Assembly: GCA_030446285.1 (NCBI GenBank)
Contig: JASUSC010000013.1
Span: forward strand, 1-35,237
Origin: Eubacteriales bacterium
GTDB taxonomy: Bacteria > Bacillota > JASUSC01
Direction of reading: 5' to 3'
DNA length: 35,237 nt
Part shown: piece by piece, positions 1 to 35,237 of the stretch
How positions within the stretch are numbered: the first letter of the stretch is position 1
Layout of the letters: every line of letters starts with the position of its first letter
Notes under the pieces: generated by a model
What the model was told of the DNA's origin: nothing
What the model saw: the letters and a program-made list of their open reading frames with translations, nothing else
Database searches by the model: none
Translations under genes and position numbers: made by a program

Positions 1-225
1 TTGAGACAACCATAGCCCCTGCCCCAAGAAGCAGGAACTCACGCCCTTCCAACCGGGTCTCCCCACTTGCCCTGAAATCAAAAAGCCTTTCAGGACAGAA
101 GGGAGAAAAAACTATCTCTAACTTTTTCTCCTGAACGGTCGAAATTTACCCTTTAGCAACCTTGCACCAGGGGGAAAGGGCTCGCCCATCTCCTCCCTTG
201 CGTCAACTTATCCTTTCCCATCCCA
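1..225. other. Left-edge region, possible partial minus-strand ORF
   Basis: No complete gene is seen here. On the minus strand one frame stays open from about position 155 to the window edge and reads plausibly protein-like (it contains ERLFDFRASGETRLEGREF, then a hydrophobic LLLGAGAMVV stretch). No convincing ATG/GTG/TTG start with a ribosome binding site precedes it. An ATG at about 189 has AGGAGG almost touching it, but that frame stops after 23 codons. It could be the 5' end of a gene leaving the window, a decayed gene, or chance. Confidence 0.2.
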
Positions 226-231
226 TATAAT
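226..231 (+). promoter_or_regulatory. Candidate -10 box for asnB
   Basis: A perfect TATAAT lies about 80 bases upstream of the asnB start. No good TTGACA-like hexamer sits 16-18 bases before it; the closest (TTGCGT at 198-203) is 22 bases away. The assignment therefore rests on the -10 box alone. Confidence 0.35.
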
Positions 232-313
232 ATCAGCGGAATTGCCAAAGATTTTTTCCGGCTACCGGCAGAAAAGCCCGGCAGGTCCGGCATTATCTGG
301 AGGGATAACTGAC

Positions 314-2158
314 ATGTGCGGCATTGCAGGATGGATTCACTGGCAGCGCGACTTGCGGGACGCAGGGATCGTTATGGAAAAAATGGCGGCCACCCTGGTT
401 CCCCGCGGTCCCGACGCCTCCGGCTACTGGCTTTCCCGCCACGCCGCCTTTGCCCACCGCCGCCTTATCGTAGTCGATCCTGCCGGCGGGGGCCAGCCTA
501 TGATCCGCCAGAAAGGCAATCACCACTACGTTCTCGTCTACAACGGCGAACTCTACAATACGGAAGAACTGCGCTCCCAGCTCCTCGCCAGAGGCTACAC
601 CTTCCGTGGGCACTCGGACACGGAAGTTCTCCTTACTGCTTACATGGAATGGGGTCCGGGCTGCGTGGAAAAGTTAAACGGCATCTTCGCTTTTGCCGTC
701 TGGGACTCAGAGCGACAGCTTCTCTTCCTGGCCCGCGACAGGCTGGGTGTTAAGCCCCTTTTCTTCTGCCGGCGCCCGCACTCCCTTATTTTTGCTTCCG
801 AGCTGAAGGCCATCCTGGCCCACCCCGAAATCGAACCCAAAATTGACGCCGAGGGACTGGCGGAAATTTTCGTCATGGGTCCCTCCCGTACCCCCGGCCA
901 CGGCGTCTTCAAGGGAATAGAAGAACTAAAACCGGGCTACTGCCTCACCTTTAACCGTTCCGGCCTCCACACGAGCCGCTACTGGGCTTTAGAAAGCCGT
1001 CCCCACACCGATGACCTTGCGACCACAGCGAGAAAAATAAGGGAATTACTGGAAGACGCCGTGGTCAGACAGCTGGTAGCCGACGTCCCCGTTTGCACCC
1101 TCCTTTCCGGGGGACTGGATTCCAGTACCATCACCGCCTTCGCTGCCAGAGAATACCAACGCCGCGGGCTGCCCCCTTTGCGCACTTTTTCTATCGACTA
1201 CGAGGGCAACGAACGCCACTTCCAGCGCAATCTTTTTCAGCCGGAAGCCGACCCTCCCTTCGTCAAACTGGTATCTGACTATTACGGTACCAGCCATCGC
1301 AACATCACCGTAACTACTAATCAATTGGCCGAGGCTTTAATTCCCGCCATGCAGGCCCGCGACCTACCGGGAATGGCCGACATTGACTCTTCTCTCCTTC
1401 TCTTCTGCCAGGAAATTAAAAAAGAGGCTACGGTAGCCCTCTCCGGAGAATGTGCCGACGAAGTTTTCGGGGGCTATCCCTGGTTCCACCAGCCGGAAGC
1501 CATCAACAGCAGCACCTTCCCCTGGATGCGCAGGCTGCCGGAAAAGCTGAAATATTTTTCTAGCGAACTCGTTGATTACATCAAGCCGGAAGAATACCTC
1601 ACGCGAAGGTATCTGGAAACCCTGGACGAAGTACCCCGTTTGGAAGGGGAAAGTTCCTTCGAAAACCGCATCCGGGAAATTTTTTACCTGACCATCCAGT
1701 GGTTTATGACCACCCTCCTGGACCGCAAAGATCGGATGAGCATGGCCTGCGGCTTAGAAGTACGGGTTCCCTTTGCCGACCACCGCTTGGTCGAGTACCT
1801 GTGGAACATTCCCTGGAGCATGAAAAACTACGGCGGTCAGCCCAAAGGAATTATGCGCCTGGCTTTGCAGGACGTTCTCCCGCCGGAAGTCCTTAACCGG
1901 CGCAAAACTCCTTATCCTAAAACTCACAACCCGGCCTACTCCCAGGCTGTCCGCCGCCTGCTCAAGGAGGTTATTACCGATCCCTCTTCACCGCTGCTGC
2001 CTTTCCTCAACGTGAAAAAACTGCTGGCAGACCTGGAAAGAGATGAAGATTTCTTCGACGTGCCCTGGTTTGGGCAACTTATGACCGGTCCCCAGTTCCT
2101 GGCCTATCTCCTGCAAACTGACGCCTGGTTCCGCCACTACCGGGTCCAGGTCCTGTAA
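314..2158 (+). CDS. asnB: Asparagine synthetase B, glutamine-hydrolysing
   Basis: Makes asparagine from aspartate, glutamine and ATP in the cytoplasm. The start is ATG 314, not the longer upstream frame, because it gives Met-Cys-Gly-Ile-Ala-Gly: Cys2 is the nucleophile of class II (Ntn) glutamine amidotransferases and must follow the initiator Met. GGAGGG at 299-304 is correctly spaced. Residues 2 to about 210 form the glutaminase domain (RRL, YNGELYN and SDTEVLL motifs); the rest is the synthetase domain, with the ATP-pyrophosphate loop SGGLDSS at residues 265-271 and SGECADEVFGGY further on. Its 614 residues are normal for bacterial AsnB. It is a single gene on the plus strand, closed by a hairpin terminator and facing cheR. 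Related amidotransferases also act in surface-polysaccharide loci, but no such neighbours are visible. Confidence 0.93.
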   Translation: MCGIAGWIHWQRDLRDAGIVMEKMAATLVPRGPDASGYWLSRHAAFAHRRLIVVDPAGGGQPMIRQKGNHHYVLVYNGELYNTEELRSQLLARGYTFRGHSDTEVLLTAYMEWGPGCVEKLNGIFAFAVWDSERQLLFLARDRLGVKPLFFCRRPHSLIFASELKAILAHPEIEPKIDAEGLAEIFVMGPSRTPGHGVFKGIEELKPGYCLTFNRSGLHTSRYWALESRPHTDDLATTARKIRELLEDAVVRQLVADVPVCTLLSGGLDSSTITAFAAREYQRRGLPPLRTFSIDYEGNERHFQRNLFQPEADPPFVKLVSDYYGTSHRNITVTTNQLAEALIPAMQARDLPGMADIDSSLLLFCQEIKKEATVALSGECADEVFGGYPWFHQPEAINSSTFPWMRRLPEKLKYFSSELVDYIKPEEYLTRRYLETLDEVPRLEGESSFENRIREIFYLTIQWFMTTLLDRKDRMSMACGLEVRVPFADHRLVEYLWNIPWSMKNYGGQPKGIMRLALQDVLPPEVLNRRKTPYPKTHNPAYSQAVRRLLKEVITDPSSPLLPFLNVKKLLADLERDEDFFDVPWFGQLMTGPQFLAYLLQTDAWFRHYRVQVL

Positions 2159-2166
2159 GCAAAAAA

Positions 2167-2195
2167 CCGGGCCTGACATCTCGGGCCCGGCTTTT
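2167..2195. terminator. Bidirectional terminator between asnB and cheR
   Basis: CCGGGCC (2167-2173) pairs with GGCCCGG (2184-2190) around a 10-base loop. A T-rich run follows on the plus strand and an A6 run precedes it, which gives a T tract on the minus strand. It can end both asnB and the cheR-side transcript. Confidence 0.8.
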
Positions 2196-2337
2196 ATCTT
2201 ACCAGCACCAGTTTGCCCGATGCGGTATTGATAGCATAACGGCAAACGTACAGTCTCCGGCCGCAGCAGGTGCAATATGCCTTGGGCTGGTTAAAGCGAT
2301 CCCGGCGAAAGCGACGGGGGTAAAATATCAATAACAA
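2194..2337 (-). CDS. Small Cys-rich hypothetical protein (47 aa)
   Basis: This short frame begins 13 bases after the cheR stop and ends at the terminator. It would start at TTG 2337 (or TTG 2331). The protein is basic in its first 20 residues, then carries the motif YCTCCGRRLYVCRYA with four cysteines, and ends GKLVLVR. The CxCC-x7-C spacing could bind a metal, but I recognise no family. The ribosome binding site is weak (GAGCGAGAG). Position and composition favour a real gene co-transcribed with cheR; lack of a good start argues against. Confidence 0.35.
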   Translation of the reverse strand: MLLIFYPRRFRRDRFNQPKAYCTCCGRRLYVCRYAINTASGKLVLVR

Positions 2338-2350
2338 CTCTCGCTCTAGT

Positions 2351-3184
2351 CTATCTAGACAAAAAGGGCTTACTTCCCGGTAAAAAACTTTTGCTATTTC
2401 TGTCCATCCGCTTCTGGTAGAAGAAAGAGGTGACCAGCTCGAAACCTATCTCTTGGGCCTCGAAGATCTGCTCTGTGCTGCCGATAAAGAGAACTCCTCC
2501 CGGTTTTAGCGACTGGTGAAACTTGCGGTAAAGCTCGTTCTTGCTTTCCTCTGTGAAATATATGACTACGTTGCGGCATAAGATAAGGTCGAAGCCGCTT
2601 TCAAAAGGATCCCGCAGGAGGTTGTGTTTTTTAAACTGGACTTTTTTCTTGATGCTGTCTTTCAGCCGGTAAATGCCGTTTTCCACTTCAAAGTATTTTT
2701 TGATATAAATTTGTGGTAAGCCGGCAAGAGATCTCTCACTGTATTCCCCAACCCTTGCCTTGGCCAGAGCATCTTCATCTATGTCCGTAGCTAGAATGGA
2801 ATAATTGAGCTGGGGGAAATTGTGATCGAGAACCATAGCCAAAGTATACGGCTCTTCACCGGTAGAACAACCGGCACTCCAAGCCCGGAAACGGACACCG
2901 ACATTTTCGATAAGCATAGGAATTATGGTTTTTATAAGCACTTCCCATTGAGGCGGGTTGCGGTAAAACTCGGAGACGTTGATGGTAATGGTATCCAGGA
3001 ACTTGTGCCATTGCTCCTGGTCTTTCTCCAGAATCAGCAGGTAATCATCGTAGTCTTTGGCGCCTACCATGCGCATAAGACTGTTGATTCTCCGCTCCAT
3101 CTGGGGGCGCTTGTAGCCCCCTAAATCCAGCCCCCGCCTATGGCGCAACTTTTCCAAGAACGCTAGATAAGCATCCACTACCAA
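2351..3184 (-). CDS. cheR: CheR-type protein-glutamate methyltransferase
   Basis: Transfers methyl groups from S-adenosylmethionine to glutamates of chemoreceptors, setting their sensitivity. The N-terminal all-alpha CheR domain (YKRPQMERRI) is followed by the SAM-binding domain: FRAWSAGCSTGEEPYTLAM is motif I, with later motifs ILATDID and LILCRNVVIYF. The open frame extends further upstream, but those residues come from a low-complexity AGTAAA tract (Tyr/Phe repeats) and have no family counterpart. TTG 3184 (AGG six bases before) or GTG 3178 is the likely start, giving 275-277 residues, a usual CheR length. No chemotaxis genes adjoin it, so its receptor partner is unknown. Confidence 0.85.
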   Translation of the reverse strand: MVVDAYLAFLEKLRHRRGLDLGGYKRPQMERRINSLMRMVGAKDYDDYLLILEKDQEQWHKFLDTITINVSEFYRNPPQWEVLIKTIIPMLIENVGVRFRAWSAGCSTGEEPYTLAMVLDHNFPQLNYSILATDIDEDALAKARVGEYSERSLAGLPQIYIKKYFEVENGIYRLKDSIKKKVQFKKHNLLRDPFESGFDLILCRNVVIYFTEESKNELYRKFHQSLKPGGVLFIGSTEQIFEAQEIGFELVTSFFYQKRMDRNSKSFLPGSKPFLSR

Positions 3185-3212
3185 CACCAGCCTATTTGTT
3201 TTAATTTTTAAG

Positions 3213-3347
3213 TCATTTTTTGAAAAAAAGTAAAAGTAAAAGTAAAAATACGTGCTGGGAATGAGGGAAAGAAGAAACAATCAGGACTGCCACCAAGGCC
3301 AGCCCCTGGAGAATCAAAACCAGGTATTTCCGTAATATTTTCGCCAC
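3213..3347 (-). CDS. Possible small hydrophobic peptide (44 aa)
   Basis: Between hemL and cheR a minus-strand frame from GTG 3347 encodes a basic start (KILRKY) and a long hydrophobic stretch (LVLILQGLALVAVLIVSS), then a second hydrophobic run made of leucines from the AGTAAA repeat tract. It resembles a signal peptide or a one-to-two-pass membrane peptide. The ribosome binding site is poor. It may be a real small protein, a relic, or chance. Confidence 0.2.
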   Translation of the reverse strand: MAKILRKYLVLILQGLALVAVLIVSSFPHSQHVFLLLLLLFFKK

Positions 3348-3379
3348 CTATTTTTTTCTTTTTTTCAGAAATTTTATTC

Positions 3380-4672
3380 TCATGCCACTACCCGGAAGGC
3401 CTTCTCCGCTGCTGCAATGGTCCGATCGATATCTTCATCACTGTGGGCCAGGGATACAAAAGCCGCCTCAAACTGGGAAGGTGCCAGGTATACCCCTTCC
3501 TCCAGCATGGCCCGGAAGAAAGCAGCATACTTGTTCGTGTCCGAGGTTAAAGCCGAAGCATAGTCGGTTACCGGCTGGTCGGTAAAGAAAGCGCAAAGCA
3601 TAGATCCTACCCGGTTGAAAGTAACCCTCACTCCTGCCTTGCGAGCCGCTTCTTCCAGTCCCGCCGCCAACCGCGCCGATTTCCCTTCCAGCTCCTCGTA
3701 TACACCGGGTTTCTGCAGTTCTTGCAAAGTTTCAATTCCGGCCGTCATCGCCAGCGGGTTGCCGGAAAGAGTCCCCGCCTGATAAACCGGGCCGGCCGGG
3801 GCGATCATCTCCATTATTTCTCGCCGGCCGCCGTATGCCCCCACGGGCAGACCGCCGCCGATAATTTTACCCAGACAGGTGAGATCAGGTTCTATACCGT
3901 AAAGGGTCTGGGCTCCGCCGTAGGCCACCCGGAAGCCGGACATTACCTCGTCGAAGATAAGCAACGCTCCGTATTCGCGGGTCAACTGCCGTAATCCCTC
4001 CAGGAAACCTTCCTTTGGGGGCACTACCCCCATATTCCCAGGTACCCCTTCCACAATGACGGCGGCGATATTCTCGCCCTCCAGTTCAAAAATCTGCCGT
4101 AAGGTTTCCAAGTCATTGTAAGGAGCATTGATGGTATCGGCAGCAATTCCCGCCGGTACTCCCGGACTGCTGGGAACACCTAAGGTCAGAGCTCCGGAGC
4201 CAGCCTTAATTAAGAGAGAGTCGGCGTGGCCGTGGTAACACCCCTCAAACTTGACAATTTTGGACCTGCCAGTATAAGCCCGGACTAGGCGCAAAGCGCT
4301 CATGGTAGCTTCCGTGCCAGAATTGACAAACCGTACCATGTCCATAGCCGGGAAAGCTTCCACGATCATCCGGGCCAGTTCCGTCTCCAACTCGGTAGGA
4401 GCGCCGTAACTTATGCCCTTATCCAGGTATTTCTTCAGAGCCTCAACTACCCGGGGATGGTTGTGCCCTAAAATCATGGGCCCCCAGGAGCCCACGTAGT
4501 CTATGTACTCGTTCCCGTCCACATCGTAAATCTTAGATCCCCGTGCCCGGTCAATAAAGAGGGGCTGCCCGCCGACCGCTTTGAAAGCCCGTACCGGGCT
4601 GTTTACCCCGCCGGGAATGTACTTCTGCGCCTCTTCATAGCAGCGAATGGACTTTTCAATCCCGTTTTTCAT
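3380..4672 (-). CDS. hemL: Glutamate-1-semialdehyde 2,1-aminomutase
   Basis: PLP enzyme that turns glutamate-1-semialdehyde into 5-aminolevulinate, the second committed step of the C5 tetrapyrrole pathway. It shows the class III aminotransferase pattern: [41 protein letters not shown], and the PLP lysine in [13 protein letters not shown] (Lys269). Its 430 residues match the family. A GTG at 4678 is in frame, but GGAGG ends seven bases before ATG 4672, so the ATG is preferred. It is the last gene of the heme cluster, 69 bases after nirJ2. Upstream hemA supplies the substrate and hemB uses the product. Confidence 0.95.
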
Positions 4673-4701
4673 CGTCACTCCTCCTCACGGGAAAATTCCG
4701 G

Positions 4702-4732
4702 ACCGGCCGGTTGTTTACCCAGGCCGGCCTGG
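4702..4732. repeat. Two perfect GGCC-rich palindromes between nirJ2 and hemL
   Basis: ACCGGCCGGT (4702-4711) and CCAGGCCGGCCTGG (4719-4732) lie in the short nirJ2-hemL gap. Neither has a T tract, so they are not ordinary terminators. They may be an RNA-processing or mRNA-stability hairpin. Confidence 0.4.
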
Positions 4733-4741
4733 CTTAAATTT

Positions 4742-5737
4742 TTAGTAACCTTTGCGACCCTGATATAAGCACCAAGGTTCTTCCGCCATATAGTCGCCGT
4801 CGTTATAGAAGGCCGCCCGCGCCCGGCAGCCGCCGCATATCTTTTTGTAGGCGCACTTGCCGCAGCCGCCCTTGTAATCCATGGTCCGCAGGGTTTTAAA
4901 CACTTCGCTGTTGGCCCAAATTTCACTGAACGGAGTCTCCCGCACATTGCCCACTTCTATATCCATGTAGGCACAGGGCTGCACTTTCCCTTTGGGGCCA
5001 ATAATGCAGTAAGAAATTCCCGCCAGACAACCCCGGCCGAAACGCATGGGTACTCCCATCTGCTTGGCAATCCGCATAAACTGGGGCGCACAGGTCGGTT
5101 TGAGTTCAATGTTCACTTCCTGCTGCTTTTTGACTATGCGGCTGAGAATGTTTTCGTACTGCTCGGCCCGCAGGGACTCCTCTTCAATGTTCTTGGCGCG
5201 ACCGGTAGGCACCAGGAAAAAGAAGTGATGGGCCCTGGCCCCTATTTCCACGGCAAAATCAGTGATCTTCTCCGCTTCCTCGTAGTTCCAGTCCATGAGG
5301 GTGGTGTGAATCTGGAAGGGCACTCCGGCCTCACGCAGGTTTTTCATTCCCTGCACAGCTCCTTCCCATGCTCCTTCCAGTTTGCGCAGGCGGTCGTGTT
5401 TCTCTTTGTCCAGGCTGTCTAAGCTGATACCCACGCAGTCGACGTTGATCTCCTTCAACTTACGGGCCACTTCCGGAGTAATGAGGGTTCCATTGGTCCC
5501 GAAAACGGTAATGAGCCCCAATTTCTTGGCATACTCCGCCAGTTCAAAAATGTCTTCCCGCATGAAGGGCTCGCCGCCGCTGAAGATCATTATTTTAAAA
5601 CCAACTTTTTTTATTTCATCCAGCAGGGCTTTCCCTTCTTCCGTATTCAGTTCTTCTTCAGCCTTTACCCCTGCATCACGATAGCAGTGGTCGCAGTACA
5701 TGTTGCACTGATTGGTAGTGTTCCAGGATACAATCAA
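4742..5737 (-). CDS. nirJ2: NirJ2/AhbD-type radical SAM heme-biosynthesis protein
   Basis: Radical S-adenosylmethionine enzyme of the alternative, siroheme-dependent heme pathway; relatives remove or convert side chains of decarboxylated siroheme or Fe-coproporphyrin to give heme. The start MIVSWNTTNQ leads into CNMYCDHC (Cys11, 15, 18), which binds the [4Fe-4S] cluster used with SAM. SGGEP and GISLDS follow. The C-terminus carries a SPASM-like cysteine set (CGKCAYKKICGGC, then EEPWC) for an auxiliary cluster. It starts at TTG 5737, 13 bases after an AGGAGG that lies inside the end of hemB. It matches NirJ2 as I know that family; whether it acts as AhbD or otherwise cannot be told from sequence. 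No ahbA, ahbB or ahbC partner lies in the window. Confidence 0.85.
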   Translation of the reverse strand: MIVSWNTTNQCNMYCDHCYRDAGVKAEEELNTEEGKALLDEIKKVGFKIMIFSGGEPFMREDIFELAEYAKKLGLITVFGTNGTLITPEVARKLKEINVDCVGISLDSLDKEKHDRLRKLEGAWEGAVQGMKNLREAGVPFQIHTTLMDWNYEEAEKITDFAVEIGARAHHFFFLVPTGRAKNIEEESLRAEQYENILSRIVKKQQEVNIELKPTCAPQFMRIAKQMGVPMRFGRGCLAGISYCIIGPKGKVQPCAYMDIEVGNVRETPFSEIWANSEVFKTLRTMDYKGGCGKCAYKKICGGCRARAAFYNDGDYMAEEPWCLYQGRKGY

Positions 5738-5745
5738 GGCTAAGG

Positions 5746-6726
5746 TTATTCCTCCTTTAGCCAGCGGGCCAGGTCCTTGGCGTGATAGGTAATGATAATG
5801 TCGGCACCCGCCCGCTTGATTCCTGTGACAATTTCCATCACTATTCGCTTCTCGTCCAGCCAGCCCATCTGGGCAGCAGCTTTAACCATAGCGTACTCGC
5901 CGCTCACGTTGTAAGCGGCAACCGGCACTCCGAAGGTATCTTTCACCCGGCGGATGATATCAAGGTAAGCCAGAGCCGGCTTTACCATGACAATGTCCGC
6001 CCCTTCCTCTAAGTCAAGCCGGACCTCCTTCAAAGCCTCCAAGCCGTTGGCCGGGTCCATCTGGTACCCCCTGCGGTCACCGAACTGGGGAGCCGACTCA
6101 GCTACGTCCCGGAAGGGACCGTAGAAAGCAGAAGCGTACTTGGCCGCATAGGACATGATGGGGAGATGGCTGTAACCGGCTTCATCCAGCACCCGCCGGA
6201 TGTGCCCAACCCGGCCGTCCATCATGTCGGAAGGAGCCACCATGTCGGCTCCTGCCCGGGCATAGGAGAGGGCTACCTTCCCTAACACTTCCAGGGTGGC
6301 GTCGTTCATCACGTTGCCCTTTTCGTCTAAGAGCCCGCAGTGGCCGTGGCTGGTATATTCGCATAAACAGAGGTCAGGAATGACTAAAAGTTCCGGGCAT
6401 TTATCTTTAATAGCCCTGATTGCCCGCTGCACCGCTTCATTATCGTCGTAAGCGGAAGACCCTTTTTCGTCTTTATAAGCCGGGATACCGAAGAGAAGCA
6501 CTGCAGGAATCCCTAACTTCCAGGCCTCTTCCGCTTCTTTTACCGCCAGATCAACGGAGAGTTGATATACCCCGGGCATAGAGGCAACAGGGTTCTTTAC
6601 TCCCTGGCCGTTGGTAACAAAGATTGGGTAAATAAGATCGTCTACAGTTACCTTGGTTTCCCGGACCATCCGGCGCAGGGTTTCAGACGCCCTGAGCCGG
6701 CGCGGTCTTTCCTGCGGAAATCCCAT
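5746..6726 (-). CDS. hemB: Delta-aminolevulinic acid dehydratase (porphobilinogen synthase)
   Basis: Condenses two 5-aminolevulinates into porphobilinogen. Substrate Schiff-base lysines are Lys196 ([13 protein letters not shown]) and Lys249 ([10 protein letters not shown]). Cys120, Cys122 and Cys130 in [14 protein letters not shown] mark the zinc-dependent type. The start ATG 6726 is chosen over the in-frame TTG 6732 because GGAGGG lies six bases upstream of it; the protein is then 326 residues, the normal size. It begins two bases after the cobA-hemD stop, showing translational coupling. Confidence 0.96.
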
Positions 6727-6728
6727 TC

Positions 6729-8258
6729 TCAACCCTCCCTGAAATAATCTACCAGTGCCTCTAGCAAGCCATCGACCGTGTATTTGCTCGCCACCACATC
6801 AACCCGCAACCCCAATTCTTTGGCCGTCTCCGCGGTAATGGGACCGATGCAGGCTACTGTTACCCCCTCGAGAAGAGAAGGAAGTTCGTTCTCCGGTAAT
6901 AAACGGACAAAGTTGCGCACGGTGGAAGAACTGGTAAAGGTGAGGACGTGGAGTTTCTTCTCCCGCAACATTTTCAGCAGTTCTTCACGGTTGCCTTTTG
7001 CCGGCAAGGTGCGATAAGCCGGAACCTCTATCACTTCCGCCCCCATCTGCGCCAGGGCCTGGGGCAAAGCCTTGCGGGCAATATCGGAGCGCGGGAGAAG
7101 GAATTTTTTCCCTTTCAGGTCATATTCCTGCAGCATGGCCACAATTCCTTCGGCCACAAACTCTTCCGGCATGAGATCACAAAAGAGACCGTATTTTTCC
7201 ACCGCTTCCCGGGTCCGGGGACCGATGGCAATAATCTTAGCCGCTCCTAAAGCCCGGATATCCACCCGCAGTTCCCGCATCCTGCCGAAGAAGGCTTCTA
7301 CTCCGTTGGCACTGGTGAAAACCACCCAGTCAAATTCGCCCAGTCGGGAAATGGCCGCATCCAGGGGGCCGAAATCTTCCGGCGGGGCAATGGCAATGGT
7401 GGGAAACTCCCATGGCTCGCCGCCCAGAGCTTCGATTTTTTCCGCCATACTTCCTCCCTGCCCCCTCGCCCGGGCTACAAGAACGCGCTTGCCGAACAGG
7501 GGCTTTTGCTCGTACCAGGCCAGCTTCTCCCTGAGCTTGACCACTTCGCCGACAACGATTATTACCGGATGAGATAGTCCCGCCTGGCGGGCCTTTTCTT
7601 CGATGTCGGCCAGGGTACCGGTTACCGTCCTCTGCTCCGGTCGCGTGCCCCAGGTGACGAGGGCCACCGGTGTTTCTGGTGCTCTCCCGTGTTCAAGGAG
7701 CTTTTTTACAATCAGGGGTAAATTGCGCATCCCCATATAAAAAACCAGGGTATCCACCCCGGGAGCCAGGTGCTGCCACCGCAGGGAGGAATCTTCCTTT
7801 TGCGGGTCTTCATTACCGGTAATTAAAGCTACCGTGGAGGAATAATCACGGTGGGTAACAGGAATGCCGGCATAAGCTGCCACCCCGATCCCGGAGGTCA
7901 CTCCTGGAACCACCTCAAAGGGAATACCCCGCTCGGCCAAATAATTAGCCTCCTCCCCTCCGCGGCCGAAGACAAAGGGGTCGCCCCCCTTGAGCCGTAC
8001 CACCCGGTAACCCTGTTCCGCTTTTTCCGCCAGAATACGATTAATTTCCTCCTGCGCAAAGGAATGGCGGCCGGGAGCTTTGCCGGCGTAAATCAGTTCG
8101 GCATCCTCCCGAACAAAACTGAGCAGTCGGGGGGAAGCCAGCCGGTCATAAACCACTACATCGGCCTGCTGCAGGCAGCGCAGCCCTTTTAAAGTTATCA
8201 GCCCAGGATCTCCGGGCCCGGCTCCTACCAGATACACTATTCCCTTACCCATTGGCAT
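6729..8258 (-). CDS. cobA-hemD: Fused uroporphyrinogen-III methyltransferase / uroporphyrinogen-III synthase
   Basis: Two-domain enzyme. Residues 1 to about 245 are SUMT, which methylates uroporphyrinogen III to precorrin-2 with SAM ([39 protein letters not shown]). Residues about 255-509 are HemD, which closes hydroxymethylbilane to uroporphyrinogen III ([36 protein letters not shown]). The fusion is common in anaerobic Firmicutes and channels substrate towards siroheme and cobalamin. Two starts are possible: ATG 8258 (AGGAG four bases away) and ATG 8252 (ten bases away, closer to the family N-terminus). Both overlap the hemC end. Confidence 0.95.
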
Positions 8259-9186
8259 CTATCTCCTGTCGCAGTTCTTTTAATACCTCATCAGCGCCCA
8301 TAGCCAAAAGTCTCTTCGCCAGATCTATTCCCAGTTCTTCCGCCTCTTCAGGGGAACCAGAAATCTCAGCCCGGAACAGTCTCTTCCCGTCCAGGCTGGC
8401 TACAACGCCCTGGAGGCGAAGTTCGCCTCCCTCAATCTGTCCCAGGGCCCCAATGGGAATCTGGCAGCCGCCTTCCAGGTAGCGTAGAAAGGCCCGTTCT
8501 GCTTTAATAGACTTCTCCGCAGAATAATCGTTGAGGGGAGCCACTAGCTCTGCGATTTCTTTGTCTCCTTCCCTTATCTCCACCCCTATGGAACCCTGGC
8601 CCACCGCCGGCAGGAAGAGGGAATCCGGTAAATACTGTTTAATGAGATTCTGCCATCCCAGACGGATTACACCCGCCGCTGCGAGAATGATACCGTCCAG
8701 ATTCTGCTCCCGCAACTTCCGCAGCCGGGTGTTCAGATTCCCCCGTAGCGGAACCAACTGCAGGTTGGGTCGGTAATGAAGAAGCTGGGCGCAGCGTCGC
8801 AGGCTGCTGGTCCCCACCCTGGCACCCGGTGGAAGAGCATCGATGGAGTCATACCTTTCGGAAATAAAAACATCGCAGGGGTTTTCCCGCGGGCAAATAG
8901 CCCCGATGGTCAGACCTGCTGGTAGCTTGGTCGGCAAGTCCTTCATACTGTGGACCGCCAGATCAATTTCTCCCCGCAGCATCGCCTGCTCTAATTCTTT
9001 GGTAAAAAGGCCCCTATCGCCAATTTTGGCCAGGGCCACATCGAGAATTTTATCTCCCCTGGTTTTCATGGTAACAATACGAAATTTGCGGCCGGGATGG
9101 AGCTCCCTGAGCCTATTTACCACCCACTCCGTCTGCCAGAGGGCCAGTGCACTATCTCTGGAACCAACCAGTATCTCCCGTGTCAT
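8245..9186 (-). CDS. hemC: Porphobilinogen deaminase (hydroxymethylbilane synthase)
   Basis: Polymerises four porphobilinogens into hydroxymethylbilane on a dipyrromethane cofactor bound to Cys241 (YLEGGCQIPIGA). Other family signatures are VGSRDSALALWQ, HSMKDLPT, GTSSLRR, PLRGNLNTRL and LPAVGQG. It has 313 residues; ATG 9186 is preceded by GGAGG seven bases away. It follows hemA after a gap of about 100 bases with no obvious terminator, and overlaps cobA-hemD by 14 bases. Confidence 0.96.
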   Translation of the reverse strand: MTREILVGSRDSALALWQTEWVVNRLRELHPGRKFRIVTMKTRGDKILDVALAKIGDRGLFTKELEQAMLRGEIDLAVHSMKDLPTKLPAGLTIGAICPRENPCDVFISERYDSIDALPPGARVGTSSLRRCAQLLHYRPNLQLVPLRGNLNTRLRKLREQNLDGIILAAAGVIRLGWQNLIKQYLPDSLFLPAVGQGSIGVEIREGDKEIAELVAPLNDYSAEKSIKAERAFLRYLEGGCQIPIGALGQIEGGELRLQGVVASLDGKRLFRAEISGSPEEAEELGIDLAKRLLAMGADEVLKELRQEIDANG

Positions 9187-9289
9187 TTCTTCGCCTCCTA
9201 AATCCAGTATTGCCCCAGTTTTCTCTTGGAATTACGACACACCCCGGCCTTCCAGTCCCGCGTCGGATTTTCTTTTCCCTTGGTTTCAT

Positions 9290-10621
9290 CTATATTTTGG
9301 TAGGCAAGGCCTGCTGCTCTTCCTTTTCCCGCTTTTTCCTGGGCCGCTGCCCCTCCACTTCCAGGTTAAAGAGGTTCTGTAAAATTTCTGTATAAAGGTG
9401 GCCCTGAGAAGTATTGGCGTAGGCCTTCAATTGAACAATGGGGTCGTGGATTAATTTTTTAACAATGGAGTTGACCATGCTGCTGATTACTTTTTTCTCC
9501 CGCTCGCTGATATTGCCCAGCCGGTTAAAAGCCCGCCGCAGTTCGGCTTCCTTAATACTTTCTGCCTTGTTGCGCAAAGCCACGATGGTAGGAATAACAA
9601 AGAGGGAGTTGAGCCATTTCATAAACTCCTCAATTTCCTCTTCGATTATCTTTTCTGCCTTTTTTGCTGCCCGGCGTCGCTCTTCCAGATTGCGGTCTAC
9701 CACGTATTGCAACGCATCGATGTCGTACAGTTCCACACCGGATATCTTCCCTACCAGCGGGTCCACGTCCCGGGGCACTGCAATGTCGATGATGAAAAGT
9801 TTGCGCTCGGCTTCCCGGCCCTCTATCACCCGCTGCACTTCCTCTTCGTGCAGGATATAATGAGGAGAAGCAGTACAGGTGATCACAATATCGGCATCTG
9901 CCAAGGCAGTCAACAATTGATCGTAAGGAACAGCCTGAGCCTGGTAACGAGCTGCCAACTCCTCCGCACGCTCAAAGGAGCGGTTGGTTACTACTACCTC
10001 TGAAACACCGTTGGCCAGCATGTGCTTGAGAGTAAGCTCGCTCATTTTCCCGGCGCCGATTACTAACGCCTTTAAACCTTCCATGTTGCCAAAAATTTGA
10101 CGCGCCAGCTCAACCGCCGCATAACTGATGGATACGGCATGCCGGTCGATACCTGTTTCGGTCCGTACCCTCTTTCCTACCACAATAGCCTGCTGGAACA
10201 GGGTGTTGAGAATACCGTTGGTTGCGCCGCACTCACACGCCCGTTGGTAAGCAACCCGCACCTGTCCCAAAATCTGGGTCTCGCCCAAAACCATGGAATC
10301 CAGACCGGAAGCTACCCGGAAAAGATGGTGGATGCAATCGGAGAGAGTGTGGACGTAGAGATAATTTTTTAACTCACTCAGAGGCACTCCTGAAACATCA
10401 GCAAGAAAGGCACGGATGCTGTGAAGGCCCTTTTCCACATCAAGGGCAGCTCCGTAAACTTCGGTTCGGTTGCAGGTGGAAAGGATGGCGCACCCCTCTA
10501 AGTTGCCGTATCCCCGCAACCGGTGTAAATATTCAGCCAGCTTGTTTTCAGGAAAACTCAGTTTTTCCCGTATTTCAACTGGGGCCGTCTTGTGATTCAG
10601 CCCCACCACCACCAAAAACAT
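9290..10621 (-). CDS. hemA: Glutamyl-tRNA reductase
   Basis: NADPH-dependent reduction of glutamyl-tRNA(Glu) to glutamate-1-semialdehyde, the entry step of the C5 pathway. The catalytic Cys50 lies in ILSTCNRTEVY. The N-terminal catalytic domain (VVGLNHKTAPVEIREK) is followed by the NADPH domain (ALVIGAGKMSELTLKHM) and a helical dimerisation domain with many charged residues. At 443 residues it is slightly long, ending in a lysine-rich tail. ATG 10621 lies inside the end of sirC, a 47-base overlap in a different frame, so the two are probably translationally coupled. Confidence 0.96.
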   Translation of the reverse strand: MFLVVVGLNHKTAPVEIREKLSFPENKLAEYLHRLRGYGNLEGCAILSTCNRTEVYGAALDVEKGLHSIRAFLADVSGVPLSELKNYLYVHTLSDCIHHLFRVASGLDSMVLGETQILGQVRVAYQRACECGATNGILNTLFQQAIVVGKRVRTETGIDRHAVSISYAAVELARQIFGNMEGLKALVIGAGKMSELTLKHMLANGVSEVVVTNRSFERAEELAARYQAQAVPYDQLLTALADADIVITCTASPHYILHEEEVQRVIEGREAERKLFIIDIAVPRDVDPLVGKISGVELYDIDALQYVVDRNLEERRRAAKKAEKIIEEEIEEFMKWLNSLFVIPTIVALRNKAESIKEAELRRAFNRLGNISEREKKVISSMVNSIVKKLIHDPIVQLKAYANTSQGHLYTEILQNLFNLEVEGQRPRKKREKEEQQALPTKI

Positions 10622-11252
10622 CTTTTATCCGCTCCTCTATTAATTCCTGTTGTCCACGCGTAAGCAGTTCCAAGTTTTCAGGAGTAAGAACTATTTGCGC
10701 TATTTTTTCCTGCAACTCTTTGCGCCGCTTTTCATCAGCGATGTTTTTTCCTTTCTGCCGGTAGACGGAAAGAAGAGAAAGGGCAGCATCCAGCCCCGGA
10801 CCCAGTAACCCTGCTATTCTGTCTCGCACCAGCCGCGCCAGCACGGGGCTGCTCCCGCCAGTGCTTACAGCTACAGTTACCTTGCCTTGCTGGAACACCG
10901 CCGGCAGGATAAAATCACAGCTGGCAGGATCATCGACTACGTTAACCAGAATCCGCCGCTTCCGGCAGTCCTCCGCCACCCGCCGGTTTATCTCCCGGCT
11001 ATTAGTGGCAGCCACCGCCAGGAAATAAGGTTTTTCATCCAGGAATTCTTCTCGGTAACTCTCCGGGTAACAGCGGATAGCAACCTGACGTTGCAGAGCA
11101 ACCAGTTCCGGGTGCAACTCAGGGCTTACCACCGTTACCAAACCCCCGGCCTGGAGCAAACTTTTGACCTTGCGCAGGGCTACCTGCCCACCGCCTACCA
11201 CAAGGCAATCTTTCTGGTTCAAGCTCAGGACAACAGGATAGCTAAACCCCAT
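10575..11252 (-). CDS. sirC: Precorrin-2 dehydrogenase / sirohydrochlorin ferrochelatase family
   Basis: Oxidises precorrin-2 to sirohydrochlorin with NAD and, in bifunctional relatives (Met8p/CysG-N), inserts iron to make siroheme. The Rossmann motif is CLVVGGGQVALRKV. The Asp in VNVVDDPASCDFILPA corresponds to the catalytic Asp of the family, and STGGSSPVLAR is the conserved central loop. It has 225 residues. ATG 11252 follows the ccsA relic by 30 bases, so it was probably transcribed with resB-ccsA. It supplies the siroheme branch that nirJ2 presumably uses. Confidence 0.9.
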   Translation of the reverse strand: MGFSYPVVLSLNQKDCLVVGGGQVALRKVKSLLQAGGLVTVVSPELHPELVALQRQVAIRCYPESYREEFLDEKPYFLAVAATNSREINRRVAEDCRKRRILVNVVDDPASCDFILPAVFQQGKVTVAVSTGGSSPVLARLVRDRIAGLLGPGLDAALSLLSVYRQKGKNIADEKRRKELQEKIAQIVLTPENLELLTRGQQELIEERIKDVFGGGGAESQDGPS

Positions 11253-11282
11253 AATTTTCAGCCTCGGCTGCCGGAAAGCTTC

Positions 11283-12119
11283 TTATGCGTAAGAATGGAG
11301 TCCAGGCACGAAGTAGTTGATACCAAAGAAGGTAAACAGAACGGCAATGAAACCAAGAATAGCAAAGAAAATAGCTCTTCTTCCCCGCCAGTCCAGCATT
11401 AGCCGGTTATGGGGGTAGGCAGCGTAAATAATCCAGGTAATGAGGGTTCAGGTCTCTTTCGGGTCCCAGCTCCAGTAACGGCCCCAGGCAAACTCAACCC
11501 AAATGGCGCCGGAGATAATGACTATCGAAAGGAAGATAAAGCCAAAGACGATAAAACGATAGGCCAGTTCCTCAAAGGTCGTCCTCGACGGTAAGACCCG
11601 GACAAGAGCACACCCCGGCTGCCGGACCTTTCTCCGGCTTCTTTGATAAGGTACATGATGGCCAGGCCGAAAGAGACGGCAAAAGCACCGTAAGAAATAA
11701 TGGAAGTAGCCACGTGAATATAGAGCCGGTTGCTGCACAACACCGGCATCAAGTCAGTAGGCGATCTCTCCTCTCACAAAAACATCAGCACAGAAGCTAG
11801 CAGCAACCAGGCTCTCGGCATAACGAGGGCACCTAACATCCGCAGGTTGTACTTCCACTCAGCAAACATATAGATAAGCACAATCCAATAGATAAGCACA
11901 ATACCCCAGGTAAAAGAAACTAGAAAATCATAGCCGTTGGACAAAGACGGTTGCCCTGCCTTTTTCCAGCGCACAAGCAACAGAACCGTATTCGCCAGCA
12001 GACCTACTGCTGCTGCCAAAGTTCCTCCCTTGTCCAAACTTTCACTGTGGAAAGCCGCATAGATTAAAATAAAGAAGGGTAGCGATGAAATAGGCAGCAA
12101 AGGTCACATAGCTGTACAC
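11283..12119 (-). pseudogene. ccsA: ccsA/resC relic (cytochrome c maturation, System II)
   Basis: CcsA is a multi-pass membrane protein that presents heme to apocytochrome c. The pieces are clear: VYSYVTFAAYFIATL, then [48 protein letters not shown], and the hallmark tryptophan-rich [12 protein letters not shown], then LITWIIYAAYPHNRLMLDW and a normal end at 11283. They cannot be read as one frame. There is a frameshift near 12065-12075, an in-frame TGA at 11774-11776, a frameshift near 11590-11640, and a TGA at 11448-11450 where relatives have Trp in WDPKETW. Four lesions make this a pseudogene unless the local sequence is faulty. Confidence 0.85.
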
Positions 12120-12815
12120 CGCCCGAAACTTGTTCAGCTTTATTTCCACATTGTCACGTGGATCCGCAATCCGCACCTTGGGAACCACGGTCGGGCTAAC
12201 TTTATCTCCTTCGGAAATTTCCCCATAAGTGTTGGAAAACCTCCAGTCCCCTGAAAAGTAAAGATCATAGCCACTATTATCACAATAAAGGCCAAATGGA
12301 TGACAAAAGGCCCCCCTCCCAATCCGTCCTTTGTCCGCTGCTAAAAAGCGTTTACCCTCTTCCTCCCGTTTCAAAACGCGGCAACCTTTGCCCTTCAGGA
12401 CTTCCTCAACCTGGTTCGCCACTTCTGCCGGACTGCCGCTCTTTCTGCTCTCGAAGCCGTATCTCAAACCCCGAAAGACGCTCTCGCTGAAATCCAAACG
12501 CGGCCCGCGTAATGCAGCTCTAATTGCCGGCCAGCGGTTAAAGATGATTTAGACAGAGAAGGCCCAGAAGAGCGAGGAAAAGGGGGTTGTTATAAAAACA
12601 CTCGTAATTTTCCTTCATCACCAGGGTACCGATTATGGAGGCCAGAGTAATAATTATCAGGAGGATAACCCTCATCTTCATTGAGCTAAAAAGTTCCAGA
12701 ACACCTGAACCAGATCTTTTGCATTTCCGTCCTGAGCAGGCATTACCTCTTCCACTTCAGCCACTTGTTTTGTCGCTTCCTTTTCGTCCAGTTTAGTTTT
12801 CTTTTTCTTCGCCAT
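12110..12815 (-). pseudogene. resB: resB/ccs1 relic (cytochrome c maturation, System II)
   Basis: ResB partners CcsA in moving heme across the membrane. The remnant starts at ATG 12815 (MAKKKKTKLDEKEATK, ending VFWNFLA), shifts frame near 12680 into SMKMRVILLIIITLASIIGTL, and seems to lack most of the loop normally found before LFLALLGLLCLN. It shifts again near 12540 into FNRWPAIRAALRGPRLDF. A compensated pair of frameshifts lies near 12310 and 12255 (the transmembrane text GPFVIHLAFIVIIV is in another frame). After IKLNKFRAVYS it runs straight into the start of ccsA, so the C-terminal half of ResB is missing. Confidence 0.8.
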
Positions 12816-12851
12816 GACTTCAACTCGCTTACCTGCAAAATCTACTACATC

Positions 12852-12886
12852 ATTATAATTATAATTTCTTATTCCAGCGATAACAA
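12852..12886 (-). promoter_or_regulatory. Probable promoter of the resB-ccsA-sirC-hem operon
   Basis: Read on the minus strand: -35 TTGTTA (12886-12881), a 17-base spacer, -10 TATAAT (12863-12858), followed at once by a second TATAAT (12857-12852). Transcription would start about 35 bases before the resB relic and could run through to hemL, so the decayed genes may now serve as a leader for the heme genes. Confidence 0.6.
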
Positions 12887-12897
12887 GACAAAATCTG

Positions 12898-13195
12898 CGT
12901 TAAGTCTCGCCCAAATGCGTGGACAACGGCTATTATCCCTACTTCGTACTCTTTTCCCTCGCATTTCCTTAGACACCAGTACAGGATTACTTCCGCTTCT
13001 TTATCGCAAGGTCCTTTAACCAGTCTCTGTTACGGTAAAATATCACCCGCAGTTCTCCCGGGATACTGAACACCATGTGCCTGTGTGCCATATCTATTAT
13101 CCGCTCGGCTTGTCTCTCCGCATGTCTCTGAGAATTTTTTTATGCTCTCGAGGAAATCGTTCCCAATGTTCCTTAGTTCCTTAAAAACCTTAATT
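12898..13195 (-). mobile_element. Degenerate Y2/IS91-like transposase fragment
   Basis: Three frames together recall a zinc-ribbon/Y2-type transposase. Near 13169 the text HWERFPREHKKILRDMRR resembles the N-terminus. At 13115-12990, RQAERIIDMAHRHMVFSIPGELRVIF resembles the conserved PHRHMVFTIPEELR block. At 12988-12898, EVGIIAVVHAFGRDLT resembles the block normally continued by NPHVH. The zinc-binding middle is missing, the frame shifts at least twice, and the copy ends at the promoter of the heme operon. It is an inert relic; no terminal repeats were recognised. Confidence 0.65.
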
Positions 13196-13298
13196 AGCTG
13201 TTTCTTGTCTCGCCCTGTTCGCACTTTTGTATTTTTACCTTAACATCCTGAGTTACCCACAACAAGCCTAAAGCATAATTTCCTAAAATAAGTAAAAA

Positions 13299-13316
13299 GC
13301 CGGTTTTGCCACCGGC
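13299..13316 (-). terminator. Terminator of the trxB operon
   Basis: GCCGGT (13299-13304) pairs with ACCGGC (13311-13316). Read on the minus strand the hairpin is followed by TTTTT. It ends transcription just after the thioredoxin-fold ORF. Confidence 0.75.
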
Positions 13317-13334
13317 AAAAGGGTAAATCCGCCT

Positions 13335-13679
13335 TTACTGTCCGTTTTCGCCTTCCGGCCGTATTCCCCTCTTGGTTAACTCAGCCACTAAGTAGGGGTA
13401 GGATAGGGCTCCGGCCATTACCGGTTCCGAATCAAAAGCAATAATAGGCAAGGGAGTTTTGTAATCGTCCAGGTATTTCTTCACTTCCGGATAGTCGTCC
13501 AAACGGGGATCGTCATTGACATCAATGTATTCCAGATCTACCCTCCCCCCGTATTTCTCCTGCAAAATTTCTCTGATAACGCCGGCAATCTCCTCCTGAG
13601 ATTGAGATGGCCCTCAGCCGCCGCGGCTGCAGCTATCAAAAATTCGGGAACCAAAAACCCTGATGGTTACTTCTGCCAT
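13335..13679 (-). CDS. Thioredoxin-fold protein, candidate selenoprotein (in-frame TGA at codon 22)
   Basis: ATG 13679 has a strong site (AAGGAG, eight bases away). The frame reads MAEVTIRVFGSRIFDSCSRGG, then TGA (13616-13614), then GPSQSQEEIAGVIREIL and on without a break to 13335: 114 codons if TGA is read through. The layout is a first beta strand, Cys17, residue 22 before Gly-Pro-Ser, a helix, YGGRVDLEYIDV, and a proline next to a strand (TPLPIIAF) where thioredoxin folds have cis-Pro. It resembles the small YuzD/DUF1462-like disulfide proteins, without certainty. With selenocysteine the active site would be C-x4-U. It is last in an operon led by trxB, a natural reductant. The alternative is a nonsense mutation, since nearby genes are damaged. 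Confidence 0.55.
13586..13604 (-). promoter_or_regulatory. SECIS-like hairpin just after the in-frame TGA
   Basis: On the minus strand CAATCTC (13604-13598), loop AGGAG (13597-13593), GAGATTG (13592-13586): seven perfect pairs. The stem begins nine bases after the TGA and the loop begins 16 bases after it. The loop has G among its first two bases. These values fit the general bacterial SECIS pattern (apical loop a short distance after UGA, G near the loop start). Pairing below the stem is poor. Confidence 0.45.
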
Positions 13680-13701
13680 AAATATCACTCCTTTCCGCCG
13701 G

Positions 13702-13889
13702 TCAGTTTCTCTGACGTCGCAACTCTTCATCTACCCATGCCAGTTCCTCTTCTAGCTCTTCCAACTGGACAAACATGGCCGGTTGCAGGGAATGGGCCGG
13801 AAAGCGCTTCTCCAGGTTCTCTTTTTTCTCCGCCAGCTTTTCTCGGTACAGCGGAGCTGGTCTTCCGTCATTGTCTTAAATTCAACCAT
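13702..13889 (-). pseudogene. Small coiled-coil protein gene with a frameshift
   Basis: ATG 13889 opens MVEFKTMTEDQLR. A one-base shift near 13851-13855 is then needed to continue as LYREKLAEKKENLEKRF, QPAMFVQLEELEEEL and WVDEELRRQRN to the stop at 13702. The whole product would be about 62 residues, nearly all charged helix, and likely a coiled coil. No family is recognised. It lies between the zinc-ribbon gene and the thioredoxin-fold ORF and is presumably co-transcribed with trxB. The shift is either a real mutation or a sequence error. Confidence 0.5.
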
Positions 13890-13943
13890 GACTTTTCACC
13901 GCCTTTTCCGGCGAAAGCCTCCGGCTTCCAGTATTTAGAAGCC

Positions 13944-14150
13944 TCAGCCGAAGGCTCTGGCCGAACAGGAAGGCGTCCCTGCCGAGGGACAGGAAGACGA
14001 ACTGCTACCCTTCATGACGGCAAAACCGGTAAAAAGCTGCTTCACCTTCCCACCGCATTTGGGACAGGTGACGCTGTCCTTTTCGGCAATAGCCACCATT
14101 TTGCTAAATATATGACCGCAGCTTTCACAGCGGAAATCGTAATTCGGCAT
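13944..14150 (-). CDS. FmdB-type zinc-ribbon protein
   Basis: A 68-residue protein starting MPNYDFRCESCGHIFS, the hallmark of the FmdB/CxxC_CxxC_SSSS family. Cys8 and Cys11 pair with CPKCG about 20 residues later to bind one zinc. The serine-rich tail (GSSSSSCPSAG) is also typical. Relatives are called regulatory proteins, but their role is not established. The start is ATG 14150, because GGAGG lies eight bases upstream; the longer upstream frame is spurious. It lies about 100 bases after trxB in the same direction. Confidence 0.85.
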   Translation of the reverse strand: MPNYDFRCESCGHIFSKMVAIAEKDSVTCPKCGGKVKQLFTGFAVMKGSSSSSCPSAGTPSCSARAFG

Positions 14151-14255
14151 ACCTATCACCTCCGAATACCCGGTTACCCTCCGGGGGTATTTTAACACAA
14201 AACCATCAGCTCTGCAAGCGGCCAAAAAGCATGGTACTTCCCTAACTGCTCGACT

Positions 14256-15179
14256 TTATCTCATTTTTTTCTCCTCCAGGTACTTCTCCACCGCTACCGC
14301 CGCCATCGCCCCATCGGCAGCCGCCGTTATTACCTGCCGCAGTTTTTTCTGGCGCACGTCGCCGGCGGCGAAAATACCGGGAATCGAAGTCATCAAGTTA
14401 TCGTCGGTAATTAGGTAACCTCCTTCATCTACGCGCGCCAGCTCTCGAATAAACTCAGTATTGGGCTTCATGCCTATATAGATGAAAATCCCGTCTACCG
14501 CAATGCTTCGTTTCTCGCCGGTTTTCGCATCCTGGAGCAAAAGGGCCTCCACTTTGTCCGTTCCCAGGATTTCCGCCACCGTGGTGTTCCAAATAAATTC
14601 GATCTTGGGATTGGCAAAAGCCCTCTCCTGCAGCACCTTTGTAGCCCGCAGGGCGTCGCGGCGATGAATCAGATACACCTTGTCCACCAGCTTGGTGAGG
14701 AAGAGAGCCTCTTCGACGGCAGCATCTCCTCCTCCTACCACCGCCACCTTCTTGTCCCGGAAAAAGGCTCCGTCGCAGGTGGCGCAGTAGGAAACGCCGC
14801 GGCCCCTAAGCTCCCTTTCTCCCTTTACTCCTAACTCTTTCGGCTCGGCGCCGGTGGCAATGATCAGGGCCCGGCCAACCATTTCCCGGTCGGTGCAGCT
14901 GAGAATAAAACGTCCATCTTCCTCCCGCACCCGCTCCACGTTGGTGGTGACAAACTCCACCCCGAACCGGCGGGCTTGATCAGCCATGCGCATCATCAGT
15001 TCCGGTCCCATAATCCCTTCCGGAAAACCGGGATAATTCTCAATCATTTCCGTAGTGGCCGCCTGACCACCGGGCATACCCCGTTCCACTAAAGCGGTTT
15101 TCAAATTGGCGCGACCGGCATACAGTCCAGCAGTAAGCCCGGCCGGCCCACCCCCAATTATTATCACATCGTAGCTCAT
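14256..15179 (-). CDS. trxB: Thioredoxin reductase
   Basis: FAD- and NAD(P)H-dependent reductase of thioredoxin-like proteins. The order is the usual one: FAD motif IIIGGGPAGLTAGLYAGRA, redox-active CATC in SYCATCDGAFFRDKK, NAD(P) motif VAVVGGGDAAVEEA, and C-terminal FAD motif IPGIFAAGDVRQK. It is 307 residues and complete. ATG 15179 has GGAG eight bases upstream. It heads a minus-strand operon with the zinc ribbon, the broken coiled-coil gene and the thioredoxin-fold ORF. Its promoter contains an ATACCC-N5-GGGTAT palindrome, so it is probably repressor-controlled. Confidence 0.95.
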   Translation of the reverse strand: MSYDVIIIGGGPAGLTAGLYAGRANLKTALVERGMPGGQAATTEMIENYPGFPEGIMGPELMMRMADQARRFGVEFVTTNVERVREEDGRFILSCTDREMVGRALIIATGAEPKELGVKGERELRGRGVSYCATCDGAFFRDKKVAVVGGGDAAVEEALFLTKLVDKVYLIHRRDALRATKVLQERAFANPKIEFIWNTTVAEILGTDKVEALLLQDAKTGEKRSIAVDGIFIYIGMKPNTEFIRELARVDEGGYLITDDNLMTSIPGIFAAGDVRQKKLRQVITAAADGAMAAVAVEKYLEEKKMR

Positions 15180-15215
15180 TTTCCCAGCTCCTTTTCCTTT
15201 TTCTTCCCTGCCTCT

Positions 15216-15244
15216 ATTATACCCTATTGGGGTATATCTGGCAA
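15216..15244 (-). promoter_or_regulatory. trxB promoter with embedded CsoR/CstR-like operator
   Basis: Minus strand: -35 TTGCCA (15244-15239), 17-base spacer, -10 TATAAT (15221-15216). The palindrome TATACCC-N5-GGGTATA (15218-15236) fills the spacer and overlaps the -10 box. The core ATACCC-N5-GGGTAT occurs again upstream of the FAD/Fe-S gene. C/G-tract palindromes flanked by ATA/TAT are typical of CsoR/CstR/FrmR-type repressors, which sense copper, persulfides or aldehydes; none is encoded in the window. Confidence 0.65.
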
Positions 15245-15331
15245 GATAACTTTACTAGTTTTTTACCCCGCTACTATCCCGTCAATATAAAAAAACAACA
15301 GCGCAGGCTACCATTTGCCGAATACGGGGCA

Positions 15332-15337
15332 TATAAT
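15332..15337 (+). promoter_or_regulatory. Candidate -10 box for the MFS-pgsA transcript
   Basis: TATAAT lies 72 bases before the MFS start, but no good -35 box is found 16-18 bases upstream. Two Shine-Dalgarno-like stretches follow (AAGGAGG near 15378 and AGGAG at 15394); only the second serves ATG 15410. Confidence 0.35.
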
Positions 15338-15409
15338 ATTTTTAGTCAGGCTTGCTAAAAAACCGCAACAGTCAAGCAAGGAGGTTAACCTTTAGGAGCA
15401 AAAAAAGCT

Positions 15410-16609
15410 ATGGAAACCTGGCGTCGTAACCTTTTTGCCATGTGGTTTGCCCAGGCTACAGGAATGAGCACCCTTTCTTTTATTATGTCCTTCATCCCCC
15501 TTTACGTTGTCCACTTAGGGGTAAAAAATCCTGCCGCTGCCGCCCGCTGGGCCGGACTATTGATGGGCACCAGCGCCTTTTTCGCCACTTTTTTCGGTCC
15601 TCTGTGGGGCAGCCTGGCCGACCGCATCGGTCGCAAACCGATGGTAGAAAGGGTTTTGATCAGTAATTCAGTGATCACGCTGCTGATGGCCTTTGCCGGG
15701 AACGTGTATGTATTCTTCTTCCTGCGGGTAATTCAAGGAATGTTAGGAGGCTTTTACTCAGCCGCCATCGCCCTCGTCACCAGTTTTACCCCGCCGGAAA
15801 AAACCGGTTTTGCACTGGGTTTATTTCAAACAGCCATGACTGCCGGCTATACCCTGGGTCCCCTTATCGGGGGAGTCTTAGCCGACAGGGTAGGCTTTCG
15901 CAACACTTTTCTCATCATGGCTTGTTTTAGCCTCACCGCCTTTTTTATCGTTCACTTTCTGGTGCAGGAAAACTTTCGTCCTTCCGCCAGCCACAGGGAA
16001 CCCCTTCTCCAGTCCCTGCGCCGCACTTTGCAAATCCCGGGTTTGCTCCCAGTATTGCTGGTAAACTTTGGCGTCCAGTTTTCTCTCATGGCTATTGGCC
16101 CTATCATACCCCTTTTCATCAAAGAACTGGGAACGGGCAGCAGCTACCTGGCTTCCTTTTCCGGCCTGGTCATTGCCGTGGGCGGCCTGTGCGGTTCCCT
16201 TTCGGCCCTGATAGCGGGGAACCTCAGCGACCGCTTTCCCGCCAAGAGGGTAATGGCCATTCTTGTAACCGGCGGCACCGTGGCCTTCGTCCTGCAGGGA
16301 CTGGCCCAGTCCCCCTGGCAGCTCCTCCTCTTCCGCGGACTCACCGGTCTTTTTATGGGAGGCATGATTCCGGCCGCCAACACCCTCATCAACACCATGA
16401 TTCCCCGGGACAGAAAAGGCTCGGCTTTCGGCCTTACCACCAGCTTTTCTCTCCTGGGCAACGTCCTGGGACCGGTGTGTGGCGGTCTCCTGGCATCAGC
16501 AACCGGATTCCGCGGTGTCTTTCTAATCATTGCTGCTCTTACGGGTACTCTTTCCCTCTGGCTGCACACTGCCGGCCGGAAAATCCTTCCCGGCCGTTTA
16601 TCAAACTAA
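15410..16609 (+). CDS. MFS transporter, drug-efflux type
   Basis: A 399-residue cytoplasmic-membrane protein with about 12 hydrophobic segments in two six-helix halves. The loop after helix 2 carries MFS motif A (GSLADRIGRKP), with a degenerate copy in the second half (GNLSDRFPAKR). The proline- and glycine-rich helix 5 (GYTLGPLIGGVLADR) is motif C, typical of proton-driven drug antiporters, so export of a small molecule is the best guess. The substrate is unknown. AGGAG lies 11 bases before ATG 15410. pgsA follows after 18 bases, so they are probably co-transcribed. Confidence 0.85.
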   Translation: METWRRNLFAMWFAQATGMSTLSFIMSFIPLYVVHLGVKNPAAAARWAGLLMGTSAFFATFFGPLWGSLADRIGRKPMVERVLISNSVITLLMAFAGNVYVFFFLRVIQGMLGGFYSAAIALVTSFTPPEKTGFALGLFQTAMTAGYTLGPLIGGVLADRVGFRNTFLIMACFSLTAFFIVHFLVQENFRPSASHREPLLQSLRRTLQIPGLLPVLLVNFGVQFSLMAIGPIIPLFIKELGTGSSYLASFSGLVIAVGGLCGSLSALIAGNLSDRFPAKRVMAILVTGGTVAFVLQGLAQSPWQLLLFRGLTGLFMGGMIPAANTLINTMIPRDRKGSAFGLTTSFSLLGNVLGPVCGGLLASATGFRGVFLIIAALTGTLSLWLHTAGRKILPGRLSN

Positions 16610-16627
16610 AGCAAAGGAGAGCGTGGA

Positions 16628-17179
16628 ATGACCCTGCCCAATCTGATAACTTTTTTTCGCCTCCTTCTAATTCCCGTTTTTCTCCTGGTTTTCTGGAGCG
16701 ATAATCAGAACCTGCTTTTGGCCATGACCATCTTTGCCCTGGCCGGCCTTTCCGACCTGTTGGACGGCTACCTGGCCCGAAAATTAAATGCCATCTCTGA
16801 CATCGGCAAAGTCCTTGACCCCATTGCCGATAAAGGGATAACGGCTGCCGCTGTCGTCTCCCTCTACCTGGACGACCATATGCCGGAATGGTTAGTGCTG
16901 GTTCTTTTAAGCAAAGAAGCGGTGATGATCTTGGGTGGTACCTATCTCTGGGTACGAAAAAAACAGCGGGATTTGAGTGCCCGCATTGCCGGCAAAGCAG
17001 CTACTTTCCTCATTTTCGTTGCCGTCCCTTTCAACGCCTTTAAACTTCCCGGCCGCTCCGCGGTCAACGTGGCCGCCGCCGCAGCTACTCTGGTAGCTCT
17101 CATTTACTACTGCTGGGTATTTTTCCTCCCCTCAGTTTCTTCTTTCTTCCTGGTCCACCGGTTTAAATCGCGGCGGTAG
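16628..17179 (+). CDS. pgsA: CDP-diacylglycerol-glycerol-3-phosphate 3-phosphatidyltransferase
   Basis: Makes phosphatidylglycerophosphate, the precursor of phosphatidylglycerol and cardiolipin, in the membrane. The CDP-alcohol phosphotransferase motif DG-x2-AR-x8-G-x3-D-x3-D is complete: Asp46, Gly47, Ala50, Arg51, Gly60, Asp64 and Asp68, in LLDGYLARKL and IGKVLDPIADKG. Several transmembrane helices surround it, and the N-terminus NLITFFRLLLIP is typical. It has 183 residues; AGGAG is eight bases before ATG 16628. The last 73 bases overlap the convergent MazG-like gene. Confidence 0.9.
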   Translation: MTLPNLITFFRLLLIPVFLLVFWSDNQNLLLAMTIFALAGLSDLLDGYLARKLNAISDIGKVLDPIADKGITAAAVVSLYLDDHMPEWLVLVLLSKEAVMILGGTYLWVRKKQRDLSARIAGKAATFLIFVAVPFNAFKLPGRSAVNVAAAAATLVALIYYCWVFFLPSVSSFFLVHRFKSRR

Positions 17180-17457
17180 TATTTTTCCATCACCCCCCGG
17201 AAAGCCTCTTCCAGGTCAATTCCCAGAGAATTGGCCAGACATACCAGCACGAAAAGGACATCCCCTATCTCTTCGGCCACATCCCCTTCCGGCTCATCGG
17301 CTTTTTTAGGTTTGTGGCCGTAACGGTGGTTTAACTCCCGGCAAAGTTCCCCCGTCTCTTCAATGAAGCGCATCATCATGCTCCCCGGCGGCCAGTACCC
17401 TTCCTCAAACTGGCTTATCCATCGGTCAACTATTTCCTGCATCTCTTTTATTTCCAA
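17107..17457 (-). CDS. MazG-like nucleotide pyrophosphohydrolase
   Basis: Single-domain all-alpha NTP pyrophosphohydrolase of the MazG/dUTPase-like superfamily, thought to clear non-canonical nucleotides. The metal-binding ExxE-x(n)-ExxD pattern is visible: RFIEETGELCREL and AEEIGDVLFVLVCLAN. It is about 116 residues, one MazG domain. Start choice: ATG 17463 touches its GGAGG, whereas TTG 17457 (MEIKEMQEIVDRW) has GGAGG seven bases away and fits the family start, so TTG is preferred. Its end overlaps the end of pgsA by 73 bases tail to tail, so the two transcripts are antisense there. Confidence 0.85.
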   Translation of the reverse strand: MEIKEMQEIVDRWISQFEEGYWPPGSMMMRFIEETGELCRELNHRYGHKPKKADEPEGDVAEEIGDVLFVLVCLANSLGIDLEEAFRGVMEKYYRRDLNRWTRKKEETEGRKNTQQ

Positions 17458-17479
17458 GACCATCCCTCCCTTGCTTTCC

Positions 17480-17485
17480 ATTATA
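17480..17485 (-). promoter_or_regulatory. Candidate -10 box for the MazG-like gene
   Basis: Minus-strand TATAAT lies about 22 bases before the TTG start and after the terminator at 17512-17529, so the gene would need its own promoter here. The matching -35 region is poor. Confidence 0.35.
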
Positions 17486-17499
17486 GAACTACGAGGGCA

Positions 17500-17529
17500 A
17501 AAATAAAAGGAGGCCGGATGAAACCGGCC
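17500..17529 (-). terminator. Minus-strand terminator after the second thioredoxin reductase
   Basis: GGCCGG (17512-17517) pairs with CCGGCC (17524-17529); on the minus strand a TTTTATTTTT tract follows shortly after. It separates the broken reductase gene from the MazG-like gene. Confidence 0.7.
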
Positions 17530-17535
17530 CCGTCC

Positions 17536-17569
17536 AGGCTGCTCGCGAAATCCAGCAGCCTGTTTTTTT
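17536..17569 (+). terminator. Plus-strand terminator
   Basis: AGGCTGCT (17536-17543) pairs with AGCAGCCT (17554-17561), then GTTTTTTT. It is the first plus-strand terminator seen after pgsA, which means the pgsA transcript would run antisense through the whole MazG-like gene. Confidence 0.75.
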
Positions 17570-17598
17570 AGGAGGAAAATTCCTTCTCCCATTTAAAA

Positions 17599-18685
17599 TC
17601 ATCTGCTCACTACCGCTCTTTTCGCCGTAACGTATTTTTCCGCATTGATTCCCGCTATAGCCCCATCGGCAGCAGCGGTGATGGCCTGCCGCACCGACTT
17701 GGCCCGCACATCCCCGGCGGCAAACACGCCTTCAATGTCAGTAGCCATCTCCGCATCGGTGATGATGTACCCGTTTTCATTCATGGCCACCTGTCCCCGG
17801 AAAAGTTCCGTCGCAGGACGGGTGCCGATGTAAACGAAGACTCCGTCGGTGGGTATCTCTCTCCGCTCGCCGGTGCGGAGATTTTCTATCTCTACCGCAG
17901 TAACGTGCCCTTCTCCAATTACCCGCCGTACTTCTGACTCCCAGATTACGTCAATTTTGGGATGGCGCAAAGCCTCTTCCTGGGCAACCCGGGACGCCTG
18001 GAAATGGTCAAACTGGTGCACTATGGTGACGTGTTCGGCAAAACGGGTGAGAAACACCGCTTCCTCCACAGCGGAGTTGCCCCCGCCTACCACTATCACC
18101 CGCCGGCCCTGGTACATAGCCCCATCAACAGGTAGCACAGTAGTGGACGCCACGCCCCCGAAAGGTGTCCTCCCCTTCCGCGGGAAGCAGACGCGGTTTC
18201 GCCCCGGTGGCAATGATGAGAGCCAGAGCATAGTAGTCCGTATCTTCCGTGACCACCTTCTTTACCTCTCCCACCAGGTCCACTTCCGCCACTTCCTTAT
18301 AATCGTCCACCCGCACGCCGAAACTTTGGGCCTGGCGGAGCATATTATCCATCAGTTCCCGTCCCCTGATCACCCCCGGCGTCCCCGGGTAATTGGCGAT
18401 ATGGTAGGTAGTTGCCGCCTGTCCCCCAGGCAATCCCTCTTCCACCACTACGGCGTTTAGTTTGGCCCGGCCGGCATAGATAGCCGCGCTGAGCCCGGCC
18501 GGACCGGCCCCCAAAATTATCAGGTCTGCCTCCACCTGTTTCCTTTCCCCGGGTTTTACCTCCGTCCCGAAGGTCTCCTCAATGGCCCGGCGGAGTTCCG
18601 CCTTGGAGATGTAGCCGGCAAGACGCCGCTCCTGCCACAATAATGAAAATACCCTAGCTGTCGCCGGTGACAAAATCATTTTCAT
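17599..18685 (-). pseudogene. Second thioredoxin-reductase-like gene, frameshifted at its CxxC
   Basis: A trxB paralogue with an N-terminal extension of about 50 residues (SPATARVFSLLWQERRLAGY, then SKAELRRAIEETFG) before the FAD motif LIILGAGPAGLSAAIYAGRA. The frame reads to RGRGVHYCATC and stops at TGA 18127-18125. One base fewer would continue as DGAMYQGRRVIVVGGG (NAD(P) motif) and on to IEGVFAAGDVRAKSVRQ and the end at 17599. So a single extra T follows the second active-site Cys codon. Both halves are otherwise well conserved. It could be a fresh mutation, a sequence error, or a +1 shift site at a stop codon; the first two are likelier. ATG 18685 lacks a good ribosome binding site. Confidence 0.75.
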
Positions 18686-18767
18686 TCTCAATGGAACAAG
18701 TATTTTTGAACTAACTCACCATCCCTTCGCCTTTCTTTCTTTTCCATCCATAATCTTCATTTTACCT

Positions 18768-18778
18768 ATACCAGGTAT
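18768..18778. promoter_or_regulatory. Short palindrome ATACC-A-GGTAT
   Basis: It lies in the divergent region between the broken reductase and the FAD/Fe-S gene, next to a TAAAAT-like box on the minus strand. It shares ATACC/GGTAT arms with the two longer operators, but with a one-base centre, so its link to them is tentative. Confidence 0.3.
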
Positions 18779-18848
18779 TTCTCAAAAATTTTCAAACAAC
18801 AAGAGCCAATTTTGATAAAATTTTTCCCCAGCTTTTTTCAGGGGTATC

Positions 18849-18877
18849 TTGACGAATGGGAAAAATCGAGGTATGCT
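18849..18877 (+). promoter_or_regulatory. Promoter of the FAD/Fe-S oxidoreductase
   Basis: -35 TTGACG (18849-18854), exactly 17 bases, -10 TATGCT (18872-18877). Transcription would start near 18884, about 70 bases before the ATG. Confidence 0.75.
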
Positions 18878-18888
18878 AAAATCAAGTG

Positions 18889-18905
18889 ATACCCCTGCAG
18901 GGTAT
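18889..18905 (+). promoter_or_regulatory. CsoR/CstR-like operator in the 5' leader
   Basis: ATACCC-CTGCA-GGGTAT begins about five bases after the predicted transcription start. The arms and spacing are identical to the palindrome in the trxB promoter. A repressor bound here would block initiation or early elongation. Confidence 0.6.
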
Positions 18906-18953
18906 GGATTGGGAACGGCCGTGCAAACCTGGAAAATTCAGGAGGGTGAAAAA

Positions 18954-21900
18954 ATGAAAGAGCTCAAGCTCAAGTTCGGAGAGCGTTTCCGGGATGATAA
19001 AGCCGAGCGCCTCATCTACTCCCACGACGTGGCCAGCCTGCCGGACGTGGTAGAAAAAATGGTAATTAAACTGCCCCAGGCTGTGGTCCAGCCCGTCAAC
19101 GTGGAAGAAGTTGTCTTCGTCGTCAACTACGCCCGCCAGCACAACATCCCCATTGTCCCCCGCGGCGCTGGTACCAGCGGTTACGGCGGTGTCTTGCCGG
19201 TTAAAGGTGGCATTGTCGTCAACACCAGCCGGATGCGCCGGATTATCAACGTCGATGAGGAAAACATGACGGTGACGGTAGAACCCGGCGTGGTCTGGGG
19301 GCAACTAGAAGAATACCTCAACGAGCGGGGTCTGGCTCTGCGCCTTTATCCCACCAGTACCCCCTCCGCTACCGTAGCCGGCTGGATTGCTGAAGGTGGT
19401 ACGGGTATCGGCAGCTACGAGTACGGCTACATCGGCCAGCACGTGGTCGCGGTCAAAATCGTTACCCCCGACGGTCAGGTAAAAGTGATGACCGGTTCCG
19501 ACCTGGACCTGGTTAACCGGGCGGAAGGTATTACCGGCATCATCGTGGAAGCCACCATCAAGGTTCGTCGGAAAGAGGAACATCTCATGCACCTGGCCGC
19601 CTTCAAAAATCTGGCCGATCTCCAAAAAACCCTGGCCCAGATTAAAGAGGCCGGCCTGCCTCTGTGGCACGTTGGTTTCGTCACCCGGGAATTCGTCAAG
19701 AACAAACTTTTAACGAAAAACAAAGACGCCGCCCATGCCGACAATATGGCCCTTTTCGTCTATCCGCAGAGCCGGGAAGGTCGGGTGAAAGAAAAACTCC
19801 TGGCCATTATCCAGGCCAACGGCGGGCTACTCTTGGGTGACAAAGAAGCTCAGGAAGAATGGAATGAACGTTTCTATCCCATGCGTCTCAAATCCTTAGG
19901 TCCCTCCCTTATCCCCAGTGAAGCCGTAGTTCCTGTAGCCAACCTGGGAAAAATTTTAGCCGAAGCGGAAGAAAAACTGCCCGGAATCTCCATTGAAGGG
20001 ATGATGGTGGGTGACAGCGAAGCCACCCTTCTCTGTTTCCTCAAAGGCGACGAGCGCACTTCCGCCTTCACCATCGGCTTTGCTAAGTCCCTTATTCTTC
20101 TGGAAGTAGCCCAGAAATACGGTGGTCGTCTCTATTCCGTTGGTCTCTACTTCACCGATATGGCCGAGCAGGTCTTAGGCGAAAGCACCCTGGAAAAACT
20201 GCGCCTCTTCAAGCGCCAAGTAGACCCCGGCTCCATCATGAACCCGGGTAAAATCTTGGTGGAGAACGAAAATCCCGCCCTCCTGCGCGGAATGATGAAA
20301 ATGGGCCGCTACTCTACCGGTATGCTGGGAGTGGCGGAAGCATTCACCAGCAACAAACCGAAAGAGTCGAATAAACTGCCGCGTCCTCTGGCCTCGGCTC
20401 CCTATGTCTGCGCCCAGTGTGGTTACTGTACGGAAGTCTGCACCCTGCACCAGGGTTTCGGCTGGGAGAGCGCTTCCCCCAAAGGTAAGTGGTACATCCT
20501 CAAGCAGTACCTGGAAGGCAAGTACGAACTGGACCAAAAAATGGTCGACATGCTCCTGATGTGCACCACCTGCAAGAAGTGCGACCCGGTCTGCCAGGTA
20601 AACCTGCCCATCATGGAATTGTGGGATATGCTGCGTCCCATTCTGATTATGGAAAAAGGTTACTCCACTTATCCCGCTTTCGAGATGATGGGCGCCAGCA
20701 TTGAGTCCGACCTCAACATCTGGGCCGGCCGCAAACGGGAGCGGGCCAACTGGATTCCGAAAGACGTAGAAATCAAAGACAAAGCTCCCATCGGCTACTG
20801 GGCCGGTTGCACTGCCTCCTTCGTCGAGACGGAAATCGCCGAGCAGGCCGTCCGTATCCTCAAAGAAGGTGGAGTAGAATTCACCACCTTGGGTACCGAC
20901 GAAGGTTGTTGCGGTATCCCCATGCTGGTAGCCGGTAAGCACGACACTTTTGAAATCGTCTTCAGAAACAACGTGGAAAACCTGCGCAAGCGGGGCGTAA
21001 AAGAGCTGGTCATCTCCTGCCCCGGTTGTTATGCCGCCTTCTCCCACTACTACCCGCACTTCGCGGAGAAATTAGGCTACGGCGACTTAGGCATCAAATT
21101 CATCCACATCTCCGAAGTAGTGGACCATCTGGTCAAGGAAGGCAAACTGAAATTCAAGAAACCCGTCAACAAGAAATTAGCCTGGCACGACTCCTGCCAC
21201 ATCGGCCGGCTGGCCGGCATCTACGAACCGCCGCGCAACGTCCTCAAAGCCATTCCTGGCGTAGAACTGGTGGAATGCAAGAAGAACCGCGAACACGGCT
21301 CCTGCTGCGGTAGCGTTCTCACCCGGATTGGCAATCCCAAGGTATCCAACAAGTTAGCTGCCGACCGGCTGCAGGAAGTCATTGAAGCCGGGGCTGAAGC
21401 TCTGGTAGCCACCTGTCCCTGCTGCGAAGTGCAGCTCCGGGTAGGTGGAGCCAAATCGGGAATCAACCTGCCCATTATCGACTTCAGCAGCGTGGTCATC
21501 GAAGCCTTAGGCTACGAGGCCAAAGACACCACCGCCTACATGTTCTCCCTGTGGGAAGTCTTTGAAAAAGCCATCGACATCATGACCAGGGATGGCATTG
21601 TCAAGATGATGGGCGAGATGATGCCGGAAATCATGCAGGCCATGCCCAACGCTATGAAACCCGTCCTCAAGGGCATGGAAGCCCTGCCCGGCCCCATTCA
21701 GAAGCCGTCTTTAAGCCTCATGGAAAAAATGGTACCGCTGATGATGCCCGTCCTCTTCCCCAGCATGATGCCCAAACTGATGCCCAAAGTCATGGAACTG
21801 ATGAAGAAAGAAATCCCCAACATGCCGCCGCAAATGGAAGAAAAACTGCCCGACATGCTCCCCAAAGTCATGGCCCGCATCATGCCTGGCATGCTGGCGG

Positions 21901-21962
21901 AAGTGGCTCCTCTCCTGGCACCGAAGATGACGGAATACATCGCCCGCAAGAAAGCCAACTAA
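18954..21962 (+). CDS. FAD/Fe-S oxidoreductase, glycolate/D-lactate dehydrogenase-like, with Met-rich tail
   Basis: A 1002-residue fusion of the GlcD and GlcF types. Residues about 40-220 bind FAD (PCMH fold: PIVPRGAGTSGYGG, PSATVAGWIAEGGTG); the FAD-oxidase C domain ends at VDPGSIMNPGKIL. Two ferredoxin-type motifs follow: Cys486/489/492/496 (CAQCGYCTEVC) and Cys537/540/543/547 (CTTCKKCDPVC), then two CCG domains (DEGCCGIP, SCPGC; HGSCCGS, TCPCCE). It probably oxidises a 2-hydroxyacid and passes electrons to a quinone or electron carrier. Residues about 869-1002 form an unusual tail with 25 Met and 19 Pro. ATG 18954 has GGAGG upstream and is chosen over an in-frame TTG inside the promoter. 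It is monocistronic. Confidence 0.88.
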   Translation: MKELKLKFGERFRDDKAERLIYSHDVASLPDVVEKMVIKLPQAVVQPVNVEEVVFVVNYARQHNIPIVPRGAGTSGYGGVLPVKGGIVVNTSRMRRIINVDEENMTVTVEPGVVWGQLEEYLNERGLALRLYPTSTPSATVAGWIAEGGTGIGSYEYGYIGQHVVAVKIVTPDGQVKVMTGSDLDLVNRAEGITGIIVEATIKVRRKEEHLMHLAAFKNLADLQKTLAQIKEAGLPLWHVGFVTREFVKNKLLTKNKDAAHADNMALFVYPQSREGRVKEKLLAIIQANGGLLLGDKEAQEEWNERFYPMRLKSLGPSLIPSEAVVPVANLGKILAEAEEKLPGISIEGMMVGDSEATLLCFLKGDERTSAFTIGFAKSLILLEVAQKYGGRLYSVGLYFTDMAEQVLGESTLEKLRLFKRQVDPGSIMNPGKILVENENPALLRGMMKMGRYSTGMLGVAEAFTSNKPKESNKLPRPLASAPYVCAQCGYCTEVCTLHQGFGWESASPKGKWYILKQYLEGKYELDQKMVDMLLMCTTCKKCDPVCQVNLPIMELWDMLRPILIMEKGYSTYPAFEMMGASIESDLNIWAGRKRERANWIPKDVEIKDKAPIGYWAGCTASFVETEIAEQAVRILKEGGVEFTTLGTDEGCCGIPMLVAGKHDTFEIVFRNNVENLRKRGVKELVISCPGCYAAFSHYYPHFAEKLGYGDLGIKFIHISEVVDHLVKEGKLKFKKPVNKKLAWHDSCHIGRLAGIYEPPRNVLKAIPGVELVECKKNREHGSCCGSVLTRIGNPKVSNKLAADRLQEVIEAGAEALVATCPCCEVQLRVGGAKSGINLPIIDFSSVVIEALGYEAKDTTAYMFSLWEVFEKAIDIMTRDGIVKMMGEMMPEIMQAMPNAMKPVLKGMEALPGPIQKPSLSLMEKMVPLMMPVLFPSMMPKLMPKVMELMKKEIPNMPPQMEEKLPDMLPKVMARIMPGMLAEVAPLLAPKMTEYIARKKAN

Positions 21963-22000
21963 AAAACCGGCCTCCTGCCAGTTGTGCCGAAAAAAAATTG

Positions 22001-22027
22001 CCGGTCCCGAGCGTGGGACCGGTTTTT
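22001..22027. terminator. Bidirectional terminator
   Basis: CCGGTCCC (22001-22008) pairs with GGGACCGG (22015-22022), followed by TTTTT on the plus strand. An A8 run just before it gives a T tract on the minus strand. It ends both the FAD/Fe-S gene and the trp operon. Confidence 0.85.
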
Positions 22028-22047
22028 CTTTGCCTTTCCCGATTCCC

Positions 22048-22470
22048 TCAAGTTCCGGAAACCACCGCCACCAGCACCTGCCACAAATCGGGGCGGGTCC
22101 GCTGCAGGTTAAGGGGACGTCCCTGAGCGTCGACAAAAGCGTGTTCCGTACTGCCCTCCGCCAGAAGCTCCCCCTCCCGCCGAATCTCGTAAACAATAGT
22201 AAGCCGCACCGGCGTTACCGCCGCCACCGCCGTGCGCACGGTAACCAAGTCGTCATAGCGGGCCGGACGCCGGTAGCGGCAGCGGACCTCCACCACCGGC
22301 AGAAAAACCCCTTCCGCTTCCAGACGGGAGTAGGGAAAACCTCCCACCCGCATGAATTCGCTCCGGCCCACTTCAAACCATTCCAGATACCGTCCGTAGT
22401 AGACCACCCCCATGGCGTCCGTCTCGGCGTATCGCACCCGCAGCGTGGTCTCCACCCATTTTGCCTCCAT
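22048..22470 (-). CDS. YbgC-type acyl-CoA thioesterase
   Basis: A 140-residue single hotdog-fold protein of the 4-hydroxybenzoyl-CoA thioesterase / YbgC family. The N-terminal signature RVRYAETDAMGVVYYGRYLEW holds the usual catalytic Asp and the Tyr/Gly pair. Substrates of relatives range from short-chain acyl-CoA to aromatic CoA esters; the substrate here is unknown. ATG 22470 abuts the trpA stop (TAA-ATG), and GGAGG lies inside the end of trpA, so it is the last cistron of the trp operon. Confidence 0.88.
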   Translation of the reverse strand: MEAKWVETTLRVRYAETDAMGVVYYGRYLEWFEVGRSEFMRVGGFPYSRLEAEGVFLPVVEVRCRYRRPARYDDLVTVRTAVAAVTPVRLTIVYEIRREGELLAEGSTEHAFVDAQGRPLNLQRTRPDLWQVLVAVVSGT

Positions 22471-23283
22471 TTATGCTCCTCCCAGGGCTTTTTTTAACGC
22501 CGTCGTGCGCTCTGCCAACAATTTTAGCATATTTTCCCTGGAAATTGAACCCTGAGCGTAGTCCTCCACTATCTTCACCAGGGCACTGCCAACAATCACC
22601 CCGTCACAGTAAGGCACGGCTTCCCGCGCCTGTTCCGGCCGGGAAATGCCAAAGCCTAAGCACACGGGGAGATGGGTGGTCGCCCGCACCCGCTGCAACA
22701 GTTCTACAGCCTCTTCCGGCAGCCGTTCCCGCATCCCCGTCACCCCGGTGACGGAAACGCAGTAGACAAACCCCCGGGCCTGGCGCAAAATTTTTTCCAG
22801 CCGCTTCGGACCGGTAGTGGGCGCTACCAAAGGGATGAGGTCGAGGCCGAAGGCAGCCGCCTTCTCCGCCACCTCCTCTCCTTCTTCCACCGGCAGGTCA
22901 GGGATGATAAGCCCGTCGGCCCCAGCGGCTGCCGCCCGCTGGAAAAATTTTTCCACGCCAAAAGAAAAAACGGGGTTCAAGTAGGTCATGATTACCAGCG
23001 GCAGGTCGAGTTCCCGCCGAGCCGCCGCCACCAGTTCTAAAATCTCTTCTGGCCCGACGCCGTTGCTTAAGGCCCGCTGGCCGGCCTTTTGGATCACCGG
23101 CCCGTCGGCCAAGGGGTCGGAAAAAGGTAGGCCGATTTCGATGAGGTCGGCTCCGGCTTCAGCCAGGGTTTTTATTATCTTTAGGGAGAGGGACAGGTCG
23201 GGATCACCGCCCATAGTATAGGTTATCAGGGCCCTCTCTCCCTTCTCCCTTTTGGCAGCAAACATGGCTTCTATTCTGTTCAT
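22471..23283 (-). CDS. trpA: Tryptophan synthase alpha subunit
   Basis: Cleaves indole-3-glycerol phosphate and channels indole to TrpB. The TIM-barrel signature [19 protein letters not shown] contains the catalytic Glu, and the catalytic Asp is in [10 protein letters not shown]. The phosphate-binding end ([19 protein letters not shown]) is present. It has 270 residues. Its ATG overlaps the trpB stop in an ATGA junction. Confidence 0.96.
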
Positions 23284-24485
23284 AACTCTTCCACCCCCAG
23301 CACCCGGGCCACCGTGTGCACATCCTTGTCGCCGCGGCCGGAGAGATTGATGACCACGATTTCATCTGGCCGCATCTGCCGGGCCAGCTCCACCCCTTTG
23401 GCCACCGCATGGGCACTCTCCAAGGCAGGCAAAATCCCCTCTGTCCGGGCCAGGATCTGGAAGGCCTCTAACGCCTCCCGGTCGGTAACCGCCGTATACT
23501 CCACCCGTCCCGTCTCTTTCAAGTAAGCGTGTTCCGGCCCCACCCCGGGGTAATCAAGGCCGGCGGAAATGGAGTGGGCCTCCAAAATTTGCCCCTTTTC
23601 GTCCTGCAAAACATAAGATTTGGCCCCATGGAGAATCCCCGGCCGTCCCCGTCCCAGGGTGGCAGCGTGCCGGCCGCTCTCTAAACCCAGCCCCGCTGCT
23701 TCCACTCCTACCAGGCGAACTTCCTCGCTCAGAAAGGGGTAGAAAATTCCCATGGCATTGCTGCCCCCGCCCACGCAGGCCACAATCAGGTCGGGGAGAC
23801 GGCCTTCCTGGGCCAGAATTTGCTCCTTAGTTTCTTCGCCGATCACCTTTTGAAAGTCACGTACCATGGTTGGATAGGGATGGGGGCCCCCCACCGAGCC
23901 TAAGACGTAGTATGTATCGCGCACATACGTAACCCAGTGCCGGATGGCCTCGTTCATGGCATCCTTGAGAGTGCGGCTGCCGGAAGTTACGCACTCCACC
24001 CGCGCGCCTAAAAGACGCATCCGATACACGTTCAATTCCTGGCGGCGGATGTCCTCTTCCCCCATGAAAACAATACACTCCATGCCGAACTTGGCCGCTG
24101 CCGTGGCCGTGGCCACCCCGTGCTGGCCGGCCCCCGTCTCCGCCACCACTTTTTTCTTACCCATCCGGCGGGCCAAGAGAACCTGGCCGATGGTGTTGTT
24201 GATTTTGTGGGCCCCGGTATGGGCCAAATCCTCCCGCTTGAGGTATATCTTCGCCCCGCCAGCATAGCGGGTCAGCCCCTCCGCAAAATAAAGGGGGGTG
24301 GGCCGCCCGGCGTACTGGCGCAGGTAATAGTGATACTCCTCTAAAAACTCCGGATCCCGCTTGGCCTCCTCATAAGCCGCCGTAAGTTCCTCCAGGGCGG
24401 CCATCAATGTTTCCGGTACAAACTGGCCGCCGTAGGGACCGAAATATCCCCGTTCATCGGGGAGGTTATAACCGGTTAATCTCAT
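23280..24485 (-). CDS. trpB: Tryptophan synthase beta subunit
   Basis: PLP enzyme joining indole and serine into tryptophan. The PLP lysine is Lys94 in [23 protein letters not shown] and [11 protein letters not shown] are the substrate- and phosphate-binding loops. This is the TrpB1 type (the long ENLP-like N-terminus reads [18 protein letters not shown]). ATG 24485 is chosen over ATG 24491 because GGAGG lies seven bases upstream of it but touches the other. It overlaps the trpF end by 20 bases. Confidence 0.96.
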
Positions 24486-25131
24486 TCTCATACCTCCTGA
24501 CTGCCCTGATAAAAGCTTCGATGCGCATGATGTCTTTTATACCCGGGGCGCTTTCTACCCCGCTGGAAACGTCTACACCCCAGGGTCTTGCCACCCGCAG
24601 CGCCTCGCCCACATTGGTCGCATCCAATCCCCCGGCGAGAAGCCACGGTTTGCCGATTCGCAACCGACTCAGCACCTGCCAGTTAAAAGTCCGACCGGTA
24701 CCGCCGCAACTCTTACCCACCGCCGTATCAAAGAGGAAGGCATGGACCACCGGACGGTACGCCTCAATTTTCCGTTGCAACTCTTCTCCCTTTTCCCCTT
24801 CTCGGGACACGGCAAGGGTCTTGATTATCCGGCAGTGGGTCTTTTCCGCCAGCCGGGCGCAGAACTCCGGACTCTCATTCCCGTGCAACTGGATGGCATC
24901 CAGCCCGCAGCTTTTAGCCAGCTCTAACGCTTCCTCCAGGTCCGGGTCCATCATCACTCCTACCGCCGCCACAAAAGGCGGCAGCCCTTCCCGGATGCGC
25001 CGGGCCAGCTCCGGCTCAATCTGCCGGCGGCTGGGAGCAAAAACCACGCCGATGGCGTCCGCCCCCGCCTGAGCTGCTAAATAAGCCGTTTTTTCCTCGG
25101 TAAAACCGCAGATCTTTATTCGCACCCTCAC
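24466..25131 (-). CDS. trpF: Phosphoribosylanthranilate isomerase
   Basis: Amadori rearrangement of phosphoribosylanthranilate to CdRP. The catalytic Cys is in [10 protein letters not shown] near the N-terminus, and the general-acid Asp is in [10 protein letters not shown], followed by [17 protein letters not shown] closes the barrel. It has 221 residues and starts at GTG 25131, which overlaps the trpC stop as GTGA. It is a separate gene here, not fused to trpC as in enterobacteria. Confidence 0.95.
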
Positions 25132-25925
25132 GTCGTCAGAAGCACCTCCAGGGCTGCTCCCGGATCGGGAGCGCGCATGAGCGCCTCTCCGATGAGCACT
25201 CCGTGATAGCCGCGACGGCTAAGCTCCTGAATCTCCGCAGCCGTATTAATGCCACTTTCACTCACCATTACCACCCCGGCCTTCCGCAGGAGGGGCGCCA
25301 GGGTGAAAGAAGTGTTCAGGTCGGTGACAAAAGTGTGGAGATTCCGGTTGTTAACCCCTACCAGCCTAGCCCCGGCCGCCAGAACTTTTTCCGCCTCTTC
25401 CTCATCATGCACCTCCACTAAGGCCTCCATTCCTAATTCCGTTGTTAGAGCTGCCAGCTCTTCAATTTCCTCCCGCTCTAAAACGGCAGCGATAAGGAGG
25501 ACGGCCGCCGCTCCTAAAAGACGCGCCTCGTAAATCTGGTAGGGGTCGAAGATAAAATCCTTCCGCAAAAGGGGTAACCTTACAACCCGGCTCACCTCCT
25601 GGAGATAGACGGGGGAACCGAGAAAATAGTCCTCTTCAGTGAGAACGGAAATGGCCGCCGCTCCGGCCTTTTCGTAGGCCAGAGCTATGGTCACTGGGTC
25701 AAACTGTTCCCGGATCAGCCCTTTTGACGGCGATGCTTTTTTTATTTCGGCAATGACCCCCGCTTTTCCTTTCGCGGCCGCCGCCTGCAGGGCTCGACTC
25801 AGCGAAGGCGGCCGGGACATGCGGGCCGCCTCCTCCGCTTCTCGCCTCACTTCCGGAAAGGGCTTAGCCTTTTTAACCGCAGCCAGCCTTTCCCGCCGGG
25901 TACGGAGGATTTTTTCTAAGAACAC
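25128..25925 (-). CDS. trpC: Indole-3-glycerol phosphate synthase
   Basis: Closes the indole ring of CdRP with loss of CO2. [12 protein letters not shown] holds the catalytic Lys and the substrate loop; [28 protein letters not shown] and VSESGI complete the family pattern. It has 265 residues. It begins at GTG 25925 inside the end of trpD (10-base overlap), with GGAGG about ten bases upstream. Confidence 0.95.
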
Positions 25926-26947
25926 CGCCGTTTCTCCTCCCCTATTTCCTGACTCAGACGGCGCAGGTGTTCCAGTTTAGCCGCTGCCAGCCCTTTATCG
26001 ATGCTCTCTTGAGCCAAATGCAGAGCCTCCTTAAGATCGTCCACCCCGCCGGCCATAATGCCGAAAGCAGCATTGAGCAAAACCACATCCCGCAGCGGCC
26101 CCTTCCTTCCTTCCAACACTTCCCGCAAGAGCCGGGCATTCTCTAGGGCTCCCCCTCCCTGGAGGTCGGCAAGGGAGCAGTAGGTAAAGCCGTACTCCGC
26201 CGGGTCGAAAGTGTATTTCCTAATCTCGCCCCCCTTGAGTTCCACCACTAAAGTGGGGCCGGTGAGGGAAACCTCGTCCATCCCATCGTGACCGTGGACG
26301 ACAAAGGCCCTCTCCACTCCTAACCGGGCCAGCACCCGGGCCATGGTCTCCGTAAGCTCCGGTCGGAACACCCCTAATACCTGACCCCGGGCAAAAGCCG
26401 GGTTGGCCAGGGGGCCGAGAATATTGAACACGGTCCGGATTCCTAATTCCCGCCGCGGTTTGGCCACGTGGCGCATGGCGGTGTGCAGGTTGGGAGCAAA
26501 GAGAAAACCAATCCCCACCTCATCCAGACAGCGACCAGCTCCGGCGGCATCCAGATCAATGTTTACCCCTAAAGCCTCTAGCACATCGGCGCTGCCGCAA
26601 CGGCTGGAAACACTGCGGTTGCCGTGTTTGGCCACCGGAATTCCAGCACCCGCCACCACAAAAGCCGCCGCCGTGGACACGTTGAAGGTGTGGCAGCCGT
26701 CGCCTCCGGTACCGCAGGTATCCACCACCCGTTCGTACCGGCTCCGCACCCGGCTGGCTTTCTCCCGCATTACCTGGGCCAGGGCGGCAATTTCCTCCTC
26801 CGTTTCCCCTTTCATCTTCAGGGCAACGAGAAAGGCGCCGATCTGGGCCTCGCTGCACCTGCCCTCCATGATATCCTCCATTACCGCCCGGGCCTCTTCA
26901 AAACGCAGATGTTCGCCCTTACTCAACTTCTCTAAAACTTCTCTCAT
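25916..26947 (-). CDS. trpD: Anthranilate phosphoribosyltransferase
   Basis: Attaches phosphoribose from PRPP to anthranilate. DTCGTGGDG is the PRPP-binding loop, [21 protein letters not shown] the metal and anthranilate region, and [10 protein letters not shown] the conserved C-terminal loop. It has 343 residues and is not fused to trpG. ATG 26947 has GAGG nine bases upstream, in the short gap after trpG. Confidence 0.96.
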
Positions 26948-26974
26948 CTCAACTCGCCTCCTCTTTTCTCCTCT

Positions 26975-27538
26975 CTACCCGGCCAAAAAATTGGCTAAAA
27001 GCTCTTTCCCATACTCGGTCATAATGGACTCCGGATGGAACTGGACCCCTTCCACCGGCCAATAGCGGTGACGGATACCCATCACCGTCCCGTCCTCGGT
27101 GGTGGCTGTTACCTCCAGTTCCGGCGGCAGGCTTTCCCGTTCCACCACTAAAGAGTGATAACGGGTAGCCCGGAAAGGACTTGGCAGACCTCGGTACACC
27201 CCCTTCCCGTCGTGGTAGATAAGGGAAGTCTTCCCGTGCATAGGGTACTTCCCCCGCACCACCCGCCCGCCAAAAGCCTGGCCGATGGCCTGGTGCCCTA
27301 AACACACGCCCAGGATGGGCTTTTTCCCGGCAAAATAGCGGACCACGTCCAGGGAAATCCCCGCCTCATCAGGAGTGCAGGGCCCCGGGGAAATGATGAT
27401 ATGGCTGGGATCCATGGCCTCGATCTCCGGAATGGTGATGCGGTCGTTGCGTCTTACCACCACTTCCTGTCCAAGTTCCCCTAAATACTGGACTAGGTTG
27501 TAGGTGAATGAATCGTAGTTGTCAATCATGAGGATCAT
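26975..27538 (-). CDS. trpG: Anthranilate synthase component II (glutamine amidotransferase)
   Basis: Supplies ammonia from glutamine to TrpE. It is a class I amidotransferase with the triad Cys79 ([17 protein letters not shown]), His168 and Glu170 (VQFHPES). It has 188 residues. The open frame extends upstream inside trpE, but the family N-terminus ([14 protein letters not shown]) starts at ATG 27538, with GGAGG nine bases before it; this overlaps the trpE stop by 17 bases. It may also serve 4-amino-4-deoxychorismate synthase, as in other Firmicutes with a single TrpG/PabA; that is an inference. Confidence 0.95.
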
Positions 27539-29003
27539 CCCTGTTTCCCTCCTGGAGGAGCACAAATTCACTCCGACCGGTAACCGTTTGCAGCAAAGCC
27601 CGCGCCTTGTTGATGGTCTCCATGTACTCCCGCCGGGGGTCTGAATCCCAGACAATCCCCGCTCCGGCCTGGAAATAGACCTTCCCATCCTTAACCCACA
27701 GGGTGCGGATAGTGATACAGGTGTCCATGTCACCGGTACAGCTCAAGTAACCCACCGCTCCGGCATAGGGCCCGCGGGGCACCGGTTCCAGCTCGTCGAT
27801 AATCTCCATGGCCCTGATTTTGGGTGCCCCCGATACCGTCCCCGCCGGAAACACCGCTTTCAACACCTCCAAGGGCCCTACTCCTTCCTCCACCTGGCCC
27901 TGGACGGTGGACACGATGTGGATCACGTGGGAATAGTGTTCCAACTGGAAAAACTCCGTCACCTTTACGCTCCCCGGCCGGCAAACCCGTCCTAAATCGT
28001 TGCGCCCTAAATCCACTAACATCAAGTGCTCCGCCCGTTCCTTTTCGTCGGCCAAAAGCTCTCGCCCTAAAGCCTCATCCTCCTCCGGCCGCCCCGTCCG
28101 GGGCCGGGTCCCGGCAATGGGCCGGGTCTGGGCGATGCCTTCCTCCACCCGCACTAACATTTCCGGCGAGGCGCCTACCAGTTGCAGGTCGCCGAAATCC
28201 AGGTAAAACATGTACGGGGAAGGGTTAATCCGCCGCAGCCGGCGGTAGATGTTAAAGGGATCCTCCCGGCAGGGAAGGAAAAAACGTTGGGACAACACCA
28301 CTTGGAAAATGTCCCCGGCCCGGATGTACTCCCGGGCTTTCTCCACCATGAAATGGAAATACTCCTCCGTCATTCCGGCCTTCACCACAGCCCCGTTGCC
28401 GTTGCCGGGCGGCAGCAACTTTTCCCCTTCCTGGGCCGTGAGAGCCTCTCTCACCAGTCCGTGGAGAACCTCTATCGCCTCCTGGTAGGCGGCTTCCACC
28501 TTTCCCCGAGGCAGGGTGTTTACCACCACCCGTAGGGTGTGGTGGCGGTGGTCGAAGATAAACACCTGCGCCGGCACCATCAACCGGTACAGCGGCCCCT
28601 CCTCCCTAGCGTGACGGCGGCTGCGGATGTTGTCCAGGAAATATACTAAGTCGTAGTCGAAGTACCCCACCGCCCCGCCGTAGAAAGGCAGGCCGTCAAG
28701 GCGCGGTCCCCGCATCTCAGCCAGGGTTGCCGCCAGCCCTTCTAAATCCCTTCCCGCCAGCATCTTAAGCGGCGCGCAGCCGATAAAGGAAAAACGGGCC
28801 ATCTTCTCTCCGCCGGTAGCGCTCTCCAGCAGGAAAGAAGGTCCTTTCCCTCTGGCCACCCGGCGGTAAAGGGAAATAGGTGTCAGGGTGTCGGCTAAAA
28901 ACTCGGCCATCACCGGCACCATAGCGTATTCCCCAGCCAGGCGGCAGAACTCTTCCCGGTCAGGATAAACTCTCAGCTCCATCTCCGCTATTCCTCCGCT
29001 CAT
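27522..29003 (-). CDS. trpE: Anthranilate synthase component I
   Basis: Converts chorismate and ammonia to anthranilate; usually feedback-inhibited by tryptophan. Chorismate-binding motifs are intact: [40 protein letters not shown] and YAGAVGYLS. The N-terminal region contains [18 protein letters not shown], near the usual tryptophan-binding site. ATG 29003 is preferred (GGAG seven bases away); ATG 28982 is a weaker alternative. At 493 residues it is normal. It is first in the operon, about 25 bases after the leader terminator. Confidence 0.95.
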
Positions 29004-29024
29004 CTCAACTCTCCTCTCTAAACG

Positions 29025-29053
29025 CAAAAAACCAGCACTCAACTGAGTGCTGG
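29025..29053 (-). terminator. trp leader attenuator (terminator hairpin before trpE)
   Basis: CCAGCACTCA (29032-29041) and TGAGTGCTGG (29044-29053) pair perfectly; on the minus strand the stem is followed by TTTTTT. It lies between the TRAP-like site and trpE. Right before it another hairpin (GTTTGGA 29053-29059 with TCCAAAC 29067-29073) shares its outer base and touches the last TRAP triplet. Confidence 0.85.
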
Positions 29054-29072
29054 TTTGGATGCAAAGTCCAAA

Positions 29073-29125
29073 CTCTTCCGCCCTCAGCTCAGCTCGTCTC
29101 CTCTCAGCTCAACTCAGCTCAGCTC
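29073..29125 (-). promoter_or_regulatory. TRAP (MtrB) binding site in the trp leader
   Basis: On the minus strand eleven triplets occur at an exact 5-base period (first bases at plus positions 29125, 29120, 29115 and so on to 29075). Ten are GAG; the tenth in order is CGG. The trp RNA-binding attenuation protein is an 11-subunit ring that binds eleven G/UAG triplets with 2-3-base spacers, so number and spacing match. When tryptophan-loaded TRAP binds, the terminator at 29025-29053 should form and stop transcription of trpE. Confidence 0.85.
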
Positions 29126-29136
29126 TTCCCTTTGCT

Positions 29137-29152
29137 AAGGCCTTGCGGCCCT
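29137..29152 (-). promoter_or_regulatory. 5' stem-loop with GNRA tetraloop in the trp leader
   Basis: Minus-strand AGGGCC-GCAA-GGCCTT folds into six pairs (one G-U) capped by a GCAA tetraloop, 11 bases before the first GAG triplet. It sits where the B. subtilis trp leader has its 5' stem-loop that assists TRAP. Confidence 0.5.
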
Positions 29153-29193
29153 TCATACCAGCAGAAAAGGAGAAAGCTATTCACTTAACTAAT

Positions 29194-29222
29194 AGTCTAC
29201 CCGACCTTTTTTCATCCGTCAA
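29194..29222 (-). promoter_or_regulatory. Promoter of the trp operon
   Basis: Minus strand: -35 TTGACG (29222-29217), 17-base spacer, -10 TAGACT (29199-29194). The start would lie near 29187, giving a leader of about 185 bases that holds the GNRA hairpin, the TRAP site and the terminator. The stretch 29223-29335 upstream shows nothing else. Confidence 0.7.
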
Positions 29223-29335
29223 GAATTTTTTATTTTCCAGCTCTTCCCTCGTTCCTCTGCAAGAGAACGCCAATAAATCCCAGCGCGGCCTTGCTACCTC
29301 TTCTGAGGCAACACCGGCATCTTGCAGGCAAAAAA

Positions 29336-29710
29336 TCACGGCCCCGTTCCCGCTTTCTCCACATACCAGCCACGCTCATCTTTTTTCAGCCAGAAGAAAG
29401 GCACCTCTTCTAAGTCGTGAAGCCCGGCATAATACCCTTCAACGGCGAACTGCCGCCTGCCCCGGTCATAAATATTGGTGGGGATAATCTTCAGGTTAAA
29501 GGCGTCCAACGGATGGCCCTGGCGCAAAACGTACTTCTTAATCGCCAGTTCCGGCGTTCTCGCCGGTAAAAGGAGGTAGAGATAAAAGCCAGCAAAAAGG
29601 GCAACTATTATGAAAAAGACAGCCACCGCTTTTCCGCTCCGCTTTCGGATTTTTTTCAATCCCTTCAAAACAAATGACTTCCAACCGGCCGAATACCTTT
29701 TACCACCCAC
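29336..29710 (-). CDS. Hypothetical membrane-anchored protein (124 aa)
   Basis: No family is recognised. A basic N-terminus (KGLKKIRKRSGK) leads into one hydrophobic segment, residues about 28-48 (AVAVFFIIVALFAGFYLYLLL), then a soluble domain of about 75 residues with DRGRRQFAVEGYYAGLHDLE and FWLKKDERGWYVE. A positive N-terminus predicts the domain faces outward, perhaps a DUF4878- or NTF2-like fold, but that is a guess. It starts at GTG 29710, overlapping the phosphoesterase stop by 11 bases; internal TTG starts are possible. Confidence 0.6.
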   Translation of the reverse strand: MGGKRYSAGWKSFVLKGLKKIRKRSGKAVAVFFIIVALFAGFYLYLLLPARTPELAIKKYVLRQGHPLDAFNLKIIPTNIYDRGRRQFAVEGYYAGLHDLEEVPFFWLKKDERGWYVEKAGTGP

Positions 29711-30425
29711 CCCGGCGGAGGAAGTCGGCCAGCTCCGGCGGCAAGCCGGCTTTTACGATCTGCGCCGCCGTTCGCTCCACGTCGTAGGGAACTTCGATGA
29801 TATCCACTTTTACCTGCTCTCCCACCGTGATCAGGACGTAGGTGGCGTTGGGATTGCCGTGTTTGGGACGGCCGACACTGCCGGCGTTGATGATGTTGAC
29901 CTCCTCTAAGCGAAGATGATAAGGGCGGTGGGTATGGCCGGCAATGAGGATGTCCGCTCCGGCCTGAGTCTTTATCTCCTGGAAGAAGTCCGGCCCCTTC
30001 TCCGGCAACAGGTATTCGTTTAAGGACCGGGGGCTGCCGTGGACTAGGAGGACCTCCCGCTTCCCTTCCTGCCAGCGGAGGCTTGCAGGCAGTTGCCGCA
30101 GCCAGGCAACATTTTCCTCCCAGACTTCCCGCGCAGTCCACAGGAGAGAGTGTTCACCAATAACCCTGCTCTTCTCGTCCGGGTAGTCGCACCCGCACAC
30201 CGGTCGCAGCCAGGCCACCGCGTCGTCATAATTCCCCAGCACGGTGAGGATGTTCTCCTCCCGCACCCGCTCTATCACTTCGTTGGGCCAGGGCCCGTAG
30301 CCCACTAAATCTCCGGCGCAGTAGATTCTCGCAACGCCGCGCCTTCTGATGTCCGCCAGCACCGCTTCCAGCGCCGGCAGGTTGCCGTGCAGGTCGGCGA
30401 TGACGGCAAAGATTGCCTCACCCAT
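29700..30425 (-). CDS. Metallophosphoesterase, YfcE/MJ0936-like family
   Basis: Two-metal phosphodiesterase of the calcineurin-like superfamily. The five conserved blocks are present: VIADLHGNLPAL, GDLVGYGPWPNEV, GNYD, LLVHGSPR and AGHTHRPYHL, then NAGSVGRPKHGNP. The last motif and the size (241 residues) match small phosphodiesterases acting on model or cyclic nucleotide substrates; the natural substrate is unknown. It overlaps the ArsR gene by eight bases and the membrane-protein gene by 11, so the three form an operon. Confidence 0.85.
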   Translation of the reverse strand: MGEAIFAVIADLHGNLPALEAVLADIRRRGVARIYCAGDLVGYGPWPNEVIERVREENILTVLGNYDDAVAWLRPVCGCDYPDEKSRVIGEHSLLWTAREVWEENVAWLRQLPASLRWQEGKREVLLVHGSPRSLNEYLLPEKGPDFFQEIKTQAGADILIAGHTHRPYHLRLEEVNIINAGSVGRPKHGNPNATYVLITVGEQVKVDIIEVPYDVERTAAQIVKAGLPPELADFLRRGGW

Positions 30426-30774
30426 TTTTCTTCCTCTGCTGGCCGTTGCCGGCCTTTTCGTTCCCCTCTAAGACCCGTAGGGTATCATTGACCTGGCTGC
30501 GGAGAACTTTCTTTACCGTGTCCAGAATGTCCAGCACTTCGGGATAATTAATCCGGTAAAGGACCATCAGCCCCTCTTTGCGGGAGGAGAGAATGCCCTG
30601 CTTTTTCAGCACCGCTAAGTGCTGGGAAATATTGGACTGCTCTAAGTCCAGGTCTTCGGTAAACTCGCACACGCACTTTTCCCCTCCCCGCAAAAGTTCG
30701 AGAATGCGGATGCGGGTGGGGTGAGAAAGAGCTTTTAAAAACTCCGCTTCCATCTGGTAAATTAACTCTTCCAT
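30418..30774 (-). CDS. ArsR/SmtB-family transcriptional regulator
   Basis: Winged-helix metal- or redox-sensing repressor of 118 residues. LSHPTRIRILELL is the first conserved helix; LEQSNISQHLAVLKKQGIL is the DNA-recognition helix-turn-helix. Cys34 and Cys36 in EKCVCEFTEDL match the CVC motif of the alpha3 metal site in ArsR/CadC-type sensors. The open frame runs further upstream, but ATG 30774 has AGGAG nine bases before it and gives the family N-terminus. A hairpin and an AT-rich palindromic promoter lie upstream. The copper genes upstream in the same direction suggest soft-metal sensing. Confidence 0.88.
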   Translation of the reverse strand: MEELIYQMEAEFLKALSHPTRIRILELLRGGEKCVCEFTEDLDLEQSNISQHLAVLKKQGILSSRKEGLMVLYRINYPEVLDILDTVKKVLRSQVNDTLRVLEGNEKAGNGQQRKKNG

Positions 30775-30795
30775 TCCCTTCTTCTCCTTTGCCTT

Positions 30796-30840
30796 AACCG
30801 GCCCGGAGCAAATTCTGGCCGCCCCGGGACCGGTTTTTTT
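30796..30840 (+). terminator. Strong hairpin with T run upstream of the ArsR gene
   Basis: AACCGGCCCGG (30796-30806) pairs with CCGGG-A-CCGGTT (30824-30835, one bulged A), then a T run to 30840. On the plus strand it is a terminator with no plus-strand gene before it. On the minus strand it would fold in the 5' leader of the ArsR mRNA, next to the ribosome binding site, so it may instead act on stability or translation. Confidence 0.5.
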
Positions 30841-30852
30841 ATCCACACCTTG

Positions 30853-30882
30853 TTTATAATTTGTGTATAATTTTTAAATCAA
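30853..30882 (-). promoter_or_regulatory. Promoter/operator of the ArsR operon
   Basis: Minus strand: -35 TTGATT (30882-30877), 18-base spacer, -10 TATAAA (30858-30853). Inside lies TTATA-N7-TATAA (30854-30870), an AT-rich inverted repeat of the sort bound by ArsR/SmtB repressors, so autoregulation is likely. Confidence 0.55.
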
Positions 30883-31088
30883 TTTTTTACCCTTTTCTGC
30901 ACTGCCGGAATCACCAGCGGCATGAGAATGATCAGGGTGAGAAGGAAAACCCAGACGCTTCCCCCCACTCTCTCTACCATGGTGTAACGGCCGCCGGCCG
31001 TGGCCAAAAAGAACATCCCGGCTCCCAGAACGGCAAGGGGCAGGTAAATAAAGGCTGCGATTAAGCTCACCTTCTTTTCTTTTTCCAT
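30879..31088 (-). CDS. Small membrane protein downstream of copA (69 aa)
   Basis: No family is recognised. It starts MEKEKKVSLIAAFIYLPL at ATG 31088, seven bases after the copA stop. Two hydrophobic helices are predicted (ALIAAFIY...FFLATAGG and VWVFLLTLIILMPLVI), with a basic end (VQKRVKN). Tight spacing with copA suggests a role linked to copper export or simply to the membrane complex. Its last few bases contain the -35 of the ArsR operon. Confidence 0.6.
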   Translation of the reverse strand: MEKEKKVSLIAAFIYLPLAVLGAGMFFLATAGGRYTMVERVGGSVWVFLLTLIILMPLVIPAVQKRVKN

Positions 31089-31095
31089 TTGGACG

Positions 31096-33624
31096 TCACC
31101 CCCTGACAGGCGCCCTTGTCCCCCGGCGGAAGGAAGGGACAAACCTTTTCAAAAGTAAGGTGTTCATGGTGACGGAGAAAGAGCTTAAAGCCATCAGCAG
31201 GGCAGCTAATTCCGGGGTAACGATAAAGTGGTTGACCGGAATGAAAAGGCCGGCCGCCAAGGGGATGCCCAGGGAGTTGTAGATAAAAGCCCAGAACAGG
31301 TTCTGCTTAACCTTGTTGATGGTGGCCCGGCCTATTTCCACCGCCGCCACCACGTCCAGCAGTTCCCCCCGGATGAGAATCACGTCTCCGGTCTCCTTGG
31401 CCACGTCGGTGCCGGTGCCGATGGCAATCCCCACGTCGGCCTGGGCCAGGGCAGGAGCGTCGTTGATACCGTCCCCCACCATGGCCACCGTGTAACCTTC
31501 CGCCTGGAGTTCTTTCACCTTCTCAGCCTTCTCCCAGGGTAGCACCTCTGCCCGTACTTCGTCCACTCCCGCCTGGCGAGCAATGGCCTGGGCCGTGCGG
31601 CGGTTGTCCCCGGTGAGCATTATAACCTTAAGCCCTTTTTCTTTAAGGAGCTTCACCGCCAAGGCTGCCTCTTCCTTCAGCGTGTCCGCCACAGCTACCA
31701 GCCCTACCAGCTTCCCGGCCTCGGCCACGAAAATGACCGTCTTCCCCTCTTCTTCTAACTTCTCCGCCGCCTCCCGGCCTTCCTCCCAGCTTATCCCCTT
31801 CTCCCCCATCAGGGTGCGGTTGCCGGCATAAACCGTCTTCCCGGCCACCATCGCTTCCACTCCCCGTCCCGGAAGAGCGGTGAAAGCAGAGGGTTCCGCT
31901 ACCGCTAACCCTTTTTCCCGAGCCGCCCGCACCACCGCCTGGGCCAGGGGATGCTCGGAGTTTTTGTCGGCTGCCGCAGCTAACAGCAACACCCGCTCGC
32001 CGTTGTTACCCGCCAGCGGCACCACGTCCGTGACTACCGGTTCTCCCCGCGTCAAGGTACCGGTTTTGTCAAAGACCACCGCTCGGACTTTGTTTATCTT
32101 CTCAATGGCTTCGGCCGTTTTGAAGAGGATGCCGTTCTCCGCCCCCTTACCGGTACCGGCCATGATGGCGCTGGGCGTGGCCAGCCCCACCGCACAGGGG
32201 CAGGAGATAACCAGGACGGTGATGCTCATAAGCAGGGAGAAACCGAAGGCCCGGATGTCCCCTAAGGCCATAGTGGAAAAGGCGGAGCGAATATAGGGCT
32301 CGAAGCGGTCAAAACCGTAGAAAAACCAGAAAAGAAACACCAGCAGGGAAAGGACATGGACCGCCAGGATAAAGTGGCCGGCCACCACGTCGGCAATTTT
32401 CTGCAGGGGCGGCTTGGAACCCTGGGCGTCTTCTACCATCTTCACGATCTGGGAGAGCATAGTCTCCCGCCCTACCCGGGTGGCGGTAAATTTAAAAGTT
32501 CCGGTGCGGTTGATAGTCCCGCCGATTACCTGGTCCCCTGGTTTTTTCTCCACCGGCAGACTCTCGCCGGTAAGCATGGATTCATCCACCGTGGAGAAAC
32601 CTTCCACCACCTGGCCGTCCACCGGAATAGCCTCTCCGGGCCGCACCACGATGATGTCTCCTTTCACCACCTCGTCGGCCGGAATTTCCACTTCTTCCCC
32701 ATCCCGGATTATCCTGGCCGTGGGGGGCTGGAGACTCATCAGCCGGCGTAAGGCTTCAGAAGTTCTACCCCGGGTAACTGCTTCCAAGTAGCGACCCAGG
32801 ACAATAAAGGCAGTAAGGAAAGCCGCCGACTCGTAGAAAGTAGCCTTCTCCCCGCCGAAACCGGCATCGGGCCAGAGGGTGTTGATCACGGCTATGAGAT
32901 ATGCCGCCCCGATGCCGGTGGCGTAGAGGAGGTTCATGTCGGTGATCCCTTTTTTCAGGCCCCGCCAGCTGTTGACGAAAAACTGGCCGCCGGCAAAGAT
33001 CACCACCGGCGTAGTCAGGGCCCACTGAACGTACTTGTTGGCCAAAAAGGCAGGGACGATATCCTCTAAAATCCAGTAGTGACGCAACATCCCAGCCATA
33101 ACCAAGACGGCTATGGGCCAGGTAAGGAGGAGACGGCGCTTCTGTTTCCTGATCTCCTCTTCCCGGAGTTCCTTCTCCCGCTCTAAAGCCGCCTGCCCCT
33201 CCAGCCGGTCCTCCACGCCGTAGTCCAGTTCCCGCACCGCTCGTTTTATCTGTCCCCGCTCCACGGCGCCGCTCAGGTAAACCACCCGCAGGGAAGAAGC
33301 GGCCAGATTGACGTTCGCCTCTAAGACCCCGGGAATCCTGCTTACCGCCCGCTCCACCTTACGCACGCAGGCGGCGCAGGTCATCCCGGTGACGGTAAAG
33401 AGGGCTTCTTCCGTCACCGGCTCATAGCCTAAGTCGCGAACAGTTGTTACTATCGTATTTAAATCTACTTTGCCGTCGTCATAAACCACCCGCACTGTAC
33501 CGCCGGCTAAATTTACCGACGCTTCTTCTACCCCCTTCAGCCGCCGCAACGCCCTCTCAATCTTGGCTACACAGGCGGCACAGCTTATCCCCTGCCAGCG
33601 CAGGGATATTTCCCGTCGGGCCAT
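31096..33624 (-). CDS. copA: Copper-exporting P1B-type ATPase
   Basis: Pumps Cu(I) out of the cytoplasm with ATP. Two N-terminal metal-binding domains carry Cys15/Cys18 ([12 protein letters not shown]) and Cys83/Cys86 ([12 protein letters not shown]). The A-domain has [11 protein letters not shown]; the membrane copper site is CPC at 475-477 ([14 protein letters not shown]), which marks the Cu(I) subgroup. The phosphorylated Asp519 is in [13 protein letters not shown], and [20 protein letters not shown] closes the P-domain. It has 842 residues, with about eight transmembrane helices. ATG 33624 has GGAG six bases away. A promoter with an inverted repeat lies at 33670-33698. Confidence 0.96.
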
Positions 33625-33669
33625 TGGCTTCTCCCCTTTTCCCTTTTCGGGATGCTAATTTTTTCTTCA

Positions 33670-33698
33670 ATTTTACAACTACACGCTGTCGTAGTCAA
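33670..33698 (-). promoter_or_regulatory. copA promoter with inverted repeat
   Basis: Minus strand: -35 TTGACT (33698-33693), 17-base spacer, -10 TAAAAT (33675-33670). ACTAC (33678-33682) and GTAGT (33691-33695) form an inverted repeat with an 8-base centre, spanning the spacer and overlapping the -35. A CopY/BlaI-type or other copper repressor could bind here; it does not match the ATACCC palindrome at trxB. Confidence 0.65.
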
Positions 33699-33828
33699 TA
33701 CAAAAGGTTTGCTTCTTGGTTGTTTAAAAATACAATCCAAAACAAAGCGGATTTTGCCCGGCCGGAACAAAATATACCGCCAGCCGGTTTTAGGGCCATA
33801 ATTTACCCAATCACATGGGAAAGGCGGG

Positions 33829-34059
33829 CTACTCCCGGCCCACCTCTTCCAGGACAGAGTACCCCAAACTGGTAAGGGCACTCTCAATATGGTCCACCAG
33901 GTCCGTTCCGGCCACCCTCTCTTCAAACTCCACCTCTACCGTCCGTGCTTTGCGATTCACCTGCAAACTCTTCACTCCGTCAATCTGCGAAAGAACGTCT
34001 TCGATCCGGTCGGCATCCTGAGGAGAAAACAGGCCTCCCACCATGTATTTTTTCCGCAA
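33829..34059 (-). CDS. HMA-fold protein lacking the metal-binding CxxC
   Basis: A 76-residue protein with the ferredoxin-like fold of heavy-metal-associated domains: RIEDVLSQIDGVKSLQVN and ALTSLGYSV correspond to the helix-strand pairs of CopZ and CopA domains. Where those have GMTCxxC, this one has GGLFSPQD: no cysteine is present anywhere. It therefore cannot bind Cu(I) in the usual way. It starts at TTG 34059, with GGAGG nine bases upstream (ATG 34044 is too far). It precedes copA by about 200 bases. It may be a decayed chaperone, a regulator, or a protein-interaction domain. Confidence 0.7.
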   Translation of the reverse strand: MRKKYMVGGLFSPQDADRIEDVLSQIDGVKSLQVNRKARTVEVEFEERVAGTDLVDHIESALTSLGYSVLEEVGRE

Positions 34060-34111
34060 TTTCTTTCACCTCCTCTCCCTTATTCTCTGCCCAAAGCCGG
34101 GTCCTTTAAAC

Positions 34112-34137
34112 AAAAAAAAAGGGACGAACCATCCCTT
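34112..34137 (-). terminator. Terminator after ytxC
   Basis: AAGGGA (34119-34124) pairs with TCCCTT (34132-34137); on the minus strand nine Ts follow. It begins two bases after the ytxC stop. Confidence 0.8.
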
Positions 34138-34138
34138 C

Positions 34139-35044
34139 TCAGTGGTTTATCTGCAACATACTGCGGCAGTATTCACACCCCTGGCAGCGATGCAGGCGGG
34201 ACCCAAAAATATTTGCCAGCGTTTCCACAATGTGCCCCGTTTTCGGGCTCTCCCGGTAGTGAAGGAAAACCCGCTCCGGAGCTACGGTCACCAGAGTGCT
34301 GATCAAAAGGTCTCCCTGGTCGATATCTGGGTCCTCCACATCAAAAACAAATCCTTCCAGCTCTTCGCAACTGAGATTGCGTTTCTCACTGTCCATAATT
34401 TTAAAGTAGCCGCTGTTTTTCAATATCACATGCACCTGCGCCACTCGCGGCCTCTGTAGGTCAACAAAATGGCGCAAAAGGCGGATAAACTCCTTGTACT
34501 CCCATTCCAAAAGGTACTCGTCGACAGCCTTCTCCACCGCCTGCTGTAGCTCCTGCAGGTAGTCTTTCAGGCGGAAGCGGATAAAGCCTTCAATTACCAG
34601 GTGGTTGTTCTGATGCAGATATTCCTGCAGTCGCTCCATTACCTGCTTTTTCCTCTTCAAACGGTAGAAAAGAATGGCGCCGCGGTTCTCTTCAAAATTG
34701 TTCAGCGCCTTCTCCGCCAAGCAAAGAATTTGCTCCTGCTCTTCTTCGTTGAAGTAGCCGAAGTTGTTTCTAATTATTTCCCGGATCAACTCCCTCTCCC
34801 AGCGGTTGATGATAACATCGGCCACCACATCAGCCAGGTAGTAACGGAAGGTCTCGCCCTGTTTTTTGCCCTCCGCCGAAGCGGGAAAAATGTCCAGCCT
34901 GCAGCCGAAAAAAGTAAAGTTCCCGTGTTTTTCCTCAGCGCAATCTATCTTTAAGCCGCCGGCTAAAAAGCCGGATCCGGCGTTGAGGCGGGACTTTAAC
35001 AATTCCACGTGGCCGGAGGTGGCAATAGAGATAATCTCTGACAT
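34139..35044 (-). CDS. ytxC: YtxC-like sporulation-associated protein
   Basis: A 301-residue protein resembling the YtxC family found in spore-forming Firmicutes; the molecular role is unknown. Features seen: an Asn/Glu-rich helical middle (RYYLADVVADVIINRWE, IIRNNFGYFNEEEQEQIL), the family segment EGFIRFRLKDYLQELQQAV, a later VHVILKNSGYFKIMD, and a C-terminal cysteine cluster (RCQGCEYC). No signal peptide or membrane segment is evident. ATG 35044 has GAGG nine bases upstream. It stands between two terminators and is probably monocistronic. Confidence 0.8.
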   Translation of the reverse strand: MSEIISIATSGHVELLKSRLNAGSGFLAGGLKIDCAEEKHGNFTFFGCRLDIFPASAEGKKQGETFRYYLADVVADVIINRWERELIREIIRNNFGYFNEEEQEQILCLAEKALNNFEENRGAILFYRLKRKKQVMERLQEYLHQNNHLVIEGFIRFRLKDYLQELQQAVEKAVDEYLLEWEYKEFIRLLRHFVDLQRPRVAQVHVILKNSGYFKIMDSEKRNLSCEELEGFVFDVEDPDIDQGDLLISTLVTVAPERVFLHYRESPKTGHIVETLANIFGSRLHRCQGCEYCRSMLQINH

Positions 35045-35066
35045 CCGGCATCACCTCTCCTAAAAT

Positions 35067-35098
35067 AGTATATGTGCCGGAAAAATTTTGTATACAAA
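35067..35098 (-). promoter_or_regulatory. Candidate ytxC promoter and palindrome
   Basis: Minus-strand TATACT (35072-35067) is a plausible -10, with TTGTAT 19 bases before it. TTTGTATACAAA (35087-35098) is a perfect 12-base palindrome overlapping that -35 and may be an operator. Evidence is modest. Confidence 0.3.
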
Positions 35099-35112
35099 CA
35101 TAATCGGGCAAT

Positions 35113-35136
35113 AAAAAAAGCACCCTTACTGGGTGC
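35113..35136 (-). terminator. Terminator of the gene at the right edge
   Basis: GCACCC (35120-35125) pairs with GGGTGC (35131-35136); on the minus strand TTTTTTT follows. The stop codon of the partial gene lies in the hairpin loop. Confidence 0.8.
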
Positions 35137-35237
35137 TCGGGGCTGCAGAATTAATCATATCCCACAGGCGCAGCCGTATCTCCTCGAGATCCCCGGCAGG
35201 AAAATCGGGTATGAACAGCCTTTCCCCTAATGCCTTC
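35126..35237 (-). CDS. C-terminal end of an unidentified protein (partial)
   Basis: The window cuts this gene. The last 36 residues read KALGERLFIPDFPAGD, LEEIRLRLWDMINSAAPSTQ, ending at TAA 35128-35126. The frame is open to the edge and is immediately followed by a terminator, which supports it being real. The fragment is too short to name. Confidence 0.6.
   Translation of the reverse strand, partial: KALGERLFIPDFPAGDLEEIRLRLWDMINSAAPSTQ

Follow-up and report, generated by a model that had tools for sequence, protein, structure and literature searches.

A small thioredoxin-fold gene with an in-frame UGA very probably encodes a selenoprotein of a widespread family

The window analyzed here is the whole 35,237-nucleotide stretch of contig JASUSC010000013.1 from an Eubacteriales bacterium (assembly GCA_030446285.1). 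It contains a small minus-strand gene that consists of 21 codons, a UGA at codon 22, and 92 further codons in the same frame, running from M1 through C17-SRGG-TGA22-GPSQSQEE to Q114 (Table 1). The product, read from 13679 to 13338, is MAEVTIRVFGSRIFDSCSRGG-U-GPSQSQEEIAGVIREILQEKYGGRVDLEYIDVNDDPRLDDYPEVKKYLDDYKTPLPIIAFDSEPVMAGALSYPYLVAELTKRGIRPEGENGQ, in which U denotes the codon 22 UGA. A strong ribosome-binding site, AAAGGAG, lies directly 5' of the ATG. The initial annotation had described the coordinates of this gene, its strong start, and its interrupted frame with the C-x4-[TGA]-G-P-S motif; re-reading of the frame bore out each of these points, and the minus strand is added here. UGA is an ordinary stop codon in the host, terminating 13 of the 30 genes of the window, and standard gene calling would shorten the gene to a 21-residue stub or miss it.

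Table 1. Features of the candidate selenoprotein gene and its operon in the window.
Feature	Position	Strand	Remarks
Terminator-like hairpin with T-run, just 3' of the candidate selenoprotein gene	13299..13316	-	Consensus match only
Candidate selenoprotein gene, 114 aa, ~13 kDa, predicted thioredoxin-like fold, motif C17-x4-U22-G-P-S	13338..13679	-	Stop codon 13335-13337
SECIS-like hairpin CAATCTC-AGGAG-GAGATTG	13586..13604	-	Loop starts at UGA+16 nt; G in loop position 2
In-frame UGA, codon 22, very probably read as selenocysteine	13614..13616	-	Column TGA 25, TGC 15, TGT 11 (51 homologues)
Cys17 codon, likely selenylsulfide partner of Sec22	13629..13631	-	Cys in nearly all homologues
Small helical protein gene (RFPAHSLQP...EELEEEL), conserved neighbor	13702..13889	-	Frameshifted in assembly
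FmdB-type zinc-ribbon protein gene (Zn_ribbon_8)	13944..14150	-	PF09723, 57.8 bits
trxB-like gene for NADPH-dependent flavoprotein, CATC active site	14256..15179	-	5' of the FmdB-type gene
Promoter-like site 5' of trxB, TTGCCA-17-TATAAT, 11/12	15216..15244	-	Consensus match only

The operon with trxB and a zinc-ribbon protein gene proposed in the initial annotation is real, and the zinc ribbon is of the FmdB type. The accompanying caution about lesions in nearby genes was also right, as both the adjoining helical protein gene and a second thioredoxin-reductase-like gene are frameshifted. The latter (window 17599-18691, minus strand) has an N-terminal extension, with the frameshift right after CATC. 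Window 11448-12600 on the minus strand holds ResB/CcsB-like cytochrome c biogenesis genes with several frameshifts and stops, beside an intact heme synthesis cluster. The frameshifts of the window, including those in the cytochrome c biogenesis genes, may be assembly errors. The small helical protein, also encoded at L050:6179-6370, has the motif [RM]xPAHSxxPxM and no Pfam match, and its gene adjoins the Sec gene in several genomes.

The bacterial SECIS element is a hairpin shortly 3' of the UGA, with a small apical loop and a G near the loop start. The hairpin reported for this gene, which starts nine bases 3' of the UGA (13604-13586) and has a perfect 7-bp stem and the loop AGGAG, was found as described. 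Considered alone it is weak (stability z = -0.61): 25% of 400 random TGAs of the window have an equally stable hairpin, and a stem as long follows 6% of all 845 window TGAs. The stability of the single hairpin was dropped as stand-alone evidence, and the case therefore rests on comparison with homologues.

Comparison with other genomes revealed that the interrupted frame recurs. A relative in the same genome (C64:2202-2519) is 42% identical, with its single UGA at the corresponding position (NCRSGG-U-GLS). Among 150 relatives searched, 32 genomes gave matches, the best of which nearly all have exactly one TGA, and family members turned up in 74 of the 399 genomes from the same phylum that were searched with a profile. 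The codon-22 column of an alignment of 51 representatives contains TGA, TGC, or TGT and no other codon; U was scored as C, which favors lining up this column, but the core group leaves no doubt about the placement, since C-x4 and G-P flank the column there. The residue aligned with codon 22, which the initial annotation had singled out for checking, is thus Sec or Cys in all 51 sequences. The 25 aligned UGA genes are the window gene, its same-genome relative, and 23 genes from other genomes of the phylum, and they derive from 22 genomes of the sample, all Sec-decoding. Asp53 and a cis-Pro-like Pro78 are invariant in this alignment, and Cys17 is nearly so. Locus L123 encodes a direct Cys counterpart that has the complete motif, CFSGGCGP: FGAREKSLCFSGGCGP. 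With the motif columns left out of tree building, Sec22 requires 5 changes and all states together ~9, indicating that Sec and Cys were swapped repeatedly. A contig scan, limited by the small number of sufficiently conserved stretches, gave only two named matches, Carboxydocella thermautotrophica and a Thermoanaerobacteraceae MAG, and a plasmid search found no family relatives.

Eight more distant members have Cys in the codon-22 column and a UGA elsewhere in the same loop (e.g., GGUSCS), with downstream hairpins in most. The two clade-wise Sec positions, together with the ~9 Sec/Cys changes, identify this loop as a selenol/thiol active site. Loci with a shifted UGA include L137, L145, L149, L151, and L157 (loop GGUSCS or GCMGU), L132 and L155 (SGUGCS), L063 (CGUGCS), and L133, L134, L141, and L146. 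These homologues probably represent further unlisted selenoprotein subfamilies, some adjoining arsA, arsD, or ACR3-type genes.

Analysis of the hairpin across the family indicated that it follows the UGA. Of 24 core UGA genes, 22 have the loop 16 nt from the UGA, with the loop sequences AGGAR or GGA/GGC. Across the 51 aligned rows, 22 of 25 UGA genes and none of 26 Cys genes have a stem of 5 bp or longer at UGA+16 (p = 1.5e-11). Both sides change in the covarying pairs 14-30, 15-29, and 16-28 (A-U, G-C, C-G, and U-A). Stem cells are paired in 87.5% of cases versus 30-45% in slid controls, and the 21 double-change stem cells were equaled in none of 500 shuffles. Some Cys genes without the stem encode nearly the same peptide through different Ser and Glu codons (e.g., SQEE in L135). 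In the sister UGA genes L048 and L053, the stem at UGA+16 is lost and a new one, with the loop GGUCU or GGUUU, lies at UGA+30, suggesting that the SECIS apparently moved within the gene. In L130, the third exception to UGA+16, the stem lies one codon further on.

The initial annotation held that a genome without sel genes would speak against Sec. The host encodes selA (642.8 bits), selB (397.5 bits), and a Sec-type selD (391 bits), the last with an in-frame UGA of its own in the motif KAG-U-AAKI, but tRNA-Sec was not found in the host assembly, which is 82% complete. An RF01852 match in the host (50.1 bits, above the cut-off) was rejected as tRNA-Sec, since ARAGORN assigned it to tRNA-Ser(UGA). 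The host selB contig stops ~1 kb past selB; in genome G037, tRNA-Sec directly adjoins selB. Eleven of 12 tested relatives with UGA members have tRNA-Sec at 69 bits or more. Within the phylum sample, selB occurs in 263 of 399 genomes and in 36 of 36 with the UGA form; Cys forms alone are found in the 8 family-bearing genomes that lack selB. The UGA form is associated with selB (Fisher p = 0.005; p = 8e-5 for the 22 codon-22 genomes alone), with p-values that are optimistic as the genomes are non-independent. The host selD (G000:C63:38426-39349), itself a selenoprotein gene, adjoins selA, and a Mo/W-cofactor riboswitch (L076:1087-1223) lies ~3 kb from it.

Judged from these sequences, codon 22 almost certainly specifies Sec, and the apparent stop inside this small gene is very probably a selenocysteine codon. 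SelB with Sec-tRNA would bind the hairpin 16 nt past the UGA, and codon 22 would then be decoded as Sec. Recoding to another residue such as Trp or Gly, or selenium-free readthrough by natural suppression, fits a frame that is open downstream of the UGA, but UGA serves as the stop of 13 of 30 window genes, the homologues have only Cys at the site and never Trp or Gly, and the hairpin accompanies UGA and is missing where the codon is for Cys; we consider such readthrough highly improbable. A plain nonsense mutation or assembly error in a dying gene, which the frameshifted neighbors and the tRNA-Sec missing from the incomplete assembly might suggest, deserves practically no credence and is refuted by the conservation of the UGA, which stands in the same column of 24 other genes of many families together with a covarying SECIS and sel genes. 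Because the paralogue and genomes of numerous other families share this UGA, the miscalled base that had been raised as a concern is also ruled out. The UGA genes thus described very probably belong to a widespread family of small proteins that contain selenium.

AlphaFold predicts a thioredoxin-like fold for the window protein (pLDDT 87.4, pTM 0.80), with the lowest certainty in the active-site loop (pLDDT 65-73). This model and the Sec/Cys column agree with the earlier proposal of a thioredoxin-like fold with the UGA at a redox-active-site position where U or C is expected. Searching PDB, Pfam, and NCBIfam with single sequences assigned no family with confidence; profiles alone did so. Among the structural matches listed, the top TM-score is that of 1xg8 (SA0798, DUF1462/YuzD; 0.67 to 0.70), followed by ArsD (0.52-0.57) and thioredoxins (~0.5); by E-value thioredoxin comes first, with none passing 0.001. 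The family profile matches 1xg8 with E = 4e-10, and DUF1462 has been assigned to the thioredoxin fold (PMC3091736). The window protein and DUF1462/YuzD (PF07315) share this fold, a similar length, and an active-site loop before helix 1, and profile and TM-score together place the protein with the YuzD-type fold; it differs in having C-x4-U in place of CxxC, in containing Sec, and in scoring 15.5 bits, below the gathering cut-off of 25. The Cys-to-Sec spacing is C-x2-U in other branches, and the CxxU relative L065 passes PF07315 (28.6 versus 25 bits), aligning gap-free to the CASC of SA0798 around Sec, with Sec at the second Cys.

Comparison with ArsD (PF06953, NF033727; 3mwh, 3ktb) revealed the same fold class and the related motifs C-x4-C-G-P-[ST] and C-x4-U-G-P-S. 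In an hhalign comparison (93% probability) of the family profile with the ArsD of a relative's ars operon, U22 stands opposite the last Cys of CCPTGLCGPT. The window protein nevertheless lacks the first of the three As(III)-binding Cys residues, keeping the last two positions with the last as Sec, scores far below the ArsD family cut-offs, and lies outside an ars operon. With thioredoxin (PF00085), including the known Sec thioredoxin (UxxC), it shares the fold, the likeness of U-G-P to the C-G-P of WCGPC, and a TrxB in the operon, but it has Ser at the second active-site Cys and its partner Cys upstream; the thioredoxin profile gave no significant match. Since U-G-P-S lacks the second thioredoxin cysteine, the classic CxxC mechanism does not apply. 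Modeling and profile comparison thus suggest a small thioredoxin-fold family between YuzD/DUF1462 and ArsD, with no apparent signal peptide, in which Sec22 would occupy the active-site loop before helix 1, at the place of the CxxC site of YuzD and the last metal-binding Cys of ArsD.

We lean toward a SECIS-decoded selenoprotein with a thioredoxin fold and a selenylsulfide redox cycle fed by TrxB. Most likely, Cys17 and Sec22 would form a redox-active selenylsulfide; Sec22 would attack an oxidized substrate (a disulfide, a peroxide, or an oxidized sulfur or selenium compound), Cys17 would resolve the Sec-substrate intermediate, and the operon TrxB, or a thioredoxin, would reduce the pair with NADPH. 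The observed basis consists of the Sec/Cys conservation, the covarying SECIS, the sel genes, the modeled fold, and the operon linkage, from which we infer the redox cycle, the TrxB partnership, and the substrate class. A redox protein reduced by TrxB is the best functional guess because the operon of trxB, FmdB, helical, and Sec genes is conserved: in G131, G011, and G096 the four genes lie together, with FmdB 3' of the Sec gene. The order is trxB-FmdB-Sec in G057, rhodanese-helical-Sec in G211, and helical-methyltransferase-Sec in G125, and in G106 a thioredoxin gene precedes the Sec gene and an OsmC gene follows it. Some neighbor names in these and the following loci were assigned by eye from sequence, whereas PF09723, Pfam SBF, YedE-like/TusA, and the G106 thioredoxin were tested. 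The redox reading is favored by the links to TrxB and thioredoxin, by the pairing of Cys with Sec in the loop, and by the thioredoxin fold; against it, the TrxB link is not universal, as other members lie by queD-queC, YedE/TusA, or arsenic-efflux genes.

The main rival is an ArsD-type chaperone that would use Sec to handle metalloids or selenium, in which Cys17 and Sec22 would form a soft two-ligand site for As(III), Sb(III), or reduced selenium, passed to a partner with no electron cycling. It is the main rival because of the ArsD-like motif (CC-PTGL-CGPT against C-SRGG-UGPS, the hhalign match above) and the arsenic neighborhoods of distant members: ArsD-ArsA-ArsA at L132, an ACR3-type transporter (Pfam SBF) at L063, and adjoining ACR3- and ArsC-like genes, named by eye, at L067. 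ArsD also gives weak matches in Pfam and NCBIfam and is among the top structural matches, and at the Carboxydocella locus a methyltransferase gene, a DUF302 gene, the Sec gene, a YedE-like gene, and a TusA gene lie together. Because a flavoprotein reductase and no arsenic genes adjoin the gene in the window and its closest relatives, and the first ArsD cysteine (C12) is absent with profile scores far under the cut-offs, we regard this chaperone as possible but rather unlikely, and prefer the TrxB-reduced redox protein. More doubtful is the broader conjecture that a YuzD/ArsD-like superfamily repeatedly swapped Cys for Sec at two places of the active-site loop and that part of it consists of selenium-based metalloid chaperones; if true, it would mean Sec-based handling of arsenic, antimony, or selenium, which we found described nowhere.

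To our knowledge, Sec occupies almost only catalytic thiol positions, which ties the uncharacterized, conserved YuzD/DUF1462 proteins to redox or metalloid chemistry. Like the known prokaryotic selenoproteins, of which a 2026 review lists 119 families and subfamilies (PMC13188914), the family combines a UGA and a SECIS directly downstream with Cys homologues and sel genes. Compared by name, none of the 119 entries is YuzD, DUF1462, ArsD, or a C-x4-U motif, nor do the nine new families of deep-Sep (PMC12013277) match by name. The literature on YuzD/DUF1462 yielded no reported selenoprotein, and NCBIfam 20 (June 2026) gave no match above cut-off for the members scanned, with sub-threshold ArsD, NrdH-like, and thioredoxin hits only. 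The family thus appears new to the catalogues checked, a judgment by name and profile libraries and not against every deposited selenoprotein, and would add a selenoprotein family with a C-x4-U-G-P motif to the 119-entry catalogue. Carboxydocella thermautotrophica, a named and sequenced strain, encodes a member on CP028514.1, making the Sec claim directly testable there.

A second Sec branch, with the motif NCxRTGUGPxQSQAE, is always found beside queD and queC (6 loci: L055, L056, L058, L121, L122, and L131), with the Sec gene directly downstream. This link to 7-deazaguanine synthesis is conserved, with no obvious reason.

Follow-up and report, generated by a model that had tools for sequence, protein, structure and literature searches.

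The window, by which we mean the whole analysed stretch of 35,237 nucleotides, was found by sequence scan to hold two exact copies of the palindrome ATACCC-N5-GGGTAT, one in front of the thioredoxin-disulfide reductase gene trxB and another in front of a gene encoding a large FAD/Fe-S oxidoreductase (Table 1). A preliminary description of this DNA had reported two palindromes with identical arms and spacer length, which proved to be real, and had put the first of them into the 17-base spacer of the trxB promoter, in agreement with our reading of the minus strand; its limits, 15218-15236, correspond to the site listed here with one extra complementary base on each side. A 1-mismatch site downstream of trxB, before the gene of an FmdB-family zinc-ribbon protein, had been overlooked; zinc-ribbon genes of such a type have an exact site upstream in two other genomes (185 bp away in G003 and 60 bp in G051).

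The second exact copy exists as well, but it had been placed just downstream of the predicted start of the FAD/Fe-S gene, which has to be corrected, as the site follows the predicted promoter and precedes the likely ATG codon, which is itself preceded by AGGAGGGTG. A shorter element, ATACC-A-GGTAT at 18768, had been noted ahead of the second thioredoxin reductase; with the correct spacing it becomes a 3-mismatch match and carries no weight on its own, because matches with up to three mismatches are common (19 observed vs 12.0 expected). The FAD/Fe-S protein combines a GlcD-like FAD domain, a 4Fe-4S domain and two HdrB/GlpC-type CCG domains with a methionine-rich C-terminal tail (26 Met among the last 140 residues), and the '2-hydroxyacid' substrate named for it is no more than the default assignment for GlcD-like flavoproteins as a family.

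Table 1. Genes, predicted promoters and palindromic sites at the two loci (positions in the window)
Feature	Position	Strand	Basis
FmdB-family zinc-ribbon protein, gene directly after trxB	13944..14150	-	TIGR02605, 1.4e-17
Operator with 1 mismatch, TTACCCTCCGGGGGTAT, in the gap between trxB and the FmdB-family gene	14174..14190		motif scan
trxB, thioredoxin-disulfide reductase, 307 aa	14256..15179	-	TIGR01292, 415 bits vs cut-off 343
Predicted trxB promoter: -35 TTGCCA (15244-15239), 17-base spacer, -10 TATAAT (15221-15216)	15216..15244	-	sequence and promoter scan
Exact type 2 operator in the trxB -35/-10 spacer	15219..15235		motif scan, shuffles
Doubtful operator with 3 mismatches, upstream of the broken second thioredoxin reductase gene; includes ATACC-A-GGTAT	18762..18778		not above chance
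Predicted FAD/Fe-S promoter: TTGACG, 17-base spacer, TATGCT	18849..18877	+	sequence and promoter scan
Exact type 2 operator just past the FAD/Fe-S -10 box, 48 bp 5' of the ATG	18889..18905		motif scan, conservation, shuffles
FAD/Fe-S oxidoreductase, 1002 aa	18954..21962	+	PF01565, PF02913, Fer4, PF02754

The abundance of 3-mismatch matches could suggest that the palindromes are functionless products of chance, and a further point for this view is that a number of 1-mismatch sites in the own assembly, on contigs C40, C50, C55, C76 and C86, apparently lie within reading frames; these were excluded as operators. The exact motif, however, occurs twice in the window and in none of 100 dinucleotide shuffles; the own assembly contains three exact copies vs none for the reversed control (12 vs 1 when one mismatch is allowed), and 61 genomes of the phylum contain in sum 84 exact sites vs 10. 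All three exact sites of the own genome are in promoter regions, the third one at its copy of a gene for a Tat-exported Fe-S protein, and three sites with up to one mismatch, at C64:1219, C6:294 and C63:26838, each stand before a gene as candidate operators. The majority of sites fall into the -35/-10 spacer or right past the -10 box of promoters predicted by consensus match only. This recurrent geometry, together with the presence of sites at csoR-family genes and a conservation far exceeding that of 59 control motifs, in the main refutes the chance explanation, to which we give a negligible probability. The preliminary description had stated that frequent random occurrence, or a lack of conservation upstream of orthologues, would speak against its proposal; the genome-wide scan shows the motif to be infrequent at random places, and conservation upstream of orthologues is observed.

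Conservation was evaluated in the loci of the 30 best matches to each protein, using as a control 59 permuted motifs scanned over the same loci with up to one mismatch; in the FAD/Fe-S set two matches starting inside the protein (L348 and L359) were set aside, which leaves 28. Sites with up to one mismatch precede 18 of the 30 Tat-exported Fe-S genes, 10 of them exact (control mean 0.034), and several of these genes have sites both in the -35/-10 spacer and just past the -10 box. For the FAD/Fe-S gene the count is 7/28, the own one included (control mean 0.017); all four other full-length orthologues at identity of at least 59% carry the site, and most of the distant orthologues lack it, 21 of the 28 genes in all being without one. 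Among the trxB loci only three of the 30, again with the own one, have an upstream site, exact in each case (control mean 0.017), and 27 have none. Further sites were found at trxB promoters in G003, G009 and Desulfosporosinus metallidurans, and altogether five genomes besides the own one have a site preceding trxB. In a separate set of 80 trxB loci, where some short loci had no entered gene start and their upstream parts were covered by a whole-locus scan with up to one mismatch only, D. metallidurans alone has an upstream site and the other 79 do not. The Moorella mulderi trxB locus contains an exact site preceding another frame, and in G011 an exact site is located downstream of trxB; downstream 1-mismatch sites in G013 and G037 were not counted for trxB, because in these genomes they are assigned to copZ and copA. 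As for targets of the cst-operon kind (sulfurtransferases, persulfide dioxygenase, sqr), exact sites were seen in relatives at single genes for a rhodanese, an OsmC and a YeeE-type protein.

The CsoR family is known to have operators at genes for copper and nickel/cobalt efflux, at formaldehyde genes and at those of sulfurtransferases. The palindrome possesses the two G/C tracts and the TAC/GTA dyads of a type 2 operator, and its 12 fixed bases and 5-base gap are the same as in the type 2 operator of Streptomyces lividans CsoR, whose published consensus is ATATACCCCTNAGGGGTATAT, with positions 3-8 and 14-19 most conserved and a 5-base spacer (PMC3902906). The assignment to a CsoR/CstR type in the preliminary description is supported by this identity and by the fact that csoR-family genes themselves have a site in front in 20 of 74 hits (control 0.08). 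The csoR census, with 73 rows and some overlapping loci, draws on 46 genomes out of the 48 that gave a hit (all but G031 and G059). Immediately 3' of csoR stands trxA in 17 of the 74 hits, and also in G049, with the gene order csdL-csoR-trxA seen in G004, G011, G049, G050, G057 and others.

The own assembly is 82% complete, and the search for a CsoR/CstR homologue in it, which had been proposed earlier, found no csoR-family gene, either by PF02583 or with a protein of a relative (best E 0.04 at a lax threshold), so the gene may be missing from the assembly or truly absent. The own csdL is at an end of contig C19, and the place after it, which is the csoR position in some relatives, falls off the contig; of the synteny only this contig end is suggestive. 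In some relatives csoR-trxA is followed by rarA, which in the own genome is found elsewhere with neither csoR nor trxA beside it, and therefore synteny is not whole there. Some other regulator family, for example of Rrf2 or MerR type, might read the same palindrome in the own genome, where a csoR-family gene was not detected. We hold this for quite improbable, as in the relatives the motif precedes the csoR-family genes, as autoregulation requires, and in genomes that do possess csoR it is found at the same targets.

From the data above it would be logical to regard the palindromes as operators of a CsoR/CstR-like (DUF156) repressor linked to thioredoxin, which would release trxB and the Fe-S genes upon thiol or sulfur stress, and we consider this reading likely. 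Under classical copper control a Cu(I)-sensing CsoR would bind instead, and copper would induce trxB and the Fe-S enzymes because it attacks thiols and Fe-S clusters. The motif is indeed that of a CsoR copper operator (PMC3902906), copA sites are present in seven genomes, and the methionine-rich tail of the FAD/Fe-S protein could bind Cu(I). Furthermore, G053 and G037 have sites at copA and trxB and only C-H-C regulators (in G037 a single one, with 1-mismatch sites at copA and at the trxB operon), and 9 of the 17 regulators adjoining trxA retain the copper ligand histidine. The copA gene of the window (31096-33624), in contrast, has nothing upstream at up to two mismatches, so that the absence of a site claimed earlier holds and the copA operator expected of a copper CsoR regulon is not seen in the window; only 3-mismatch matches lie upstream (33774 and 33859), and a 2-mismatch one at 33098 is inside the gene.

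The sensor residues, too, speak rather against copper. A C-x-C regulator in place of a C-H-C one is found in 5/5 genomes whose Tat Fe-S gene has an exact site vs 0/7 with a copA site (p 0.0013, in a test devised after data inspection, where two of the five genomes are of one genus), and two-cysteine regulators without the metal-ligand histidine occur in 7 of 11 relatives with sites at thioredoxin or Fe-S genes. On the regulator tree, whose alignment columns are too few to tell a single C-x-C clade from several, 10 changes were counted. Since the genomes with Tat Fe-S sites carry regulators devoid of the copper-ligand histidine, persulfide or thiol stress appears a more probable signal than copper, and copper control seems to us unlikely.

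A close analogy is CstR of Staphylococcus aureus, a sensor of per- and polysulfide that is paralogous to CsoR and equipped with two sensor cysteines (PMC5480029), and which resembles, in its lack of the histidine ligand, some of the regulators in operator-bearing genomes. According to that report, CstR likely controls directly one operon, cst, whereas here the sites mark scattered thioredoxin and electron-transfer genes. Enterococcus faecalis CstR (PMC9405070) and Bacillus licheniformis YrkD (PMC9918477) are also CsoR-family sensors of sulfane sulfur, and repression by them covers either sulfurtransferases and a CoA-persulfide reductase or a cluster of 11 genes, sqr and pdo among them; their targets differ from ours, and trxB, trxA and the present Fe-S enzymes are not named in the accessible parts of these two publications. 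In S. lividans CsoR acts on the copper efflux genes copZA and on csoR itself (PMC3902906); marked here are trxB and the genes for the FAD/Fe-S and Tat-exported Fe-S proteins, and upstream of copA the window has no site with up to two mismatches. In our literature search, with most subscription journals outside its scope, neither a csoR-trxA operon nor a CsoR/CstR operator at trxB came up.

We infer binding and repression by a CsoR-family protein, as well as its signal and the function of both Fe-S enzymes. The position of the sites relative to predicted promoters suggests that binding would block transcription: the resting repressor would occupy the -35/-10 spacer of trxB and, both at the FAD/Fe-S gene and at the gene pair for the Tat-exported Fe-S protein and a cytochrome b, the region that directly follows the -10 box. 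Modification of its two sensor cysteines, for which stress by persulfide, polysulfide or disulfide is the most probable cause, as with CstR, would then release the repressor, and thioredoxin reductase, and in the relatives also thioredoxin, would be made together with the HdrD-like flavoprotein and the membrane electron-transfer module, a possible source of electrons for the reduction of sulfur or disulfides. More speculatively, and as a reading that is probably less likely than not, we may suggest that the thioredoxin-linked CsoR branch (csdL-csoR-trxA) is a master switch of sulfane-sulfur and disulfide stress in anaerobic Bacillota, coupling the cytosolic thioredoxin system to the GlcD-HdrD-like flavoprotein with its Met-rich tail and to the Tat-exported Fe-S/cytochrome b module as a persulfide- or disulfide-reducing electron path, where the oxygen-dependent persulfide dioxygenase route is unusable.

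The site-marked thiol-redox genes of these anaerobic bacteria are probably under common control. For both Fe-S enzymes the operator sites are a first functional lead, and the exact promoters are now named for a direct binding test. Conserved operators at trxB, at operons that join the regulator with thioredoxin and at the genes of two as yet uncharacterised enzymes of electron transfer point to a thiol and sulfur stress regulon in anaerobes.

The palindrome ATACCC-N5-GGGTAT, which a preliminary description had noticed at trxB and at the gene of a 1002-aa FAD/Fe-S oxidoreductase, has two exact matches in the window and none in any of 100 dinucleotide shuffles; the observation itself was right. 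The whole assembly spans 1.70 Mb on 87 contigs and is 82% complete; its scan gave three exact sites against none for the reversed control, and 12 against one when one mismatch was allowed. The third exact site precedes the gene of a Tat-signal Fe-S protein, after which a cytochrome b561-type gene comes next.

Operator sites and other features of the window and of other contigs (C numbers) of the same assembly
Feature	Location	Strand	Remark
Exact site	window 15219-15235		trxB site
Exact site	window 18889-18905		FAD/Fe-S site
Exact site	C63:52883-52899		18 bp ahead of the Tat Fe-S protein start
1-mismatch site	window 14174-14190		in the gap from trxB to the next gene, which encodes an FmdB-type zinc ribbon
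1-mismatch site (L010)	C64:1219-1235		14 bp ahead of an FmdE-family gene
1-mismatch site (L005)	C6:294-310		shortly ahead of a small, probably membrane-protein gene
csdL	C19:92-847	minus	
Second thioredoxin reductase	window 17599-18691	minus	two overlapping frames, 17599-18231 and 18125-18691
ResB-like region	window 12042-12497		looks broken
Small gene	window, near 13720-13890		looks broken
Thioredoxin-like small protein	window 13338-13679	minus	downstream in the trxB gene row; one in-frame TGA near the N-terminus
FAD/Fe-S protein tail	window 21540-21962	plus	MP motif recurs; 26 of 140 residues are Met

Promoters were predicted by consensus reading. The trxB site fills, as had been described, the 17 bases that separate TTGCCA from TATAAT, and the FAD/Fe-S site, formerly placed after the gene start, actually lies 48 bp ahead of the ATG at 18954, following TTGACG-N17-TATGCT by 11 bases. 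Both positions suit a repressor and were found again in relatives; several Tat Fe-S promoters carry two copies, one in the spacer and one past the -10 box (the second copies spotted by eye), and a few sites (for instance at loci L354 and L374) match neither position.

Conservation was measured against 59 other palindromes with permuted arm letters. Among 398 genomes of the phylum, 44 contain the FAD/Fe-S protein at E <= 1e-200; the N-terminus was reached in 28 of the best 30 matches, and seven of these loci, our own included, have a site with at most one mismatch within 300 bp upstream (control mean 0.017), namely our own, all four other orthologues of at least 59% identity (L341, L227, L342, L343) and two of the 23 distant ones (L354, L358). 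The Tat Fe-S protein (E <= 1e-40, 44/398 genomes) has such a site upstream in 18 of its best 30 loci, ten of them exact, own included in both counts (control 0.034). For trxB it is three of the best 30, all exact and own included (control 0.017). Judged by these counts, the link to the operator is widest for the Tat Fe-S gene, kept within a group of close orthologues for FAD/Fe-S, and real but patchy for trxB: further exact sites stand upstream of trxB in G003, G009 and Desulfosporosinus metallidurans, but the majority of orthologues have none.

The operator itself is of an already known kind. In PMC3902906, the streptomycete CsoR type 2 consensus is ATATACCCCTNAGGGGTATAT, most conserved at positions 3-8 and 14-19 with a 5-base spacer between, and this core reads the same as our motif. 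Across 61 genomes of the phylum, exact sites sum to 84 versus 10 for the control, and 48 of these genomes contain CsoR-family genes. Such a gene lies within 5 kb of 15 of the 75 sites listed, and 20 of 74 csoR-family domain matches (one locus counted twice) have a site with at most one mismatch within 250 bp upstream (control mean 0.08). The identity with the type 2 consensus and the sites at csoR-family genes make the suggested shared CsoR/CstR-type operator a well supported reading. Exact sites also precede genes for rhodanese, OsmC, a YeeE-type sulfur transporter, thioredoxin and zinc ribbons, as well as copA and a DsbD/CcdA-like protein; some other exact sites fall within genes and are taken as chance. 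An SBF/ACR3-like transporter gene, perhaps another regulon member, has exact operators 18-22 bp ahead in genomes of three families (L188, L211, L217). In two genera of one family (L169, L170) an exact operator stands 16-18 bp ahead of a gene whose small product, roughly 110 aa long, seems to be membrane-anchored and, as checked for L169, belongs to no Pfam family.

A CsoR/CstR homologue was sought in our 82% complete assembly, and neither PF02583 (no match) nor the G057 regulator as query (best E 0.04) returned one. In relatives trxA immediately follows csoR in 17 of the 74 matches, plus G049, and the pair is often preceded by csdL, a tRNA-modifying enzyme; the gene next after csdL is of the csoR family in G057, G011, G049, G009 and G004. 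The matched part of our csdL stops within 92 bases of the contig end, and the own regulator gene may have been lost in the assembly gap. The rarA gene, found after csoR-trxA in some relatives, lies at another place in our genome.

As to what is sensed, copper-sensing CsoR proteins rely on a Cys-His-Cys set of residues. The persulfide sensor CstR of S. aureus is described in PMC5480029 with two sensor cysteines, C31 and C60. A Cys-x-Cys type without the His occurs in 17 of the 46 genomes for which a regulator sequence was at hand. It was present in 5/5 genomes of this set with an exact Tat Fe-S site versus 0/7 with a copA site (p 0.0013; against all the rest, p 0.0045), in a post hoc test where two of the five belong to one genus; for all redox-site genomes it was 7/11 versus 10/35 (p 0.07). 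Copper is nevertheless a serious rival, as 9/17 of trxA-linked regulators are of the Cys-His-Cys type against 8/17 Cys-x-Cys, and copA and trxB sites occur together in G037 and G053. Weighing that association against these counter-cases, we favour thiol/persulfide sensing as the probable signal. The two signals can overlap, as the B. subtilis CsoR regulon is induced by allicin and a diallyl polysulfane, according to PMC6943732.

Around trxB several genes look damaged. The second thioredoxin reductase, intact in relatives such as L212, is split in two frames and therefore broken in this assembly, and together with the ResB-like region and the small gene it makes sequence errors or decay likely here; the TGA in the thioredoxin-like protein may be selenocysteine, error or decay.

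The FAD/Fe-S protein combines a GlcD-like FAD domain and a 4Fe-4S domain with two HdrB/GlpC-type CCG domains, and it scores so far under the curated cut-offs of GlcD, LdhH, TfrB and GlpC that naming a substrate is not warranted. Each of the nine sequences compared has a Met-rich tail, own included (22-30 Met per last 140 residues), and the own tail is conserved in eight orthologues. Similarity of the Tat Fe-S protein to HmcB, HybA and FDH beta subunits stays under their cut-offs. From their gene company we infer that both proteins may have a role in persulfide or disulfide reduction. The novelty seems to lie in which genes are targeted and in the thioredoxin link.
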